Assembly: GCA_020852255.1 (NCBI GenBank)
Contig: JADZBD010000016.1
Location: 124,001-188,000, forward strand
DNA from: Bacteroidia bacterium
Lineage (GTDB): Bacteria; Bacteroidota; Bacteroidia; JADZBD01
Reading direction: 5' to 3'
DNA length: 64,000 nucleotides
This document shows, piece by piece, positions 1 to 64,000 of this stretch. A program made the position numbers and the translations under genes. The notes under the pieces are model-generated. The model was not told the origin of the DNA and ran no database searches. It saw nothing but the letters and a program-made list of their open reading frames with translations. How positions within the stretch are numbered: the first letter of the stretch is position 1; every line of letters starts with the position of its first letter.

Positions 1-7
1 GAAGGGC

Positions 8-36
8 AAAAAAAAGCCCCCTGTAATCAGGAGGCT
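8..36 (-). terminator. Intrinsic terminator, minus strand
   Basis: An inverted repeat (15-23 pairing with 28-36, one C-A mismatch, loop TAAT) is flanked on its left by an A run at 8-15. Read on the minus strand this is a GC-rich hairpin followed by a T run. It sits just after the stop of the minus-strand gene ending at 62 and fits as its terminator. Confidence 0.7.
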
Positions 37-61
37 CGACAAAAACGAAGAAATTTTTAGA

Positions 62-460
62 TTAAGAGAACTTGCTTATCTCCCAAACAAAGTAACGGCA
101 ACTATTTTTCAAATATTGGTCATTCATTTGCATATAATCTGTTTCAATCATTTCGGCAATATGCTTCCAAAATAAATTGAACATAGTTTTTTCCTCACCA
201 CTCATATCCTCATTGTATTTCAGTAGCTTTTTTATGAACGATTCTTCCCGACTGCATAATCTATCATAGCGAGTGTTGTCCGTAAACTCGAAATACGCAT
301 GAAATGTTTTCTGAAAAGATGGTCCTGCCTTCAATAATCGTTCTTTCATCAGGTTTAATTTTTCCAAAGGCATTGAGATTTGCGTATCGGTAAACAAAAA
401 CTGCTCAACAATCTGTTTGAAGTCATCAGGAGTAAAATCCTCTCGTATTATTTTCGCCAT
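62..460 (-). CDS. Hypothetical protein, 132 aa
   Basis: I do not recognise this protein. It is soluble-looking, charged and probably mostly helical, with no signal peptide or membrane segment. It lies 3 bases downstream of the small HTH gene at 464-718 on the same strand, so the two are probably co-transcribed, and a hairpin terminator follows. The AT-rich composition matches the rest of the island. The spacing and the long open frame support a real gene, but no function can be assigned. Confidence 0.6.
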   Translation of the reverse strand: MAKIIREDFTPDDFKQIVEQFLFTDTQISMPLEKLNLMKERLLKAGPSFQKTFHAYFEFTDNTRYDRLCSREESFIKKLLKYNEDMSGEEKTMFNLFWKHIAEMIETDYMQMNDQYLKNSCRYFVWEISKFS

Positions 461-463
461 AGT

Positions 464-718
464 TTATTTTTTTGTTTTGTTATTACTTTTTTTCTGAGAT
501 TCTTCGTGTGGCGGTTCGCCTATTGTTCCGGGTAAGCCGAGTTTTGCAAATATTACTTTTACCTGATTCACATTATAGTATCGCCCGCATATATCCCCGA
601 CATCGGCTTTGAATTTATCTATCCAGTTGTTGAGGCATTTTACACTAATTCCGTAAATCTGTGCTAGCTCTCTTTTCGAGTAGGGCTTCAGCTCTAACTT
701 GTTGTTTGAAATATCCAT
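464..718 (-). CDS. Small helix-turn-helix protein, 84 aa
   Basis: Residues about 12-62 (from KPYSKRELAQIYGIS through NVNQVKVIFAKLG) look like a helix-turn-helix of the kind found in small accessory proteins of Bacteroidota mobile DNA. The tail is Lys/Asn-rich and disordered. It sits 32 bases downstream of the HTH-ImmA gene on the same strand. A DNA-binding role is inferred from the fold pattern only; a regulator or excisionase-like accessory factor are both possible. Confidence 0.55.
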   Translation of the reverse strand: MDISNNKLELKPYSKRELAQIYGISVKCLNNWIDKFKADVGDICGRYYNVNQVKVIFAKLGLPGTIGEPPHEESQKKSNNKTKK

Positions 719-750
719 GATAAAAAGGTATTATATATTGAACTCATAAT

Positions 751-1797
751 TTACTCGGAGTATTTAGTCATAAATTCTTCCACCTCGAGATGCAGGGCTG
801 CTGCAAGCTCTTTGGAAGTGAACTTATGGGCGTTTTTATATTTCAAAATCAGGTCGCGCAGCAATAGGGGTTTCTCCTTTTGGAAATCTAACTCAATCGG
901 TTCGCGTCTGCGTATTTTCATTTGATTGAATTGAGAAAGCAGATACTTCTTTTGGTTATCTGTAAGGAATCCCAGATCTGCGGCTCGATATAAAAGCGAA
1001 ATCATGGAAACTTTCCATTTGCGTTTTAATTCCCCAAGTAAGGAAACTGAAACCCCCTTCTCAAAATCCTTTTTTAATTCATTTTCAGGCATCAATAAAC
1101 CCGCTGCAAATAAATTTGCTTCGTGTGATATATCTCTGTCGTGCGAGGGAAGTGTATGCGAGTGCATCACTAAATGACCAAGCTCGTATGCCAGGCTGAA
1201 CCTCTGCCTGTCGGCAAGGTGTGTTTTATTTATCACAATAATCGGGTGCTTGTCTTTGGTAAGGATAGTTCTGCTGTCCACTCGTTCCGTTCCGAAATCA
1301 ACCGCAATAACAATAATGCCGTTGGCTTCTAAAAGTTCGGTAAGATTCTCAACGGGTCCTTTTGGCATCTTCCATGACTTTCGTAATTGCTTTGCTACCT
1401 GTTCCTCTGAACCAATCTTTTTTAAGTCTAAATCAGGAATGTTCAGCGCAGGAAGTTTTAGTTTCTGCGAAATGGTTTCAATGTTCAGGCGGTATATGTT
1501 CAGACTTGCCTCTAAAGGCATAAGAACTTTTGCCGATACATGGTCGCGCTTGCGGTAATTCAAGCTCATGGGCAGGTATGCCTCCCCCTCCTGATAAAAG
1601 AACTCAATAGGGTATTTGAGCAATTTGCTCATGCGCTCAAGGGTGGGCTCAGGCAGGGACTTATTATCCATCTCAATTTTGCAGATGAAAGCAGGAGAAG
1701 TGCTGAGTTTCTCAGCCAGTTCCTTCTGCGATACACCTCTGGATTCCCGTGCGAGAACCACCATTTTGGGGTTGATTTGTACTTCAGTTGCAACCAT
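751..1797 (-). CDS. XRE HTH fused to ImmA/IrrE-like domain with altered zinc motif
   Basis: This 348 aa protein has an N-terminal XRE helix-turn-helix (about residues 12-66, with GVSQKELAEKL and PAFICKIE) and a C-terminal ImmA/IrrE (DUF955) peptidase-like domain. The family motif HExxH reads Y204-E-L-G-H208 here (codon TAC where CAC gives His), while the following signature EANLFAAGLLMP (226-237) is canonical. A first zinc-ligand substitution suggests loss of proteolysis. I chose the ATG at 1797 because the longer frame adds 19 residues before the usual start of the HTH. It diverges from the nucleotidyltransferase operon across a 205-base intergenic region. In described CBASS loci an HTH repressor and an ImmA-like protease (CapH and CapP) control the operon, so a regulatory role is likely. 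Confidence 0.85.
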   Translation of the reverse strand: MVATEVQINPKMVVLARESRGVSQKELAEKLSTSPAFICKIEMDNKSLPEPTLERMSKLLKYPIEFFYQEGEAYLPMSLNYRKRDHVSAKVLMPLEASLNIYRLNIETISQKLKLPALNIPDLDLKKIGSEEQVAKQLRKSWKMPKGPVENLTELLEANGIIVIAVDFGTERVDSRTILTKDKHPIIVINKTHLADRQRFSLAYELGHLVMHSHTLPSHDRDISHEANLFAAGLLMPENELKKDFEKGVSVSLLGELKRKWKVSMISLLYRAADLGFLTDNQKKYLLSQFNQMKIRRREPIELDFQKEKPLLLRDLILKYKNAHKFTSKELAAALHLEVEEFMTKYSE

Positions 1798-1869
1798 AAT
1801 TTGTATTAAAATGCGTTTCGGGGCAAAGGAAAACATATTTTCCGAATTGACCAAGTAATTGACCTATTT

Positions 1870-1888
1870 ATTTCAAAATTATTGAAAT
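1870..1888. promoter_or_regulatory. Perfect inverted repeat, candidate operator
   Basis: ATTTCAA and TTGAAAT (1870-1876 and 1882-1888) form a perfect 7-bp inverted repeat with a 5-base spacer between the divergent HTH genes. Just beside it the 6-mer TTGACC occurs twice, 12 bases apart (1847 and 1859). Dyads of this size are typical XRE-family binding sites; which of the two flanking regulators uses it cannot be told from sequence. Confidence 0.45.
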
Positions 1889-1924
1889 TTGTGTTGATTT
1901 TGAGGTTTTTAGAAATGTTGAAAA

Positions 1925-1973
1925 GTCAAAAGCAGAAATTAATGAAATTTGATTCCGATTCTATACTTTTGAC
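1925..1973 (+). promoter_or_regulatory. Defence operon promoter with overlapping dyad
   Basis: TACTTTTG at 1964-1971 matches the Bacteroidota -7 element TAnnTTTG, 31 bases before the ATG of the HTH gene at 2003. The 8-mer GTCAAAAG (1925-1932) is repeated inverted as CTTTTGAC (1966-1973), so its right arm covers the promoter element. This would let a bound regulator block transcription. No TTTG is seen at the usual upstream distance. Confidence 0.5.
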
Positions 1974-2002
1974 ACGATTCGTCAAGATAATAATATTCAA
2001 AC

Positions 2003-2296
2003 ATGAAAAATCTCGGAGAGATTATTAGAGAGCTGCGCGAAGCTCAGGATATTCCATTAAGGATTGTATCGGCATTTCTTGATGTTGACCCTGCTATACT
2101 CAGCAAGATTGAGCGTGGGCAACGAAAGCCAACCAAAGAACAGGTGATAAAACTTGCCGATTACTTCAAGGTTAACAGAGAGGATTTGATTGTGGCTTGG
2201 CTCTCGGATAAAATAGTATATGAGGTGGAAGATGAAGAGCAGGCAATAAAGGCACTTCATGTTGCTGAACAAAAAATTAAATACTCAAAAAAATAA
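2003..2296 (+). CDS. XRE-family HTH regulator, first gene of defence operon
   Basis: This 97 aa protein carries a helix-turn-helix at about residues 6-62 (LREAQDIPLRIVSAFLDVD, ILSKIERGQRKPT) followed by a short charged helical tail. It resembles small controller-type XRE proteins that precede restriction-modification or other defence genes in Bacteroidota. The next gene starts 4 bases after its stop, so it is co-transcribed with the nucleotidyltransferase. Autoregulation through the dyads upstream is plausible, in the way CapH-type repressors control CBASS operons. The position is shown by the sequence; the CapH analogy is inference. Confidence 0.85.
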   Translation: MKNLGEIIRELREAQDIPLRIVSAFLDVDPAILSKIERGQRKPTKEQVIKLADYFKVNREDLIVAWLSDKIVYEVEDEEQAIKALHVAEQKIKYSKK

Positions 2297-2299
2297 ACC

Positions 2300-3331
2300 A
2301 TGAATAAGAACTACACACAGCGATTAGACAAGCTGAGAAAAAGAAGACTTGATGAGAGTATTCAGAAAGCGATTCTTTCAAAATCATTTTCCGATATAAA
2401 CATTAGTGAGAGTGTAAAGTACGCTTTGGAAGCAATGAGTGAAATTGACCCTAACTATACAAAGAATACCTATCTCGCCTCTGAAAATATAAGAACAAAT
2501 CTCACCACAGGTCTTATTAAGAAAGGGCTATCTGTTGAATACAGACATCAAGGTTCAATCGAAACTAATACTCATATCAAAATTCATAGCGATATTGATA
2601 TTCTTGTATTCACCGATAAATATTTTTCAGTTGAGCCGCCAGTAACAGTTTCTTCGGTGTATCAAGGAAGCCCGTTAGATGATTTAAGAGAACTACGACA
2701 AGAGTGTTTTAATGTTTTGAATGGAATCTATTCGCAGGTTGACAATTCCAATTCAAAAGCAATAACGGTTTATCCTACGAATCCGAAACGCAAGGTTGAA
2801 GTTGTTCCAAGTAATTGGGTAGATACATCAGATTACCGAAATTACAGTTTGGAAATTTACAGAGGAGTTCATATCTACGACAAAGACAGCCATACCAGAG
2901 AAAAAGACTTCCCTTTCCTTCATATTAATCGTGTTAATACTAAGGATAGCAATGTTAATGGCGGACTTAGAAGGCTCTCACGGTTATTAAAAACACTCAA
3001 AGTTGATGCCGATTATGAAATTAAGTTATCAAGTTTTGAAATAGTAAGTTCGGTGTACGGCATGGATAACAGCGTTCTTACAAAGCATAACAATCAGCAG
3101 TTGCTTTTACTCAACGAAGGAAGTAAGCATCTTGAGAAACTTATTTCCGATAGTAATTACAGGGAGAACTTAGTGTCGCCCAACGGAAAGGAAAAAGTTT
3201 ATGGAACCAATTCATCCAAAGTAGTTGAATTGAAAAAATTAAAACTGGAGTTAGATGAATTGATTCAGGATGTTACGGAAGAATTAGGAAGAAAGCTCAA
3301 GCGTATTGATGAAACACTAATTTATTCTTAA
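2300..3331 (+). CDS. CBASS cGAS/DncV-like nucleotidyltransferase (CD-NTase)
   Basis: This 343 aa protein shows the polymerase-beta-type nucleotidyltransferase core: helix-capping GS at residues 85-86, metal-binding D98-I-D100 (HSDIDILV), and a third acidic strand in KVEVVPSNW, where the residue is E167 rather than the usual Asp. Such enzymes make cyclic di- or trinucleotide alarm signals after phage infection. The direct neighbour is a TIR-STING effector; CD-NTases from Bacteroidota TIR-STING loci (CdnE clade) were described as making c-di-GMP, so that product is the best guess. The stop overlaps the next start by one base. A metabolic or toxin nucleotidyltransferase is a less likely alternative given the STING neighbour. 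Confidence 0.9.
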   Translation: MNKNYTQRLDKLRKRRLDESIQKAILSKSFSDINISESVKYALEAMSEIDPNYTKNTYLASENIRTNLTTGLIKKGLSVEYRHQGSIETNTHIKIHSDIDILVFTDKYFSVEPPVTVSSVYQGSPLDDLRELRQECFNVLNGIYSQVDNSNSKAITVYPTNPKRKVEVVPSNWVDTSDYRNYSLEIYRGVHIYDKDSHTREKDFPFLHINRVNTKDSNVNGGLRRLSRLLKTLKVDADYEIKLSSFEIVSSVYGMDNSVLTKHNNQQLLLLNEGSKHLEKLISDSNYRENLVSPNGKEKVYGTNSSKVVELKKLKLELDELIQDVTEELGRKLKRIDETLIYS

Positions 3332-4275
3332 TGAAAATACGAATTTTCATAGGTAGTTCCAGCGAAGGAATTAAAATAGCAAGGCAAACTAAAACCTTTC
3401 TCGAAAAGACTTTGAATGCAGAGTGTATTGTTTGGGAAAATATTGGTGTGTTTGAGTACAATAAAAGCACTTTTGAAGCATTGCTGAAAGGAAGATTACT
3501 TTATGACTTTGCTATTCTTGTGGCCACAAAGGATGATATTGTTTGGTGGCGAAGGATGGTTGATAGTGTTCCAAGAGATAATGTAATTTTTGAGTTCGGT
3601 TTGTATTTAGGTGCATTAGGAGATACGAGGACACTCTTATTGCAGGAAGGCGGAGTTAAGTTACCTACTGACCTGAATGGAATTACCCTGCCAAGATTTT
3701 CGGTAAAGAAAAATAATCTCGAATCAAAACTGAGCGAAGTTGCAGGTTATATTTCTAAAAGCATTAAGCATAACGAATTTCATCTGCTTCCGTCTACCGC
3801 TTTAGCAGTAGGTTACTTTAATAGCTTTTTGAAAAGTGCGACTGCAATACTGATGGAAACAAAGGATTGCGTGAAGATCAAGGATGCAAATTATTCATGC
3901 AAACGAATCAAAGTTATAATTCCGGAAACTTTAAGTGATGATATTGCAGAGAAGGCAAAGTTGTTTTTTGATACTCACGCGATAGAAATTTCCGAAATAC
4001 AGAATGGTAAACGACCATTCAAAGTTCAATTTGCATACGATAGTTCCGATAAGAATAATATTGTTATCGTTGATATGCCATTTACATTAAACACAATTCG
4101 CCCATGCTGTACTCTTCTGCTCAAGAAATCAAATATAGGAGTTGGAAACAGTCAGCAGCTTGTTGAACAAAGAGAAATATTAAATTTCAAGTCAACTTTA
4201 GAAAATTTGATTGAACAAAATGACTATTGCAAAAAAGTAGTTTCAATAATGTTTGAAAGCAAGTACACAAAATAA
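3331..4275 (+). CDS. TIR-STING CBASS effector
   Basis: This 314 aa protein has two parts. Residues 1-147 form a TIR-like domain (KIRIFIGSSSEG, VATKDD, PRDNVIFEFGLYLGA) with E88 in the position of the catalytic NADase Glu (E84 in Sphingobacterium faecium STING, recalled from memory). Residues about 150-314 match bacterial STING: HLLPSTALAVGYFNSFLK opens it, and VDMPFTLNTI supplies an Asp/Thr pair (D248, T252) where the ligand pocket lies in known members. In the known family, cyclic dinucleotide binding drives filament formation and NAD+ cleavage, causing growth arrest or death of infected cells. There is no transmembrane segment, so it is cytosolic. The fused architecture and adjacent CD-NTase make this call strong. 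Confidence 0.93.
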   Translation: MKIRIFIGSSSEGIKIARQTKTFLEKTLNAECIVWENIGVFEYNKSTFEALLKGRLLYDFAILVATKDDIVWWRRMVDSVPRDNVIFEFGLYLGALGDTRTLLLQEGGVKLPTDLNGITLPRFSVKKNNLESKLSEVAGYISKSIKHNEFHLLPSTALAVGYFNSFLKSATAILMETKDCVKIKDANYSCKRIKVIIPETLSDDIAEKAKLFFDTHAIEISEIQNGKRPFKVQFAYDSSDKNNIVIVDMPFTLNTIRPCCTLLLKKSNIGVGNSQQLVEQREILNFKSTLENLIEQNDYCKKVVSIMFESKYTK

Positions 4276-4281
4276 TTTATT

Positions 4282-4818
4282 ATGCCAAATACGATAAGAG
4301 TGTATCCCGATGGAGATGTTTGGGTTGTCAAAAAAGATGGCAACTCAAAAGCCTCAGCAATAAGAGATACGCAGAGAGAAGCGTACTTGGCTGCAAGGGA
4401 AATTGCACTTAATCAGGGATTATCAATTACAGTTCATGGCCCGAACGGACAGATACAAAAAGTAGTCAATCCTCAAGACCGAGCATCTAATGATGGTTGC
4501 TTCATTACAACTGCCTGCGTAAAAGCAAAAGGGCTTCCTGATAATTGCTATGAATTGGAAACGCTCAGAAAATTCCGAGAGGAATATGTTCGCCTTCTTC
4601 CTGAAGGGTCATTGCTGTTGAAGCAGTATAAGACCATTGCGCCTCAAATTGTAAAATTGCTTAAAAAGCAAAAAGATAAAAAAATGGTTTATGATTCTCT
4701 CTATGTGAAAATATCCCTTGCCTGTATTTTTATTGAACGGAATGAAAACGAGAAGGCATTTGAAATTTATTGCTCCACAGTAAGAGAGTTATCCTCTCAT
4801 TTTGATTTATCTGAATAA
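4282..4818 (+). CDS. DUF2188 domain plus CFI-box protein, CBASS-associated
   Basis: Residues 4-62 of this 178 aa protein match DUF2188 (VYPDGDVWVVKKDGNSKAS, then a helix and VHGPNGQIQK). A second module begins with CFITTA at 73-78 and continues DNCYELETLRKFREEY (87-102), the CFI-box signature seen in many bacterial proteins of unknown role. The C-terminus is helical. It lies 6 bases after TIR-STING and overlaps the AbiGi-like start by one base, so it is translated with the defence genes. Its biochemical role is unknown; neither module is a standard CBASS component as far as I know. C73 and C79 could be functional. Confidence 0.75.
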   Translation: MPNTIRVYPDGDVWVVKKDGNSKASAIRDTQREAYLAAREIALNQGLSITVHGPNGQIQKVVNPQDRASNDGCFITTACVKAKGLPDNCYELETLRKFREEYVRLLPEGSLLLKQYKTIAPQIVKLLKKQKDKKMVYDSLYVKISLACIFIERNENEKAFEIYCSTVRELSSHFDLSE

Positions 4819-5600
4819 TGGCTTCCCGCTCATCTTATAGCGCGGTAAGCGCAAATACCCTATTTCACTTCACGAGCGGACTTGATGTTATTCGTGGTGT
4901 TCTCAGAACGGGATTTTACCCTTCCTATCATCGTGAAGTATTAAAGGACATTCTTCGCAGTAAAAGCGAATATGGAGTTTCCTATGTTCCTATGGTTTGC
5001 TTTTGCGACATTCCCTTGACAAGAATTAAAAAGCATATTCAGGACTATGGTAGTTATGGAATTGGGCTTTCAAAGAAGTGGGGGCTAAAGCAGAAAATTT
5101 GTCCGATAATTTATGTGGATAAAAATTCAAGCACGGTTTCTCACATCAAAAAACTGACCGAGAACCTTACAGTATTAGACGAAACATATAAAGCAGGATT
5201 AAAGCAAGCAGAAACAATAGATGATGATATTTTGGATTTTGAAAATGTTATGGGCGAACTGATGCACATTTATAAATATCTTAAACCATATAAAAGAGCA
5301 GATACCGTGTTTTATGATGAACGCGAATGGAGATATGTTCCTTATGGAAGCCAATACCCTGTGCTTTGGAGAGGAAAATTTAAACGGAGATTCAAGTTGA
5401 ATAAACTTTTAAGAAAGGAAGCTCCTTTAACTTTTACGCCTGATGAGATAAATTATATCATAGTGAAAAATAATAAGGAAATTCCTAAAATGGTGGATAT
5501 GATAAACAGGCTACCGGATAGACCTTATACCAAGAACATGAAGAAAATATTGGCTACGAAAATTATTACCACCGAGCAGCTTGACAAGGATTTTGGATAG
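4818..5600 (+). CDS. AbiGi-like abortive infection protein
   Basis: This 260 aa protein has the ordered motifs of the AbiGi family: LFHFTSG (15-21), VPMVCFCDIPL (57-67), YGSYGIGLSKKWG (77-89), PIIYV (96-100) and REWRYVP (169-175). AbiGi was named as the antitoxin-side member of a lactococcal abortive phage resistance pair. The HFT / FCDIP / GIGL / EWR layout also resembles DUF2971 and DarT-like proteins, so an ADP-ribosyltransferase-like, NAD-using fold is possible; that part is inference. It is the last gene of the tightly packed defence operon, with its ATG overlapping the preceding stop. No AbiGii partner is next to it. Confidence 0.75.
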   Translation: MASRSSYSAVSANTLFHFTSGLDVIRGVLRTGFYPSYHREVLKDILRSKSEYGVSYVPMVCFCDIPLTRIKKHIQDYGSYGIGLSKKWGLKQKICPIIYVDKNSSTVSHIKKLTENLTVLDETYKAGLKQAETIDDDILDFENVMGELMHIYKYLKPYKRADTVFYDEREWRYVPYGSQYPVLWRGKFKRRFKLNKLLRKEAPLTFTPDEINYIIVKNNKEIPKMVDMINRLPDRPYTKNMKKILATKIITTEQLDKDFG

Positions 5601-5663
5601 ACTACTGGGAATTTTGGTCCCAAATGTGCCATTTTGGACATACATTAAAAATGCCTATCTTTG
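5590..5663 (+). promoter_or_regulatory. Metal cluster promoter with three ATTTTGG repeats
   Basis: TTTG at 5633-5636 and TATCTTTG at 5656-5663, separated by 19 bases, are a textbook Bacteroidota promoter. The 7-mer ATTTTGG occurs three times in direct orientation at 5590, 5611 and 5631, spaced 21 and 20 bases (two helical turns), the third covering the -33 element. The first copy lies inside the end of the AbiGi-like gene. A metal-responsive regulator could bind these repeats. Transcription would start close to the GTG at 5668, leaving almost no leader. Confidence 0.65.
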
Positions 5664-5667
5664 CCAT

Positions 5668-5979
5668 GTGAGATTTATCAGCTTCATTTTAGCCGCATAT
5701 TTTTTATGGCTATCGGTCAAAACCTGTAGCGATTCCCCTGTTGCCGTTGATACCTGTAAAACTGTTGCCTGTTTGCATATAGAAGCAGGTACTCAGGATA
5801 GTCATGAATCAGACGGTTGCTCACCGCTTTGTATGTGCCAGTGTTGCGGTGGCATAACATTAATTTATGACCATTCTCCGAGTTTTGTAGTTGAATTGGT
5901 TTCTTCCACCGCAAGTATTTACCTCGATAATTCTACTTCCGAGCTTTCCTACTCCATCTGGCAGCCGCCTAAAGTTTAA
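5668..5979 (+). CDS. Cys/His-rich DUF6660-like secreted protein
   Basis: This 103 aa protein begins with a hydrophobic signal-like segment (VRFISFILAAYFLWLSV) followed by a Cys/His-rich region (CSDS, DTCKTVACLH, CSPLCMCQCCG). It ends IWQPPKV, as in DUF6660-like proteins that precede CzcA-type pumps in Bacteroidota. I chose the GTG at 5668 because the promoter element ends at 5663 and the frame upstream overlaps the defence gene; an alternative start is possible. The many cysteines suggest periplasmic metal binding. It is the first gene of the metal cluster. Confidence 0.65.
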   Translation: MRFISFILAAYFLWLSVKTCSDSPVAVDTCKTVACLHIEAGTQDSHESDGCSPLCMCQCCGGITLIYDHSPSFVVELVSSTASIYLDNSTSELSYSIWQPPKV

Positions 5980-6056
5980 TCTTTTTCCTTTTTATCAATT
6001 TTCTGAAAGGGCGTATTATGTCCTTTCGGATAATGGTGTTTTACATTTAATAGGAA

Positions 6057-6209
6057 TTGGATTTAAACAATATTGAAATCAAAAAGAAACGGAAACCGCT
6101 TACTCTTGGAAAGATAATTAGAGTTATATCAATTATCCTCATCAGCCTGATATTGCTATTTGGCGTTACAGAAAGGGTTTACCATTATTATCATCACCTA
6201 ATAAGATAA
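6057..6209 (+). CDS. Small single-span membrane protein, 50 aa, TTG start
   Basis: An open frame from TTG at 6057 to TAA at 6207-6209 encodes a basic N-terminus (EIKKKRKPLTLGK), one strong hydrophobic helix (VISIILISLILLFGV) and a His/Tyr-rich tail (VYHYYHHLIR). It stops 2 bases before the ATG of the RND pump, so translation is probably coupled. The architecture suggests a small inner-membrane partner of the efflux system with a metal-binding periplasmic or cytosolic tail. There is no ATG in frame and I know of no family, so this remains a prediction. Confidence 0.5.
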   Translation: MDLNNIEIKKKRKPLTLGKIIRVISIILISLILLFGVTERVYHYYHHLIR

Positions 6210-6211
6210 TT

Positions 6212-9200
6212 ATGCTCGATAAAATCATATCATTCAGTATAAAAAACAAGTTCATTATCGGATTGATGACACTTGCCCTAATAGTATGGGGAGTTTGGAG
6301 CGCTAATAAACTGCCCATTGATGCAGGTCCCGACATCACAAACAATCAAGTGCAAATTATCACCCTTTGCCCAACGCTTGCAGGGCAGGAAGTGGAACAG
6401 CTTGTAACCTATCCGATTGAACAAAGTATCGCTAACCTGCCCGATCTTGAGGAACTGCGGAGCATATCCCGCTTCGGACTTTCGGTAATTACCGTTGTAT
6501 TCAAGGACAAAGTGGATATTTATTTTGCCCGTCAGCTCGTCAATGAAAAATTGAAAGAAGCTGAAGAAAAAATCCCAAAAGGAATCGGCACTCCTGAATT
6601 AGCTCCTGTCAGTACGGGGTTGGGTGAAATCTACCAGTACATTATCCACCCTAAGAAGGGCAGCGAGAAAAAATACACCGCAATGGATTTGCGTACTATG
6701 CAGGATTGGATTGTGGCACGGCAGCTCTACGGCACTCCCGGAATTGCAGAGGTAAATAGTTTCGGAGGGCAGCTCAAGCAATATGAAGTAGCTGCAAATC
6801 CTGACCGATTACTTGCCATGAATGTTACCATACCGGAAATTTTTACCGCTCTCGAAAAGAACAACGAAAATACGGGAGGAGCATACATTGATAAAAAACC
6901 GAATGCTTACTTTATTCGTGGCGTAGGACTCATCGGTTCGTTTGACGATATTAAAAATATTGTTGTGAAGCTGAACCCAAACGGGATTCCTATTCTTATA
7001 AAGGATGTAGCTGAGGTTCGCTTGGGGAATGCAGTTCGCTATGGTGCGCTCACTTATAACGGGGAAGTGGATGCAGTTGGCGGAGTGGTAATGATGCTGA
7101 AGGGAGCAAACAGCGCAGAAGTTGTTGGTCTGGTCAAGGAGAAAATGAAAACCATTCAGAAGTCCTTGCCGGATGATGTAATCATTGAACCTTATCTCGA
7201 TAGAACAGACCTTGTGAACAGGGCGATTAATACTGTCGAAACAAATCTTATTGAGGGGGCATTAATTGTGATTTTGGTTCTTGTTCTCTTTCTCGGAAAT
7301 CTCCGTGCCGGATTGATTGTTGCATCTGCCATTCCTCTCTCCATGCTATTCGCATTAGGTATGATGAATGTATTTGGTGTAAGTGCAAACCTGATGAGCC
7401 TGGGTGCGATTGATTTCGGCTTGATTGTGGACGGAGCAGTAATCATCGTAGAGGCGACCTTATATTTTTTGGAGCGAAGAAAAAGCACCGACAGGCTTTC
7501 TCAATTAGAAATGGATGATGCGGTTGAAACAAGCGCAAAACGAATGATGAGCAGTGCTGCCTTCGGACAAATTATAATTATGATTGTGTACTTGCCTATT
7601 CTCAGTTTAATAGGCATTGAAGGGAAAATGTTCCGCCCGATGGCACAAACAGTTGCATTTGCAATCATTGGCGCAATGCTTCTATCCCTCACTTATATTC
7701 CCATGATGAGCGCATTATTCCTGCCGAAAAAAATGACGCATAAAAAAACAATTAGTGACAGAATGATGGATTTTTTCCAGCGAATTTATTCCCCGCTTTT
7801 GGATAAAGCAATTCGGTTCAAAAAGACAGTTGTAACTGTAACAGTTGTTATCTTTTTCATAGCTGCATTTATTTTTTCCAAAATGGGAGGAGAATTTATT
7901 CCCACGCTGCAAGAGGGAGATTTTGCTTTCCATTGCATTCTTCCTCAAGGCACATCCTTATCTCAAAGCATAGAGACATCAATGCAGGCATCACGGCTAA
8001 TAAAGGAATTCGATGAAGTGAAAATGGTGGTAGGTAAAACAGGAAGTGCCGAAGTGCCGACTGACCCAATGCCTCCTGAAGCATCCGACATGATGATAAT
8101 TCTAAAACCACAAAGCGAGTGGAAGCGCGACATTTCTTATGATGAACTCGCTGATGAAATAAATGAGAAATTAGAAACCATCCCCGGAGTTTTCTTCGAG
8201 AAAAGTCAGCCCATCCAAATGCGTTTTAATGAGTTGATGACAGGTATTCGTCAGGATGTGGCAATAAAAATCTTTGGCGAGAATATGGACACCCTTTTAA
8301 ATTATGCTAACAAGGTAAATGTGGTTGTGCAGGGTGTAGAAGGCGCAACAGAGCCTATGGTAGAAAGAGTTTCCGGGCTGCCGCAAATAGTAATTAAATA
8401 CAATCGCGCTCAGATTGCCAATTACGGGCTGAACATTGAAGACATCAACCACATCGTAAGTACGGGTTTTGCAGGAGGAGAGGCAGGTGTTGTTTACGAA
8501 AACGAAAGAAAATTCGATTTGGTTGTTCGACTGGACAGCACGCATCGGAATAAAATCGAGGATGTGAGCCATTTTTATATTCCTACTTCTGACGGAATGC
8601 AAATCCCGCTTTCACAGGTTGCCGATATAAAAATGGAATTGGGTCCCGCTCAGATCAGCCGTGAAGATGGTAAGCGAAGGATTGTTATCGGGTTTAATGT
8701 GAAAGGTCGCGATGTTGAGAGCGTAGTTACCGACATTCAAAAGCTACTGGCTGAAAAGGTAGAGCTTCCCGAAGGATATTATTACACCTATGGTGGAACT
8801 TTTGAAAACCTGCAAGCTGCATCGCAGCGCCTAATGATTGCCGTGCCGGTAGCACTTGCACTAATTTTCATGCTCCTGTATTTCACTTTTACTTCGGTCA
8901 AGCAAGCCACTCTTATTTACACAGCAATACCCATGAGTGCGATTGGGGGCGTGTTTGCCTTGCTCATACGCGATATGCCCTTCAGCATTTCAGCAGGCAT
9001 TGGTTTTATTGCTCTGTTTGGAGTAGCGGTCTTGAACGGAATAGTATTGGTTAGCACTTTTAATCAGTTGGAAAAGGACGGTGTGAGCGATATAATTGAA
9101 AGGGTATTGCAAGGAACAAAAATGAGATTACGCCCAGTGTTGATGACGGCAACCGTTGCTTCGCTTGGTTTTTTCCCAATGGCATTTTCGCATGGAGCAG

Positions 9201-10567
9201 GTGCGGAAGTACAAAAACCGTTAGCGACAGTGGTTATTGGTGGTTTGGCTACAGCGACATTCCTCACGCTGTTTGTACTACCCCTATTATATATCCTCTT
9301 TACAACAAAATCAAAACGGAAAATGAAAATAAACACAGGCGCGGCAATAATACTATTGCTTCTTTCTTTTGGCAGTGCGAATGCACAGTCGCCAAAGCAA
9401 TTATCAGTGACCGATGCAGTTGATTTGGCTTTGAAAAATAACCTGCAAATCCAGTCGGAGCAATTGAATGTGCAGTCGTCAACAGCTCTGAAGAAATCAA
9501 CCTTTGAATTGCCAAAAACGGAATTCAATTACCAGTACGGGCAGTACAACAGCATCAGCATGGATAACGGCTTCCAGTTAACACAGGGAATTCCTTTTCC
9601 TACTTACTATTCGGCAAAGTCGAATTTATATACGGCTGAAATTAAGGGAAGCGAATTGCAGCAGCAACTAACTACTGCCGAAGTAAAAGCGAAGGTACAG
9701 TTGTATTGTTATCAGATTTTGTATCTGCAAAATGTAAAAAAGCAGTTACAAAACTTGGATAGCCTGTATAATAATTTTGTTAATGCAGCATCGTTGCGGT
9801 ACAAAACAGGGGAAACCAACCTCCTTGAAAAGACAACTGCGGAAACAAAGCGCGGGCAACTTTCGCTGTTACTGAAGCAATACGAAAGCGAATATGTTTC
9901 TGTATATGCTGCTTTGAAAGCCTTAGTTAATTCAAAGGAGGATTTTGTAATCACTGGAGGGGAAAAACTTGAGCCATTAACATTAAGTCAAGCATTTGAC
10001 ACGACCCTTTTGGTAAACAATCCCTCGCTAAAACTTCTTTATCAACAGGCAATCATAGCGGAGCAAAATAAGAAACTGGAACTTGCCTCCACGCTGCCTG
10101 ATTTTAAGGTGGGTTATTTTAATCAATCCATTATCGGCTTTCAGAATGTGAATGGAAGCGATGTTTACTTTGATGCTAGCAAGCGATTTACAGGGTTCAA
10201 TGTTGGTGTGAGCATACCGCTTACCTTCTTCAGTAATTCTGCGAAAATTAAATCCCTTTCGCTTCAGCAGCAGTCGCTCCAGTTGAATGCCGACAATGCC
10301 AAACTACTCTTACAATCACAGCTTCAGTCTGCTTTTCAGCAGTACAATCAGAATCTTGCCCAATACAATTACTATAAAACCACCGCACTTTCTAATGCTG
10401 AAACCATCGTTAAAACGGCAGAAATTGGTTTTAAGAGTGGTAGCATTAATTACATCGAATACCTCACGGCTTTGCAGACGGCAACTGATGTACAGTTGGG
10501 TTACTTGCAAAGTATCAATCAGCTCAATCAATCGGTTATCAACATCAACTTCTTAACGAACAAATAA
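6212..10567 (+). CDS. czcA: CzcA/CusA-type heavy metal RND pump fused to TolC-like channel
   Basis: This 1451 aa protein starts with a full heavy-metal RND permease (about residues 1-1035): first TM after SIKNKFIIGLMTL, the HME-class signature AIDFGLIVDGAVIIVE in TM4, and the second six-helix bundle ending at about 1030. After a short basic linker (TKSKRKMK) a signal-like hydrophobic segment (IILLLLSFGSANA) leads into a TolC-family outer membrane channel (about 1060-1451). In Proteobacteria these are separate proteins, CzcA and CzcC; the fusion is known in Bacteroidota. The pump exports divalent or monovalent metal ions through the envelope with the adaptor encoded 11 bases downstream. Substrate (Co/Zn/Cd or Cu/Ag) is not certain from sequence. 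Confidence 0.93.
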   Translation: MLDKIISFSIKNKFIIGLMTLALIVWGVWSANKLPIDAGPDITNNQVQIITLCPTLAGQEVEQLVTYPIEQSIANLPDLEELRSISRFGLSVITVVFKDKVDIYFARQLVNEKLKEAEEKIPKGIGTPELAPVSTGLGEIYQYIIHPKKGSEKKYTAMDLRTMQDWIVARQLYGTPGIAEVNSFGGQLKQYEVAANPDRLLAMNVTIPEIFTALEKNNENTGGAYIDKKPNAYFIRGVGLIGSFDDIKNIVVKLNPNGIPILIKDVAEVRLGNAVRYGALTYNGEVDAVGGVVMMLKGANSAEVVGLVKEKMKTIQKSLPDDVIIEPYLDRTDLVNRAINTVETNLIEGALIVILVLVLFLGNLRAGLIVASAIPLSMLFALGMMNVFGVSANLMSLGAIDFGLIVDGAVIIVEATLYFLERRKSTDRLSQLEMDDAVETSAKRMMSSAAFGQIIIMIVYLPILSLIGIEGKMFRPMAQTVAFAIIGAMLLSLTYIPMMSALFLPKKMTHKKTISDRMMDFFQRIYSPLLDKAIRFKKTVVTVTVVIFFIAAFIFSKMGGEFIPTLQEGDFAFHCILPQGTSLSQSIETSMQASRLIKEFDEVKMVVGKTGSAEVPTDPMPPEASDMMIILKPQSEWKRDISYDELADEINEKLETIPGVFFEKSQPIQMRFNELMTGIRQDVAIKIFGENMDTLLNYANKVNVVVQGVEGATEPMVERVSGLPQIVIKYNRAQIANYGLNIEDINHIVSTGFAGGEAGVVYENERKFDLVVRLDSTHRNKIEDVSHFYIPTSDGMQIPLSQVADIKMELGPAQISREDGKRRIVIGFNVKGRDVESVVTDIQKLLAEKVELPEGYYYTYGGTFENLQAASQRLMIAVPVALALIFMLLYFTFTSVKQATLIYTAIPMSAIGGVFALLIRDMPFSISAGIGFIALFGVAVLNGIVLVSTFNQLEKDGVSDIIERVLQGTKMRLRPVLMTATVASLGFFPMAFSHGAGAEVQKPLATVVIGGLATATFLTLFVLPLLYILFTTKSKRKMKINTGAAIILLLLSFGSANAQSPKQLSVTDAVDLALKNNLQIQSEQLNVQSSTALKKSTFELPKTEFNYQYGQYNSISMDNGFQLTQGIPFPTYYSAKSNLYTAEIKGSELQQQLTTAEVKAKVQLYCYQILYLQNVKKQLQNLDSLYNNFVNAASLRYKTGETNLLEKTTAETKRGQLSLLLKQYESEYVSVYAALKALVNSKEDFVITGGEKLEPLTLSQAFDTTLLVNNPSLKLLYQQAIIAEQNKKLELASTLPDFKVGYFNQSIIGFQNVNGSDVYFDASKRFTGFNVGVSIPLTFFSNSAKIKSLSLQQQSLQLNADNAKLLLQSQLQSAFQQYNQNLAQYNYYKTTALSNAETIVKTAEIGFKSGSINYIEYLTALQTATDVQLGYLQSINQLNQSVININFLTNK

Positions 10568-10578
10568 AAAATAATTCT

Positions 10579-11856
10579 ATGAAAAAGTATATCATCTTAT
10601 CGCTCGCATCATTAGCCCTGCTCTTTTCATCCTGTGGAAATTCCTCCAGTTCTGAGCATGAATCTGAAGGAGAACATCACGAGGAACATGAAAACAGCAA
10701 TGTAGCCACATTAACTCCGGCACAAATGAAATCCATAGGCATGGAGCTGGGTGTAATTGAAAAGAAGCAGCTCACCGCCTCGCTGAAAGCAAACGGAATT
10801 TTGAAAGTGCCTAATCAGAATAAGGCAAATGCAACTGCCTTGCTTGGAGGAGTTATAAAATCCATATTAGTGCAAACGGGAAATACCATTTCTAAAGGAC
10901 AGGTGATTGCAACAATCGCAAACACTTCATTTATCTCGATGCAGGAGGAGTTTTTAACCATTTCAGCAAAAACAGTTTTAGCCGAAACAGAATTCACAAG
11001 GCAAAAAGAGTTACAGCAAGGCAACGCAACCGCCCTCAAAACCCTTCAGACTGCCGAAGCCGAATTAAAAGCATTGAAGGCACAAAAGTCTAGCTTGCAA
11101 AAGCAGTTGGAACTTGTTGGAATCAATACGGAAAATCTTAGCGCTGAAAATATGCAATCCGTAATAAACATAACAAGCCCCATCAGCGGCTCTGTAAGCA
11201 ATGTCATAGTGAATATCGGAAGTTTTGTAGATGCCAACACTCCTATTGCGGAAATAGTGGATAATACACAGTTGCACCTTGACCTGTATGTGTACGAAAA
11301 GGATTTGAGCAAACTTTCCGCAGGACAAACCATTCATTTTACTCTAACTAACAACCCCGGCAAGGAATACGATGCCAAGATATACGCTATCAGCAACACT
11401 TTTGAGCAAAATACAAAAGCCATTGCAGTACACGCTACCGTTGAAGGAGACAAGTCCGGTTTGATTGACGGAATGAGCATTACTGCATTAGTCAGTCTCG
11501 AAAACGCGACTGTTGATGCAGTTCCGACAGATGCTATCGTGAATTTTCAGGGGCAGGATTATATTTTTGTTGTTACGGATAAGCATACAGAGGAAGAACA
11601 CCACAAAGAAGGAGATGGGGAAAATCATGATGAGCATGGTCATAAACACGATTCGGATGAAAAAAAGGACAGCACACAAGTTGATGAAGGAGAAATATCT
11701 TTTGAGCGCATTCCTGTAAAGAAAGGGACAACGGATGTTGGGTATTCTGAAATCACCTTGCTCAAAGAAATTCCTGCAAACAGCAAAGTGGTTGTAAATG
11801 GGGCGTTTTTCATCTTAGCCAAAATGAATAATAAAGGTGAAGGTCATGCACATTAA
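10579..11856 (+). CDS. czcB: CzcB/CusB-type periplasmic adaptor lipoprotein
   Basis: This 425 aa membrane fusion protein has a lipobox (LLFSSC) and then a His/Glu-rich stretch (EHESEGEHHEEHE) likely to bind metal. A barrel-sandwich/lipoyl half (GGVIKSILVQTGNTISKGQ) is followed by an alpha-helical hairpin (about 110-190), the returning lipoyl half (ITSPISGSVSNVIVNIGSFV) and a beta-barrel. An unusual second His-rich insert (KHTEEEHHKEGDGENHDEHGHKH) interrupts the C-terminal domain. It connects the RND permease with the channel and may hand metal to the pump. It is 11 bases downstream of the fusion gene. Confidence 0.92.
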   Translation: MKKYIILSLASLALLFSSCGNSSSSEHESEGEHHEEHENSNVATLTPAQMKSIGMELGVIEKKQLTASLKANGILKVPNQNKANATALLGGVIKSILVQTGNTISKGQVIATIANTSFISMQEEFLTISAKTVLAETEFTRQKELQQGNATALKTLQTAEAELKALKAQKSSLQKQLELVGINTENLSAENMQSVINITSPISGSVSNVIVNIGSFVDANTPIAEIVDNTQLHLDLYVYEKDLSKLSAGQTIHFTLTNNPGKEYDAKIYAISNTFEQNTKAIAVHATVEGDKSGLIDGMSITALVSLENATVDAVPTDAIVNFQGQDYIFVVTDKHTEEEHHKEGDGENHDEHGHKHDSDEKKDSTQVDEGEISFERIPVKKGTTDVGYSEITLLKEIPANSKVVVNGAFFILAKMNNKGEGHAH

Positions 11857-11895
11857 AAATCAATAGCAATATATATAACTTTAAAACAAATATAA

Positions 11896-12261
11896 ATGAA
11901 AAAGCTGCTTCCAATTTTATTATTGCTTAATTCCTTTTCGAGTTTTGGGCAAACTGAAACAAAAATTTCTAAGGATTCATTACCCTTACAGGTGCAAGAA
12001 CAATTTTCAAAAAAGTATAAGGGCTATTCCATCTTAAAGGTGATTAAAGCCATAGATAAAATCGGGATAGTAACCTATAAGTTGGAAGCACGAAAGGAAA
12101 AAAGCGCAAATGGTGCAACAACTGTGACCATTTATTATTTGACTTACGATATGCAAGGAAAACTGGTATCAAAAATAAAGGACAAGGAAATTTACTATAC
12201 CGATTCACCGCCAAAGAAGCAACCTACACAGCATCAAAGTGGAGACGGGCACAAGCATTAA
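11896..12261 (+). CDS. PepSY-like periplasmic protein with His tail
   Basis: This 121 aa protein has a signal peptide (LLPILLLLNSFSSFGQ) and a fold pattern like small PepSY-like proteins of Bacteroidota (LPLQVQEQFSKKYKGYSILKV..., ITYKLEA). It ends with SGDGHKH. The last 21 bases of the gene, including the stop, are identical to the end of the small lipoprotein gene at 14219-14386. It lies within the metal operon, 39 bases after the adaptor gene. A periplasmic metal-binding or chaperone role is inferred. Confidence 0.65.
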   Translation: MKKLLPILLLLNSFSSFGQTETKISKDSLPLQVQEQFSKKYKGYSILKVIKAIDKIGIVTYKLEARKEKSANGATTVTIYYLTYDMQGKLVSKIKDKEIYYTDSPPKKQPTQHQSGDGHKH

Positions 12262-12317
12262 TAAATAAAAAATTGACCTTTAAAGCAACAAAATAATAAC
12301 TATCAAAACTAAAAACC

Positions 12318-12698
12318 ATGAAAACAGCAATTAAAATTCTATCAGCGATTCTTGTACTCATAATTATTTCATCTTGCAAAAAGAACGGAATAGGCGGTGA
12401 TGCTACCGTAGCTGCTATTACCAAACATCACGACAGACTTATTCCTTTCTCAACGATTTATATTAAATACGGTGCAAAGGAGTTTCCGGGAGAAGATATA
12501 AGCAAGTATGATGCGAATCAGCAAACGGACGCAGAAGGACACACTCATTTTAAAGAATTGCGTCCGGGCAATTATTATTTCTATGGAGTAGGTTATGACA
12601 GCGTTGCACAGGCAATTGTAAAAGGTGGAGTACATCTTAAAATAAAATGGAGTGAGCGCAAAAAAGAAATAGAGCAGGATGTCGCTATTACAGAGTAA
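12318..12698 (+). CDS. Lipoprotein with prealbumin/carboxypeptidase-regulatory-like fold (copy 1)
   Basis: This 126 aa lipoprotein (lipobox IISSC) has a single beta-sandwich-like domain: ATVAAITKHHDRLIP, IYIKYGAKE, GNYYFYGVGYDS and the ending ITE. It is a paralogue of the gene at 16932-17306; both share KHH after the lipobox, IYIKYGAKE and GNYY-YG-GYDS. The conserved KHH and other His residues suggest a metal-binding role at the envelope surface. Function is not established. Confidence 0.65.
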   Translation: MKTAIKILSAILVLIIISSCKKNGIGGDATVAAITKHHDRLIPFSTIYIKYGAKEFPGEDISKYDANQQTDAEGHTHFKELRPGNYYFYGVGYDSVAQAIVKGGVHLKIKWSERKKEIEQDVAITE

Positions 12699-12725
12699 AC
12701 TTATTATTTCTTAATACGAAATTAA

Positions 12726-14180
12726 ATGAGAGCAAAATATTTCTATTTCTCAATCATGCTTCTTTGCTTTGCGATTATTATCGTGAATTCCTGTACAAAA
12801 GACAGGGGCGAACTCGATTTCTCCTCAAAAGGTTTTCCTCAAGAAGTTGGAGAAATCATTGTGAAAAAATGTGCCACTTCAGGATGTCATGATGATATAA
12901 GTAAAGAAGCAACGGGCGGATTATCATTGGAGACATGGGATAAGATGTTTAAGGGTAGCAGAGCGGGTGCGGTTGTTATTCCGTACCGCCCCGATTTCAG
13001 CACATTGATTTACTATACAAATTCCTTCAATGAATTTGGCACGATACAACTCACGCCCAAAATGCCCGTAGGCAACTCAGCTCTAACCTATGATGAAATG
13101 AAAATATTATACGATTGGGTTATTGCAGGTGCTCCCAATGCAGATGGTTTTGTAAAATTTTCAGACAATCCTAACCGAAAAAAATTCTATGCGGGCAATC
13201 AGGGCTGTGATGAGGTTACTGTGTTTGATGCACAGAGTATGCTTGCTATGCGCTATGCAAAAGTTGGTGCAACAGGCAATACAGAAGCTCCTCACATGGT
13301 CAAAGTTGCCCCAAACAACCAGTTTTGGTGCGCCTCTTACTTGGGAGGATCTTATTTTCAGAAGTTCAGCGTAAGTGATAATTCTTTGCTCGGTCAGGTA
13401 AACATTACCGCTGGTTCATGGAATACATTTGCAATTTCATCTAATTCACAAACTGCTTATGTGGTAGATTGGAGCGGAGGCAGGTTTGCAATAGTAAATT
13501 TAAGCGCTATGACTGCACAACTTATTACGGGATTTGTTTTCCCTCATGGCTCTGCATTAAATGCGTCAAGCGATACACTGTACCTTACCGCGCAAACAGG
13601 AAATTTTGTTTACAAAATACCTGTAAATGATATTGGAAATTATGAAGAGAAAAGCATGGATGGCAATCCTCCAATGGTGGGCAATTCACTTAATATTCAC
13701 GAAATTCTCTTCAGCCCTGATAATTCAAAGTATTTTATTACTTGTCAAATGACAAACGAAATTCGAGTTATTAAAAAATCAAATGACAATGTGTTGTCGG
13801 TTATTCCTGTCGGTGTATATCCACAAGAAATGGGCGTTTCAACAATTTATCCATATTTATTTGTCAGTTGCACAGAAGATAATCTGACTTTCCCCGGAAA
13901 AACAGGTTCAGTCTATGTGATAAATTACAACACTAATTCAGTGGTTGCCACCATTTATGCAGGGCATCAGTCGCATGGTGTGGCAGTAGATGATGTAAAT
14001 AAAAGAGTCTATATAACCAACAGAAATGTTACAAATGGCGGACCCGCACCGCATCACTCCTCAGTTTGTGGCGGACGTAACGGATATGTAACCGCAATTG
14101 ATATGAATACTTTACAGCTTATTCAGGGGTATAAAGCAGAAGTCTCCGTTGACCCCTACGGAGCTGGAATAACACATTAA
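12726..14180 (+). CDS. Lipoprotein with CX4CH haem-type motif and YVTN-like beta-propeller
   Basis: This 484 aa lipoprotein (lipobox IIVNSC) has an N-terminal cytochrome-c-like region with KKCATSGCHDD, a CX4CH site, and typical downstream LSLETWDKMFKG...VIP and MPVGNSALTYDEMKILYDWVIAGAPN. The rest is a beta-propeller of the YncE/YVTN type (repeats such as VTVFDAQSML, AFAISSNSQTAYVVDWSGG, VYVINYNTNSVVATI, VAVDDVNKRVYITNR). Similar proteins exist in Bacteroidota, often unannotated. Within a metal resistance operon it could be a redox or metal-sensing envelope protein. CX4CH is a variant of the usual CXXCH, so haem attachment is likely but not certain. Confidence 0.75.
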   Translation: MRAKYFYFSIMLLCFAIIIVNSCTKDRGELDFSSKGFPQEVGEIIVKKCATSGCHDDISKEATGGLSLETWDKMFKGSRAGAVVIPYRPDFSTLIYYTNSFNEFGTIQLTPKMPVGNSALTYDEMKILYDWVIAGAPNADGFVKFSDNPNRKKFYAGNQGCDEVTVFDAQSMLAMRYAKVGATGNTEAPHMVKVAPNNQFWCASYLGGSYFQKFSVSDNSLLGQVNITAGSWNTFAISSNSQTAYVVDWSGGRFAIVNLSAMTAQLITGFVFPHGSALNASSDTLYLTAQTGNFVYKIPVNDIGNYEEKSMDGNPPMVGNSLNIHEILFSPDNSKYFITCQMTNEIRVIKKSNDNVLSVIPVGVYPQEMGVSTIYPYLFVSCTEDNLTFPGKTGSVYVINYNTNSVVATIYAGHQSHGVAVDDVNKRVYITNRNVTNGGPAPHHSSVCGGRNGYVTAIDMNTLQLIQGYKAEVSVDPYGAGITH

Positions 14181-14218
14181 AAATAATTATCAATCATAAA
14201 CCACTAAAACAATTCAAA

Positions 14219-14386
14219 ATGAAAAAGCTCACATTAATTCTTATGCTCATTGGAGCAGTTGCATTCGGAACCTCCGGATGCGGAAACAACAACACAGAAT
14301 CAGAAACAAAACATAAAGAGGGTGATGGTCACAATCATGAAAAGGATGATACCACTCACAAAGAAGGAGACGGGCACAAGCATTAA
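14219..14386 (+). CDS. Small His-rich lipoprotein, 55 aa
   Basis: ATG at 14219 opens a 55-codon frame with a signal segment (LTLILMLIGAVAFGT), lipobox SGC and a short mature part almost made of metal ligands: KHKEGDGHNH and then HKEGDGHKH at the very end. The repeated EGDGH(K/N)H motif is also the tail of the protein at 11896-12261 and appears as EGDGENHDEHGHKH in the adaptor. It is likely a surface or periplasmic metal buffer for the efflux system. Confidence 0.7.
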   Translation: MKKLTLILMLIGAVAFGTSGCGNNNTESETKHKEGDGHNHEKDDTTHKEGDGHKH

Positions 14387-14392
14387 AAATAT

Positions 14393-14455
14393 GGGCGGAG
14401 ACCTGATTTCTTTTTCCCGATAAAAAGGGATTTTCATAGTCAGGTTCTCTTGCCC
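14393..14455. other. Imperfect hairpin between metal-cluster genes
   Basis: GGGC (14393-14396) pairs with GCCC (14452-14455), and ACCTGA (14401-14406) with TCAGGT (14440-14445), giving a long imperfect stem in the 86-base gap. No T run follows, so it is not a clear terminator. It could be an mRNA processing or stability element splitting expression inside the operon. Confidence 0.35.
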
Positions 14456-14472
14456 GCCAAATTACATTTAAC

Positions 14473-14907
14473 ATGAGTAAATCTTCAAGTATATTAAACG
14501 CAAGAATGGATGTGCTTGAAAAGCAATTATTTCCAATCCTTGCAGAGGCAAGAAAACTATATGAACAAATTAAACTTATTGATATAAAGAAGCTCAATGC
14601 GCCAAATGTTAAGATTGCAACTATTCAGGATGAAATTTCCGCATTGGAGTTAAAGATGAAGCAAATTAAGGAGAAGGCTGACCCTATTGAATGGGAAGTC
14701 AATGATATTAAACAAAGAGCCATGAATATTGAAAGTAGAATAAAAACATTGTTGTTCCGAATAGCACGGGCTAGAAAGCATACGCATACTATTTTGTTAA
14801 AGGTTATGGGAATGGAAAAAAGAATGAAATCGGTGCGCCAAAAACTCTCTACCGCTGCACCCGGAAGCTCGCTTATCCAACATTATAAATTTTCGGTATC
14901 AAGATAA
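14473..14907 (+). CDS. Coiled-coil protein, 144 aa
   Basis: This protein is almost entirely charged amphipathic helix (IQDEISALELKMKQIKEKA, then ESRIKTLLFRIARARKH), with no signal peptide or membrane span. It probably forms a coiled coil. It ends 1 base before the start of the P-type ATPase gene, so the two are translated together. I do not recognise a family; a cytosolic partner of the ATPase is possible. Confidence 0.6.
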   Translation: MSKSSSILNARMDVLEKQLFPILAEARKLYEQIKLIDIKKLNAPNVKIATIQDEISALELKMKQIKEKADPIEWEVNDIKQRAMNIESRIKTLLFRIARARKHTHTILLKVMGMEKRMKSVRQKLSTAAPGSSLIQHYKFSVSR

Positions 14908-14908
14908 C

Positions 14909-16909
14909 ATGATTAATACAGACCCCAATCATAAACATACCTACAATGCTCAAGGCAAAATGATTTGTTGCACACTGGAAGAGAAAATAAATGCAAAAAC
15001 CGAACATACCCACGAGGGGCATGATCACGGAACGGCAAAATCTATGGTTTGGAAGGAATATCTTCCTGCGGTTGTAAGTTTTATTTTGCTGACTGCTGGA
15101 ATTATACTTGATAATTTCATTAAACCATACTTCTTTCAAAATAAAATCCCCCTGATTTGGTATTTGATCGCCTACATCCCTGTTGGGTTTCCTGTAATGA
15201 GAGATGCTGTAAAAGCCATTGCCAAAGGGGAATTTTTCACGGAATTTCTTCTGATGAGTATTGCAACAATCGGGGCATTTTTTATCGGGGAATATCCTGA
15301 AGGCGTTGCGGTAATGCTTTTCTATGCTGTTGGTGAATTAGTGCAATCAGCAGCGGTAAACCGAGCCAAGCGCAGCATAAAAGCATTGCTCGACATACGC
15401 CCGGATAAAGCGACTGTTTTGCGAAACGACACATTAACCGAGGTCAGTCCCGAAACGGTAAAGGTGGGGGAAATCATACAGATAAAAGCAGGTGAAAAAG
15501 CAGCATTAGATGGTATAATGCAATCGGCAGGAAGTTCCTTTAACACTGCTGCCCTCACAGGGGAAAGCAAGCCGGACACCATCAGGCAGGGAGAAACTGT
15601 TCTTGCGGGAATGATTAATCTTGAAAAAGTTGTTGAAATAAAAGTTTCAAAAGTGTTTTCTGAAAGTTCTCTTGCACGAATACTCGAATTGGTGCAAAAT
15701 GCTGCACAACGCAAAGCCCCCACCGAGCAGTTCATCCGCAAGTTTGCAAAAATATACACTCCCATCGTTGTCTTTCTTGCCATAGGATTAACCTTCTTGC
15801 CTTATTTATTTGTTTCGGAATATATATTTAATGACTGGCTTTATCGGGCATTGATATTTCTCGTTATCTCCTGTCCCTGCGCTTTGGTAATTTCCATTCC
15901 GCTCGGTTATTTTGGCGGCATAGGAGCTGCTTCCCGAAATGGAATTTTATTTAAAGGAAGCAACTATCTTGACCTCATTACAAAGGTGAATACCCTTGTT
16001 GCTGATAAAACAGGAACACTTACCAAAGGCGTATTCAAAGTGCAAAAAGTGGCGGTAGCGAATGATTTTGATGAGAAGAAGTTTGTCTATCTCACGGCTG
16101 CTCTTGAATCAAAATCCTCCCATCCTATTGCTAAAGCAATAACAGAATATGCAGGTGAAGACTATAAAAAAATATCTGTTCAGGATATTGAAGAAATTGC
16201 TGGGCATGGATTAAAGGGAAAAGCAGACGGCATGGAAATTCTAGCGGGCAATCACAAGCTGCTCGACAAGTTCAACATTCTATATACCCTCAACCCTAAA
16301 AATATTGTAGATACGATTGTAATGGTTGCCATTAACGGACAATACAAGGGATTTATCACAGTTGCCGATGAATTAAAGGAGGACGCAAAAAAGGCTATTG
16401 ATGACCTCCATCATATTGGGGTTAGTAATGTCATTGTACTTTCAGGGGATAAAAATTCCGTAACGCAAAAAATCGCTTCCCAGTTAAACATTGATACCGC
16501 TTTTGGCGAATTGTTGCCTGAGCAAAAAGTTGCGAAAGTAGAGGAGCTAAAGCAAGATAAGAGTAGGATTATTGCCTTTGCAGGTGATGGAATTAACGAT
16601 GCCCCCGTACTTGCTCTGAGTGATGTTGGGATTGCAATGGGGGCATTAGGAAGTGATGCTGCCATTGAAACAGCCGATGTTGTAATACAAACCGATGAGC
16701 CGTCAAAGATTGCCACAGCAATTAAAATCGGGAAAGCAACTAACAAAATTGTATGGCAGAACATAGGGCTTGCTTTTGGAGTTAAAGTAATTGTGCTTGC
16801 TCTTGGAGCGGGTGGCATAGCAACCATGTGGGAAGCGGTGTTTGCTGATGTGGGAGTGGCTTTGCTGGCGATATTGAATGCAGTGAGAATTCAGAAAATG
16901 AAATTCTAA
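14909..16909 (+). CDS. Zn/Cd/Pb-type heavy metal P-type ATPase
   Basis: This 666 aa P1B-type ATPase has TGES at 217-220, the intramembrane metal site CPC at 322-324, the phosphorylation motif DKTGT at 366-370, the HP motif (SSHPIAKAI) near 406 and GDGINDAP in the hinge. It lacks an N-terminal HMA domain. Instead residues 1-41 are rich in His and Cys (HKH, MICC, HTHEGHDHG). The CPC motif with the downstream sequence suggests export of Zn, Cd, Pb or Co to the periplasm, where the RND pump would take over. It is downstream of the pump genes on the same strand. Confidence 0.9.
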   Translation: MINTDPNHKHTYNAQGKMICCTLEEKINAKTEHTHEGHDHGTAKSMVWKEYLPAVVSFILLTAGIILDNFIKPYFFQNKIPLIWYLIAYIPVGFPVMRDAVKAIAKGEFFTEFLLMSIATIGAFFIGEYPEGVAVMLFYAVGELVQSAAVNRAKRSIKALLDIRPDKATVLRNDTLTEVSPETVKVGEIIQIKAGEKAALDGIMQSAGSSFNTAALTGESKPDTIRQGETVLAGMINLEKVVEIKVSKVFSESSLARILELVQNAAQRKAPTEQFIRKFAKIYTPIVVFLAIGLTFLPYLFVSEYIFNDWLYRALIFLVISCPCALVISIPLGYFGGIGAASRNGILFKGSNYLDLITKVNTLVADKTGTLTKGVFKVQKVAVANDFDEKKFVYLTAALESKSSHPIAKAITEYAGEDYKKISVQDIEEIAGHGLKGKADGMEILAGNHKLLDKFNILYTLNPKNIVDTIVMVAINGQYKGFITVADELKEDAKKAIDDLHHIGVSNVIVLSGDKNSVTQKIASQLNIDTAFGELLPEQKVAKVEELKQDKSRIIAFAGDGINDAPVLALSDVGIAMGALGSDAAIETADVVIQTDEPSKIATAIKIGKATNKIVWQNIGLAFGVKVIVLALGAGGIATMWEAVFADVGVALLAILNAVRIQKMKF

Positions 16910-16931
16910 TATTAACCATATAAAAAAACAG

Positions 16932-17306
16932 ATGAAAACACTTAAAACACTGTCAGCGATTATGATTGTAATTTTAGCAATTACATCTTGTAAAAAAGAA
17001 GGAACAGGAGGCACAGCATCCATCACCGGAATCGCAAAACATCACTCCAAGCCAATACCCAACGCGGTAATCTACATTAAATATGGAGCTAAAGAATCTG
17101 CGGGAACAAACCCCGCCAACTACGATGCAAGCGTAACAGCAGATGGAAATGCAAAGTATGAATTTACGGGACTAAACAAAGGGAATTATTATTTGTATGG
17201 AATTGGTTACGATAGCTCTATTACAAATACTGTTACGGGTGGTGTTCCCGCTGAAATAAAAAAGAAATCCGAGATAGTTCAGATGGATGTACCCATAACC
17301 GAATAA
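16932..17306 (+). CDS. Lipoprotein with prealbumin-like fold (copy 2)
   Basis: This 124 aa lipoprotein (lipobox AITSC) is a diverged duplicate of the gene at 12318-12698, sharing the order KKEG/N-GGxA, KHH, IYIKYGAKE, NYDA, GNYYLYGIGYDS and ITE. It follows the P-type ATPase by 22 bases. The two copies bracket the middle of the metal cluster, suggesting an internal duplication of a gene useful to metal handling. The function is unknown. Confidence 0.65.
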   Translation: MKTLKTLSAIMIVILAITSCKKEGTGGTASITGIAKHHSKPIPNAVIYIKYGAKESAGTNPANYDASVTADGNAKYEFTGLNKGNYYLYGIGYDSSITNTVTGGVPAEIKKKSEIVQMDVPITE

Positions 17307-17316
17307 ATAAATTAAC

Positions 17317-17520
17317 ATGAAAAAAGAAATAGCAAAATTTTTATGCGGCTTAACCGCATGGGAATCTATCGTTCATTTGTCATTTGGGTTGAGCGGAAAT
17401 TTACCGTTCACCATTTTTGGAATCACCTTAACTCCGGCAATAAATACCATGCAAATTATTATTCCTGCAATAATATCCTTTTTGTTGGGGTACTATGCTT
17501 GGCGCAAAAACAGAAACTAA
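17317..17520 (+). CDS. Small membrane protein, 67 aa
   Basis: Two hydrophobic segments are visible (about residues 7-33, and 45-61, IIIPAIISFLLGYYAW), with a basic C-terminus (RKNRN). It lies 10 bases after the copy-2 lipoprotein and 11 bases before the peptidase gene, so it belongs to the same transcript. No family is recognised. Confidence 0.6.
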   Translation: MKKEIAKFLCGLTAWESIVHLSFGLSGNLPFTIFGITLTPAINTMQIIIPAIISFLLGYYAWRKNRN

Positions 17521-17531
17521 AAATCTACAAA

Positions 17532-19466
17532 ATGAAAAGCCAAATTTTACTCATTGGATTTTGCGTGACAATGTTCTGTAAAATCCTTCCCTTAAAGGCG
17601 CAGCAATTATTCCAGAGCAATCAACTCTATGAAATTGCGAATACCGAAAATAAAGCAAACGCTTTTAAGATAAATCCTACTCCGCAGAATTTGATTACGG
17701 ATTACAAAATCAACTATCATCTCTGTCGTTGGCAAGTTGACCCGGCAATAAATTACATAAAGGGAGCAATCACAACTTATTTCAATCCGCAGGCAGCTGG
17801 GTTTGACACTATTCTTTTCAACATGAGCGATTCATTGGTTGTAGATTCGATAAAATACCACAGTAGTTCCCTTTCATTTTCTCAATCTGCCAATGTACTT
17901 TCCATTCCGCTTCCTTCCACAGTAGGAATAAATGTGCAGGATTCCATAACCGTTTTTTATCAGGGCATTCCTCCAAGCACAGGGTTTGGTTCATTTGTAA
18001 CAAACAATCACAACGGCACCCCTATACTCTGGACACTATCTGAACCTTACGGAGCAAGCGACTGGTGGCCCTGCAAAAATGGCTTGACCGATAAAATTGA
18101 TTCCATTGATATTATCATCACTACTCCTTCCCTGTATCGCGCTGCAAGTAATGGAGTATTGGTGAGTGAAATGCTAAATGGACCCGATAAGATTTACCAA
18201 TGGAAACACCGTTACCCGATTGCAACTTATTTAGTTTGCATGGCAGTTACAAACTATGTCCAATACACTCATGTTGTTCCTTTCGGCACTTCAAATACTA
18301 CTGTCCTGAATTATGTATATCCTGAAGATTCTGCTGCCGTTGTAAATCAAACCCCCGTCATTATACCGATTATGCAGTTGTTCGATACACTATTCGGAGT
18401 ATATCCCTTTGTTGATGAAAAATACGGTCACTGTCAGAATGGCTGGGGCGGAGCAATGGAACACCAGACATTCACTTTCACCGGGGCATTCGGCTTTGAG
18501 CTTTTGGCGCATGAACTCGCCCATCATTGGTTCGGAAATAAAATCACCTGCGGCTCATGGGAAGATATTTGGCTCAATGAAGGGTTTGCAACCTACCTGT
18601 CAGGGCTATGCTACGAACATATTGCTCCTGCATGGTGGATGGCATTCAAAAGCGGAAGGATAAATAACATCACCAGTTTACCCGATGGTTCTGTATGGTG
18701 CGATGATACAACCGATGTGAACAGAATTTTCAGTGGTCGGCTCACCTATGCCAAAGGCGGAATGATTCTTCATCAGTTGAGATGGGTGATTGGCGACAGT
18801 GCATTTTTTGCAGGCATGAATAATTACCTGAACGATACGACTCTCGCATACAATTTTGCTTATACTCCGAACTTTAAGGCGCACATGGAAGCAGCAAGTG
18901 GACAAAACCTCACATGGTATTTTAGCGATTGGTATTGGGGGCAGGGATTTCCTTCCTATCAAATCCAATGGTCGCAAGTCGGTAATATCATTACGCTTAC
19001 CGTCAACCAAACGCAATCCCATCTATCTGTGTCATTTTTTGAATTGTCGCTTCCGATTCAATTAAAAAACCAAACACAGGATACCATTGTCCGGCTGAAT
19101 CATACTTTTTCGGGGGAAACCTTCACCCTCAATATTCCGTTCACAGTTGATTCCATAAAATTAGACCCCGACCTATGGCTCATTTCAGCCAACAATACGA
19201 TAACATCGGTAAATGAAAATGAATTTTTGAACAACATTTCTATTTACCCAAATCCCACAAATAGTTATTTGCAAATCAAATTGTCTCTACCTCAAGACAA
19301 AATGCTCATACAGTTTTTTGATGAGACAGGGAAGAAAGTAAAAGAAGTTAACGCAGACAGAAAAGGAGAATTAACTATAAATATTGAAGACCTCTGTTGC
19401 GGAGTCTATTTTATTCGATTTTCTGGTGAGAATAAAACATTTACAAGAAGAATTGTTATTGAATAA
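17532..19466 (+). CDS. Secreted M1-family metallopeptidase with T9SS sorting domain
   Basis: This 644 aa protein has a signal peptide (ILLIGFCVTMFC...LKAQ), the M1 exopeptidase-type sequence GGAMEHQTF, zinc motif H327-E-L-A-H331-HW with third ligand E350 in WLNEGFATY, and a C-terminal type A sorting domain beginning SIYPNPTNSYLQIKLSL and ending RIVIE. It should be exported through the type IX system and cleave amino-terminal residues from peptides outside the cell. The start at 17532 gives a proper signal peptide; the frame is open further upstream only inside the preceding gene. It is the last gene of the island array. Confidence 0.88.
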   Translation: MKSQILLIGFCVTMFCKILPLKAQQLFQSNQLYEIANTENKANAFKINPTPQNLITDYKINYHLCRWQVDPAINYIKGAITTYFNPQAAGFDTILFNMSDSLVVDSIKYHSSSLSFSQSANVLSIPLPSTVGINVQDSITVFYQGIPPSTGFGSFVTNNHNGTPILWTLSEPYGASDWWPCKNGLTDKIDSIDIIITTPSLYRAASNGVLVSEMLNGPDKIYQWKHRYPIATYLVCMAVTNYVQYTHVVPFGTSNTTVLNYVYPEDSAAVVNQTPVIIPIMQLFDTLFGVYPFVDEKYGHCQNGWGGAMEHQTFTFTGAFGFELLAHELAHHWFGNKITCGSWEDIWLNEGFATYLSGLCYEHIAPAWWMAFKSGRINNITSLPDGSVWCDDTTDVNRIFSGRLTYAKGGMILHQLRWVIGDSAFFAGMNNYLNDTTLAYNFAYTPNFKAHMEAASGQNLTWYFSDWYWGQGFPSYQIQWSQVGNIITLTVNQTQSHLSVSFFELSLPIQLKNQTQDTIVRLNHTFSGETFTLNIPFTVDSIKLDPDLWLISANNTITSVNENEFLNNISIYPNPTNSYLQIKLSLPQDKMLIQFFDETGKKVKEVNADRKGELTINIEDLCCGVYFIRFSGENKTFTRRIVIE

Positions 19467-19525
19467 TCGAGGATAACATTGAGACTTTATTCGCTCGCGG
19501 ATTGTGGAACCGCGTGGGACTGTAT

Positions 19526-19836
19526 TAAGGAGCTTTTAGGCGGCTTTCAGGGTTAAGCACTTGATTTCCATAGGTCGTATGGTCAAAAACCATTAGAATG
19601 GCTTTTTTGTACCTTTGGGCTGTCAAAAATAGGTTCGTCTAAGTTGTTTTCTATAAACTCAATTATTAACTCTAAATCTTGGGGATTCAGGTTCGAAGTG
19701 TGAACCTCCTTTCCCGCAAAGATTTTTTCGATTGAAAAGATCAGTCGCCCTCACCGGGTCTACGCCTCAGGTATCTCATCTGATAGCCTGCACTGAAGCT
19801 TAAATACCTTTTTACGCAGCCCTTAACGATTCTCAT
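19526..19836 (-). pseudogene. Possible degraded small gene, three overlapping frames
   Basis: On the minus strand an ATG at 19836 opens MRIVKGCVKRYLSFSAGYQ and continues to a TGA at 19743-19741. Re-reading one base at that point gives an open frame with very protein-like sequence (SIEKIFAGKEVHTSNLN, then QDLELIIEFIENNLDEPIF) up to 19583. A third frame then reads KKAILMVFDHTTYGNQVLN to a stop at 19528-19526. The pieces suggest one small gene broken by two frameshifts at the island boundary. I do not recognise the family, and chance open frames in a structured region are a real alternative. Confidence 0.35.
19590..19608 (+). terminator. Probable terminator after the metal cluster
   Basis: CCATT (19590-19594) and AATGG (19597-19601) flank a 2-base loop, and T6 follows at 19603-19608. 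It lies 123 bases after the peptidase stop, the last gene of the array. The short stem makes it moderate; an A run on the other side could also serve the minus strand. Confidence 0.5.
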
Positions 19837-19893
19837 TGTCTATCAATATGTTAGACTCGTTCCCCAGAATGTGATTTTCGTCTAAATCACACG

Positions 19894-19920
19894 TTTGAAG
19901 GCGGCTGAATGTTATATTTG
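19894..19920 (+). promoter_or_regulatory. Promoter of oligopeptide transporter operon
   Basis: TATATTTG at 19913-19920 matches TAnnTTTG and lies 31 bases before the ATG at 19952. A TTTG at 19894-19897 lies 15 bases upstream, shorter than the usual 17-23, so only the -7 element is solid. Confidence 0.5.
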
Positions 19921-19951
19921 CAATCCTATTCAATCTTTGATCTAAACGGCT

Positions 19952-21709
19952 ATGACTCAATACCTCAGGAAGATTTTTGCAGGGCTCGCAGTACTCCTCT
20001 CCGGCATTTTGGTTTTGAATTCGTGTACTGACTACGTTCCAAAAAACAATGAAGTACGGATCCATGAACTTTCCGACGCAGACAAACTGAACCCGGTGAC
20101 GTATTCCGATGCCGGCGCAGGATATATCATTAGAAATATTTTCATGTCGCTTCTTGAGATCGACTTTGAAACACTGGAACTGCTTCCCGGACTGGCGGTG
20201 TCGCGACCAGAAATGAGTAAAGACTCATCGGGCAAACTGATGATCACATACAAACTGCGTCCGGAAGCCAGATGGGATAACGGCAGCCCCATTACTGCTA
20301 AGGATGTTGAATTCTCTGTAAAAGTTCTCAAAGTGCCGAAAGTAGATAATGCTCAGAACAAGCCTTACTATGAGTTCATCCAGGATATGATTTTCTTTCC
20401 TGACGATCCGCTGAAATTCACTTTTATCTGCAATCAGGCCTACCTGCTTGCGGAAAGCTCTTCCGGCGATTTTTCCATCCTGCCATCTTACAAATACGAT
20501 CCTAAAAATATTCTTGCCGGTTACTCGATTGTGCAGCTGAACACAGATGCGGAAAAACTTCTGAACGACCCAGCACTTATCGAATTTGCCAATGAATTTA
20601 ATTCGGAAAAATTTCAAAGAGAAAAGGAATTTGTTGAAGGCTGCGGACCCTACAAACTGGCGGAATGGACCACCGGCCAGCGTGTGGTGATTGAACGTAA
20701 GACAAACTGGTGGGGAGATGCTCTGGAATCCCTGTCCTTTCGCTTTCAGGCCTATCCACAAAAAATCATTTACACAACAATCAATGACCAGACCACGGCC
20801 CTGGTTTCGCTCAAGGCCGGAAACCTGGATGTGATGCGAAGCATAAAGTCCAAGGATTATGCGGAGTTGCCAAAATCGGAAAAGTTCACGCAGAACTTCA
20901 ACGCCACTACACCAAAACAGCTTGCCTATACCTATATCGGGCTGAATCTCAGAAAAAAGTGCTTTACCTCAAAAAAAACCCGCCAGGCACTCACACACCT
21001 GCTCGACGTGGATAAAATGATTGAGACCATTAAGTACGGACAGGCCCAGCGGGTGATAGGTCCAATCCATCCCTCCAAAACGGATTATAACACCAACATT
21101 GTTCCTTACACCTTCGATCCTGAACTGGCAAAAAAAATGCTCGAGGAGGATGGTTGGAAAGATACCAACGGCGACGGCACTATTGACAAGATGATTGACG
21201 GGGAACGGGTAGAATTTAAAGTAGTCTTCACAATAAACTCCGGCAACGATGAGCGAAAATCAACTGCGCTGCTCTTCCAGGAGAACGCGCGGAAAGTCGG
21301 AATTATGGTTGATGTATTGCCTCAGGACTGGGCGGTTTACCTCGACAAACAGAAAAAACACGAATTCGATATGTTTTTCGGAGCATGGATCGGCACGCCC
21401 GTACCCTGGGATCCCAAGCAGATCTTCCATACCGAATCCGCCAACGACGGTTCGAACTACGTAAGTTTCGGCAATGCAGAATCCGATGCGGTGATTGATA
21501 GTATCCGTTTTGAGATCGACGAAACCAAACGAAGGGTTCACTACATGAAACTGCAGGAAATCCTGCATGATGAAGTGCCCTATATTTTCTTGTGGGCTCC
21601 GTATGAGCGGATCGCAATTCACAAGAAATTTACGAATGCGAAAACCTATGTTATGCGTCCCGGCTATTGGGAAGCAGGATTTAAGCTTGCGCAGGATAAT
21701 CAGAAATAG
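19952..21709 (+). CDS. OppA/DppA-type peptide-binding lipoprotein
   Basis: This 585 aa lipoprotein (lipobox with C25, LVLNSC) is a family 5 extracellular solute-binding protein: it has the domain I pattern of ligand-binding ABC receptors (LSDADKLNPVTYSDAGAGY, YKLRPEARWDNGSPITAKDV), the hinge region (GCGPYKLAEWTTGQRVVIER) and a C-terminal WAPYERIAIHKKF. It delivers oligopeptides or similar solutes to the permeases encoded just downstream. It starts the core-genome operon; the island ends before it. Confidence 0.88.
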   Translation: MTQYLRKIFAGLAVLLSGILVLNSCTDYVPKNNEVRIHELSDADKLNPVTYSDAGAGYIIRNIFMSLLEIDFETLELLPGLAVSRPEMSKDSSGKLMITYKLRPEARWDNGSPITAKDVEFSVKVLKVPKVDNAQNKPYYEFIQDMIFFPDDPLKFTFICNQAYLLAESSSGDFSILPSYKYDPKNILAGYSIVQLNTDAEKLLNDPALIEFANEFNSEKFQREKEFVEGCGPYKLAEWTTGQRVVIERKTNWWGDALESLSFRFQAYPQKIIYTTINDQTTALVSLKAGNLDVMRSIKSKDYAELPKSEKFTQNFNATTPKQLAYTYIGLNLRKKCFTSKKTRQALTHLLDVDKMIETIKYGQAQRVIGPIHPSKTDYNTNIVPYTFDPELAKKMLEEDGWKDTNGDGTIDKMIDGERVEFKVVFTINSGNDERKSTALLFQENARKVGIMVDVLPQDWAVYLDKQKKHEFDMFFGAWIGTPVPWDPKQIFHTESANDGSNYVSFGNAESDAVIDSIRFEIDETKRRVHYMKLQEILHDEVPYIFLWAPYERIAIHKKFTNAKTYVMRPGYWEAGFKLAQDNQK

Positions 21710-21749
21710 TTTTGTACGTTAACATTTCTTTCACGCAGAAGACCAGGTT

Positions 21750-23174
21750 ATGCTGAAGTATATTTTGAAAAGGCTGCTGATCTTCATTCCTACGCTGATC
21801 GTTATTTCTCTTCTTACGTTTGTGATCTCTCAAAAAGCACCGGGAGATCCTGTTGAGAATATGCTTAACCGTAATCAGGGCGGAGAAGGACAAGCGGCTG
21901 CCAAGATCGCGGGAGAAAAAGCATACATGCGCAAGCGTTCGGAACTGGGTCTTGATCTCCCGGTTTTTTATTTTTCCATCTCCAATGCCACTTCAACCGA
22001 TACCCTCTACCGAATCCCCAAATCCTCACACAGAGAAACACTGGAACGACTCGCATGGGACTACGGCAACTGGGACCATGTAGCTACCTACTACCGCTCC
22101 GTGAGATCTTTTGAATTGGATCTTTATAATTTCAATAAAACTCCGAGCACCGCTGAAACCATCACCAAGGTTAAGGAATATGTGAACCTGTTGTACCTGA
22201 CGTATGAAGAATCGAAGATTAAGTCTATTCTCAATAACATAGAATCCGAGTTCCGTGGAACAAAATCCTTTCTGGATCTGAACGGCGGATTTAATTCGAT
22301 CCGCAACACATTTGAGAATATCGTTCACAGTCAGAACATCAGTAATCGCTATATTCCCAACGTTCATTGGTACGGCTTTAATAATCAATATCACCGATGG
22401 TTCTTCCATTTCATCCAGGGAGATTTCGGCATCTCATACCAGGATCAGCGGCCCGTAAGTTCTGCATTGTGGGACGCCCTTAAAAACACATTGTCTATTT
22501 CCCTGCTATCCATCCTCCTCGCCTACCTTCTTGCAATACCGCTGGGGATCAGCACTGCTGTCCATAAAGGAACACGAAAAGAAAAGATCATCACCACCAC
22601 CTTGTTCATTTTATACTCCCTGCCGGTATTCTGGATCGCTACGCTCACCGTTTTCTTTTTCTGCTGCGGCGATTACTGGTGCTGGTTTCCCGCACCTGGA
22701 ACGGCCCCTATTCCTGAGGATGCGCCACTGCTGTATCAATTCGGGGAATGGCTCTATCGCATGGCACTGCCTCTCCTCTGTCTTACCTACGGCAGTCTGG
22801 CCTTTATTTCCCGCCAGATGCGGGGAGGAATGATCAACATACTGGGGCAGGATTTTATACGTACTGCCCGTGCGAAAGGACTGGAAGAGAGCAAGGTGGT
22901 CAATAAGCATGCTTTGCGAAACTCCCTTATCCCAATCATCACACTTTTTGCCAATGTGTTTCCGGCAGCTATCGCCGGTTCCATTGTGGTGGAGCATGTG
23001 TTCAACATTCCAGGCATGGGAAAACTCACCATTGATGCCATCAATGCCAGAAACTACCCTGTGATTTTTAGCACCATGATGTGTACCGCCGTTCTAACCA
23101 TGATCGGCAACCTGGTGGCAGACATCCTGTACGCGATGGTGGATCCGCGCATCTCATTCACTTCCAAGAGCTGA
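21750..23174 (+). CDS. OppB/DppB-type permease with large insertion
   Basis: This 474 aa inner-membrane permease is longer than the usual 305-340 aa. TM1 (LLIFIPTLIVISLLTFVIS) is followed by a roughly 150-residue insertion with a hydrophilic, helical character before the family sequence resumes at WYGFNNQYHRWFFHFIQGDFG. The EAA-like loop (GQDFIRTARAKGLEESKVVNKHALRNS) and the last TM are typical. It forms the transporter pore with the OppC-like partner encoded 3 bases downstream. The insertion is in the periplasm and may contact the binding protein. Confidence 0.88.
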   Translation: MLKYILKRLLIFIPTLIVISLLTFVISQKAPGDPVENMLNRNQGGEGQAAAKIAGEKAYMRKRSELGLDLPVFYFSISNATSTDTLYRIPKSSHRETLERLAWDYGNWDHVATYYRSVRSFELDLYNFNKTPSTAETITKVKEYVNLLYLTYEESKIKSILNNIESEFRGTKSFLDLNGGFNSIRNTFENIVHSQNISNRYIPNVHWYGFNNQYHRWFFHFIQGDFGISYQDQRPVSSALWDALKNTLSISLLSILLAYLLAIPLGISTAVHKGTRKEKIITTTLFILYSLPVFWIATLTVFFFCCGDYWCWFPAPGTAPIPEDAPLLYQFGEWLYRMALPLLCLTYGSLAFISRQMRGGMINILGQDFIRTARAKGLEESKVVNKHALRNSLIPIITLFANVFPAAIAGSIVVEHVFNIPGMGKLTIDAINARNYPVIFSTMMCTAVLTMIGNLVADILYAMVDPRISFTSKS

Positions 23175-23177
23175 TCC

Positions 23178-24521
23178 ATGAATATTCTCAGGCGTATTTT
23201 GTTTCCCTTCTCCTCTGGCGATAAAGCGCTGGAGAAAATACAGGAAAAAACCGACCAGAGCTTTTGGGGTAATGTAAAAAAGCAATACCGGCGTAACCGC
23301 CTGGCCATGTTTGCCTTTTATTTCATTGTCTTCCTTGCCTCCATAGCTCTGCTGGCTGACTTTATTGCAAATGAAAAACCCCTCGCCTGCTCCTACAAAG
23401 GAAACACCTACTTCCCTGTATTCCGATCTTATGCTGTAGATCTTGGCATTAGCAACTGGCCCGCAGACCTGCAAAACGCTACGTGGAAGGAACTGGAATA
23501 TGACTGGGTTGTATTTCCGCCGGTTCCCTACCTGCCGAAAAACACCGATGTTGCTAACTCGCAGTTTAAAAGTCCGTTTGACGAACAAGAGGTAAAATCC
23601 TGGCGATGGAAACACCACCTGGGCACCGATGACATCGGACACGACGTGTTATCCAGTATGATCCACGGAACACGAACGGCAATGCTGGTAGGACTCATAT
23701 CCATGTTCATCGCATCTATGATTGGTATTATTCTCGGGTCGCTCGCGGGCTATTTCGGTGATCAGCGGCTGAAAGCCTCCCGCGCATCCATCCTATTCAT
23801 AATCCTCTTTCTTCTTTTTGGCCTCTTTTACGCATTTAGCTCACGCTCTTACATTCTGTCTGAATCTTTCTCGCAGGGATTAAGTGTTTTCTTTGTTCAA
23901 CTACTCCTTAGCCTTGTTATACTGGCAGCATTTCTTGGCATGGGATACCTGGTTGCTAAACCCTTCAAAAAGATACCATTCCTTGGAGTAAAAGTGAATA
24001 TTCCCGTGGACATTATGATCTCCCGGCTATTTGAAGTCATGTACTCCATTCCAACGCTGTTCCTTATCATTTCTATTTCTGCCATTATCGAGAAGCCCAG
24101 CATTTATGTGGTAATGGTGATTATCGGTTTTACTTCCTGGCCGGGCATCGCACGTTTTATCAGGGCTGAACTGCTCCGCGTGCGAAGCCTTGAATATATT
24201 GAAGCAGCGCAAGCCATGGGATTTTCAGAATTCCGCATCATCTTTAAACACGCCATTCCCAACGCGCTTTCTTCTGTGTTCATTGCGCTGGCGTTCGGAA
24301 TTGCTTCCGCTATTCTGACAGAGGCCTTCCTGTCCTTCCTCGGCGTAGGTGTTCCCCCGGAACAACTCACCTGGGGCACATTGCTGGCGATGGCACGAAC
24401 CACGCCCACTGCCTGGTGGCTGGCCATCTTCCCCGGGTTCGCCATCTTTATCACTGTCACCATTTTCAACCTTGCGGGCGACGGATTAACCGAAGCGTTG
24501 GATCCACGTTTGCGTAAATAA
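23178..24521 (+). CDS. OppC/DppC-type permease with insertions
   Basis: This 447 aa permease is also enlarged (normally about 280-300 aa). The N-terminal OppC signature (NVKKQYRRNRLAMFAFYFIVF) and TM1 are followed by a long periplasmic insertion up to HHLGTDDIGHDVLSSMIHG. A second insertion adds two TM helices (about residues 195-265) before the EAA loop (EYIEAAQAMGFSEFRIIFKHAIPN). It pairs with OppB. No ATP-binding gene (OppD/OppF) follows, so it must be elsewhere. Confidence 0.88.
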   Translation: MNILRRILFPFSSGDKALEKIQEKTDQSFWGNVKKQYRRNRLAMFAFYFIVFLASIALLADFIANEKPLACSYKGNTYFPVFRSYAVDLGISNWPADLQNATWKELEYDWVVFPPVPYLPKNTDVANSQFKSPFDEQEVKSWRWKHHLGTDDIGHDVLSSMIHGTRTAMLVGLISMFIASMIGIILGSLAGYFGDQRLKASRASILFIILFLLFGLFYAFSSRSYILSESFSQGLSVFFVQLLLSLVILAAFLGMGYLVAKPFKKIPFLGVKVNIPVDIMISRLFEVMYSIPTLFLIISISAIIEKPSIYVVMVIIGFTSWPGIARFIRAELLRVRSLEYIEAAQAMGFSEFRIIFKHAIPNALSSVFIALAFGIASAILTEAFLSFLGVGVPPEQLTWGTLLAMARTTPTAWWLAIFPGFAIFITVTIFNLAGDGLTEALDPRLRK

Positions 24522-24528
24522 TTCTACT

Positions 24529-25419
24529 ATGAAAAACATTACAATCATCGGTTCCGGCACCATGGGTAACGGAATCGCGCATGTATTTGCGCAAAATGGG
24601 TTCAATGTCAGCCTTGTGGATATTTCAGAAGATGCACTGAAAAGAGCCTTGGCAACTATTGGGAAAAATCTGGAACGACAGGTGGCAAAAGGAAGCCTGA
24701 CAGAAGATCTGAAAAAAACTACCCTGGCTAATATTAAAACCTTTACCCGGATGGAAGAAGGTGCAGCAAATGCCGACCTGGTTGTTGAAGCCGCCACAGA
24801 AAATGTGGAAATAAAGCTGAACCTGTTCCGTCAGCTCGATACCATCTGTCCGCCGGCAGCCATTCTATCCTCCAACACATCCTCTATTTCTATCACGCGG
24901 ATTGCCTCAGTTACCAAGCGACCGGAACAGGTTATCGGGATGCACTTTATGAACCCCGTACCCGTGATGAAACTGGTAGAAGTAATCCGCGGCTATTCAA
25001 CCTCCGACGCTGTGACCGCCACCGTGATGGAAACTTCACGTAAGCTGGGAAAGATCCCTGTTGAAGTAAACGACTACCCGGGGTTTGTTGCAAACAAAAT
25101 TCTTATGCCCATGATCAACGAGGCGATCATAACGCTTTATCAGAATGTGGCCGGAGTGGAGGAGATTGACACGGTCATGAAACTGGGAATGGCTCACCCG
25201 ATGGGTCCCCTGCAGCTTGCTGATTTCATCGGACTGGATGTGTGCCTTTCCATCATGAGAGTACTGCACGATGGTTTCGGAGATCCGAAATATGCTCCCT
25301 GTCCGCTTTTGGTGAATATGGTCACAGCCGGGCATCTCGGTGTTAAAAGCGGCAAAGGATTTTACGTTCACACCCCGGGATCCAAGGAGCTGGTGGTAGC
25401 CCCGCAATTTAAAAAATAG
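24529..25419 (+). CDS. 3-hydroxybutyryl-CoA dehydrogenase
   Basis: This 296 aa enzyme begins with the NAD-binding motif GSGTMGNGIAHVFAQNG and contains the family sequences SSNTSSISIT and GMHFMNPVPVMKLVE, plus the C-terminal dimerisation domain (NDYPGFVANKILMPMINEA, GMAHPMGPLQLADFIGLD). It oxidises (S)-3-hydroxyacyl-CoA to 3-oxoacyl-CoA, as in butyrate metabolism or beta-oxidation. Length and motifs fit the hbd/paaH family. It lies 7 bases after the permease gene and its stop overlaps the next start, but its function is unrelated to peptide import. Confidence 0.92.
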   Translation: MKNITIIGSGTMGNGIAHVFAQNGFNVSLVDISEDALKRALATIGKNLERQVAKGSLTEDLKKTTLANIKTFTRMEEGAANADLVVEAATENVEIKLNLFRQLDTICPPAAILSSNTSSISITRIASVTKRPEQVIGMHFMNPVPVMKLVEVIRGYSTSDAVTATVMETSRKLGKIPVEVNDYPGFVANKILMPMINEAIITLYQNVAGVEEIDTVMKLGMAHPMGPLQLADFIGLDVCLSIMRVLHDGFGDPKYAPCPLLVNMVTAGHLGVKSGKGFYVHTPGSKELVVAPQFKK

Positions 25420-27125
25420 TGCGGAACAGGTTAACGCTGTTCATTCTCCTGTTCTACGCTACCGGGATGATTTCCCAGGTTATCCCTAATTCTTTTCGCT
25501 GGCCCGTGGATACGGTCGTTACTATTACAGGAGGCTTCGCTGAAATCCGGCTCAATCACCTGCATTATGGAATCGATCTGTCAACCGGCGCAAGGGAAGG
25601 ACTAAGAATTGTGGCGGCAGAAAACGGATGGATATCAAGAGTAAAAATCGGGAGCGGCGGATATGGAAAAGTGATCTATGTGGATCATCCAAACGGTTAT
25701 ACAACGGTTTATGCCCACCTGAGATCCATTGAAGACAGCATCGGCATATTCCTGCGCCGCAAACAATTTGAAGAAAAAAAGTTTGAAATAGAGTACCGCC
25801 CATCGAAAAACGAATTTCCGGTAAAGAAAGGACAACTCCTCGGGTATTCGGGCAATACGGGATATTCCGCAGGACCTCATCTGCACTTTGAGATCAGGAG
25901 AACCTCCACTGAAAAGATAATCAATCCATGTTTGTTCGGCCTCTTACCGCCGGACACTGTTGCACCTGAAATTGAATCCATAGGACTGGATCCGCTGAGT
26001 CCTGTTACCACGGTTAACGGCTTGCCTGTTTCAGGTAAATTCAAAGTAAAAAAGAAAAAAGGTAGCTGTTTTCCCGTGATAAAGGACACCCTGGAAGTGC
26101 ATGGAAGTGAGTTTGGAGTGGCCCTGAGGTGCTGGGACAGAACCAGTAAAAAGAACAGCCGGAACGGCCTCTATAAAATGGAGATGTATCTCGACGGAGT
26201 ATTGCACTTTTCCTACCGCTGCGACAGTTTCTCCTTTGATGAATCACGGGCTGCAAATGCACATATGGACTATAGTTATTTCATAAATAAAAAAGAACTT
26301 TTTGAAAAATGTTATCACGATCCCTGTGATCCGCTTTCAATCTATACTGAAAAAAAGAACCGGGGTGTTATCCGGATCATAAATGCCGGAGTGCGGATCA
26401 TCCGGATAGAGTTGTCGGATTTCGCAGGCAATAAAACCCGGATTGAATTTCCGGTCAAAGTCAGTACGGGGGATGAATCCGGCTCCCGCGCACCGGAATA
26501 CCGTATTCGTTGCGACAGTACCTACGCCCTCTCACACGACCTATACAAGGTAGTCTTCCCCGGGAATACTTTCTATAACCACCAGTTCGTTCCACTCGTG
26601 GCGCAGAGAAAATCAGGTATTCCCCTTTGCTTCACAACGGGGCTGGCTGTTTTTCTTCCGGGAGTTCCTGCACATGAATCATTCGAAATCAGCATGAAAC
26701 TGCCCGAGACGATTCCTATACCTGAAAACAAACTCACACTGGTGAGGGTGGATGAAAAAAACAAGCGTACCTGGGCAGGTGGCACTGTCAGAGAAGGATG
26801 GATCAGCGACCGGATGAGAACATTCGGAACCTACGCCATATCCTACGATACCGCGGCTCCAAAAATAAAAACACCGCCCGTTGCTGGATGGAAAATAAAA
26901 TCCGGTAAGCCGGCCGTTTTTCCTGTAGCAGATGATCTCAGCGGACTTCAGGAATGGAGCATTGAGCTGGACGGCCAGTGGATACTCAGCGAATATGAGC
27001 CAAAGACCGGAATACTGTTCATTCCTTCAGATCTCCTCAAAAAAGGAAAATTTCCAATCAGGATCCGCGTATCAGACAAACTACTGAATGAACGTGTACT
27101 TGAATCCTTTCTTACGGTGTACTGA
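25419..27125 (+). CDS. M23 (LytM) family metallopeptidase with C-terminal extension
   Basis: This 568 aa protein starts at GTG (25419), which overlaps the preceding TAG by one base. A signal peptide is followed by a LytM domain: HYGIDLSTG with the first zinc ligands near residue 50, VIYVDHPNGYTTVYAHL and the HxH motif in HLHFEIRR. After about residue 175 comes a long beta-rich extension of unknown fold. It probably cleaves peptidoglycan cross-links in the periplasm. It ends 14 bases past the start of overlap with the convergent symporter gene. Confidence 0.88.
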   Translation: MRNRLTLFILLFYATGMISQVIPNSFRWPVDTVVTITGGFAEIRLNHLHYGIDLSTGAREGLRIVAAENGWISRVKIGSGGYGKVIYVDHPNGYTTVYAHLRSIEDSIGIFLRRKQFEEKKFEIEYRPSKNEFPVKKGQLLGYSGNTGYSAGPHLHFEIRRTSTEKIINPCLFGLLPPDTVAPEIESIGLDPLSPVTTVNGLPVSGKFKVKKKKGSCFPVIKDTLEVHGSEFGVALRCWDRTSKKNSRNGLYKMEMYLDGVLHFSYRCDSFSFDESRAANAHMDYSYFINKKELFEKCYHDPCDPLSIYTEKKNRGVIRIINAGVRIIRIELSDFAGNKTRIEFPVKVSTGDESGSRAPEYRIRCDSTYALSHDLYKVVFPGNTFYNHQFVPLVAQRKSGIPLCFTTGLAVFLPGVPAHESFEISMKLPETIPIPENKLTLVRVDEKNKRTWAGGTVREGWISDRMRTFGTYAISYDTAAPKIKTPPVAGWKIKSGKPAVFPVADDLSGLQEWSIELDGQWILSEYEPKTGILFIPSDLLKKGKFPIRIRVSDKLLNERVLESFLTVY

Positions 27126-28602
27126 AAATCGTTTGGCCGAGCAACCAGGCAAACAGTGTAACAAGCACTATACCCGCAAGATCCAGAAGCAAGCCGGCTT
27201 TCAGCATTTCTGTTGCACGGAATTTCTTTGCACTAAACACAATCGTATTCGGGGCAGTGGCCACCGGCAGCATAAATCCGAGTGAGGACGCGAGCGTTGC
27301 CGGAATAAGAAGATAAAGTGCAGTAACACCCATGCTTTGGTGGAACGCCAGGAGTACCGGGATCATCAACTGAATACAGGCTACATTGGAAGCGAACTCA
27401 GAGATCACACAAATCAACGCTGTCATCAACAACAAGAACCACAGTGGATCCCATGTAGCAAAAGCGCTGAGTGCGGTAGCCATCCACGCGCTCATACCAC
27501 TAAGTTCCATTCCTTTCGCAAGAGCGAATCCCCCGCCAAAAAGAAGAATAATCGCAAAGGGAAAGCGTTTCAGCTCGCTTACAGTAATAAGCCCCCCCTT
27601 CTTTCCGGAAGGAAACAGCAAAAGAAAAAGTGCCCCTGCCGTTGCAGGTAAAAAATCGTGATTCAGGAAATGCAGGTCCGATTTTGCAGGAAACAGGTCA
27701 CCCCATCCGTTCAGCGTAAACCAATCCGTCCGGATGCCGCTGCGTGTGAACCACGCTACCACAACCATAAGAAACGTGATCCCAACAATTATTTCCTGTT
27801 TAGACCAGGGGCCGAGCGCTTTAAGATCGCTCAGGAATGTCGCAGATTTTATACCCGTTGAACCGAACTTTCGTATAAACAGCAGGTAAAGAATCAGAAA
27901 ACATACCCCCAGCAGTAGAAGAGACAGCGGGACAGCAAAAAGCATCCATGATCCGAAATTTACTCCAGGTTCAGGTCCAAAGGCTTCGGTAATTTTTCCG
28001 TAAAAAATCATATTAGTAGGTGTTCCTACCAGCGTAGCCATCCCTCCAATCGTGGCAGAATAGGCCAGGCCGAGAAGCAGGGCAGTATAAAATGTCCTTC
28101 CCTTTGCTTCCGGAGTTCCTTCGGGCAACGCTTCTCCCGCTACCGCCAGTACGGCCGGCAGCAGCATCATAACCGTAGCGGTGTTCGATATCCACATTGA
28201 GATCAGGTAGGTGGAGAGAAGAACACCGGCCAGCACTCCACCAGGGCTGTTTCCGAACCGGCAGAGGAGATACAATGCAATCCGCCGGTGAAGGTTCCAC
28301 CGCTCCAGCGCCAGGGCAATAACAAACCCACCGGCAAAAACAAAGAGTATTCTATCGGAATATTCCAGCAACACCTCTTTAAATCCGGCTATCCCAAGGG
28401 CAGGAAGGGCAATCAGAGGAAGCAGGGAGGTAAGTCCAAAATGCACCGCCTCGGTAAGCCACCACCAGGCCATCCAGACTGCAATACCGGCCATCCAGGT
28501 CACCTTCCGGTCACCTGGAACCAGGTCGAACAGGGTCCAAACCAAAACCGCAAAGGTGGGGCCCATGGCAATCAGGAATGACTTTCTGAAGGAAGGTTTC
28601 AT
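27112..28602 (-). CDS. DASS/SLC13-family sodium-anion symporter
   Basis: This 496 aa integral membrane protein has many hydrophobic helices and the family motifs: SNTATVMMLLPAVLAV in the first half (SNT), a TPTNMIFYG segment, and the second-half equivalent SNVACIQLMIPVLLAF, ending with VATAPNTIVFSA. Members import dicarboxylates, citrate or sulfate with Na+. I chose the start at 28602 (MKPSFRKSFLIAMGPTFAVL); the frame runs 140 residues further but these read as noise over the divergent lipoprotein gene. The gene overlaps the M23 gene tail-to-tail by 14 bases. Confidence 0.9.
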   Translation of the reverse strand: MKPSFRKSFLIAMGPTFAVLVWTLFDLVPGDRKVTWMAGIAVWMAWWWLTEAVHFGLTSLLPLIALPALGIAGFKEVLLEYSDRILFVFAGGFVIALALERWNLHRRIALYLLCRFGNSPGGVLAGVLLSTYLISMWISNTATVMMLLPAVLAVAGEALPEGTPEAKGRTFYTALLLGLAYSATIGGMATLVGTPTNMIFYGKITEAFGPEPGVNFGSWMLFAVPLSLLLLGVCFLILYLLFIRKFGSTGIKSATFLSDLKALGPWSKQEIIVGITFLMVVVAWFTRSGIRTDWFTLNGWGDLFPAKSDLHFLNHDFLPATAGALFLLLFPSGKKGGLITVSELKRFPFAIILLFGGGFALAKGMELSGMSAWMATALSAFATWDPLWFLLLMTALICVISEFASNVACIQLMIPVLLAFHQSMGVTALYLLIPATLASSLGFMLPVATAPNTIVFSAKKFRATEMLKAGLLLDLAGIVLVTLFAWLLGQTIFSTP

Positions 28603-28644
28603 GAAGAATGATAAATTTACGGCATAATCCAAACCAGAGAGCTT

Positions 28645-28971
28645 ATGAACAAAATTATCTCCCGCACACTTCTCCTTCTCCTGATCGCTGTTGCCATTCA
28701 TTCCTGCTGTGCAAAGAAAGCACCACCCGAACCGGATTATGCCGCCCTGGGTTATAAAAAAGCGACCGTGATCAATTACGCACTGGACGGATGCATGTGG
28801 ATGCTGGAAATGGAGGATAAGACAAAGAAAGAACCGCAGAATCTTCCGGAAGACTTCCGGGTGGAGAATAAAGCCGTATGGGTCAAATTCAAGCCCGCTA
28901 AAAAGGGGAGCATGTCTATCTGTATGGCCGGCGAGATGGTGGAAATTGAAGATATTAAGAGCCGAAATTGA
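28645..28971 (+). CDS. Small lipoprotein, 108 aa
   Basis: A signal segment with lipobox (AVAIHSC) is followed by AKKAPPEPDYAALGY and a small beta-rich domain with CMWMLEMEDKTKKEPQNLPEDF and a second Cys near SICMAGEMVEIED. It starts divergently from the DASS symporter gene and its stop overlaps the start of fmt by 4 bases. The function is unknown; two cysteines in the mature domain may form a disulfide. Confidence 0.65.
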   Translation: MNKIISRTLLLLLIAVAIHSCCAKKAPPEPDYAALGYKKATVINYALDGCMWMLEMEDKTKKEPQNLPEDFRVENKAVWVKFKPAKKGSMSICMAGEMVEIEDIKSRN

Positions 28972-29909
28972 AGATTGTTTTTTTTGGGACACCGGAGTTT
29001 GCAAAGACATCGCTGGAAGCACTGCTGAACGCGGGAATGGATGTGTGTGCTGTAGTAACGGCTCCGGATAAGCCGGCAGGAAGAGGGAAGCAACTCAGCG
29101 CCTCTGATGTTAAAAAATTTGCAGCAGAGAAAGGACTGAAGATTCTTCAGCCGGCCAATTTAAAAGACGAAGGATTTCTCGGGGAACTGCGCGCGCTCAA
29201 TGCCGGCCTGTTCATTGTGGTAGCATTTCGTATGCTACCCGAAGCCGTATGGAAAATGCCAACAAAGGGAACCATTAATCTTCATGCCTCCCTCCTGCCC
29301 CGCTACCGCGGAGCTGCACCCATTAACCATGCCATTATGAATGGAGAAAAGATTACCGGTGTAACAACTTTTTTCATCCGGGAGGAGATCGACACCGGAA
29401 ATATCCTTTTCAGAGAAGAAGTACCCATTACGGAAGAGGATGATGCAGGTACCCTGCACGATAAACTAATGCGGGCCGGAAGCGGGCTGGTTATACGCAC
29501 CGCCAGGGCGATCGAGAACGGATCAATCCAACCCGTTCCCCAATCGGAACTGGCATCGGGTGAATTACCTGTGGCACCAAAAATATTCAAAGAGACCTGC
29601 CGCATTCGCTGGACTGCAACTGCTGCCGATCTGCATCGTTTTGTACGCGGACTCTCACCCTACCCTGCGGCCTGGACCGAATTTCACTGCGGGAGTAACA
29701 GCATCCTTCCTGTGAAGATCTTCCAGGTACGAACATCTGACCACCGGCTTAAACCGGGAGAGATCTTTTGTGAGGGAGGCCACATACTCATTGGATGCGG
29801 GGAAGGGAGTCTGGATATTCTCTCCCTGCAGGCTGCCGGTAAGAAACGTATGCCCGCGGCTGATTTCCTCCGGGGGTTCTCCTTCCCGGATCAATCCTTT
29901 GCAGTATGA
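28968..29909 (+). CDS. fmt: Methionyl-tRNA formyltransferase
   Basis: This 313 aa enzyme uses a TTG start overlapping the preceding stop by 4 bases. It carries the N10-formyl-tetrahydrofolate binding fold (KIVFFGTPEFAKTSLEALL), the catalytic loop with INLHASLLPRYRGAAPINHA, and the C-terminal OB-like tRNA-binding domain (VPVAPKI, RIRWTATAADLHRFVRGLSPYPAAW). It formylates the initiator tRNA. A hairpin follows the stop. Confidence 0.95.
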   Translation: MKIVFFGTPEFAKTSLEALLNAGMDVCAVVTAPDKPAGRGKQLSASDVKKFAAEKGLKILQPANLKDEGFLGELRALNAGLFIVVAFRMLPEAVWKMPTKGTINLHASLLPRYRGAAPINHAIMNGEKITGVTTFFIREEIDTGNILFREEVPITEEDDAGTLHDKLMRAGSGLVIRTARAIENGSIQPVPQSELASGELPVAPKIFKETCRIRWTATAADLHRFVRGLSPYPAAWTEFHCGSNSILPVKIFQVRTSDHRLKPGEIFCEGGHILIGCGEGSLDILSLQAAGKKRMPAADFLRGFSFPDQSFAV

Positions 29910-29937
29910 ATAAGGAATCCTTACAAAATGACAAAAA

Positions 29938-29962
29938 CCCCTGTTTTCAATGGTTTCAGGGG
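29938..29962. terminator. Hairpin after fmt
   Basis: CCCCTG (29938-29943) pairs with CAGGGG (29957-29962), loop 13 bases. It is preceded by AAAAA, so on the minus strand it would be a hairpin plus T run; on the plus strand the T run is weak (CAATTT). A bidirectional or weak terminator for fmt. Confidence 0.45.
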
Positions 29963-30044
29963 CAATTTGTTAACAGGTAATGTGCATTTATGAACAATAA
30001 AATCTTTTCCTGCCGGGGTATGTAAAGCGGTATGCACTTTCCTA

Positions 30045-30052
30045 TATATTTG
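30045..30052 (+). promoter_or_regulatory. Promoter -7 element of HU gene
   Basis: TATATTTG (30045-30052) matches TAnnTTTG, 40 bases before the HU start codon. No clear -33 TTTG is seen. Confidence 0.5.
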
Positions 30053-30091
30053 CGATCCCTTTTAAAACGTGTAACAAAAACTTTTACCTCT

Positions 30092-30367
30092 ATGAACAAA
30101 GCCCAGCTTATTGATGCCGTTTCTGCCGAAGCGAAAATCTCTAAATCTGATGCACAACGTGCGATTGATTCCACCCTGGATTCCATTACAAAGGCGCTGA
30201 AAAAAGGAGAACGTGTTGCCCTGGTTGGTTTCGGATCTTTTTCCGTGACCAAGCGTGCCGCCCGTACAGGAAGAAATCCCCAAACCGGAAAAGAAATCAA
30301 AATAGCCGCTAAGAACGTTGCCAAGTTCAAAGCCGGTGTGGAATTATCCAGTGAAGTGAACAAGTAA
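30092..30367 (+). CDS. hup: HU-family DNA-binding protein
   Basis: This 91 aa protein has the complete HU pattern: [21 protein letters not shown], a dimerisation core and the beta-arm motif with [12 protein letters not shown], then [10 protein letters not shown]. It is a nucleoid protein that bends DNA non-specifically. I chose the start at 30092 because it gives a standard 90-residue HU; the frame upstream carries no HU sequence. Its own promoter and a strong terminator (30393-30418) make it a single transcription unit. Confidence 0.95.
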
Positions 30368-30392
30368 TCCCTACCCTGTTTTCATAACCCAT

Positions 30393-30418
30393 CCCGACCG
30401 AGAGGTCGGGATTTTTTT
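30393..30418 (+). terminator. Intrinsic terminator of HU gene
   Basis: A perfect 7-bp stem, CCCGACC (30393-30399) and GGTCGGG (30404-30410), with a GAGA loop, is followed by ATTTTTTTTG. It is one of the clearest terminators in the window. Confidence 0.85.
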
Positions 30419-30432
30419 TGCACCTTTACTCT

Positions 30433-31488
30433 ATGGGCAATAAAGAAAATAAGATCGCCGGCTTCGATCCAAATTCTGTGGGCGACACAAATCTGAATAT
30501 TTTCGGTTTACCTTTTTCGAACGATGAGGCCGCTATTGTGATTGTACCCGTTCCCTGGGAAGTAACTGTATCCTACGGATCCGGAACAGCGAAAGGCCCT
30601 GCAGCTGTTTTTGACTCCTCCTTCCAGGTAGATCTTTATGATCCACAGGTACCCGGTCTCTGGAAAGCCGGCATCTCGATGGATCGTATCCCGGCGGCCT
30701 TACAGAAAAAAAGTAACACACTTCGTAAACAAACGAGCGCCTATATACGCAAACTGTCTGAAGGTAAAAATCCGGCAAAGGATAAATCAATGAAGGCTCT
30801 GGTGACCCGGGTGAATAAGGCGTGCGAAGAAATGAACGCCCACGTGGAACGGACCGTTCTGGAACACCTTCGGAAAGGCAAACTGGTGGGATTACTGGGA
30901 GGTGATCACAGCACCCCCCTCGGAATGATGAGAGCGCTGGAAAAAGTTCACGGAACATTTTCTGTATTGCAGATTGATGCGCATTCCGACTTACGTGAAG
31001 CGTATGAAGGTTTCACCTACAGTCATGCCTCCATAATGTTCAATGCGCTCCGGCTGAAAGGGCTGAACAAACTGGTACAGGCAGGAATAAGGGATTACTG
31101 TGAGGCCGAGGCGGAGATATCAAGCAAAAATCCGAAGGTAAAAACCTTCTACGACCGCGATATCAGGCAGCGAATATATAACGGTATTTCGTGGGTGAAT
31201 ATCTGCGATGATATTGTTTCGTCGCTGGGAGAAAAAGTATACCTGAGCTTCGATATTGACGGACTGGATCCGAAACTATGCCCGAACACCGGAACGCCCG
31301 TTGCAGGGGGCTTTGAATTCGAGCAGGCGTGTGTACTCGTGGAGCGTCTACTCGCTTCCGGCCGCAGACTCATCGCCTTTGATCTGAATGAAATTTCTCC
31401 GGGGAAGGATGAATGGGATGCTAATGTAGGTGCCCGGATGCTCTATCGTTTGTGCGGATACCTTGCGCGTTCTAATGGAAAAGCCTGA
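30433..31488 (+). CDS. Arginase/agmatinase/formimidoylglutamase family hydrolase
   Basis: This 351 aa enzyme has the ureohydrolase metal motifs in order: GGDHS (about residue 156), DAHSDLREAYEGFTYSHAS, and SFDIDGLDP with the Asp pair, then an EISPGKDEWDANVGAR-like end. Such enzymes cleave guanidino compounds to urea or formamide using two manganese ions. The substrate (arginine, agmatine or formimidoylglutamate) cannot be decided from sequence. The start at 30433 follows a short T-rich stretch; the TTG upstream is inside the HU terminator. It overlaps trmH by 14 bases. Confidence 0.88.
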   Translation: MGNKENKIAGFDPNSVGDTNLNIFGLPFSNDEAAIVIVPVPWEVTVSYGSGTAKGPAAVFDSSFQVDLYDPQVPGLWKAGISMDRIPAALQKKSNTLRKQTSAYIRKLSEGKNPAKDKSMKALVTRVNKACEEMNAHVERTVLEHLRKGKLVGLLGGDHSTPLGMMRALEKVHGTFSVLQIDAHSDLREAYEGFTYSHASIMFNALRLKGLNKLVQAGIRDYCEAEAEISSKNPKVKTFYDRDIRQRIYNGISWVNICDDIVSSLGEKVYLSFDIDGLDPKLCPNTGTPVAGGFEFEQACVLVERLLASGRRLIAFDLNEISPGKDEWDANVGARMLYRLCGYLARSNGKA

Positions 31489-32161
31489 AGGTCTTGCGCC
31501 TTTACTTCATTACCTTTCCGGTTTCATCTCCGAAGCCCGGCAGAAGAAATTCATGGAGGTGATCCGGTGGCGTACGCGGCATCTCACCGTTGTACTGGAG
31601 GATATTTACCAACCACACAATGCCAGCGCCGTGCTGCGCTCCTGTGACTGCTTCGGAATACAGGATGTACACATCATTGAGAATCGAAACAAGTATACGA
31701 TTAATCCGGATGTAGCCCTTGGTTCCACCAAATGGTTGAATTTAATAAAGTACAACCGGACTGAACAAAACTCGAAAGAAGCGCTTGAGTCGCTGCGAAA
31801 GAAGGGTTATCGTCTGGTTGCTACTTCCCCGCACAGCAATGATACTGACATCCGCGAACTGCACATCAACAAACCCCTTGCACTTATTTTCGGTACGGAG
31901 CTGGAAGGAATCAGTGAAACGGTTCGTGAGATGGCGGATGATTATGTGAGAATCCCTATGTACGGATTCTCTGAGAGTTTTAATATTTCTGTTTCGGCCG
32001 CAATCTGCCTGAGTCATTTGGTTGGAAAACTGCACCGGCTTTCCGGATGGGAACTGACGGAACGGGAAAAAGAGCAGGTGCTGCTGGAATGGTACAGGAG
32101 TTCTATCCATCGCTGTGATAGTATAGAGAAAGATTTCCTGGAACGGAGCGGACAGCAATAA
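31475..32161 (+). CDS. trmH: tRNA (guanosine-2'-O-)-methyltransferase TrmH
   Basis: This 228 aa SPOUT-class enzyme shows the three SpoU motifs: motif 1 NASAVLRSCDCFGIQDVHII, motif 2 LIFGTELEGIS, motif 3 VRIPMYGFSESFNISVSAA. It methylates the ribose of G18 in tRNA using S-adenosylmethionine. The start at 31475 lies 14 bases inside the end of the arginase-family gene. Length and the C-terminal helical extension match TrmH, not the larger RlmB. Confidence 0.9.
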   Translation: MEKPEGLAPLLHYLSGFISEARQKKFMEVIRWRTRHLTVVLEDIYQPHNASAVLRSCDCFGIQDVHIIENRNKYTINPDVALGSTKWLNLIKYNRTEQNSKEALESLRKKGYRLVATSPHSNDTDIRELHINKPLALIFGTELEGISETVREMADDYVRIPMYGFSESFNISVSAAICLSHLVGKLHRLSGWELTEREKEQVLLEWYRSSIHRCDSIEKDFLERSGQQ

Positions 32162-32166
32162 TTTCG

Positions 32167-32174
32167 TACTTTTG
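32167..32174 (+). promoter_or_regulatory. Promoter -7 element of THX gene
   Basis: TACTTTTG (32167-32174) matches TAnnTTTG, 21 bases before the ATG of the THX gene at 32195. The upstream trmH stop ends at 32161, so this is an independent promoter. Confidence 0.6.
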
Positions 32175-32194
32175 GCTCGTTAAAACCAAACATC

Positions 32195-32326
32195 ATGGGA
32201 AAAGGAGATAAACGCAGTAAAAAAGGCAAGATCCGCCTCGGCTCTTATGGCAATACACGCCGGAAAAAGAAAAAGGGTGGAAACAAAGGTCCCGCAAAGG
32301 CCGGCAAGAGCAAGACGAAAAAATAA
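32195..32326 (+). CDS. 30S ribosomal protein THX
   Basis: This 43 aa basic protein, MGKGDKRSKKGKIRLGSYG followed by RRKKKKGG and an Ala/Gly/Lys tail, is THX (bTHX), a small 30S subunit protein typical of Bacteroidota and Thermus. It has its own promoter and a strong terminator, so it is a single-gene unit often missed by annotation because of its size. Confidence 0.92.
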   Translation: MGKGDKRSKKGKIRLGSYGNTRRKKKKGGNKGPAKAGKSKTKK

Positions 32327-32346
32327 TCACGGCTACTTACCCAAAT

Positions 32347-32373
32347 GCCCATTCCGCAAGAGTGGGCTTTTTT
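32347..32373 (+). terminator. Intrinsic terminator of THX gene
   Basis: GCCCATTC (32347-32354) and GAGTGGGC (32360-32367) form an 8-bp stem with one G-T pair and loop CGCAA, followed by T6. Confidence 0.85.
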
Positions 32374-32381
32374 CATCTCAC

Positions 32382-33425
32382 ATGAAACTGAGCGATCTCA
32401 GGGTGCTGGAATTCGCCGGTGTTTTGGCCGGACCGTCCGTAGGGCAATTCTTCGCTGAATGTGGCGCCGCTGTTACCAAGGTAGAATCGCCCTCCGGCGA
32501 TATCACACGTAGCTGGAGAATACCCGGAGAACAAACCCCTAAAGGTACCTCGGCATATTACCTCTCCGTGAATCACGGAAAAAAAGTAGTACGCATAAAT
32601 ATCGGTGACCCGGGCAAGAGAAAATCTCTGGAGAAACTCGTGCGCTCGCACGACATCGTTATCGTCAATTTCTCCCGTGGTACTGAAAAAAAATATGGGC
32701 TCTCACCTGTGCATCTGCATCGCATGAATCCTTCCGCCATCATTGGCAGGATCGCCGGGTACCACGATCAGCCCGACCGGCCGGCCTTCGACCTCGTGCT
32801 GCAGGCCGAAAGCGGAATGCTCAGCATGAACGGCACCCGTACACAACCGGCGAAACTGCCGGTCGCTTTCATTGATCTTTTTGCGGCACATCAGCTCAAG
32901 GAAGGTATTCTCTGCGCCCTGGCCGAAGGAAAAAAAGGAGTACTTGTGTCGGTTTCGCTTATGGATGCCGCCATGGCCTCCCTTGCCAACCAGGCCGGCA
33001 ATTATCTGCTGGGTGGAAAAATGCCCCTACCACAAGGCATGCTGCATCCCAACATTGCTCCTTACGGCGAAACCATACTTACCCGTGACAAAAAAAAGCT
33101 GGTACTGGCAGTGGGAACCGACAAACAGTTCAGGGATCTTTGTGTGCTGATAAACTGCACATCCCTGCTCAAAGACCGGCGTTTTACTACCAATGAATTG
33201 CGTGTTAAACACCGTAAGGCCCTCCTCCTCTCTCTTCGTCGCGCTACCTCCACCTTCCCATCCGGGTTTTTCCAAACTGCCATGCGCAAGGGAAAACTCT
33301 CCGCCGGCCTCTTCCGGAGTGTCGGTGAAGCCCTGGATACCTTGCCTGCAAAAAGTTTCCTTGTCTGGCCGGGAGGCAAAAAAATACCTAAATCACTGAT
33401 TTTCAAGATAAAACAACTTGTATGA
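32382..33425 (+). CDS. CaiB/BaiF (family III) CoA transferase-like protein
   Basis: This 347 aa protein starts with the family pattern LSDLRVLEFAGVLAGPSVGQFFAECGA, contains the KVVRINIGDP region, the Asp of AFDLVLQAESGMLSMNG in the position of the catalytic residue, and MPLPQGMLHPNIAPYG. It is shorter than the usual 380-400 aa, with a reduced C-terminal part. Family members move CoA between carboxylic acids or racemise acyl-CoAs. The start at 32382 lies 8 bases after the THX terminator. Substrate unknown. Confidence 0.82.
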   Translation: MKLSDLRVLEFAGVLAGPSVGQFFAECGAAVTKVESPSGDITRSWRIPGEQTPKGTSAYYLSVNHGKKVVRINIGDPGKRKSLEKLVRSHDIVIVNFSRGTEKKYGLSPVHLHRMNPSAIIGRIAGYHDQPDRPAFDLVLQAESGMLSMNGTRTQPAKLPVAFIDLFAAHQLKEGILCALAEGKKGVLVSVSLMDAAMASLANQAGNYLLGGKMPLPQGMLHPNIAPYGETILTRDKKKLVLAVGTDKQFRDLCVLINCTSLLKDRRFTTNELRVKHRKALLLSLRRATSTFPSGFFQTAMRKGKLSAGLFRSVGEALDTLPAKSFLVWPGGKKIPKSLIFKIKQLV

Positions 33426-33482
33426 ACAAATATCTTGTTCATTGATTGTCAGGCCAGTAAGTGTTTTTTTTGCCGGATTCCG

Positions 33483-33490
33483 TAAATTTG
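33483..33490 (+). promoter_or_regulatory. Promoter -7 element of DUF6089-like gene
   Basis: TAAATTTG (33483-33490) matches TAnnTTTG, 10 bases before the ATG at 33501, so the leader would be very short. Confidence 0.5.
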
Positions 33491-33500
33491 CCTGATTGTG

Positions 33501-34403
33501 ATGAACCGTTCCGTACTGTTGATTTTCGTTCTTTTTCTTGGCATTACCGCCGATGCGCAGCGCTGGAATAAATTCCGTTATGAAGCCCTTCTCGGAATCG
33601 GTGCTACTAACTTTCTGGGAGACCTGGGTGGCGCAGATCAGATTGGAACCAACGGACTTAAAGACCTCGAACTTATACTCACTCGTCCTTCTGTGGCGGC
33701 AGGTCTCCGCTACCGTGTTTACGAACACTGGAGCGTGAAAGGATTATTCGCATGGGGGATTGTGCGTGGCGACGATAAGCTAACAGATGAATTTTACCGA
33801 AACAACCGGCAGCTGCATTTCAAATCCAACATCTATGAGCTTTCTTTCCAGATTGAGGGACACCTGATCAAAGAACAACCAGGCCACCGGTACAAAATCA
33901 AAGGTGCCCGCGGATGGAAGAATATTGAACTGAATGTTTATGGATTTGCAGGAATTGCCGGGCTTTATTTTAATCCCAAAGCCAAATATATTAACGGTGG
34001 CTGGTACGAGCTTCAGCCGCTTGGAACAGAAGGTCAGGGTATCAAACCTGACCTTGATCCATACAGCCGCGTAACCATTGCCATTCCTCTGGGAATCGGC
34101 ATCAAACATTTATTTACGCGTTATTTTTCGGTTGGACTGGAAGTGGGAATGCGAAAAACATTCACGGATTATCTGGACGATGTGAGCAGCACCTATTACA
34201 CGGATTCTATACGCACCTACTATAACAACGATCCCCTGCATGTTTATTTCGCTGATCCTTCACTCGGCCAGGGCCCTTCTCCCCGTTCCGTATGGCAAGG
34301 CCAGCAGCGGGGCGATCCTACAGACAAGGATGCCTATATGTTTGTACACATTACCATGGCGTATAAGCTCTCGTACAAAAAACGCACCCGATCTAAATTC
34401 TAA
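33501..34403 (+). CDS. DUF6089-like outer membrane protein
   Basis: This 300 aa protein has a signal peptide (LLIFVLFLGITADAQ) and a beta-barrel pattern of alternating hydrophobic and charged residues (RYEALLGIGATNFLGDLGG, AGLRYRVYEHWSVKG, YGFAGIAGLYFNPKAKY, GLEVGMRKTFTDYLDD) ending MFVHITMAYKLSYKKR. The start and the GATNFLGDLGG motif match DUF6089-like proteins of Bacteroidota. A role in envelope structure is likely; specific function unknown. It overlaps the convergent gene by 4 bases. Confidence 0.75.
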   Translation: MNRSVLLIFVLFLGITADAQRWNKFRYEALLGIGATNFLGDLGGADQIGTNGLKDLELILTRPSVAAGLRYRVYEHWSVKGLFAWGIVRGDDKLTDEFYRNNRQLHFKSNIYELSFQIEGHLIKEQPGHRYKIKGARGWKNIELNVYGFAGIAGLYFNPKAKYINGGWYELQPLGTEGQGIKPDLDPYSRVTIAIPLGIGIKHLFTRYFSVGLEVGMRKTFTDYLDDVSSTYYTDSIRTYYNNDPLHVYFADPSLGQGPSPRSVWQGQQRGDPTDKDAYMFVHITMAYKLSYKKRTRSKF

Positions 34404-34954
34404 TCTTTTTTGTATTTGCGTATTTCCCGCCTCAACAGGGAATACAACTCTGCGGTTTCATTTTCCGCCAGATCGTACCCGAAAGAATATTCCTTCCCGA
34501 AATAATTCAGCGTAATGGTCCCGTTCCGTGCAAATAGATCCACCGCGCGCAGGATGTTCAGAGGCGAAGACCGGTTCTGCACCACTTTTTTTATTTCTCT
34601 GAAACCGTCGTAACGGAAGAGGAGAGCCTTGCCTTTGCCATAGGTCCGTTCACCCACGCGCAAGCCATCGGGCCGGATTTTGATCACCTCTCTTCCTTTC
34701 CATTTCCAAAGGAAAAGTTGCAGACTTTTCCACTCAAAATACAGCCAGAAGCCAAGAAAAACGAATAGCATCACCTTTTGCTCCCTCACAGTAACGGCAG
34801 GAAAAAAGCTGATGGCTACGATTCCGCAGGCGGTCCAGAGTAAGAACCAGATCATCCGGAAGTATCCCTGCTTTTTATCCGGGGAGGAGGAAATTACGAT
34901 ACTACACTCCTCCGGCTTTTCCAGGTATGATATTTTTCTCCCTATGAATTTCAT
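34400..34954 (-). CDS. Hypothetical membrane protein, 184 aa
   Basis: Two hydrophobic segments (about residues 31-52 and 61-80) are followed by a cytosolic beta-rich domain (REVIKIRPDGLRVGERTYG... LLFRYDGFREIKKV), PH-like in pattern. Its start overlaps the stop of the yhhQ gene by 4 bases, so it is the last gene of the biotin operon. No family recognised. Confidence 0.6.
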   Translation of the reverse strand: MKFIGRKISYLEKPEECSIVISSSPDKKQGYFRMIWFLLWTACGIVAISFFPAVTVREQKVMLFVFLGFWLYFEWKSLQLFLWKWKGREVIKIRPDGLRVGERTYGKGKALLFRYDGFREIKKVVQNRSSPLNILRAVDLFARNGTITLNYFGKEYSFGYDLAENETAELYSLLRREIRKYKKD

Positions 34955-35613
34955 CTTTCTTTCTGAAGATACTTGTCAATCACACCATGTACGAGATAGA
35001 TCACCGGAATCAGTCCAAGGGCAACCATTAGCTTAAACAAATAGCCCCAGCTTGCTCTTTCCATCCATTCCTCCGCAGTCCACGCTCCTGGAATTACAAA
35101 GGCCACAAACTGAACAATGAAAGTATCCATAAGCTGTGAAATGGCGGTGGAAGCTGTTGCTCTGAGCCAGATCATTTTATTTCCGGTTAAGCCTTTGATC
35201 TTTGAAAAGCTAAAGGCATCCACCAATTGGGCAACAAGAAAAGCGATCACACTTCCGGCTATAATCCACTGGGATGTTCCAAAAACCTGTTTAAAGCTTT
35301 CAAAGCTGACGGAAGATCCCTTGATCGCCGGAATATCAATAGCGATAAAGAGAAGTAAAAAGGCATAGAGGATGAGTCCTACGGTTATCAAAGAAAGTCG
35401 TACCACCCCCTTTCTCCCATAATATTCATTGATAAGGTCAGTAGTTAGAAAAACAACCGGCCACGGAAGAATACCTATACTTTGAATAAAAGATAGTCCC
35501 ATAAAATCGAAATTGACGATCTTACCTCCTATCATCTCCGCCATAATTGCATTGGTGATAAAAAATCCCGCAAGGATCATGAAGACGGTATCTTTCCTGG
35601 AGTCGGGGTTCAT
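34951..35613 (-). CDS. YhhQ/VUT-family queuosine precursor transporter
   Basis: This 220 aa membrane protein has about six helices with the family signature ITNAIMAEMIGGKIVNF near the start, the DLINEYYGRK loop and a C-terminal TASTAISQLMDTFIVQFVAF. YhhQ proteins import queuine precursors (7-cyano-7-deazaguanine) for tRNA modification; related VUT-family members may carry other vitamins. It overlaps bioA by 4 bases, so co-expression with biotin genes is indicated. Confidence 0.82.
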   Translation of the reverse strand: MNPDSRKDTVFMILAGFFITNAIMAEMIGGKIVNFDFMGLSFIQSIGILPWPVVFLTTDLINEYYGRKGVVRLSLITVGLILYAFLLLFIAIDIPAIKGSSVSFESFKQVFGTSQWIIAGSVIAFLVAQLVDAFSFSKIKGLTGNKMIWLRATASTAISQLMDTFIVQFVAFVIPGAWTAEEWMERASWGYLFKLMVALGLIPVIYLVHGVIDKYLQKER

Positions 35614-36842
35614 TTCAGCAGGCGTATAAAATCTCTTATCTGTTCAAACGCACGCACAAGATCCTGGCGTCGGGAACAATAAGGGGGTACCATATAAATC
35701 ACATTCCCGATCGGGCGCAGCATGGTACCTCGCTTTCTAAAATAGATTTCAGCTTCTGCGAGTGATCTCTTAAAATACCCTTGTGGTACAGCTACTTCTA
35801 TCGCGAGGATGGTTCCAAGTGCACGGGATTCTTTAACCCGTTTCCACTCCCCCGCTTCCGGAGAAAGTTCCTTAATTACAGAAGTAATCCGTCTGATTCC
35901 GGCATCCGGACTACGCCGGAGATGAAGACCAAGTGAGGCGGAAGCCGCACTGCAGGCAACCGGATTGGCAGTATAAGAATGTCCGTGTCTCAGCATTTTT
36001 TCCGGATCGTGGGAGCGGAAGGCGATCGCAACCCGGGAAGAAACCACTGTTGCACCCAGCGCCATCACACCACCAGTAAGTCCTTTAGAAAAACAATAAA
36101 TGTCCGGCTTTATCTCTATCTGTTCAGAGGCGAAGAGTGTTCCCGTTCGTCCGAAGCCGGAAAATACTTCATCAGCGATCAGCAGTATCCCGTTTCTCCT
36201 GCATGTATGAAGTAGTTCTTCCAGCTTTCCGGGATCTGTCATTTTCATCCCTGCAGCACCCTGCACGAGTGGCTCATAAATAAGAGCGGCGGCTCCTTTG
36301 ATTACCGGAGCAAGATTCCGGATGTCAGCAGGGTCTATCACCTGCACATCAAACAAGTACTCTCGGAACGGATAAAAAAAACCAGAACTTATTCCCGCAC
36401 TCATAGCGCCAAATGTGTCACCATGGTAACCTCCCTTAAGGGCCAGTATTTTCCGGCGAATTTTCTTTTTATTTTTCCAAAACTGCAGGGCCATCTTCAC
36501 TGCCACCTCAACGGCCGTGCTGCCGTTGTCGGAGTAAAAAACTTTTTCCTGCTCTGCGGGAAGCAATGTCAATAATTTCCGTGAACATTCTTCAGCTGCT
36601 GAATGGGTATACCCGGCAAACATCACATGATCCAGAATAGCAATCTGCTTTTGCACTGCCCGTACAATTTCCGGCTGTCCATGCCCGTGTGTGCAGGTCC
36701 ACCAGGAAGACACCGCATCAAAATATTTCCGGTTGTTTGAGCCGTAAAGATATTGTCCTTTACCGCGTTTTATTTGCTCCGGACTATCATTCATTCCGGG
36801 GGTAAAAGGATGCCAGTTAAAGAGGTGGGACTTTCTGCCCAT
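35610..36842 (-). CDS. bioA: Adenosylmethionine-8-amino-7-oxononanoate aminotransferase
   Basis: This 410 aa class III aminotransferase begins HLFNWHPFTPGMN and SSWWTCTHGHGQPE, typical of BioA. PLP lysine lies in CFSKGLTGGVM; other motifs are VFYSDNGSTAVEVAVKMA, ALKGGYHGDTFGAMS and IADEVFSGFGRTG. It converts 7-keto-8-aminopelargonic acid to 7,8-diaminopelargonic acid with SAM as amino donor. Its ATG overlaps the bioD stop by one base, so the two are translationally coupled. Confidence 0.94.
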   Translation of the reverse strand: MGRKSHLFNWHPFTPGMNDSPEQIKRGKGQYLYGSNNRKYFDAVSSWWTCTHGHGQPEIVRAVQKQIAILDHVMFAGYTHSAAEECSRKLLTLLPAEQEKVFYSDNGSTAVEVAVKMALQFWKNKKKIRRKILALKGGYHGDTFGAMSAGISSGFFYPFREYLFDVQVIDPADIRNLAPVIKGAAALIYEPLVQGAAGMKMTDPGKLEELLHTCRRNGILLIADEVFSGFGRTGTLFASEQIEIKPDIYCFSKGLTGGVMALGATVVSSRVAIAFRSHDPEKMLRHGHSYTANPVACSAASASLGLHLRRSPDAGIRRITSVIKELSPEAGEWKRVKESRALGTILAIEVAVPQGYFKRSLAEAEIYFRKRGTMLRPIGNVIYMVPPYCSRRQDLVRAFEQIRDFIRLLK

Positions 36843-37459
36843 CAGATTTTCGCAAACAATGGTGCGTAGCGGAGAATCATTTCCTTATTTACCTCCGCCT
36901 CTTTCTTAATTGTTCCCAGTTGTGGAACGCCCGAAAGCTCATTGATGATATCCTCGGAAAGCTGGTGGGAAGGCCCGTCAAGGATCCAGCCTGTGATCCG
37001 GATATTTCTCTGCTTCAGGCACTCAAAGGACATGAGGGAATGATTAATGCTGCCGAGGTAATTCTGAACCACCACAATCGCCTCAGCGCCGAATGCGGGG
37101 ATCATATCCACAATCATTTGCCTGTGGTTAAGGGGAACTAAAATTCCTCCTGCTCCTTCAATAATCAGTGTATTGGATGTTTCAGGAGGAACAATTTTAT
37201 CAAACTCAATTGTTATGCCCTCGGTTTCAGCCGCTGCGTGGGGCGACATATACTGTTTAAAGGAATAGCTTTCGGGATGGATAACCGTTCGCGGGTTGGA
37301 AATCAGCTTCCGCAACTTTTCTGCATCAGAACCGAAGTAGTTCCCGGTTTGAACCGGTTTCCAGTAATCGGCCTGCAATGCCTCGCAAAGTATAGCACTT
37401 ACCACTGTCTTACCTACATCGGTACCGATGCCGGTAACAAAAATTCTGCGTGATGACAT
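36842..37459 (-). CDS. bioD: Dethiobiotin synthase
   Basis: This 205 aa enzyme starts with the P-loop RRIFVTGIGTDVGKTVVSA, then YWKPVQTGNY and LIIEGAGGILVPLN, the substrate and phosphate sites of BioD. It closes the ureido ring of dethiobiotin from diaminopelargonate, CO2 and ATP. It is the first gene of the minus-strand biotin operon bioD-bioA-yhhQ-34400. Confidence 0.94.
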   Translation of the reverse strand: MSSRRIFVTGIGTDVGKTVVSAILCEALQADYWKPVQTGNYFGSDAEKLRKLISNPRTVIHPESYSFKQYMSPHAAAETEGITIEFDKIVPPETSNTLIIEGAGGILVPLNHRQMIVDMIPAFGAEAIVVVQNYLGSINHSLMSFECLKQRNIRITGWILDGPSHQLSEDIINELSGVPQLGTIKKEAEVNKEMILRYAPLFAKI

Positions 37460-37552
37460 ACCTGTTGTGAAAGTGCCGGCGGTTATTTAATCTAATCTTC
37501 TGCATCAAACAACCGCCGGACTTCCGTAAATGTACAAAAAAACCAGACCGGA

Positions 37553-38149
37553 TCAGGTCTCTTTCCGCAGTGTCCAGATATTAAATCCGAAACCAAATGC
37601 CACCCTGAATTCATTCAGGGAAACGGCCGGGATATCCGAGATATGGGTACCGGCCGCATATTTCACCTCCATGAAAAGATGGGTCCACTTGCTGGCATAA
37701 TAATGCAGCCCTGCTGTTACTGACGCCATAGGATTAATGGATGCAGGATAAGCGGATCGGTTATACGGCTCCGGCTCATTTTCCGGATGCTCGGGTTTCG
37801 CGAGTCGTGTCCAGCTCACACCAGGTTCAAAACCCATGTATGGATCCAGATGACTCTTGGTCGGAAAATGATAGTAGTATCCGGTAAAAATGCCGCTGTT
37901 ATTGCTGAACGGATGCTGCATGCCGTCGCTATCGAGGAAGAACCACACGCCTCCACGAAAGGAGATATTCTTCTGTATGTAGTACTCCAGATTTCCGCTG
38001 ATGTACATATTCGTTCCTGAGTAAGTGAGCGGCTTCCCGATTGCCAGTGTTCCTTTACCTGTGAATAGTCCCTGCCCAATGAAGGGCTTCTTTTCCTGCG
38101 CACAGAACACGGCCGGCAGGAACAGAAGGACAAGGATGAAGTTTCTCAT
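37553..38149 (-). CDS. Outer membrane beta-barrel protein, 198 aa
   Basis: A signal peptide (LVLLFLPAVFCAQ) precedes about eight predicted beta strands (NMYISGNLEYYIQKNISFRGG, YMGFEPGVSWTRL, ASVTAGLHYYASKWTHLFMEV, EFRVAFGFGFNIW). It probably is a small outer membrane barrel. Its start lies 7 bases after the gene at 38157-38840, which encodes a similar protein, so they form a two-gene unit. Function unknown. Confidence 0.65.
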   Translation of the reverse strand: MRNFILVLLFLPAVFCAQEKKPFIGQGLFTGKGTLAIGKPLTYSGTNMYISGNLEYYIQKNISFRGGVWFFLDSDGMQHPFSNNSGIFTGYYYHFPTKSHLDPYMGFEPGVSWTRLAKPEHPENEPEPYNRSAYPASINPMASVTAGLHYYASKWTHLFMEVKYAAGTHISDIPAVSLNEFRVAFGFGFNIWTLRKET

Positions 38150-38156
38150 GTCCGGT

Positions 38157-38840
38157 TTATTTGCGTTTGAGCAGATCTGTTACAACAAAATTAGCACTTA
38201 CGGTAAGGAAGAAATGTCCCTCCAGCGCATGCCCCTTTTCTTCTTTCATGGCAAGGTACTCAGCTCCGTAGCTGTTCTCCCCCACGTACGTATGAATATC
38301 TCCACCGAAATGCAGCACGTATTGTCCGGTCAGTGAAATATCTACGCGGTCGGTAAAGTTGTAATGGGTTCCCATACCCAGCTGCGTTGCAAAACTCCAG
38401 CGGTCGCGTGTTTTTTTCATATAATCACCCTGTTCATCATCAAAATAGAGATTAGTGGTAATTTTTGCGTAATCACCACAAAATCCTCCGAGTACGTAAG
38501 GTGTAAACCGACCGGCCTGTTTGATTTGCTTACCCGGATAAATAACCATAGACTCTCCTATGTGTGCATCTACCCTCTGCCCGAGGCCCGCAATATCTGT
38601 CGTAATCCAGTCAAAAAACCATTCCGTATTAAGTGTCCGGGAAATGCGGTACCGACATTGCCAGCCCGCGCCCAAACCAAAATGATTACCGTTAAGCGTA
38701 AAAACACTTCCTGTGCTCCTTACTCCGAATTCAATTTCACCCGCGGGAGTATTCGTTGTTGGACCGGGATCTGTTTCCGGCCCTTGTGCCGCCGCAGCCA
38801 TCCAGGCCAGCAGACATGCGATGAGGATGTTGTTTTTCAT
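38157..38840 (-). CDS. Outer membrane beta-barrel protein, 227 aa
   Basis: A signal peptide (ILIACLLAWMAAAAQ) and a barrel pattern (GVRSTGSVFTLNGNHFGLGAG, RYRISRTLNTEWFFDW, TPYVLGGFCGDYAKIT, THYNFTDRVDISLTGQYVLHFGGD, FFLTVSANFVVTDLLK) support an outer membrane protein. It is upstream of the related gene at 37553-38149 on the same transcript. A perfect palindrome about 80 bases upstream of the start (38916-38932) may be its control site. Confidence 0.65.
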   Translation of the reverse strand: MKNNILIACLLAWMAAAAQGPETDPGPTTNTPAGEIEFGVRSTGSVFTLNGNHFGLGAGWQCRYRISRTLNTEWFFDWITTDIAGLGQRVDAHIGESMVIYPGKQIKQAGRFTPYVLGGFCGDYAKITTNLYFDDEQGDYMKKTRDRWSFATQLGMGTHYNFTDRVDISLTGQYVLHFGGDIHTYVGENSYGAEYLAMKEEKGHALEGHFFLTVSANFVVTDLLKRK

Positions 38841-38915
38841 GATTTCTGTTTTTGGTGTTATTCCGAGTAAATCTCCTCCTCATGGTTCGCATTTAAAAAC
38901 TGAAACGCCCCCCCT

Positions 38916-38932
38916 GGTTAAATATTTTAACC
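38916..38932. promoter_or_regulatory. Perfect palindrome, candidate operator
   Basis: GGTTAAA (38916-38922), TAT, TTTAACC (38926-38932) form a perfect inverted repeat in the gap upstream of the two barrel protein genes. There is no T run, so it is not a terminator. A binding site for a dimeric regulator is likely. Confidence 0.4.
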
Positions 38933-39049
38933 GAAAAAGAACCATTGTATCCTAAAATTTACGAACGAAACGATGTTCCCTATGCAAGGTAAGACAAAAC
39001 AGTGAAAAATACAGACGAAAAAAATGCGTGTGCAAATAGAAATGGTGAA

Positions 39050-40420
39050 TCAAAGCCGGATCCCGATCACCAGCACATCGTCCACCTGCTCTGCACCTCC
39101 CATCCATTCACCGAAAAAATTCCCAAGATACTTCCCCTGCTCCTGCATAGGGAGGGATCGGATACTAAGCAAGGTCAATTTGAATTGCTTTGTCATCATC
39201 TTTTTTCCGGTCTTGCCATGAAACTGATCTGCATAGCCGTCCGTAAAAAGATAGAGTAGATCGCCCGGTTGCAGCCTGATTTCATGGCTGTCAAAAACCA
39301 TGTTGTCATGAGTATGTCCGGCAATGGAACATTTGGTTGCCTTAATTTCTTCGATACTGTCCATTCCCTTGCGGATGATCCACAACGGCCGGTTTGCCCC
39401 TGAGAATTTCACTGTACGGTTCGCTCTGTCTATAGTACAAAGTGCGATGTCCATCCCGTCTCTTCCTGTTTCCTCTTCTTCCGATTGCCGCAGAGATTGC
39501 TTCACCCTGATATTTACATTTTTCAAAACTTCCGGGGGATGATCCGATACAGAAAGAGCCTCCTCCAGTTTTTCTGTACATATCATGCTCATGAGGGCAC
39601 CGGGGACTCCGTGTCCGGTACAATCAGCCGCCGCTACGCTTACCGTGTTGCCATTATCCCGGAAAAAATAAAAATCGCCGCTCACAATATCCTTCGGTCT
39701 ATACAAGATGAAACTTTCCGGGAAGAAGGTTTCAAATTGCGACAGGTCCGGCAGTTTCGCATGCTGGATACGTTGCGCATAATTAATACTATCCAAAATG
39801 CTTTTGTTCTTTTCAGTCAGAAGCAATTTCTGTTCAGTAATAATCGTCCGGGCTTCCCGAATGGTGTTCATATGACTCCAGATAGCCGTAACGGTGAGAA
39901 GGATAGGGATGAAATTCAGAAAAACCGGGGCCTCTCCGGGTATGCTTTCAGTGATTGCATGTACGGTCAGGAGGCCGTTTAGCTGAGCATTCAGCAACAC
40001 ATAAATGATCGGAACCCAACCAAGAAAACAGCAATATAAAATTCTCGTCCATCCCCTCAGCAACAAGGCACCGATAGTCAGAAAAAACGCTGACCATACG
40101 ATCGAAACACTATCCAGCTTTACCGGATTCAGCATCATAAATGCCAACAGGTAGGAAATCAAGGCGTAGGAAAAGAAAAAAATAATGGAGGTGTCGAGCA
40201 CTTTAAACTTCCGCAGGAAATAAAGCAGAAGAAAGATCACCGCCAGATCCGTCAGGTGCTTAATGAGCACCTTATTCCATCCCATAGCCACATCTGTAAA
40301 AACAGGCAGCAGGAAGAGGAGACTGAAGGTGAGCACGAAGCGGTAGAACATCAACGCTCTTGCCCTTTCGAACAAATCGACATTATCTCCGAGGTGTTTC
40401 CCTATGAAGTACTTTTTCAT
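39050..40420 (-). CDS. Membrane-bound SpoIIE-type PP2C phosphatase
   Basis: This 456 aa protein has several hydrophobic segments in the N-terminal 190 residues (about 25-50, 60-75, 80-98, 103-120, 125-150, 165-182), then a coiled linker (LLTEKNKSILDSINYAQRIQ) and a SpoIIE/PP2C domain: VSGDFYFF, AAADCTGHGVPGALMSM, and a C-terminal QVDDVLVIGIRL. SpoIIE-type phosphatases remove phosphate from anti-sigma antagonist-like proteins or similar. The membrane part may be a sensor. No partner kinase or STAS protein is next to it. Confidence 0.85.
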   Translation of the reverse strand: MKKYFIGKHLGDNVDLFERARALMFYRFVLTFSLLFLLPVFTDVAMGWNKVLIKHLTDLAVIFLLLYFLRKFKVLDTSIIFFFSYALISYLLAFMMLNPVKLDSVSIVWSAFFLTIGALLLRGWTRILYCCFLGWVPIIYVLLNAQLNGLLTVHAITESIPGEAPVFLNFIPILLTVTAIWSHMNTIREARTIITEQKLLLTEKNKSILDSINYAQRIQHAKLPDLSQFETFFPESFILYRPKDIVSGDFYFFRDNGNTVSVAAADCTGHGVPGALMSMICTEKLEEALSVSDHPPEVLKNVNIRVKQSLRQSEEEETGRDGMDIALCTIDRANRTVKFSGANRPLWIIRKGMDSIEEIKATKCSIAGHTHDNMVFDSHEIRLQPGDLLYLFTDGYADQFHGKTGKKMMTKQFKLTLLSIRSLPMQEQGKYLGNFFGEWMGGAEQVDDVLVIGIRL

Positions 40421-40442
40421 GAAACGTACAATACTTCCCGGC

Positions 40443-42074
40443 TTAATTGGCGACGATCAACTTGACTGTTCCAACCAATTTCTCATTCTCCGTCAGGTGC
40501 AGAAAATACATTCCTGCGGGAAGATCACTTCTTTCCAGAACAATACTTTGTCCTGAAATTCCTGCCAGGTGTTTCACGCGCTGCCCGTTCAGATCATACA
40601 CGTTAAGCTCCGCATGTGTCACCGGGCTTGCCAACACGATGTTTGCACTGCCCGAAAAAGGATTGGGGAACACTGTTAGCGGCGGTGATCCCGCCGACTC
40701 CTGTACACCAACTGATGAATAGGTGCAAAGGGAAGATTGCCTGTACACATCACGTTGGAACATGAGCCAGTCAGGTCCGTTACCTTTTCCCGCAGAGATC
40801 AGATAAGCCCGGCCGAAATCATTCTGAAAATTAGGATATTCCGCGTGGCCGCCCACAATGAATACATCCAGCGTATCGTCGCCATCAAAATCTGCTACCA
40901 GTGGAGCGTGGTCCAGTTCGAAATCAGGATCACCGTAGTGTGCCGCGAGATCCACTGTCCAGATCAGACTTCCGTTGTTGCCGTTCAGTGCTCGCACCTT
41001 TCCGCCGTCGGTACCGAAGATCACATCCGGGTAGGCATCATTGGTAATATCCGAAATAGCCACTCCCCTGAAAGACTGCTCGAAACCAGGGTTATTATAC
41101 TGCCATTTCAGCGTTCCGGATGCGGTTAACGCGGTAACCTGATATGAACTGGCAAAGATCACCTCACAAATTCCATCGTTATCCAGATCAGCAACGGTTG
41201 CCGGGGAGCCGATATAGCCACCACTTGCTTTATACTTCCATGCGGTAGTACCATTCTCACCATTGATGCAATAGAGCGTATCATTATAGGAACCTATAAG
41301 CAGCTCCGGTTTTCCGTCGTTATCCAGATCCGTAACGGCCGTACCATGATACATGTAATCGTGAACAGGATACGACCACAGGAGCAACTGATTATCTCCC
41401 CTGTATGCATAGATGCTGTCTAACCCGTTAAAGTTCCATGTTCCAACCACAAAATCTATCTGCCCGTTGTTATCGAGATCTGCCAGTGTGGGAGCGGTCT
41501 GAATCCAGGAGTTCAGGTCAACCGGCAATTCCCAGGCCTGGGTTCCATTTTCCGCATTGATGCATTTGACATATCCGCCAAACTCTCCGTGCAGGATCTC
41601 CGGTTTGGTATCATTATCCACATCTGCAATCGTAGGGGGCGAGTCTGATCCCCGGGTGCTACATTGCCATTGCACCGTTCCGTTGGGACCGTTAAAACAG
41701 AAGGTCACCGGATTACAGGAACTGGGAACAATCACCTCAAGGGATCCGTCACCGTCTACATCAAAGATCACAGGAGCCACATCATTGCATCCTTCCGCAT
41801 TGGGCGGATGGGTATTATATTTCCAGAGCAACGTGCCGTCATTTCCGTTGAGAGCGTATACGCAGCTATCGTTCCGGTAACAACCGAAAACAATTTCCAG
41901 CATTCCATCTCCGTCAATATCACCGGCAGCTGACTGTCCAAAGGAAGCGTCCTGTGTATCGTACCACCACTTTATGCCCGGCGTCTGGGCAAAGGCCGGT
42001 AAGGACATTAGTGCAGAAACTACTGAAAATGCGAAGCTGGCCAGCCGCAGGGAAATAAAATTTATCATAATCAA
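40443..42074 (-). CDS. T9SS-secreted FG-GAP/VCBS repeat protein
   Basis: This 543 aa protein carries a signal peptide (SVVSALMSLPAFAQ) and about eight repeats of a beta-propeller type rich in calcium-binding-like motifs (DIDGDGMLEIVFG, DVDGDGSLEVIVPS, DVDNDTKPEILHG, DLDNDGKPELLIGS, DFDGDDTLDVF) alternating with PQQ-like strands (TLLWKYNTHPP, GTTAWKYKASGG). It ends with a type A sorting domain (LTVFPNPFSGSANIVL..., MYFLHLTENEK). It is secreted and retained at the surface by the type IX system. Confidence 0.85.
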   Translation of the reverse strand: MIMINFISLRLASFAFSVVSALMSLPAFAQTPGIKWWYDTQDASFGQSAAGDIDGDGMLEIVFGCYRNDSCVYALNGNDGTLLWKYNTHPPNAEGCNDVAPVIFDVDGDGSLEVIVPSSCNPVTFCFNGPNGTVQWQCSTRGSDSPPTIADVDNDTKPEILHGEFGGYVKCINAENGTQAWELPVDLNSWIQTAPTLADLDNNGQIDFVVGTWNFNGLDSIYAYRGDNQLLLWSYPVHDYMYHGTAVTDLDNDGKPELLIGSYNDTLYCINGENGTTAWKYKASGGYIGSPATVADLDNDGICEVIFASSYQVTALTASGTLKWQYNNPGFEQSFRGVAISDITNDAYPDVIFGTDGGKVRALNGNNGSLIWTVDLAAHYGDPDFELDHAPLVADFDGDDTLDVFIVGGHAEYPNFQNDFGRAYLISAGKGNGPDWLMFQRDVYRQSSLCTYSSVGVQESAGSPPLTVFPNPFSGSANIVLASPVTHAELNVYDLNGQRVKHLAGISGQSIVLERSDLPAGMYFLHLTENEKLVGTVKLIVAN

Positions 42075-42172
42075 CGAGTTATTTGGATCATGAGCAAATG
42101 TATAATATTCCCCGAATATAAAAACGGGGCAGAAAAGCCTTCTTCATCAGGTCATGCCGTTGCACCCCGGGG

Positions 42173-42556
42173 TCAAAAACCGTAATCTGTATTCTTCTTT
42201 CTGTCCATTGCCAAAATGTAAAGCTTGTTGCTTTCCAGATGCTGGATGTCCATTCCGAAGTTCATCACTTTCATCATTTGCATCTTAATCAGATCGAGGT
42301 GGTTGGAGTCGTGCAGGGTAAAAATAAAAAAATGCTTGTCGTCCACATTGGAAAGAGTCCTGACAATAATATCCATGTCGCTCTCTGCAATTTCCTGTCT
42401 CCTGCTCTTAAGTTCCGTGACAGGAAACTTATAAAAATCTTTAAAAATGCGCGGCAGCACATCGTTCACTTCGAAAAACTCTTCGATACCGCCGACAGCC
42501 AAAATCATAAAGTTTTCGTAGGTGCTAAAAGTTTCTGAAAATTCGTTTGCGATCAT
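42173..42556 (-). CDS. Hypothetical protein, 127 aa
   Basis: No signal peptide or TM segment. The sequence alternates hydrophobic and acidic stretches (MIANEFSETFSTYENFMIL, DIIVRTLSNVDDKHFFIFTL). I recognise no family. Flanked by the FG-GAP gene and the bioF gene on the same strand with gaps of 98 and 202 bases, so it may be a single-gene unit. Confidence 0.5.
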   Translation of the reverse strand: MIANEFSETFSTYENFMILAVGGIEEFFEVNDVLPRIFKDFYKFPVTELKSRRQEIAESDMDIIVRTLSNVDDKHFFIFTLHDSNHLDLIKMQMMKVMNFGMDIQHLESNKLYILAMDRKKNTDYGF

Positions 42557-42758
42557 GTTTCGAAAGTATTAAGTTCTTTCCTGACTTATGGCTAATCTGC
42601 CAGGAGCCTTATCCAAATTACGCTAAAATCACACATCCGTTGCAGAACCTGCAATTGATTAATTGTCTCCCGGTGTGTCCGGGCAAAGCGAAGCTAAAAA
42701 ATATTCTCACCGGAATGACAATTACATAGATGTTAGCGGCCGGTTTTCCTGATCCGGA

Positions 42759-43811
42759 TTACCCCGCCGCTGCCTTCAACAAACCCTGCATCTCTGTTTC
42801 CGTATTAAAACTATGCAAACAAATGCGCAAGCGCTCCCTGCCCGGTGCAACAGTTGGCGAAAGAATAGCCGGCACCCGGTATCCGGCCTCAGCGATCTTC
42901 TTTTCAAGCGTCCGCGCCACCTCATTGCCCCCGCTTACCGGAATAATGCGGATAGGGGTGCGTATCAGTGATCCGGTCCGCCTATTCCAGTATTCGATAT
43001 TCCTCCGTAACAAATCCACTTCGCTCTCCTCAGAGCTCCTATATTCCACCGACATCCGTAGCTGTTCTACCTCGTGTGGAGACATTGCGGTGCTGTAAAT
43101 AAAGGGACGCGAAAAATTAATCAAATACTCCCGCAACACACCGCTTCCCACTACCACCGCACCGTGGCGCCCGAATGCTTTCCCGAATGTAAACACGCGT
43201 GCAAATACCTGTCCGCAGATCCCTGCCTCTTCACAACTCCCTCTTCCCTGCCGTCCAAAAATTCCTCCGCTATGCGCTTCATCTACAATCAGCTTCGCCC
43301 CGTAACGCTCACATAAATCCGCTATTTCCTTCAGGGGTGCCTCGTCACCATCCATGCTGAATACGGATTCCGTAACAACAAAGACGCCCTCACTTGCCTT
43401 CTGTAACAAACTCTCCAGGTGATCCAGATCGTTATGTTCATAATGCCAGTGCCTGCCAAATCCCATCCGCAACCCATCCCGTACGGAGGCGTGGGAATAC
43501 GCATCGTAAATAAAAAGAGATTCCTTATCCGACAAGGCCGAAATCAAGCCCAGGTTCGCAGTATACCCTGAATTGAACAACAAGGATGACTCTGCGCCGA
43601 AAAAGCCGGCCATGAAGTCCTCTGTATCCCCGAATACCTTGTGATTGCCCGACAATAAACGTGATCCGGTGCTTCCGTGCGGCAATCCCGTTTCCGGCAG
43701 TTCCAGACGTGAATAGCCGAGATAATCATTGGAAATGAAATCTACTCCTCCGGGCGGTTTCAGCTTTCGCAGTGCCCCCCGCTCACTCCGGTCCTTTAAT
43801 CGTTGTTTCAT
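42759..43811 (-). CDS. bioF: 8-amino-7-oxononanoate synthase (BioF-type)
   Basis: This 350 aa alpha-oxoamine synthase is slightly short (usually 380-400 aa). Motifs: DFISNDYLGYSRLELP, GSTGSRLLSGNH, IYDAYSHASVRDGLRMG, VVTESVFSMDGDEAPL, LIVDEAHSGGIFGRQGRG and the PLP lysine in FTFGKAFGRHGA. It condenses alanine with pimeloyl-CoA or pimeloyl-ACP. The bioD-bioA operon lies 5 kb away on the same strand; bioB and bioC are not in the window. Confidence 0.88.
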   Translation of the reverse strand: MKQRLKDRSERGALRKLKPPGGVDFISNDYLGYSRLELPETGLPHGSTGSRLLSGNHKVFGDTEDFMAGFFGAESSLLFNSGYTANLGLISALSDKESLFIYDAYSHASVRDGLRMGFGRHWHYEHNDLDHLESLLQKASEGVFVVTESVFSMDGDEAPLKEIADLCERYGAKLIVDEAHSGGIFGRQGRGSCEEAGICGQVFARVFTFGKAFGRHGAVVVGSGVLREYLINFSRPFIYSTAMSPHEVEQLRMSVEYRSSEESEVDLLRRNIEYWNRRTGSLIRTPIRIIPVSGGNEVARTLEKKIAEAGYRVPAILSPTVAPGRERLRICLHSFNTETEMQGLLKAAAG

Positions 43812-43848
43812 TACAGGGGAATAAAGTTAGTAATTTAGGCCTGACACT

Positions 43849-44358
43849 ATGCGCATTGCATTGATCTCCGATACTCACGGACACCTGGATCCGCTCCTCT
43901 TTAAATACGCAGACACCTGCGATGAAATATGGCATGCTGGAGATATTGGAGCACAGGAGGGCCGGCAATTAGGGGTGTTGGAAGAACTAAGGAAGTTTAA
44001 GCCCTTAAGAGCGGTATTCGGGAATATTGATGACGGTAAAACAAGAAAAGAATTGCAGGAAACGCTGGAATTTGAGCTCGAAGGGTTAAAAGTGTTTATC
44101 ACACACATTGGAGGTTATCCCGGACATTACGCACCGGGAATAAAAGCCAAGCTTCTGAAAAAAAGACCGGGACTCTTCATTTGTGGTCATTCCCATATAT
44201 TGAAAGTGATACCCGATAAAGAACTCGGGCTGCTGCACATGAATCCAGGAGCCGCGGGCATTCATGGTTTTCATACTGTAAAAACCATGTTACGATTTAC
44301 CATTCGTGAAGGAAAAGTGCAGGAGTTACAGGCTATTGAACTGGGGAAACGGGCATAA
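43849..44358 (+). CDS. YfcE/MJ0936-type metallophosphoesterase
   Basis: This 169 aa calcineurin-like phosphoesterase has all metal motifs: D8-x-H10 (ISDTHGH), GDIG, GNIDD, ITHIGGY and CGHSH. Such enzymes hydrolyse phosphodiesters in vitro; the physiological substrate is unknown. It is divergent from bioF (37-base gap) and overlaps the convergent DUF2779 gene tail-to-tail by 26 bases. Confidence 0.88.
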   Translation: MRIALISDTHGHLDPLLFKYADTCDEIWHAGDIGAQEGRQLGVLEELRKFKPLRAVFGNIDDGKTRKELQETLEFELEGLKVFITHIGGYPGHYAPGIKAKLLKKRPGLFICGHSHILKVIPDKELGLLHMNPGAAGIHGFHTVKTMLRFTIREGKVQELQAIELGKRA

Positions 44359-45835
44359 CAGCCTGCTGAAGTGTTTCCCATAATTTTACCATGGCCAGCG
44401 TATCCAGTTTACAATATTCCTTGAGATCCTCAATGGTTTCCTGAATTTCAAAAAGATCTGCAGCTGCCGAGAGTGACTCATACCGGCTCATGGCCGCGGC
44501 GCCGTTACTGATATTCAGCCCCTGGTAACTGAAGCCGGGTGCCAGGGCCGGAAGAACCTGTTTAATAGAAGCGGAGCCCCGCATTCCGGGATGATAGTAC
44601 CATTTTTTCTTAAAAGGCTCCATGAGATCCGTAACCTTCGCAATGGCGGTATTCAGTCCGGAGGCACTTTCCGGAAACCGCCCGGCACAATTTTTCATAA
44701 TGCTACGTTCAAAGCTTGCATTATATGCCAGAATGGTGCCGGCGTTTGCGATGACCTTTACCAATTCCTTTGTAAACTCCGGCCGCGGATCTTCCCCGGG
44801 TGGAGCTACAAAGTCGTGGTGCTTCAACGTTGCGCCGGGAGCATCCAGCACATGCGCGGAGAACTGAAATGGGATTTGCTCATACGGATGAGACCCTCTG
44901 TAGACCGGGATAGCCGGCATCATGGTTTCAAAATCAAGAAAGATCAATGGGAAGTTCAGTCCGCTCAGGAATTGCTGCAACAATTCCTTTTCTATATGTA
45001 CCGTGTTACTCCGGAGACAGGAAGCCTGAATCCGGACATCACGCGTGTCCAGGTCATCCGTTGACAGATCTGTGATGAGAATCTTTCCCGTATGATACCA
45101 CTCATACACTCTCTGCATACTCACCCCGCCCAGGTCGAATACGGTATGATCCTTGGGAAGATGACTTCGGCAATGAGAAAAAAAATCGCAGGTGTACGGA
45201 TAATGACACTGTTCTCCTATGGAAATATCCGGCGTCAAGTTTTGCTGAAGCATGGAGATCAGCTTTGCGGCCCGTGCTGCAATCTGCTCATTCTTCGATG
45301 CGATCTCCTTCCCTACCGGCACAACGGTAAAAAGCCGGTGTACATCCAGCCGCTCCTCCAGAATATAAGAAGTATCAATGTGTACCAGGGAAAATTCCTT
45401 CAGCGGCACTCCGCTTCCGGAAATAACATAGTACTGAATGGCGGCATCCTCGAGATATACGGGAGATATGCGCGCAGAAGATTTTACCTCATACCCTGAC
45501 CACATCTCTCCTTCCCTGACCAGTATATCCAGCGCCACCATAATGCCGTTGAATTCAAATGCAGCTTCGTAAATAACAGGCATCCCTTCATCCATCCATT
45601 GCCGGGTACGTCGGATCCACTCCGAAGTCTTTTTATATGAACCCGGAAAAGCGTCCTTCCCGCCGGGAAAAAGCTCGCGTGCCTTCTCTCCCACCAGGTG
45701 ACCGCGCGAAAAAATAGCCTGCCTTTTTTCATCAAGCGGATCCCGTAGTGAAGGAAAATGCCGGCTCAGGTACAAGGCCTTCTCACACTGAACGCCTCTG
45801 ATAAAGGAAGATTTTGACAACAGGTGCTGTGCCAT
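44333..45835 (-). CDS. DUF2779 protein: Fe-S RecB-like nuclease plus DnaQ-like exonuclease
   Basis: This 500 aa protein has two nuclease-like parts. The N-terminal part carries PD-(D/E)XK residues D103 (VALDILV) and E116-V-K118 (YEVKSS), with cysteines at 17, 210, 216 and 222 placed like the 4Fe-4S cluster of Cas4/AddB-type nucleases. The C-terminal part starts FLDFETMMP (D301, E303), the DEDD 3'-5' exonuclease motif, and continues with LAYNASFERSI. The combination is known as DUF2779. It probably processes DNA ends in repair or defence. There is no Cas or RecBCD gene nearby. Confidence 0.75.
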   Translation of the reverse strand: MAQHLLSKSSFIRGVQCEKALYLSRHFPSLRDPLDEKRQAIFSRGHLVGEKARELFPGGKDAFPGSYKKTSEWIRRTRQWMDEGMPVIYEAAFEFNGIMVALDILVREGEMWSGYEVKSSARISPVYLEDAAIQYYVISGSGVPLKEFSLVHIDTSYILEERLDVHRLFTVVPVGKEIASKNEQIAARAAKLISMLQQNLTPDISIGEQCHYPYTCDFFSHCRSHLPKDHTVFDLGGVSMQRVYEWYHTGKILITDLSTDDLDTRDVRIQASCLRSNTVHIEKELLQQFLSGLNFPLIFLDFETMMPAIPVYRGSHPYEQIPFQFSAHVLDAPGATLKHHDFVAPPGEDPRPEFTKELVKVIANAGTILAYNASFERSIMKNCAGRFPESASGLNTAIAKVTDLMEPFKKKWYYHPGMRGSASIKQVLPALAPGFSYQGLNISNGAAAMSRYESLSAAADLFEIQETIEDLKEYCKLDTLAMVKLWETLQQAVMPVSPVQ

Positions 45836-45836
45836 A

Positions 45837-45862
45837 AAAAAAAACCCGCCAAACGGCGGGTT
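45837..45862 (-). terminator. Intrinsic terminator, minus strand
   Basis: AACCCGCC (45843-45850) and GGCGGGTT (45855-45862) form a perfect 8-bp stem with loop AAAC; the A run at 45836-45844 becomes a T run on the minus strand. It terminates the MORN-repeat gene just before the DUF2779 start. Confidence 0.85.
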
Positions 45863-45885
45863 GTAAGATTATAAAAAAAGAGGCG

Positions 45886-46431
45886 TCAGTTTGCTTTTAC
45901 ACCGTTATTCCACTTTTCAGTGAAATAGTGGTTCCCTTTCTCATCGTAGAACTTCCACTCTCCGTTTTTCTGACCATTCGTATAGGAACCTTCTGTGTTC
46001 TTATTTCCATTGGAATGATATGCTACCCAAAACCCATCCTGAATCATTCCGGCTTTCATTTTTCCCTCAGAATGCTTTTTTCCATCGCTGTAGTAATAAA
46101 CAGCTTTGCCGGTAGAGAAATCGATATCAGACTCCACCGATCCGTTCTCATACCAAGATTGCCAGTGGCCGGTCATAACACCATTGTTGTAATATTCCAC
46201 AGAAGCGAGCTGGCCATTCTGGTGCCAGTGCTGCCATTTTCCAATGCGGATGGCAGTAGACATCTTTTGAGCTTTCTGCTCTTTGGTGTCAGTAGAGAGA
46301 ATTTCAACAGCTGACTGGTACTGCCCCTCCAGTTTCTTTTTTCCGTCGGGCCAGTTCTCCGTGTAGGTATACTGTCCGAATGCAAAAAGTGCGCAAAGAG
46401 CGAAGGCGAGAGATAAAATAGTTTTTTTCAT
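45886..46431 (-). CDS. Secreted MORN-repeat (YwqK-type) protein
   Basis: This 181 aa protein has a signal peptide (ILSLAFALCALFAFG) and five or more MORN-like repeats (WPDGKKKLEGQY, YNNGVMTGHWQSWYENG, YSDGKKHSEGKMKAG, HSNGNKNTEGSYTNGQKNGEWKF). Databases often label such proteins antitoxin YwqK, but there is no toxin partner here and it is exported. The start at 46431 was chosen because it gives a clean signal peptide. Confidence 0.75.
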   Translation of the reverse strand: MKKTILSLAFALCALFAFGQYTYTENWPDGKKKLEGQYQSAVEILSTDTKEQKAQKMSTAIRIGKWQHWHQNGQLASVEYYNNGVMTGHWQSWYENGSVESDIDFSTGKAVYYYSDGKKHSEGKMKAGMIQDGFWVAYHSNGNKNTEGSYTNGQKNGEWKFYDEKGNHYFTEKWNNGVKAN

Positions 46432-46533
46432 TTTCAAGGTTAATTGGTAGAACAAAATTAGACCTTATATGGTTCTTTTACAAACCTTTACATAAAGACA
46501 GGTTCAAGCATGCTCAGGTTGCACAGGAATCGC

Positions 46534-46541
46534 TATATTTG
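46534..46541 (+). promoter_or_regulatory. Promoter -7 element of T9SS cargo gene
   Basis: TATATTTG (46534-46541) matches TAnnTTTG, 19 bases before the ATG at 46561. Confidence 0.55.
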
Positions 46542-46560
46542 TAAGTAGCTAACTTGCTGA

Positions 46561-47625
46561 ATGTCAGATAATTTAAAACTTATCTTATATTTTCTTCTAC
46601 CCTTGCTTCTTCTCAGCTCCGGGAACAGTTGCATAGCACAGCTGGCGGCAGAGGCCGGGAATTCAGTTTCAGCCTGTCCGAATCAGACCTACACTATTGG
46701 GGGGAGTCCAACCGCACTAGGCGGATCTCCACCCTATAGTTACCTATGGACCCCGTCGCAGGGCCTGAGTAATCCGAATAGCGCAAATCCCCTTTTAACT
46801 CCCACCACCGCCGTGTGGATGTATTATGTTCAGGTAACGGACGCAGTGGGTAACACCGCTATTGATTCCATGAATGTTTGGCACCAGGGAGCAATGTTTT
46901 CAGGGGCGGGTAATGACACGGGAGTTTGCTTTGGAGAAACGGTGGTACTGGGAGAGCCGGGTAATTCAAGCAGCGGTTTGACTTTTGCATGGTTGCCGGC
47001 GGTGGGATTACCGAACCCCTCCGCTCCCAATCCGCAATGCACCATCAATACCACCACCACGTATACTGTTACTATCTCAGGTGGGATATGTCCGGTGATG
47101 ACGGAGACCGTTACCGTAACGATCTATGCACTGCCGGCTGTATCAGCAGGTCCGGATGTTACCATTAACGAAGGAGATGTTACTACGCTGTCGGCCTCCG
47201 GTGCCTCGCAATACTGGTGGACACCAAACAATACACTATTATATGCCACAACGGCAAATCCGGATGCTTTTCCACTGACCACTACTACCTATCTAGTGGT
47301 TGGCACCAGTGCTGAAGGCTGTTTTGGCTACGATCAGGTTACCGTATTTGTGAACCCGTATGACAGCCTGATCTTTTACAACACCTTCACTCCCAACAAC
47401 GATGGTGACAATGATTTTTTCTATATCGGGAACGTATTCAAGTATCCCGACAACAAACTCACTATTTACAACCGCTACGGAAATATTGTATATATGACCA
47501 CCCCCTATTTGAATTTATGGGACGGTGAAAACTTTGGTGAAGATGTTCCTGACGGAACGTATTATTATATTTTTGATGACGGGAAAGGGAGAAAGTATTT
47601 CGGATCTGTAACCATCATTCGATGA
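46561..47625 (+). CDS. T9SS type B (gliding-type C-terminal) secreted protein
   Basis: This 354 aa protein has a signal peptide (LILYFLLPLLLLSSGNSCIA), two Ig/PKD-like repeats with PYSYLWTPSQGLSNPNSANP and AWLPAVGLPNPSAPNPQ, a third similar unit (QYWWTPNNTLL), and a CHU_C/gliding-motility-type C-terminal domain (FTPNNDGDNDFFYIGNV, YNRYGNIVY, DVPDGTYYYIF). This tail directs secretion and surface anchoring by the type IX system. The gene is followed with 4-base overlap by a PorP/SprF gene, the classical cargo/anchor arrangement. Confidence 0.88.
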   Translation: MSDNLKLILYFLLPLLLLSSGNSCIAQLAAEAGNSVSACPNQTYTIGGSPTALGGSPPYSYLWTPSQGLSNPNSANPLLTPTTAVWMYYVQVTDAVGNTAIDSMNVWHQGAMFSGAGNDTGVCFGETVVLGEPGNSSSGLTFAWLPAVGLPNPSAPNPQCTINTTTTYTVTISGGICPVMTETVTVTIYALPAVSAGPDVTINEGDVTTLSASGASQYWWTPNNTLLYATTANPDAFPLTTTTYLVVGTSAEGCFGYDQVTVFVNPYDSLIFYNTFTPNNDGDNDFFYIGNVFKYPDNKLTIYNRYGNIVYMTTPYLNLWDGENFGEDVPDGTYYYIFDDGKGRKYFGSVTIIR

Positions 47626-48584
47626 AGATTAGTATTGCATCTCTCCTGATTTTTGCCACGCTGGTTCTTCCTGCGCAGCAGATGCCCTACTTCACTCAGG
47701 TACGTACCAACGCGGTGTTTTTTAATCCGGCAGTGCTGGGCACAAAACGGCTGATTGATCTTCGCTTCAATTACCGGAACCAGTGGGTGGGTTTTGATGG
47801 GCAACCTAAAACCCAGGGCTTTAATCTGAATTCGCGCCTGTACAAGGGAAAAATGGGAGCCGGTATTCAATACTGGACCGACATAACCGGACCAACTGAA
47901 AGGGATCTGTTCAGTGTGGGGTATGCCTATCATTTTCGCTACCCGGATATTGAAATGTCGCTTGGAGTAAGTGCTAATTTCTACAAATATTTCATCAATG
48001 GAGCCGCAATAACCATCCGCAATTCGCAGGATAAGACCATTGACCGCAGCATCCTGGCCGATGACCGTTTCTTTGACATGAATGCCGGATTTTTGTTATA
48101 CAACGATCGCTTTCATGTCGGACTCTGCGCTCAGAATCTCATTCAGCAGTCGGCCGAATTTTACGATGGGGTTCCGGATTCCGTTAAAGGAGCGATTATA
48201 AAAATGGTTCCGCATCCGTTTTTCACCGTAGGATACAATTGGGCCGGGCACCCGGACTTTGTCTGGGAAAACACCTTTAATGCCGGCTATATTACCGGGG
48301 CAACCATCACGATGGATTATTCCCTGCGCATTTTTATCCGCAACAAAATGATCGGCGGCGCCAGCTACCGGCTAAAGGATGCCGTGGCGCTTCACGCAGG
48401 ATTCATCCTGCTGGATCAATGCCAGATAGTCTATTCATATGACATTGGGATGTCGGCTTTACGGAAAGCACATCAAAATACGCATGAAATTTCGCTGGTA
48501 TGGAGTTCCGACCTGGAATTTATTTTTGGAAAACGCAGGGGGAATAATGCTTTCGCACGGGAAAAGTTTCAGTACATGTTTTGA
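47622..48584 (+). CDS. PorP/SprF-family outer membrane protein
   Basis: This 320 aa outer membrane protein starts with a signal peptide and the family motif QQMPYFTQVRTNAVFFNPAVLG, then FRYPDIEMSLGVSANFYKYF and a barrel ending FGKRRGNNAF. PorP/SprF proteins help display type B T9SS cargo such as SprB. It overlaps its cargo gene by ATGA. Confidence 0.92.
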   Translation: MKISIASLLIFATLVLPAQQMPYFTQVRTNAVFFNPAVLGTKRLIDLRFNYRNQWVGFDGQPKTQGFNLNSRLYKGKMGAGIQYWTDITGPTERDLFSVGYAYHFRYPDIEMSLGVSANFYKYFINGAAITIRNSQDKTIDRSILADDRFFDMNAGFLLYNDRFHVGLCAQNLIQQSAEFYDGVPDSVKGAIIKMVPHPFFTVGYNWAGHPDFVWENTFNAGYITGATITMDYSLRIFIRNKMIGGASYRLKDAVALHAGFILLDQCQIVYSYDIGMSALRKAHQNTHEISLVWSSDLEFIFGKRRGNNAFAREKFQYMF

Positions 48585-48627
48585 GGGACGGGGTTCCCGG
48601 GTGTGAAAAGCGGGCCACAAGACTTGT

Positions 48628-49122
48628 TCACTGACCAGCCAATTCCTGTTGCTTTTTCCAAATCATACGGCCAAGGAAAAACTGGGGAATCACGAACTGA
48701 ACTGCACCGGCGATCACAGAAACATACACGACCATCTTGTTCCATGTTTCCAGAAAATTTGCTTCAGGCATGGGGATCATCGCGTAGAATTGACCCATCA
48801 TCGGAAGGAAATGTAAATAACAAAGCACTCCCCAGATGATCATGCAAACGCTGATGGCAATGTGAAGCCACAATGCCTGCTGAAGCAAGCGTTCGAGGTA
48901 GATACCCAGAAAAACATAGCCCAGCCCGAACAACACAAGCCACAACCCGTAATTCACCAACTCATCCATTACAGACATGATGAATCCGAAAACAGGGTCA
49001 GCGGCAACATGCTGATCCAGGCCCGCAATAAAATCGAAGAAGGAAGAATTTCCGTACATGGCGGCCCCACCAACAATGAAGTATCCGCCCAAGCAGTAAC
49101 AGAATATTTTGATGTCTTTCAA
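48628..49122 (-). CDS. Four-helix membrane protein after pntB
   Basis: This 164 aa protein has about four hydrophobic segments (residues 5-28, 58-80, 84-105, 128-150). It lies 9 bases downstream of pntB on the same strand, so it is likely part of the transhydrogenase transcript. No family recognised; a small accessory subunit is possible. Confidence 0.6.
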   Translation of the reverse strand: MKDIKIFCYCLGGYFIVGGAAMYGNSSFFDFIAGLDQHVAADPVFGFIMSVMDELVNYGLWLVLFGLGYVFLGIYLERLLQQALWLHIAISVCMIIWGVLCYLHFLPMMGQFYAMIPMPEANFLETWNKMVVYVSVIAGAVQFVIPQFFLGRMIWKKQQELAGQ

Positions 49123-49131
49123 GTCAGAAGA

Positions 49132-50580
49132 TCAATCCATGGTCTTCAGTTCCGCAACCAGCTCTGTCAACGCCTTTTTTGCGTCTCCGAAGAACATGGA
49201 ACATTTCGGATCATAGAACAACAGATTGTCAATTCCCGCATATCCCGCATTCATGGAACGCTTGTTCACAATGATATTCTTTGCTTTATCCACTTCAAGG
49301 ATCGGCATTCCGTAAATGGGTGAAGAAGGGTCAGACTTTGCAGCAGGGTTCACCACGTCGTTGGCTCCAACAATCAGCACCACATCGGTTTGTTCAAACT
49401 CCGGGTTGATCTCATCCATTTCCACGAGCTTGTCGTACGAAACGTTAGATTCCGCCAACAATACATTCATATGGCCGGGCATACGGCCGGCTACAGGGTG
49501 AATGGCATATTTAACTTCTACACCGCGTTCTTCAAGAATGTTTTCCAATTCCTTGATCACGTGTTGTGCCTGTGCAACAGCCAGTCCGTATCCGGGAACA
49601 ATCACCACTTTTTTGGAATAGTTCATCATCACCGCAATGTCCGTAACGCTGGCATCTTTAATGGTTCCCTTCACCTCCGGTCCGCTGCCTGTAGCTGTGC
49701 TTCCGCCTCCGAATGCACCGAATATCACATTGGCGAGTGAACGGTTCATAGCTTCGCACATTACGAATGTCAGGAGGGTTCCGGCAGAACCAACAAGAAT
49801 ACCTCCGGTGAGCATTACTTTATTATCGTACAGGAATCCCCCGAATGCTGCTGCTAATCCTGTGAATGAGTTCAACAGAGATATGACCACCGGCATATCT
49901 GCCCCTCCGATCGGAATTACAAACATGACTCCATAGAGGATGGCAGCGGCGAAACACAACCAAACCAGCTGATAATTCCCACCGGAATAAACAAGATAAG
50001 CTCCAAATCCGAGCAATCCGATCAATACCAGGTTATTGATGATGTTGTACATGGGAATACGGACCGGCTTATTCATAGTACCATTCAATTTCAGGAAGGC
50101 AATAACTGAACCTGAGAAAGAAACTGAACCAATGATCAGTCCTGCAATAATGGCAAGTAGTGTGGGAACCTGAGTTCCGATCAGCTCGCGGATGGTTTCT
50201 GCATTCTGACCTTCTTCAATAGCGGTGTGGATCAGTTCATACGGATGATGGAATTCAATCAGCGAAATAAGCGCGGCACAGGCTCCTCCCATCCCGTTGA
50301 ACATGGAAACCAGCTCAGGCATTTTGGTCATTTGCACCGACTTTGCCGTATACCAGCCCACAGCCGTACCCACAGCAATAGCCGCAAAGATGAGGCCGTA
50401 GATCATACCGCTTACCTCATAATTGTGAAGGAAGATGGTTCCCAGAATGGCAACCGTCATACCGAAGGCTCCGAGTAGATTTCCTTTTCGGGCTGTCTTG
50501 GCATTTCCCATCCATTTTAAACCCATAATAAAGGTTATCGAACCGATGAGGTAACAGATTTCTAAGAGATTCGCTTTCAT
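49132..50580 (-). CDS. pntB: NAD(P) transhydrogenase subunit beta
   Basis: This 482 aa protein has a membrane half with about nine helices (LIGSITFIMGLKWMG ... ILGTIFLHNYEVSG) and a C-terminal NADP-binding domain dIII with VVIVPGYGLAVAQAQH, GRMPGHMNVLLAESNV and VVLIVGANDVVNPAAK. With PntA it couples hydride transfer from NADH to NADP+ to proton movement, supplying NADPH. It is third in the operon pntA1-pntA2-pntB. Confidence 0.95.
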   Translation of the reverse strand: MKANLLEICYLIGSITFIMGLKWMGNAKTARKGNLLGAFGMTVAILGTIFLHNYEVSGMIYGLIFAAIAVGTAVGWYTAKSVQMTKMPELVSMFNGMGGACAALISLIEFHHPYELIHTAIEEGQNAETIRELIGTQVPTLLAIIAGLIIGSVSFSGSVIAFLKLNGTMNKPVRIPMYNIINNLVLIGLLGFGAYLVYSGGNYQLVWLCFAAAILYGVMFVIPIGGADMPVVISLLNSFTGLAAAFGGFLYDNKVMLTGGILVGSAGTLLTFVMCEAMNRSLANVIFGAFGGGSTATGSGPEVKGTIKDASVTDIAVMMNYSKKVVIVPGYGLAVAQAQHVIKELENILEERGVEVKYAIHPVAGRMPGHMNVLLAESNVSYDKLVEMDEINPEFEQTDVVLIVGANDVVNPAAKSDPSSPIYGMPILEVDKAKNIIVNKRSMNAGYAGIDNLLFYDPKCSMFFGDAKKALTELVAELKTMD

Positions 50581-50634
50581 ATTTCTTTCGAGTAAAAAAT
50601 ATATTTAATTCGTTCCGAAGTGCAAGGTGCTGCG

Positions 50635-50943
50635 TTACTTTTTCTTTTTGAACATTTCGAGCATGCGGTCTGTCACCACGAATCCACCAACCACGTTCAG
50701 GGTTCCGAGGAATACTGCCAGTGTACCGAGCACGAGCGAAAGAGTGTTTTCAGGATCGATCTGCAACATAACCAGAATAGCACCGATGATCACCACCCCG
50801 TGAATGGCATTGGCACCAGACATCAAAGGTGTATGGAGTACAGAAGGCACTCCGCCGATCACTTCAACTCCCACAAAGATGGAGAGGATAACGAAGTAGA
50901 TCATTTCGCGGTTAGAAGTGAAGAAATCTAAGATGTTTTCCAT
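50635..50943 (-). CDS. NAD(P) transhydrogenase alpha subunit, membrane part
   Basis: This 102 aa protein with three helices (NREMIYFVILSIFVGVEVIGG, NAIHGVVIIGAILVMLQI, LVLGTLAVFLGTLNVVGGF) corresponds to the C-terminal membrane domain of PntA, encoded separately as in many bacteria (PntAB). It sits between pntA1 and pntB in the operon. Confidence 0.92.
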   Translation of the reverse strand: MENILDFFTSNREMIYFVILSIFVGVEVIGGVPSVLHTPLMSGANAIHGVVIIGAILVMLQIDPENTLSLVLGTLAVFLGTLNVVGGFVVTDRMLEMFKKKK

Positions 50944-50972
50944 AAAATTATGGTTTGAGTTTATGTTTCAGA

Positions 50973-52097
50973 TTAGGCGGTAGCTGCTTTCAACACACTT
51001 GGGTGAACGGCCTTGCCACTATGAACAATCAGAGATCCTTTGGTGATCTCCTCTTCCATCTCCCACTTGAATTTGTCTTTATCTGCGAGGTGAAGGAGAA
51101 AAGTCTGGATGTTCTTGGCGTATAATTCAGACGCATTCATCGGGAGCAGGGAAGGAATATTTCCTTCGCCAATAATAGTTACTCCGTGTTTTTGCACCGT
51201 CTTGTTTACTTCAGAACCCACTACGTTTCCGCCGGATTCTACGGCCATATCAAGCACCACAGAACCAAAGCGCATGGATTTCACCATATCTTCTGTAACC
51301 AGTACGGGGGCTTTACGCCCGGGAATCAACGCGGTGGTGATCACCACGTCTGCATCCTTTACGTGCTTGGCAACAAGCTCCTGCTGCTTTTTCAAAAATT
51401 CTTCGGAAACGCCCTTTACATAACCGCCTTCAATTTTGATGGATGTATCTCCTTTTACTTCGATGAATTTTCCACCGAGCGATTCTACCTGCTCTTTTGT
51501 TTCAGGACGGATGTCGGAAACTTCCACCACAGCGCCCAGACGTTTTGCCGTAGCAATCGCCTGCAGTCCGGCTACACCGGCTCCGAAGATCACGATCTTA
51601 GACGGACGGATGGTTCCGGCCGCGGTGGTCATCATGGGAAGAATTTTTCCCAGTGTATTCGCACACATGAGTACTGCTTTATATCCGGCGAGGTTAGCCT
51701 GAGAAGAAAGTGCATCCATCTTTTGTGCACGGGAGATACGGGGCACTGCATCCATGGAGAACGCACTCACTCCGGCCTTTTCGCAGGCAGACACCAGGTC
51801 CGGGTTGGTAGCGGCGAACATGAAGGAGATCAGGATTGCATCCTTCTTCATCTTTGCAACTTCATCCGGAGATGGAGCGTTTACTTTGAGAACCACATCT
51901 GCACTGTAAACCTGGTCTTTACTTCCAAGGCTTGCACCAGCTGCAGTGTATACTTCATCCGCATAGAAAGAATTTTGTCCGGCTCCATTCTCCACCACAA
52001 CCTCGAATCCTTTCTTTACCAGATCCTTCACCACGTCGGGGCTGAGCGCCACGCGGTTTTCTCTTGGTTTAAGTTCTTTGGGTACACCTAACTTCAT
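50973..52097 (-). CDS. pntA: NAD(P) transhydrogenase alpha subunit, NAD-binding part
   Basis: This 374 aa soluble subunit begins LGVPKELKPRENRVALSP and contains the Rossmann motif IFGAGVAGLQAIATAKRLGA, the RD loop region and GSVVLDMAVESGGNVVG. It is the dI domain that binds NAD(H). First gene of the operon; together the three genes form a proton-translocating transhydrogenase. Confidence 0.94.
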   Translation of the reverse strand: MKLGVPKELKPRENRVALSPDVVKDLVKKGFEVVVENGAGQNSFYADEVYTAAGASLGSKDQVYSADVVLKVNAPSPDEVAKMKKDAILISFMFAATNPDLVSACEKAGVSAFSMDAVPRISRAQKMDALSSQANLAGYKAVLMCANTLGKILPMMTTAAGTIRPSKIVIFGAGVAGLQAIATAKRLGAVVEVSDIRPETKEQVESLGGKFIEVKGDTSIKIEGGYVKGVSEEFLKKQQELVAKHVKDADVVITTALIPGRKAPVLVTEDMVKSMRFGSVVLDMAVESGGNVVGSEVNKTVQKHGVTIIGEGNIPSLLPMNASELYAKNIQTFLLHLADKDKFKWEMEEEITKGSLIVHSGKAVHPSVLKAATA

Positions 52098-52391
52098 TGT
52101 TCTTAGGATTTTAGGGTACCGAAAGTAGGAAAAAATAAGGCAGGTCAGGAAGGATATCGACCAATGTGGTGAAATTTAGGCTAAGAGTTGGGAATCAGGG
52201 GATTAGTGGTAGTGGTAGTAGTGATGGTAGTGGGATGAAACATTTTGAAAACAGTTCCGTTAAAGTAAGAGCATTCAGAATTCCGGAATAGTTCCGGATG
52301 GCAACCGACCACTCTTCCAGGGTGTGAAGAGAAAAAACAAGGCACGGTGCCGTGGACCAGACCGTCCGATGCGCGTTTAACAAAACGAAAA
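52098..52391. other. Intergenic region with TGG/TAG-rich tract
   Basis: About 294 bases between the divergent pntA gene and the small gene at 52392. It contains a low-complexity GTGGTAGTGG-type tract near 52204-52235 and a small palindrome GGCACGGTGCC. No clear promoter matching TAnnTTTG was found on either strand and no gene is seen. Confidence 0.4.
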
Positions 52392-52856
52392 ATGGAATTC
52401 ATTGACCGTGCTCTTTACTATTTTCTCTCTTTTCTGATCCGGGAAACGGAGCGATTCGTTTCTTACTTGAAAAAAGCTGAGCAATCCTGCTCTTTCCGGG
52501 AATTAAACGACCAACGCAGGATGATCATTCTGATGAGGCAGGAATTCAAGAACATTAAAGAACAGGAAACCGTGAGAAAATCAGAGGAATTCAAAGCGAC
52601 ATTGTTCAAAACCACCGAGCTGAAAATAGCAAGAATTGTATCCGCATCCCGTCGGAATAACTCCCGTATTAAAGAGTTGTATGAGAAAAATCTGGACCTC
52701 AAGGAATGGGAAAAGAAATTAAATTTCATTCTTACCGATAGTTATCTGGAGAAAAAATACAGAAATAGGGAACTCAGTTTGTTTAAAAATTACATTGAGA
52801 AAGGGTATTGGAAATATGAAGGATCTAAAGAAGACACAAGAAAAAGGAAGAAGTGA
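52392..52856 (+). CDS. Helical hypothetical protein, 154 aa
   Basis: A charged, helix-rich protein (LIRETERFVSYLKKAEQ, ELYEKNLDLKEWEKKLNF, YRNRELSLFKNYIEKGYWKYEG) with no signal peptide. Its last 41 bases overlap the next gene. I do not recognise it. ATG at 52392 was taken as start because the frame before it is not protein-like. Confidence 0.5.
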   Translation: MEFIDRALYYFLSFLIRETERFVSYLKKAEQSCSFRELNDQRRMIILMRQEFKNIKEQETVRKSEEFKATLFKTTELKIARIVSASRRNNSRIKELYEKNLDLKEWEKKLNFILTDSYLEKKYRNRELSLFKNYIEKGYWKYEGSKEDTRKRKK

Positions 52857-53031
52857 CCTTGCATGGAAACTGCATTATGCAGTCAGCCGTCTGGGATTCA
52901 CTCAAATGGGCTCCTGCGACCATGAACGTTACAAATCCTGCGAACGATTCTTACTGGCATTCGCAGACCACGTTTTAGCCGGCGGTGATCCGGATATTTC
53001 AGCTGAAGATCTTAGGCGAAAATTGTTCTGA
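52816..53031 (+). CDS. Hypothetical protein, 71 aa
   Basis: The start at 52816 lies inside the end of the preceding gene (41-base overlap). The product (MKDLKKTQEKGRSDLAWKLH, then CDHERYKSCERFLLAFADH and DISAEDLRRKLF) is small, soluble and has two Cys. Probably translated with the upstream gene. Function unknown. Confidence 0.45.
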   Translation: MKDLKKTQEKGRSDLAWKLHYAVSRLGFTQMGSCDHERYKSCERFLLAFADHVLAGGDPDISAEDLRRKLF

Positions 53032-53041
53032 ATTTTCGCTT

Positions 53042-53833
53042 TTACCTTGAAATAAGAAATGGCTTCGAAAAGGCATGACTTCCAGTCCGCAAAACCACTA
53101 TGTAAATTCCATCCGGGAGATCGCTTACGTCTATCTGTGTATGGTCTTGTGAAGTTCGCTTTTCAGAAAGCACCAGCTGCCCATAAGCGTTGGAAATTTC
53201 AAGCTGAAAATTCTCACCAAAGGTTGAAATCACATTAAGTTGATTGGAAACCGGGATGGGGAAGATGTGAAACGGCTCAGGTTGTGTTCCGGAATTCATT
53301 CCCGTAATTTCCGAACAATTCACCGAAACCCCGGCAAATCCCCAGCCTGCACCGGCGATTCCGGTTACTGTGATGGTATTCACTCCGGTGGTCAGGAGCA
53401 TCACATCGGAATAGGAATAATTTCCCTGAGCATTTGTATTGCTTCCCACGATATTACCTCCAATGAAATAGACTCCATCAGGCCCGGGAGAAAGACCGCA
53501 AACCACTTTTGGAAGATAGGTGGCTGTGGAATAATTCATGGTATACGGACTTCCATTTACGGTTACACTCACCACATCATCGTCGTTCATTCCCCAGACC
53601 CGTATCATCGGATAATCTTCAGGATTGGTAAAGGTCATGGTCACACTCATTCCACCTCCGCTGAGCCATCGCGTAGGGTCAATGGGAGCACAACCGTAAC
53701 TCTGGAAAGAGCCGCCGGTGAAAGACCATGTTACACTATCCGTAAGACTAGATGTGGAAGGCACATAGTGGCATTGGGAGAAAAGATGGCATGAAATAAA
53801 GAGGGTTATTACCGCAAGTGATAATTTTTTCAT
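53042..53833 (-). CDS. T9SS-secreted protein, 263 aa
   Basis: A signal peptide (LAVITLFISCHLFSQ) leads to a beta-rich domain that reads like an extracellular sandwich (VTWSFTGGSFQSYG, VSVTVNGSPYTMNY, GVNTITVTGIAGAGW), followed by a type A sorting domain (FHIFPIPVSNQLNVIS, LPDGIYIVVL). Secreted by the type IX system. Ligand or activity unknown. Confidence 0.72.
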   Translation of the reverse strand: MKKLSLAVITLFISCHLFSQCHYVPSTSSLTDSVTWSFTGGSFQSYGCAPIDPTRWLSGGGMSVTMTFTNPEDYPMIRVWGMNDDDVVSVTVNGSPYTMNYSTATYLPKVVCGLSPGPDGVYFIGGNIVGSNTNAQGNYSYSDVMLLTTGVNTITVTGIAGAGWGFAGVSVNCSEITGMNSGTQPEPFHIFPIPVSNQLNVISTFGENFQLEISNAYGQLVLSEKRTSQDHTQIDVSDLPDGIYIVVLRTGSHAFSKPFLISR

Positions 53834-53851
53834 GAGCCTGTTTATCTTAAG

Positions 53852-54619
53852 TTATGGTTTTTTCGATATCATCACCTTCACCTTGCCCACAAGTATAGGC
53901 GTTTCGACATAAACGGGAATTTTCCGGTGATCATCCGTAGCCCACACCGTCATACCCTCTCCCCCCGAAAAGATAGTGCCTTCGATCAGCAAAGGACTGA
54001 ATTTGATACATTTAATCTTCCCCAGTTTACCAATCTGCTTCTCTTCCTTACCCAGATACCGGATAAACACCGAATGTGTCTGGTTTTCCAGGTACAGATT
54101 CAACGGAATAGTATCGTTCACTTTGTATTTATTAAAATCCATGCAGCGGGCATAGTAAATGGCAGTCATTACATCCACCACACAGGAACCAAAGGTTACA
54201 GAATCCACTCTGACTTCCTTTTCCTTCCTTACCATTGTATATACTTTGTTTTTCTTATGGCTGAAGCGTGCGTCCTCGTACATCACACGACCTCCTTCAT
54301 TAATATCCCTCCGGTAGCGGTAAGGCTTCAGGGTGGCTGTATCGGCATAGCTGTCGTAATAATCCCGTACTTTATATATAAAGTCATACTTGTCATACGT
54401 TCTACCCCTTCCTACGAAGTGATATGCAGGTTTCCCATCGTATGTACCCAACTCCGTGGTGAATGAGGCATAACCGGCTTCCACCCAGATGACTCCCCAG
54501 TTATACATGACCCGGTAATCGAGCCGTTCTCCAGCCTCAAAAGCATTGACTTCTATCGGGCATTCGGGGTCGGTACCGGAAAGAAAGAAAGGGAAGACCA
54601 GGAGGATCAACCAGCGCAT
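53852..54619 (-). CDS. DUF3108-type periplasmic protein
   Basis: A 255 aa protein with a signal peptide (LILLVFPFFLSG), then FEAGERLDYRVMYNWGVIWVEAGYASF, the usual opening of DUF3108, and YRRDINEGGRVMYEDA, CVVDVMTAIYYARCMDF, YLGKEEKQIGKLGKIKC. Function of the family is unknown; it is probably periplasmic. The start at 54619 was chosen to give a signal peptide. Confidence 0.75.
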   Translation of the reverse strand: MRWLILLVFPFFLSGTDPECPIEVNAFEAGERLDYRVMYNWGVIWVEAGYASFTTELGTYDGKPAYHFVGRGRTYDKYDFIYKVRDYYDSYADTATLKPYRYRRDINEGGRVMYEDARFSHKKNKVYTMVRKEKEVRVDSVTFGSCVVDVMTAIYYARCMDFNKYKVNDTIPLNLYLENQTHSVFIRYLGKEEKQIGKLGKIKCIKFSPLLIEGTIFSGGEGMTVWATDDHRKIPVYVETPILVGKVKVMISKKP

Positions 54620-54718
54620 GGTCAAATATACGGAAGCCGGAGAAATGCCGTTCCTGAAGGCGCAACATGGCATGAAATTGGAACAGGCCTTTTTGGTACC
54701 TTTAAGCCCGGCCTTTTG

Positions 54719-56926
54719 ATGAATTTCAGGTTTCATATTTTCATTTACGTTCTGCTGTCTGTGCCGGCCCTGCTGAATGCACAGAAAAGAACCGTGGACT
54801 CTCTCCTGCAGGTGCTCGAAACCGCGCCAGACAGGGAGAAAATCAGGATCTACCTCAAACTCTCCAATACGGTAATGCAGGGCAAACCCACCCGGGGTGT
54901 TTATTATGCCAAGGAAGCGCTATACCTTGCCCGCCAGTTTAAGGATGATTCTGCCCGTGCCAATGCCTGGCATTCTACAGGAACCGCTTACATCTACTTT
55001 CCGGATTATTATGAGGCTTCCATTTACCTCGATTCCGCCCTGCAGATGCGCACTTCGCTTAACGATACCCTTGGATGCGCCAAAACCCTGAATAACCTCG
55101 GGCTCGCCAACTTTAATGAAGGCGAATACCGCAAGGCCATTGATTTCTACTCCCGCTCTATTGAAAAAAGAAAGCAAAGCGGAGACCTGAAAGGAATCGT
55201 GAACTCGCTGATGGGTATCGGGAACAGCTATCGCTCCATCGGCGAATTTGAAGAGGCCTATAAATATTTCAATGAAGGCCTGCATTACGCGGAGCAGTTA
55301 AAAGACGACGATCAGATCGCAACGGCCTATATCAACATTGCCATCCTCTACTCTGACCAGAAACGCTATAGCGAAGCCCTGGTGTATCAGCTGGACGCCC
55401 TGGAAATCAAACAGAAATCAGGAAGCAAAAAAAGTATTGCCAGCGCCCTGAGCAATGTGGGCACCACCTACATGAACCTCAAGAATTATGGAGAGGCACT
55501 CCATTTTCTCCTGCAGTCGTTAAAGATCAGAGAAGAAATTAACGATCAGAAAGGAATGGGTACCACCTGCAACAATATCGCCGAATTGTTTCTTGCGATG
55601 GGAGAATATAAAAAAGCCCAGGAATATTGCGAGCGCTCCTTACAGATCCGGGAGGACATGGGCGACCGGCCGGGCATTGCTTCAACGCTGTCCAATCTGG
55701 CCACTATATATGAAAAACTGGGAAGAATTCAGGATGCCATTAACACCCTTGAACACAGCAGAGAGATCTTTGAAGAACTGGAATCAAAAACACTGCTCGT
55801 CTCCGCTTATAAAGCCCTTTCTGCACTTTATGCTAAACAAAACAATTACAAACTGGCCTGGGAATACCAGGTGAAGTATGCTGACCTGAATGACACACTT
55901 TTTCAGGAAGACACTTTCCGCCAGATGGCAGAGCTGCAAACAAAGTACGATTCAGAAAAACAAAAAAAGCAACTGGAACTGCTGGAAAAGGACAACCAGC
56001 TCAAGGAACAAAAAGCCAGAAACACATGGTATCTTCTGATGGCGTTCGGAATTGCCGCCCTGATCATTGGATACATCCTGTACACACGCTATAAACTCAA
56101 GCAAAAAGCGAACGAAAAACTTTCGCAGGCCTACCGTGAAATCGAGGAAAAAAACAAAGACATCACGGACAGTATCATCTATGCCAAGCGCATCCAGGAG
56201 GCCGTCCTTCCTTCCGACGAGCAGGTGAAGACGGCCATGCCCGACAGCTTTGTGCTGTACAAACCAAAAGATATTGTGAGCGGTGATTTTTACTGGATTG
56301 AAAAGGTGAAAGCACTCAGCATATTCGCGGCTGTGGACTGTACGGGACATGGCGTACCGGGTGCCTTTTTAAGTATGGTGGGAAATTCGCTTCTCAATCA
56401 AATGGTCTTTGAACGCGGCCTCACCCAACCCGCTGAAATCCTGAACAACCTGAACGCCGCACTTCAGGAAACACTGCTGAAGGGTGTGGAAGGACAAGAA
56501 GTGAAAGATGGGATGGACGTGGCGTTATGCGCATATGATCCGGCTTCACGAACCCTCCAGTTCGCCGCTGCTTTCAATCCCATGTTTATCGCCCGATGCA
56601 AGAACGGAAAGTATGAGATGGAAGAGGTAAAAGCCGATAAAATCTCTATCGGCATATCAGATTCCGCAGAAAAGCAGCACTTTCGGGATTATGCTACGGT
56701 GCTGCACCCCGGCGATTGTGTGTATATTTTTACGGACGGATTCGCGGATCAGTTTGGCGGACAGGAAGGAAAGAAGTTTAAATATGGCCGCTTCAAAGAA
56801 ATCCTGCGACAAATCGCTGAGTTTCCCGCCCCGCAGCAGAAGGCCAAACTTCATAAAGAGTTTGAAGAATGGAAAATGGGATACGACCAGGTAGATGATG
56901 TACTCATAATCGGATTTAAAGTCTGA
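54719..56926 (+). CDS. TPR sensor with SpoIIE-type PP2C phosphatase (1)
   Basis: This 735 aa protein begins with a signal segment (FRFHIFIYVLLSVPALLNA), followed by about eight 40-residue TPR units (for example LNNLGLANFNEGEYRKAIDF, YINIAILYSDQKRYSEALVY), one TM (about residues 435-457), a coiled linker and a C-terminal SpoIIE/PP2C domain (VSGDFYW, VDCTGHGVPGAFLSM, DQVDDVLIIGFKV). The TPRs are outside the cytosol and the phosphatase inside. It may sense an extracellular or periplasmic ligand and control a partner-switching pathway. A similar gene follows 51 bases later. Confidence 0.85.
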   Translation: MNFRFHIFIYVLLSVPALLNAQKRTVDSLLQVLETAPDREKIRIYLKLSNTVMQGKPTRGVYYAKEALYLARQFKDDSARANAWHSTGTAYIYFPDYYEASIYLDSALQMRTSLNDTLGCAKTLNNLGLANFNEGEYRKAIDFYSRSIEKRKQSGDLKGIVNSLMGIGNSYRSIGEFEEAYKYFNEGLHYAEQLKDDDQIATAYINIAILYSDQKRYSEALVYQLDALEIKQKSGSKKSIASALSNVGTTYMNLKNYGEALHFLLQSLKIREEINDQKGMGTTCNNIAELFLAMGEYKKAQEYCERSLQIREDMGDRPGIASTLSNLATIYEKLGRIQDAINTLEHSREIFEELESKTLLVSAYKALSALYAKQNNYKLAWEYQVKYADLNDTLFQEDTFRQMAELQTKYDSEKQKKQLELLEKDNQLKEQKARNTWYLLMAFGIAALIIGYILYTRYKLKQKANEKLSQAYREIEEKNKDITDSIIYAKRIQEAVLPSDEQVKTAMPDSFVLYKPKDIVSGDFYWIEKVKALSIFAAVDCTGHGVPGAFLSMVGNSLLNQMVFERGLTQPAEILNNLNAALQETLLKGVEGQEVKDGMDVALCAYDPASRTLQFAAAFNPMFIARCKNGKYEMEEVKADKISIGISDSAEKQHFRDYATVLHPGDCVYIFTDGFADQFGGQEGKKFKYGRFKEILRQIAEFPAPQQKAKLHKEFEEWKMGYDQVDDVLIIGFKV

Positions 56927-56977
56927 TGTATCAATACCGGTAAACGTGAAAGATAGTGTTCATAAAGAGAATACCCT

Positions 56978-58939
56978 ATGAAAAGTAAGTGGCTGATCAT
57001 ACTGCTGGCATTTGCCGGACTGGCCAGGGGCGATGAATATCAGGACAGTCTGCAGGGTCGCTTAGCGGAAAATTTGTCCGACAGCGTACGAATGAAGGTA
57101 CTGTACAAATTAGCCGATCACCTTTCTTCGGACAGTGTGCAGAAAGCGATGCACTACTCCCGCGAACTGGAACTGCTGGCGTCGAATACAGAAAATAAAA
57201 AATATCTTGGCCGCGCATACTTTCTGCAAGGCACCTGCTTCGATCATCTGCAATCGTTCAAGGAGGCTATGGATTATTACTACAAAGCCCTTCCCTTGCT
57301 GGAAGAAACAGCAGACACTGCTGTTCTTGTACGCACCTATAATCAAATAGGTATCATTTCGTCGTATCAAAAGAATTACGAGGTTGCTCTGAAGTATTTT
57401 ATAAAGTTTTCCGCCATTGCCAAAGCAAGAAAGGATGACAGACTTCTTGGTAATGTTTACAATAACATTGGGGTGACGTATAAAAATCTCGGCCGTATGG
57501 ATCTGGCCAATGAATTTGCCTTTCGCTCCCTGGCCATTTTTGAGAAGCTGGACTTCAAGCGGGGGATCGCCTCCAGCTACCTGAACCTGGGTGTGAACCA
57601 CGACAAATCCGGCGAACACGAAGAAGCCCAGAAGTACAATTTCAAGGCATTAAATCTTTTCAGAGAAATTCAAAACGATTTCGGACTAATCACCTCGTAT
57701 ACGAATATAGCTGACTCTTATAAGAACTCCGGCCATCTGGCCATGGCACTGACTTATTTCGACTCCAGCCAGACTTTGTGCCTCTCCACGGGTTCATTTA
57801 TTCAGCTGAAAGATACCTACGAGGGACTTGCCGAGGTCCATCGGCTGCAAAACAATCATAAATCCGCTTATGAATATTACCGGAAATTCATCACACTGCG
57901 CGATTCCCTGTTCTCAGACGAGAGTGCCAGAAAAAGCGCAGACCTGGAGGCCCGGCAGGAACTGCTGAAGACAGAAAAGGAACTGGACCTTCTGAAAAAG
58001 AATGATGAAATAAGGGACCTGGAACTGAACCGTAACAAAATATTTGTGGTGTTGCTGATCCTCGCCGTTCTTTCAGTAGGAATTATCGCCTACCTTCTTT
58101 TCCAGCGTAACAAAAGCAAACAAAGCGCTAACGAAGTACTGCAACTCCAGAAAGAGGAGATCCTGCATCAAAAAAACGAAATTACAGACAGTATCAACTA
58201 TGCCCGGCGAATTCAGGAAAGCATTTTACCACCCGATCGTATCGTTAAAGCCGTTCTCCCCGATTCTTTTGTTCTCTATCTGCCTAAAGATATTGTGAGC
58301 GGCGATTTTTACTGGGCCGATAAAAAAGACGGACGATCCTGGTTTGCCGCTGTGGACTGCACCGGGCACGGAGTGCCGGGTGCCATGATGAGTGTCCTCG
58401 GATTTAATCTGATACAGCAGTCCCTTCATGACAAAGGACTCCAAACACCCGGAGAAATACTGAAAAACCTGGACAATGGCGTTAATATGACCCTGCGCCA
58501 GTCGGGTTCTGACGATACAGTAAAAGACGGAATGGATCTGGCATTGTGCTGCATTGACTGGCATAAAATGGAACTGCAATATGCCGGTGCGTACAACCCC
58601 CTTTGGCTGCTCAAAAAGGACAGTGTGGATATCCTGGAAATCAAGGCCGACAAAAAGATCATCGGGTCAAACGTGAATGACGTGGCAGATGAATTTACCA
58701 ATCACCGGCTCAGTCTGCATCGCGGCGACCTGGTATATCTGTTATCGGACGGCTATGCGGATCAGTTCGGAGGACCCAATGATAAGAAATTCAAGTACCG
58801 GCCGATGAAAGAGTTACTGTTGAGAATCCGGGGCAAGGAAATGGCTGAACAGCATAAAATCCTGAAGCAAACCATCCGTGAATGGCAGGGCAGCTGTGAA
58901 CAAGTAGATGATATTCTGATCATTGGGGTGAGGGTTTAA
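56978..58939 (+). CDS. TPR sensor with SpoIIE-type PP2C phosphatase (2)
   Basis: This 653 aa protein has the same architecture as its upstream neighbour: signal segment (LIILLAFAGLARGD), about six TPR units (LVRTYNQIGIISSYQKNYEV, LGNVYNNIGVTYKNLGRMDL), one TM (about residues 354-375), a coiled linker and SpoIIE domain (VSGDFYW, AVDCTGHGVPGAMMSV, EQVDDILIIGVRV). The TPR part is shorter than in copy 1. The two are related by duplication and probably answer to different signals. Confidence 0.85.
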   Translation: MKSKWLIILLAFAGLARGDEYQDSLQGRLAENLSDSVRMKVLYKLADHLSSDSVQKAMHYSRELELLASNTENKKYLGRAYFLQGTCFDHLQSFKEAMDYYYKALPLLEETADTAVLVRTYNQIGIISSYQKNYEVALKYFIKFSAIAKARKDDRLLGNVYNNIGVTYKNLGRMDLANEFAFRSLAIFEKLDFKRGIASSYLNLGVNHDKSGEHEEAQKYNFKALNLFREIQNDFGLITSYTNIADSYKNSGHLAMALTYFDSSQTLCLSTGSFIQLKDTYEGLAEVHRLQNNHKSAYEYYRKFITLRDSLFSDESARKSADLEARQELLKTEKELDLLKKNDEIRDLELNRNKIFVVLLILAVLSVGIIAYLLFQRNKSKQSANEVLQLQKEEILHQKNEITDSINYARRIQESILPPDRIVKAVLPDSFVLYLPKDIVSGDFYWADKKDGRSWFAAVDCTGHGVPGAMMSVLGFNLIQQSLHDKGLQTPGEILKNLDNGVNMTLRQSGSDDTVKDGMDLALCCIDWHKMELQYAGAYNPLWLLKKDSVDILEIKADKKIIGSNVNDVADEFTNHRLSLHRGDLVYLLSDGYADQFGGPNDKKFKYRPMKELLLRIRGKEMAEQHKILKQTIREWQGSCEQVDDILIIGVRV

Positions 58940-58966
58940 GCCGGTAGCGGGTACGCAGGAAATTCT

Positions 58967-58974
58967 TAGCTTTG
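58967..58974 (+). promoter_or_regulatory. Promoter -7 element of membrane/winged-helix pair
   Basis: TAGCTTTG (58967-58974) matches TAnnTTTG, 18 bases before the ATG at 58993. Confidence 0.55.
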
Positions 58975-58992
58975 TGGTTCAAAGTAAAAACT

Positions 58993-59646
58993 ATGGACCA
59001 GGCAAACGAAGACCTCCGGCACATTCGCTCCATCATGGAGCGGTCATCCCGATTTCTGTCATTAAGCGGACTTTCCGGCGTGTTTGCAGGTATTTATGCA
59101 CTGGCAGGAGCCTGGGTGGCCCGCTGGTATCTTACCCATCTGAGTACCGAAACCAGGTATGAATATTACGATTTCAGCCTGCAGTCATTGGCCGTACACG
59201 GTGAAGGTACACGTCACCTGGTAGATTTCTATACCTTTTTTATTCTGGATGCGGGGTCCGTTCTGATACTCTCTCTCCTTACCGGCTTTCTCCTCACCCG
59301 CCGGAAAGCGGCAAAGGCCGGACTGAAAGTATGGGATCCAACAAGCAAGCGCATGCTGATCAACCTGGGCATCCCGCTGGTTACCGGCGGGTTGTTCTGT
59401 CTTATAATGCTCTGGTATAACAACTGGTACCTTGTGGCACCCGCCACCCTGATCTTTTACGGCCTGGCCCTTATCAACGCCAGCAAATACACCTTCAATG
59501 ATATCCGTTATCTCGGTGTTTCTGAGATCATTCTCGGTCTCGTAGCTGCCTTCTTTGTTCCCTACTCCCTCTGGTTCTGGGCCTTAGGGTTCGGGGTGCT
59601 CCATATTATTTACGGCGTGGTCATGTGGGCCCGCTATGAGCGATGA
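58993..59646 (+). CDS. Six-helix membrane protein paired with regulator
   Basis: This 217 aa protein has about six hydrophobic helices (GLSGVFAGIYALAGAWVA; the FYTFFILDAGSVLIL stretch; LGIPLVTGGLFCLIMLW; LVAPATLIFYGLALI; ISEIILGLVAAFFVPY-type; FWALGFGVLHIIYGVVMW) and a short cytosolic N-terminus (MDQANEDLRHIRSIMERSSRF). Its stop overlaps the start of the winged-helix gene by 4 bases. Similar pairs are common in Bacteroidota and the pair may form a one-component regulated unit. Function unknown. Confidence 0.7.
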   Translation: MDQANEDLRHIRSIMERSSRFLSLSGLSGVFAGIYALAGAWVARWYLTHLSTETRYEYYDFSLQSLAVHGEGTRHLVDFYTFFILDAGSVLILSLLTGFLLTRRKAAKAGLKVWDPTSKRMLINLGIPLVTGGLFCLIMLWYNNWYLVAPATLIFYGLALINASKYTFNDIRYLGVSEIILGLVAAFFVPYSLWFWALGFGVLHIIYGVVMWARYER

Positions 59647-59939
59647 AAAATCCCATCATAAAACTTAATAAGGCCTTTGAATCCAGGGTGCGGCTTGGAA
59701 TCATGAGTATTCTTATGGTCAACGAGCGCGTGGACTTCAATACCCTGAAGGAAACCCTGGAGCTGACCGACGGCAATCTCGCTTCCCACCTCACCGCACT
59801 TGAAAAAGAAGGATACCTCAACGTCCGGAAATCCTTTCTCGGGCGAAAGCCCCACACTACTTATGGAGCAACACGACCCGGCGAAAAAGCCTTCAAAGAA
59901 CACCTGCACGGCCTGGAGAACCTTCTTAAAAAACGTTAA
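59643..59939 (+). CDS. Winged-helix transcriptional regulator
   Basis: This 98 aa protein is a single winged helix domain (KAFESRVRLGIMSILMVNER, then FNTLKETLELTDGNLASHL and the wing RKSFLGRKPHTTYGATRPG). It belongs to the family of small ArsR/MarR-like regulators often next to a membrane protein gene. Overlap with the upstream gene indicates co-expression. Confidence 0.85.
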   Translation: MKNPIIKLNKAFESRVRLGIMSILMVNERVDFNTLKETLELTDGNLASHLTALEKEGYLNVRKSFLGRKPHTTYGATRPGEKAFKEHLHGLENLLKKR

Positions 59940-59993
59940 CACGCAATAAATATATTTTTTTATCGTTTTACTTTGTATCTCAAAGTACTTTAT

Positions 59994-61412
59994 ATGAAAG
60001 TGAAATTCATTCTTCCTGCACTTACCGAAGCGGAAAGCCCCTATTGGAGGCCTGTCAAATACTCTCTTTTTCCGCCTCTGGGACTCACCGCGCTGGCGGC
60101 GTACCTGGGTCCGGATGATGAAGCATCACTTACCGACGAGCATGTGGAGACACTGGATTTAGAAGACAGGCCAGATCTTGTAGTGATCCAGGTATATATC
60201 ACGAATGCGTTCCGGGCTTACCGCTATGCCGATCACTACCGGGCAAAAGGCTGTTTTGTAGTATTGGGCGGCTTGCATGTAACTGCCTTGCCGGAAGAGG
60301 CGGCACAGCACGCCGACGCCATATTCATGGGTCCGGGAGAAGAAACATTCCCTGAATTTTTACATGATTTCCGGTCCCGGAATCCAAAAAAAGTATATTT
60401 CTCCTCTATCCGCACCTTGCAGGGAGTTCCTCCGGTACGACGCGACCTTATTAAGCGTCATCTCTATCTCGTTCCGAACAGTATTGTAGTTTCCCGGGGG
60501 TGCCCGCACCATTGCGGCTTCTGTTATAAGGATGCTTTCTTTGAGGGAGGGAGGTCCTTCTACACCCAACGCGTGGATGAGGCTCTAACGGAGATCAGCC
60601 GGCTTCCGGGACGGCACTTGTATTTCCTGGATGATCACCTGCTGGGTAATCGTCGGTTCGCGGAGGAGCTATTCGAGGGAATGAAGGGTATGAACCGGGT
60701 ATTTCAGGGGGCCGGTACGGTCGATTCTATACTGCGCGGAAACCTCATTGAGAAAGCGGCTGAAGCCGGTCTGCGTAGTTTGTTTGTAGGATTTGAAACA
60801 TTAAGTGCGAACAACCTCCGGGCTTCTAATAAAAAGCATAATCTGGGAAAAAATTATGAGAAGGCCATTCAACGGCTGCACGACTTCGGCATCATGATTA
60901 ACGGGAGTTTCGTTTTTGGGATGGATGACGACCGGGAAGATGTATTTGATCGCACCGTAGATTGGGCGGTAAAAAACGGCATCACCACTTCTACCTTTCA
61001 TATTATGACTCCGTACCCCGGCACCGCACTTTTCAGAGAAATGGAAGCAGCGAAACGGATCCTGCATCGGAGGTGGAATGAATACGATACCCGCACCGTT
61101 GTGTATAAAACAAGCGGAATGAGTGCGGAAGTCCTGAAGGCAGGTTACGACAGGGCCTACCGGAATTTTTATAGCTGGAGCAACATTACCAGGGCCAGCC
61201 TTGTACACGATAAAATAAAACATCAGCTTAAACATTTCGCCTATGCCGGTGGCTGGAAAAAATTTGAACCACTGTGGAACTTCGTGATTAAGAACCGGCG
61301 ATTAAACAATATGCTTCCATTGCTGGAAAGTGTTCTTGCCAAAACAAAAACTCAACCTGTTCCTCTCTCCTCTCCTATCCTGATTCAACAACAAAAACCA
61401 CATGCGGCATGA
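59994..61412 (+). CDS. B12-binding radical SAM protein
   Basis: This 472 aa protein has an N-terminal cobalamin-binding-like domain (SLFPPLGLTALAAYLGPDDE, VIQVYITNAFRAYRYADHYR, GCFVVLGGLHVTALPEEA) and a radical SAM domain with SRGCPHHCGFCYKD, the CxxxCxxC iron-sulfur motif. Similar proteins carry out methylations or other radical reactions on unknown substrates. It overlaps the next gene by 4 bases. The substrate cannot be predicted. Confidence 0.85.
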   Translation: MKVKFILPALTEAESPYWRPVKYSLFPPLGLTALAAYLGPDDEASLTDEHVETLDLEDRPDLVVIQVYITNAFRAYRYADHYRAKGCFVVLGGLHVTALPEEAAQHADAIFMGPGEETFPEFLHDFRSRNPKKVYFSSIRTLQGVPPVRRDLIKRHLYLVPNSIVVSRGCPHHCGFCYKDAFFEGGRSFYTQRVDEALTEISRLPGRHLYFLDDHLLGNRRFAEELFEGMKGMNRVFQGAGTVDSILRGNLIEKAAEAGLRSLFVGFETLSANNLRASNKKHNLGKNYEKAIQRLHDFGIMINGSFVFGMDDDREDVFDRTVDWAVKNGITTSTFHIMTPYPGTALFREMEAAKRILHRRWNEYDTRTVVYKTSGMSAEVLKAGYDRAYRNFYSWSNITRASLVHDKIKHQLKHFAYAGGWKKFEPLWNFVIKNRRLNNMLPLLESVLAKTKTQPVPLSSPILIQQQKPHAA

Positions 61413-62080
61413 AGATCAATTTTGCGTTTTTAGGACTATCCACTGTATTTGCACTCTTTCTGCTGGGTTTGAGAGTAGTGGAGACCAATACACTGAAATA
61501 TATTTTTCTGGCCTGGAACCTGGTACTCGCCTGGATGCCTATATTCATGGCCTTGCTCCTGAAAGAAGTCAGCAAGGATCTCCGGTTCAGGTGGCCACAT
61601 CTGTTCATTCTGGGAGGCTGGCTGCTTTTTCTTCCCAACGCTCCGTATTTGATCACCGATCTGCTTCATTTAAGACCAAGGGAAGGGGCCCCGTTCTGGT
61701 TTGATGTGTGCCTGGTTGGAATATTTGCCTGGAATGGCATCGCGACCGGACTGGCTTCCACGCGGATTATTCATCTGTACCTGATCCGTAATGTTGGAAA
61801 ATGGAAGTCGGCAATACTGATCACCCTTTGTTTCATGCTTTGCGGTTTTGGCGTGTACCTCGGGAGAGTGGAACGCTGGAATTCCTGGGATATATTGTCT
61901 GATCCGCTGGCGCTTCTCAACAATATAACGGATCTTATATTAAATCCCTTTGAACATCCGGGCATGCTGGGCATGAGTTCCATCTTCTTTTTATTTCTCT
62001 CATTGGCCTATTTCAGCACACATGGTGTGCATCTTTCCTTAAAAAACACAGCGCATGAAAAAAACCGTATTGAGTTTTAA
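61409..62080 (+). CDS. DUF1361 membrane protein
   Basis: This 223 aa protein has about six hydrophobic helices and the family elements LAWNLVLAWMPIFMALLL, FLPNAPYLITDLLHL (the DUF1361 NAPY motif) and GFGVYLGRVERWNSWD. Function unknown. It overlaps the radical SAM gene by 4 bases and dgkA by 26 bases, so the three are translationally coupled. Confidence 0.82.
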   Translation: MKINFAFLGLSTVFALFLLGLRVVETNTLKYIFLAWNLVLAWMPIFMALLLKEVSKDLRFRWPHLFILGGWLLFLPNAPYLITDLLHLRPREGAPFWFDVCLVGIFAWNGIATGLASTRIIHLYLIRNVGKWKSAILITLCFMLCGFGVYLGRVERWNSWDILSDPLALLNNITDLILNPFEHPGMLGMSSIFFLFLSLAYFSTHGVHLSLKNTAHEKNRIEF

Positions 62081-62414
62081 ATACGCCATCCGTGGCATTG
62101 CTCAGTTATTCCTGACGCAACGGAATGCAAGAATCCATTTGCTTGCACTGATTACCGTTGTTACTTTTGGCTTCTGGTTCAGAATTGAACAACACGAATG
62201 GCTTTGGCTGCTGGCTGCTTCAGGTTTCGTACTCACTGCAGAAGGATTTAACACCTCCATAGAATACCTCACTGATCTTGCATGTCCGGATTTTTCAAAT
62301 CAGGCAGGAAAGGTAAAAGATATTGCTGCCGGGGCGGTATTGTTAGCGGCGCTTACTGCCGTGGTGGTGGGACTGATTGTATTTGTGCCAAAAATCGGGC
62401 TAGCCATGTTCTAA
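62055..62414 (+). CDS. dgkA: Diacylglycerol/undecaprenol kinase family protein
   Basis: This 119 aa protein has three TM helices and the DgkA motif GFVLTAEGFNTSIEYLTDLAC followed by AGKVKDIAAGAVLLAALTAVVVG. It phosphorylates diacylglycerol or undecaprenol in the inner membrane, recycling lipid carriers. Its start lies 26 bases inside the DUF1361 gene. Confidence 0.88.
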   Translation: MKKTVLSFKYAIRGIAQLFLTQRNARIHLLALITVVTFGFWFRIEQHEWLWLLAASGFVLTAEGFNTSIEYLTDLACPDFSNQAGKVKDIAAGAVLLAALTAVVVGLIVFVPKIGLAMF

Positions 62415-62475
62415 TGTTCACTCCCGTTGATAGCGGGGGCGGCGAAAGCCGAACTACGAAATCGTTTAGAATCAG

Positions 62476-63744
62476 CTACCGCACCAATTTCTTTGTCAGC
62501 AATTCACTTCCGGCGTGAATACGTAGCAGGTACAATCCGCCCGCCAGCTCTTCAAGACTGATTTCATCCTTGTCTGTAAAACGCTTCCTGCTGATTAATG
62601 TTCCGGCAAGATTGTATAACTCCCATGCGGCTTCAACCCCGGGGCAGCTGATAATCCACGTATCATGGCCATTCTGTAAAATACGGATAGAGGAGATACC
62701 GGGATCACTCAGTCCTGTTGCAGGATTACTCCATTTGGCAATGTTAAAAGCCATGCCTCCGCCTGCAAGAGTAAAAATACCGCCTGCATACAGATAACCT
62801 CCGTATTTACTCAGGGCTTCAACGTTGTTGTTCATTCCCTGTACGCTCACCTGGCTCCAGGCACTGCCATTCCATTTGGCGATCCGGTTTGCGGTAACTA
62901 ACCCTGCGGTTGTAAAGGCTCCGCCTGCGTACAGTTCTCCGTTATAAACCGTCAGGGCTTTCACATCACCTCCCCCCATCCCGGTTCCAAGTGCAGACCA
63001 GGCAGAACCATTCCATTCAGCGATGTAGGTAGCCGGACTGCCTCCGGCATTCTGAAAAAATCCGCCGCATATCAACTTCCCATTATACACACACATAGCT
63101 GCAACCCTGGCATCCATTCCCACACCGACCGCCGACCAGGTGCTGCCATTATATTTTGCAATGTAACTGGCCGAGGTATTGACAATGGTAGTGAAATCGC
63201 CTCCCACATATAATTCGCCGTTATAAACAGCCATGCACCTTACACCGGCACTGGTACTATTCCCGAACCCGGTCCATGTACTTGTACCCTCATTCCATTT
63301 GGTAATGTTATAGCTCTGGTTCGGACCGGCAGTATTAAAGGTGCCACCAATGAATAGTTCACCCTGGTATTGCTGCATGCAGTACACATTATTATTAATG
63401 CCTGTGGTGAGGGGAGTCCATGTGTTTCCGTCCCACTTGCCGATATGATTGATGGGAGTAGATCCGGACATTGTAAAATTACCGCCCATATGCATCTCCC
63501 CGTTATACAAAGTCATGCAGAAGGCCGAATTATTCAGGCCGGAACCCACATTGCCCCATGCCGAGCCGTTCCACGATACTACCCGGGTGCCGGGGCTGGT
63601 AAAATCACCGCCCACATACAACAAGTTAGCAATGGTATCATTATACATAACATGCACCGCGTTATTGGTCCCCGAAAGCACAGCAGACCATTGGGCAAAT
63701 GAAAACGCGGGTAAAATCAGCAGGAGGATAGTCATTCGGTTCAT
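62476..63744 (-). CDS. T9SS-secreted repeat protein
   Basis: This 422 aa protein has a signal peptide (LLLILPAFSFAQ) and about seven repeats of roughly 48 residues with the consensus YNGELYVGGDFTTAG, IAKWNGSAWSxVG and GMxxxVxAM. The repeats form a propeller-like surface. The end carries a type A sorting domain (LEELAGGLYLLRIHAG...). The start at 63744 gives a clean signal peptide. The repeat is a typical Bacteroidota secreted unit of unknown ligand. Confidence 0.75.
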   Translation of the reverse strand: MNRMTILLLILPAFSFAQWSAVLSGTNNAVHVMYNDTIANLLYVGGDFTSPGTRVVSWNGSAWGNVGSGLNNSAFCMTLYNGEMHMGGNFTMSGSTPINHIGKWDGNTWTPLTTGINNNVYCMQQYQGELFIGGTFNTAGPNQSYNITKWNEGTSTWTGFGNSTSAGVRCMAVYNGELYVGGDFTTIVNTSASYIAKYNGSTWSAVGVGMDARVAAMCVYNGKLICGGFFQNAGGSPATYIAEWNGSAWSALGTGMGGGDVKALTVYNGELYAGGAFTTAGLVTANRIAKWNGSAWSQVSVQGMNNNVEALSKYGGYLYAGGIFTLAGGGMAFNIAKWSNPATGLSDPGISSIRILQNGHDTWIISCPGVEAAWELYNLAGTLISRKRFTDKDEISLEELAGGLYLLRIHAGSELLTKKLVR

Positions 63745-63797
63745 GAACGGGCTCTTTAGCAAGTAAAGATAAAAAAAAGGGCGAAATGTTATCTGTT

Positions 63798-64000
63798 TCA
63801 CTTCACCACGAACTCCCGGATAAACATGACAACGGATGCAAGATAGAAGTCGTTATTTACTTTCTTCCTGAATCCATGCCCTTCATCTTTCCCAAGGAGA
63901 TACCAAACAGGATTTCCGTTCTTTTTCAGTGCGTCCACCATTTGCTCCGCTTCCGTTGCCGGCACCCTCGGATCATTCAACCCCTGCACAATAAACATTG
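63798..64000 (-). CDS. C-terminal part of an S9-family (prolyl oligopeptidase-like) peptidase, cut by window edge
   Basis: Only the last 67 residues are present; the reading frame continues past the right edge. The sequence FIVQGLNDPRVPATEAEQMV, WYLLGKDEGHGFRKK matches the end of S9 peptidases, with the catalytic Asp (ND) and His (EGHG). It is a partial gene. Confidence 0.8.
   Translation of the reverse strand, partial: MFIVQGLNDPRVPATEAEQMVDALKKNGNPVWYLLGKDEGHGFRKKVNNDFYLASVVMFIREFVVK

Follow-up and report, generated by a model that had tools for sequence, protein, structure and literature searches.

A CFI-box–AbiGi gene module with a putative ADP-ribosyltransferase-type effector behind a type I TIR-STING CBASS in a Bacteroidia genome

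In the window (the whole stretch of 64,000 nucleotides analysed here, from Bacteroidia assembly GCA_020852255.1, contig JADZBD010000016.1, positions 124,001 to 188,000), an operon was found in the order XRE regulator, CD-NTase, TIR-STING, DUF2188 plus CFI-box protein and AbiGi. The last two genes form a conserved two-gene module that is independent of CBASS and phylogenetically unified. The explanation that we favour, at a probability of roughly 55%, is that this CFI-AbiGi module, with an AbiGi whose ADP-ribosyltransferase (ART) fold is related to those of DarT and DUF2971, is an anti-phage or conflict unit of its own, placed behind a type I TIR-STING CBASS. AbiGi thus looks more like a second defence hitch-hiking on the CBASS than like one of its components, because the module normally lives without CBASS.

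The last gene of the operon (4818-5600, plus strand; ATG start, 260 aa) encodes a predicted ART-like (DarT/DUF2971-related) effector. It proved to be AbiGi, as the initial annotation had it: the Pfam AbiGi family PF10899 is matched at E=2.7e-25 (89.9 bits, above the gathering cut-off of 22.4), and the PADLOC AbiGi model covers the entire protein at E=2.8e-49. A chance ORF at 4818-5600 was rejected on the Pfam match. Both models are thus shared with lactococcal AbiG, yet the window protein differs in having no AbiGii behind it and a CFI-box gene in front, and in falling far under the NCBIfam equivalog for lactococcal AbiGI (57.8 bits versus a cut-off of 300), so the matches argue for family membership and not for orthology to the lactococcal AbiGi. 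No AbiGii-sized ORF was found 3′ of 5600, where the next plus-strand ORFs are of 132 and 61 aa and are followed by a CusA-like gene. This very long CusA-type RND protein (6212-10567, 1451 aa), which from its sequence alone is seemingly fused to an outer-membrane efflux part, belongs to a metal-resistance region that adjoins the defence genes and also harbours a Zn/Cd P-type ATPase (14909-16909).

An alignment of 86 AbiGi sequences served as the basis for the conservation counts, an AlphaFold2 model and a tree. The motifs reported earlier do occur in the claimed order: HFT (aa 17-19; 4866-4874, plus strand), with H17 in the first strand and in 85 of the 86 sequences; FCDIP (aa 62-66; 5001-5015, plus), with F62, C63 and D64 invariant in 86/86; GIGL (aa 82-85; 5061-5072, plus), with G83 invariant; and EWR (aa 170-172), which is part of EREWR (aa 168-172; 5319-5333, plus), where E168, E170, W171 and R172 are invariant in 86/86 and a candidate catalytic glutamate is found. 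The polar residues that are invariant or nearly so, H17, E40, D64, K156, E168, E170 and R172, together with C63, suggest a putative active site. Position 36 is S in the window protein and R or K in most relatives.

The AlphaFold2 model of AbiGi is of high confidence (pLDDT 92.5, pTM 0.87), and Foldseek against PDB placed Thermus DarT at ranks 1-3 (E 0.12-0.15, probability 0.44-0.47, TM by target 0.37-0.40). DarT or Tpt1/KptA accounted for 12 of the 29 PDB matches, including DarT with ssDNA, T. africanus DarTG and several Tpt1/KptA entries. Moreover, the A2 profile gave E. coli DarT1 (8baq) as its top PDB match (E 0.17) via the HFT strand plus helix; DarT was not found in PDB by the divergent AbiGi profile or by the DUF2971 profile. 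In hhalign the AbiGi-DarT score was 20.23 versus a shuffled maximum of 20.17, with none of 60 column-shuffled controls as high, a narrow excess, whereas AbiGi versus DUF2971 did not rise above the shuffled controls (4 of 60 as high). A plain phmmer search of PDB returned spurious phosphoribosyltransferase matches only and was discarded, and the viral-library fold search with the AbiGi model gave nothing significant.

Kinship with DUF2971 (PF11185) is suggested by matches at E<=1 in 12 of the 86 AbiGi members (which are kin, not independent), other foreign Pfam families being found in two members at most, and by the invariant order Y...K...E-x-E-x-R common to both families; a DUF2971 gene also follows AbiGi in one locus (L052/L088). 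DUF2971 differs in being below cut-off in AbiGi and in having neither the HFT nor the FCDIP signature. DarT, the toxin of DarTG, is the best structural and profile neighbour of AbiGi, with which it shares an HFT-like first strand plus helix, a V-P strand and, putatively, a conserved glutamate strand. E168 and E170 are invariant at model strand 170-173, and strand order would make E170 (or E168) the counterpart of the DarT glutamate. AbiGi is unlike DarT in four respects: (i) the window protein has no match to the Pfam DarT family PF14487 at E<=1; (ii) no macro-domain partner (PF01661, DarG-like) was matched in the whole genome; (iii) the catalytic arginine of DarT, which we take to be R51, has no invariant counterpart; (iv) a long helical insert is present at aa 105-152. 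The earlier proposal that the layout of AbiGi resembles DUF2971 and DarT-like folds is upheld, though as a remote likeness: DarT heads the fold and A2 profile searches and DUF2971 is the sole recurrent foreign Pfam family, but none of the ART matches, whether by fold or by profile, reaches significance by itself (every E above 0.1, TM 0.3-0.4). Taken together, the fold and profile matches make a remote ART-type fold a plausible best guess.

The alternative that survives best is that AbiGi is not an ADP-ribosyltransferase, and either adopts an unrelated fold or has a related one with another activity, for instance ligand binding or phosphotransfer of the Tpt1 kind. It draws on the weak E-values and TM scores, on Tpt1/KptA among the fold matches and on the DarT-type arginine not being conserved. 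Since ART-superfamily proteins dominate the fold matches despite their tiny share of PDB, and conserved H and E-x-E lie at ART-like positions, we regard it as unlikely, although it deserves to be kept in mind. Literature linking AbiG to ADP-ribosyltransferases was limited to incidental mentions, in a search largely without subscription papers.

The gene directly upstream of AbiGi (4282-4818, plus strand) encodes a DUF2188 plus CFI-box protein of 178 aa, which passes the CFI-box-CTERM (NF041770) cut-off (43.5 bits versus 40) and is a recurrent operonic partner of AbiGi, indeed the sole one among the loci examined. The one-base overlap claimed in the initial annotation was confirmed, as the ATG of AbiGi and the TAA that ends the CFI-box gene have one base in common (TCTGAATAATGGCTT). 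A CFI-box gene is immediately upstream of AbiGi in five more loci, all without CBASS (L052=L088, L084, L089, L102 and L110), at gaps of −11 to +3 bp. For example, genome G278 (L052, on the contig of L088) has the two genes that end the window's operon, DUF2188-CFI and AbiGi, preceded by an IrrE-like protease and DUF4411 and followed by the DUF2971 gene. The pair of L102 lies behind HsdM and HsdS of a type I restriction system. Across the six pairs, C73, T76, T77, A78 and C79 of the CFITTAC box (aa 73-79; 4498-4518, plus strand, in the window) are invariant, and the L110 protein retains the CFI part with a Lys/Ala-rich tail instead of the DUF2188 part.

On the tree of the 86 AbiGi sequences, the six CFI-paired proteins make up one side of a branch (SH-aLRT 94), and CFI pairing requires one change, with none of 500 shuffles as clustered. 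The pair thus constitutes a lineage of its own, with members located after restriction-modification genes, next to metabolic genes and, in a single case, after CBASS. CFI boxes are a general module: unrelated proteins carry them too, among them ones from phage structural operons and a Tat-type precursor. C-terminal CFI-box domains were observed in proteins within apparent phage structural gene runs (L231:4469-5011, L232:4761-5324 and L233:4104-5330), and CFI-box proteins with a Lys/Ala-rich, histone-H1-like N-terminus were seen both AbiGi-paired (L110:5548-5991) and standalone (L228:4579-5043). A fold search with the model of the CFI partner (pLDDT 83.9, pTM 0.58) ranked Cas1 first at TM <=0.23, which was regarded as meaningless.

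The arrangement of the pair could also be that of a toxin-antitoxin (TA) system, with AbiGi as an ART toxin that the CFI-box protein neutralizes in an addiction or abortive-infection unit; such a pair would fall within the favoured explanation as one form of it and does not exclude it. The small gene comes first, the start of AbiGi overlaps it and the pairing is strict within one AbiGi lineage; furthermore, DarT and CmdT are precedents of the TA type (PMC5179494, PMC11618068). Most AbiGi relatives are solo, however, and therefore tolerate the absence of an antitoxin, and the spread of CFI boxes over unrelated proteins also speaks against it, so that a TA pair appears rather unlikely. CmdT of CmdTAC, an mRNA ADP-ribosyltransferase, does provide a precedent for an ART as an anti-phage effector on nucleic acid (PMC11618068), but its likeness to AbiGi would be one of role, no sequence relation having been seen, and no chaperone gene is present here.

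Upstream of the module, the operon begins with an XRE-type HTH regulator (2003-2296, plus strand; CapH-like at a weak E of 2e-6), followed after 3 bp by the CD-NTase (2300-3331, plus; PADLOC E 2e-111) with its GS...DID motif at aa 85-100 and by the TIR-STING (Cap12-like) effector (3331-4275, plus; PF10137 E 1.7e-29, PF20300 E 2e-25) with an FEFG motif that includes the TIR glutamate E88. A CD-NTase and an effector with a ligand-binding domain, the core of a type I CBASS, are therefore both present, and with these motifs in place the CBASS looks intact. A divergent gene (751-1854, minus strand) encodes an HTH plus M78/IrrE-like protein that is RmrA/CapP-like (PADLOC RmrA E 4.8e-65, CapP E 5.6e-23) and a possible regulator. 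Its M78 motif reads YELGH where a zinc-binding HELGH would be expected, which makes protease activity doubtful, and the protein may be a non-proteolytic regulator. An XRE gene with a divergent HTH-M78 gene recalls the CapH/CapP control of CBASS. The divergent intergenic region (1855-2002) carries imperfect direct repeats (AAATTATTGAAATTTG) 60 bp apart, possibly for CapH-like control. Between TIR-STING and the CFI-box gene the gap is 6 bp (4275-4282), which suggests that CBASS and CFI-AbiGi are probably co-transcribed.

To place this arrangement among other genomes, alignment queries were required, as scanning viral and genome contigs with a single protein yielded no relatives; the alignment query recovered 348 AbiGi relatives in GTDB genomes (one scan) and 20 in viral contigs. 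Inspection covered 80 of the 348 GTDB relatives, and the 268 further matches lie outside the neighbourhood counts. AbiGi was solo in 61 of 91 interior occurrences (simple ORF caller, 40-bp rule). AbiGi or CFI together with CBASS was seen in the window only, with none in about 115 other AbiGi loci examined (the 268 further GTDB matches being outside this count), and a CD-NTase of the window's type was not detected in loci L081-L180. Among 395 genomes of the same class, AbiGi was matched in 18 and TIR-STING or TIR in 23, and none besides the window's genome was listed with both. Likewise, neither AbiGi nor CFI was found beside TIR-STING in the other loci retrieved from samples of the class (395 genomes) and of the phylum (396 genomes), which overlap in part. 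In the closest CBASS relative (L235), whose TIR-STING is 43% identical, a UDG-like gene (2449-3189) follows 15 bp after TIR-STING instead. Because TIR-STING loci elsewhere lack CFI and AbiGi and L235 has this other gene, the genes that trail TIR-STING CBASS appear, from best hits in the sampled genomes, to be variable cargo. Compared with the type I TIR-STING CBASS of Sphingobacterium faecium (PMC9402430), the window shares the CD-NTase, the Cap12 TIR-STING and the key motifs, and differs by the extra AbiGi and CFI genes.

Other neighbours of AbiGi were also recorded. In L062 a SIR2-like protein (5201-7327, minus strand; PF13289 E 2.3e-4) lies 6 bp after AbiGi, with a putAbiC gene directly upstream. 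In L061, L166, L176 and L180, and in L174, L175, L177 and L179, AbiGi adjoins recurrent gene clusters of (pro)phage contigs in a moron-like manner, and L166 carries two tandem AbiGi genes.

These distributions bear on the initial proposal of AbiGi as a second CBASS effector. On the fullest form of this reading AbiGi would be a true Cap protein that the cyclic dinucleotide or TIR-STING switches on and that works on NAD+ alongside TIR-STING. The 6-bp gap and the one-base overlaps suggest a single transcript, both proteins may use NAD+, and TIR-domain genes occur near AbiGi in L007, L123, L133 and L157, whether by defence-island chance or through a real NAD+-related link. Against this, the association with CBASS was observed a single time across about 115 AbiGi loci and never at the other TIR-STING loci examined, the CFI partner is retained in the five loci where CBASS is absent, and a Pfam domain search of the window AbiGi returned no CARF, SAVED or STING-like sensor domain. 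We consider a true second effector improbable. It is possible that AbiGi and TIR-STING both act on NAD+, as had been suggested, but joint action would bring no obvious advantage, since an ART would run short of NAD+ once TIR-STING had drained the pool; if TIR-STING does deplete NAD+ (PMC9402430) and so removes the ART substrate, it makes more sense to regard the two as separate layers.

That AbiGi is an antitoxin, of AbiGii-type toxins or of CBASS, is highly improbable: the family is named 'AbiGi, antitoxin' in the database and AbiGii follows AbiGi on Streptococcus and Enterococcus plasmids, but searches revealed no AbiGii in the window, nor among the 101 AbiGi occurrences in L081-L180. AbiGi is mostly solo, its invariant polar residues look catalytic, no experimental basis was found for the label, and a CBASS-antitoxin role was rejected as no such pairing was seen elsewhere. 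When abiGi and abiGii were expressed singly in E. coli, neither was toxic, and genes annotated as abiG are often in fact abiE (PMC3985639). This lack of toxicity of lactococcal AbiGi by itself also speaks against the ART effector that we favour, whereas two other reports fit it: cloning of intact abiG is reportedly lethal in E. coli (PMC2661086), and AbiG has been described as interfering with RNA transcription (PMC9952470).

Under the explanation that we favour, the CFI-AbiGi module, sitting directly behind the type I TIR-STING CBASS, would be expressed with it on one transcript, and AbiGi would be inactive until infection. On infection it would consume NAD+ in the ADP-ribosylation of a phage or cellular target, either nucleic acid or protein, and the CFI-box protein would tether it, regulate it or provide immunity to it. 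The ART activity, the NAD+ use, the target and the trigger of AbiGi, and this role of the CFI protein, are what we infer from the fold and from the pairing.

More broadly, AbiGi and DUF2971 may together be a large, so far unrecognized DarT-like ART family of anti-phage effectors, in which one Bacteroidota lineage has its own CFI-box partner to deliver the enzyme or hold it in check and is here joined to CBASS, two NAD+-consuming defences on one transcript; this wider reading is put forward tentatively, as a possibility short of even odds. The 'antitoxin' name of AbiGi in databases apparently stems from a two-gene analogy, and the evidence points instead to a widespread, mostly solo enzyme with an ART-like fold. 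Last position in a CBASS operon need not mean CBASS membership. An ART-like AbiGi, if true, would supply the missing chemistry of a long-known abortive-infection system.
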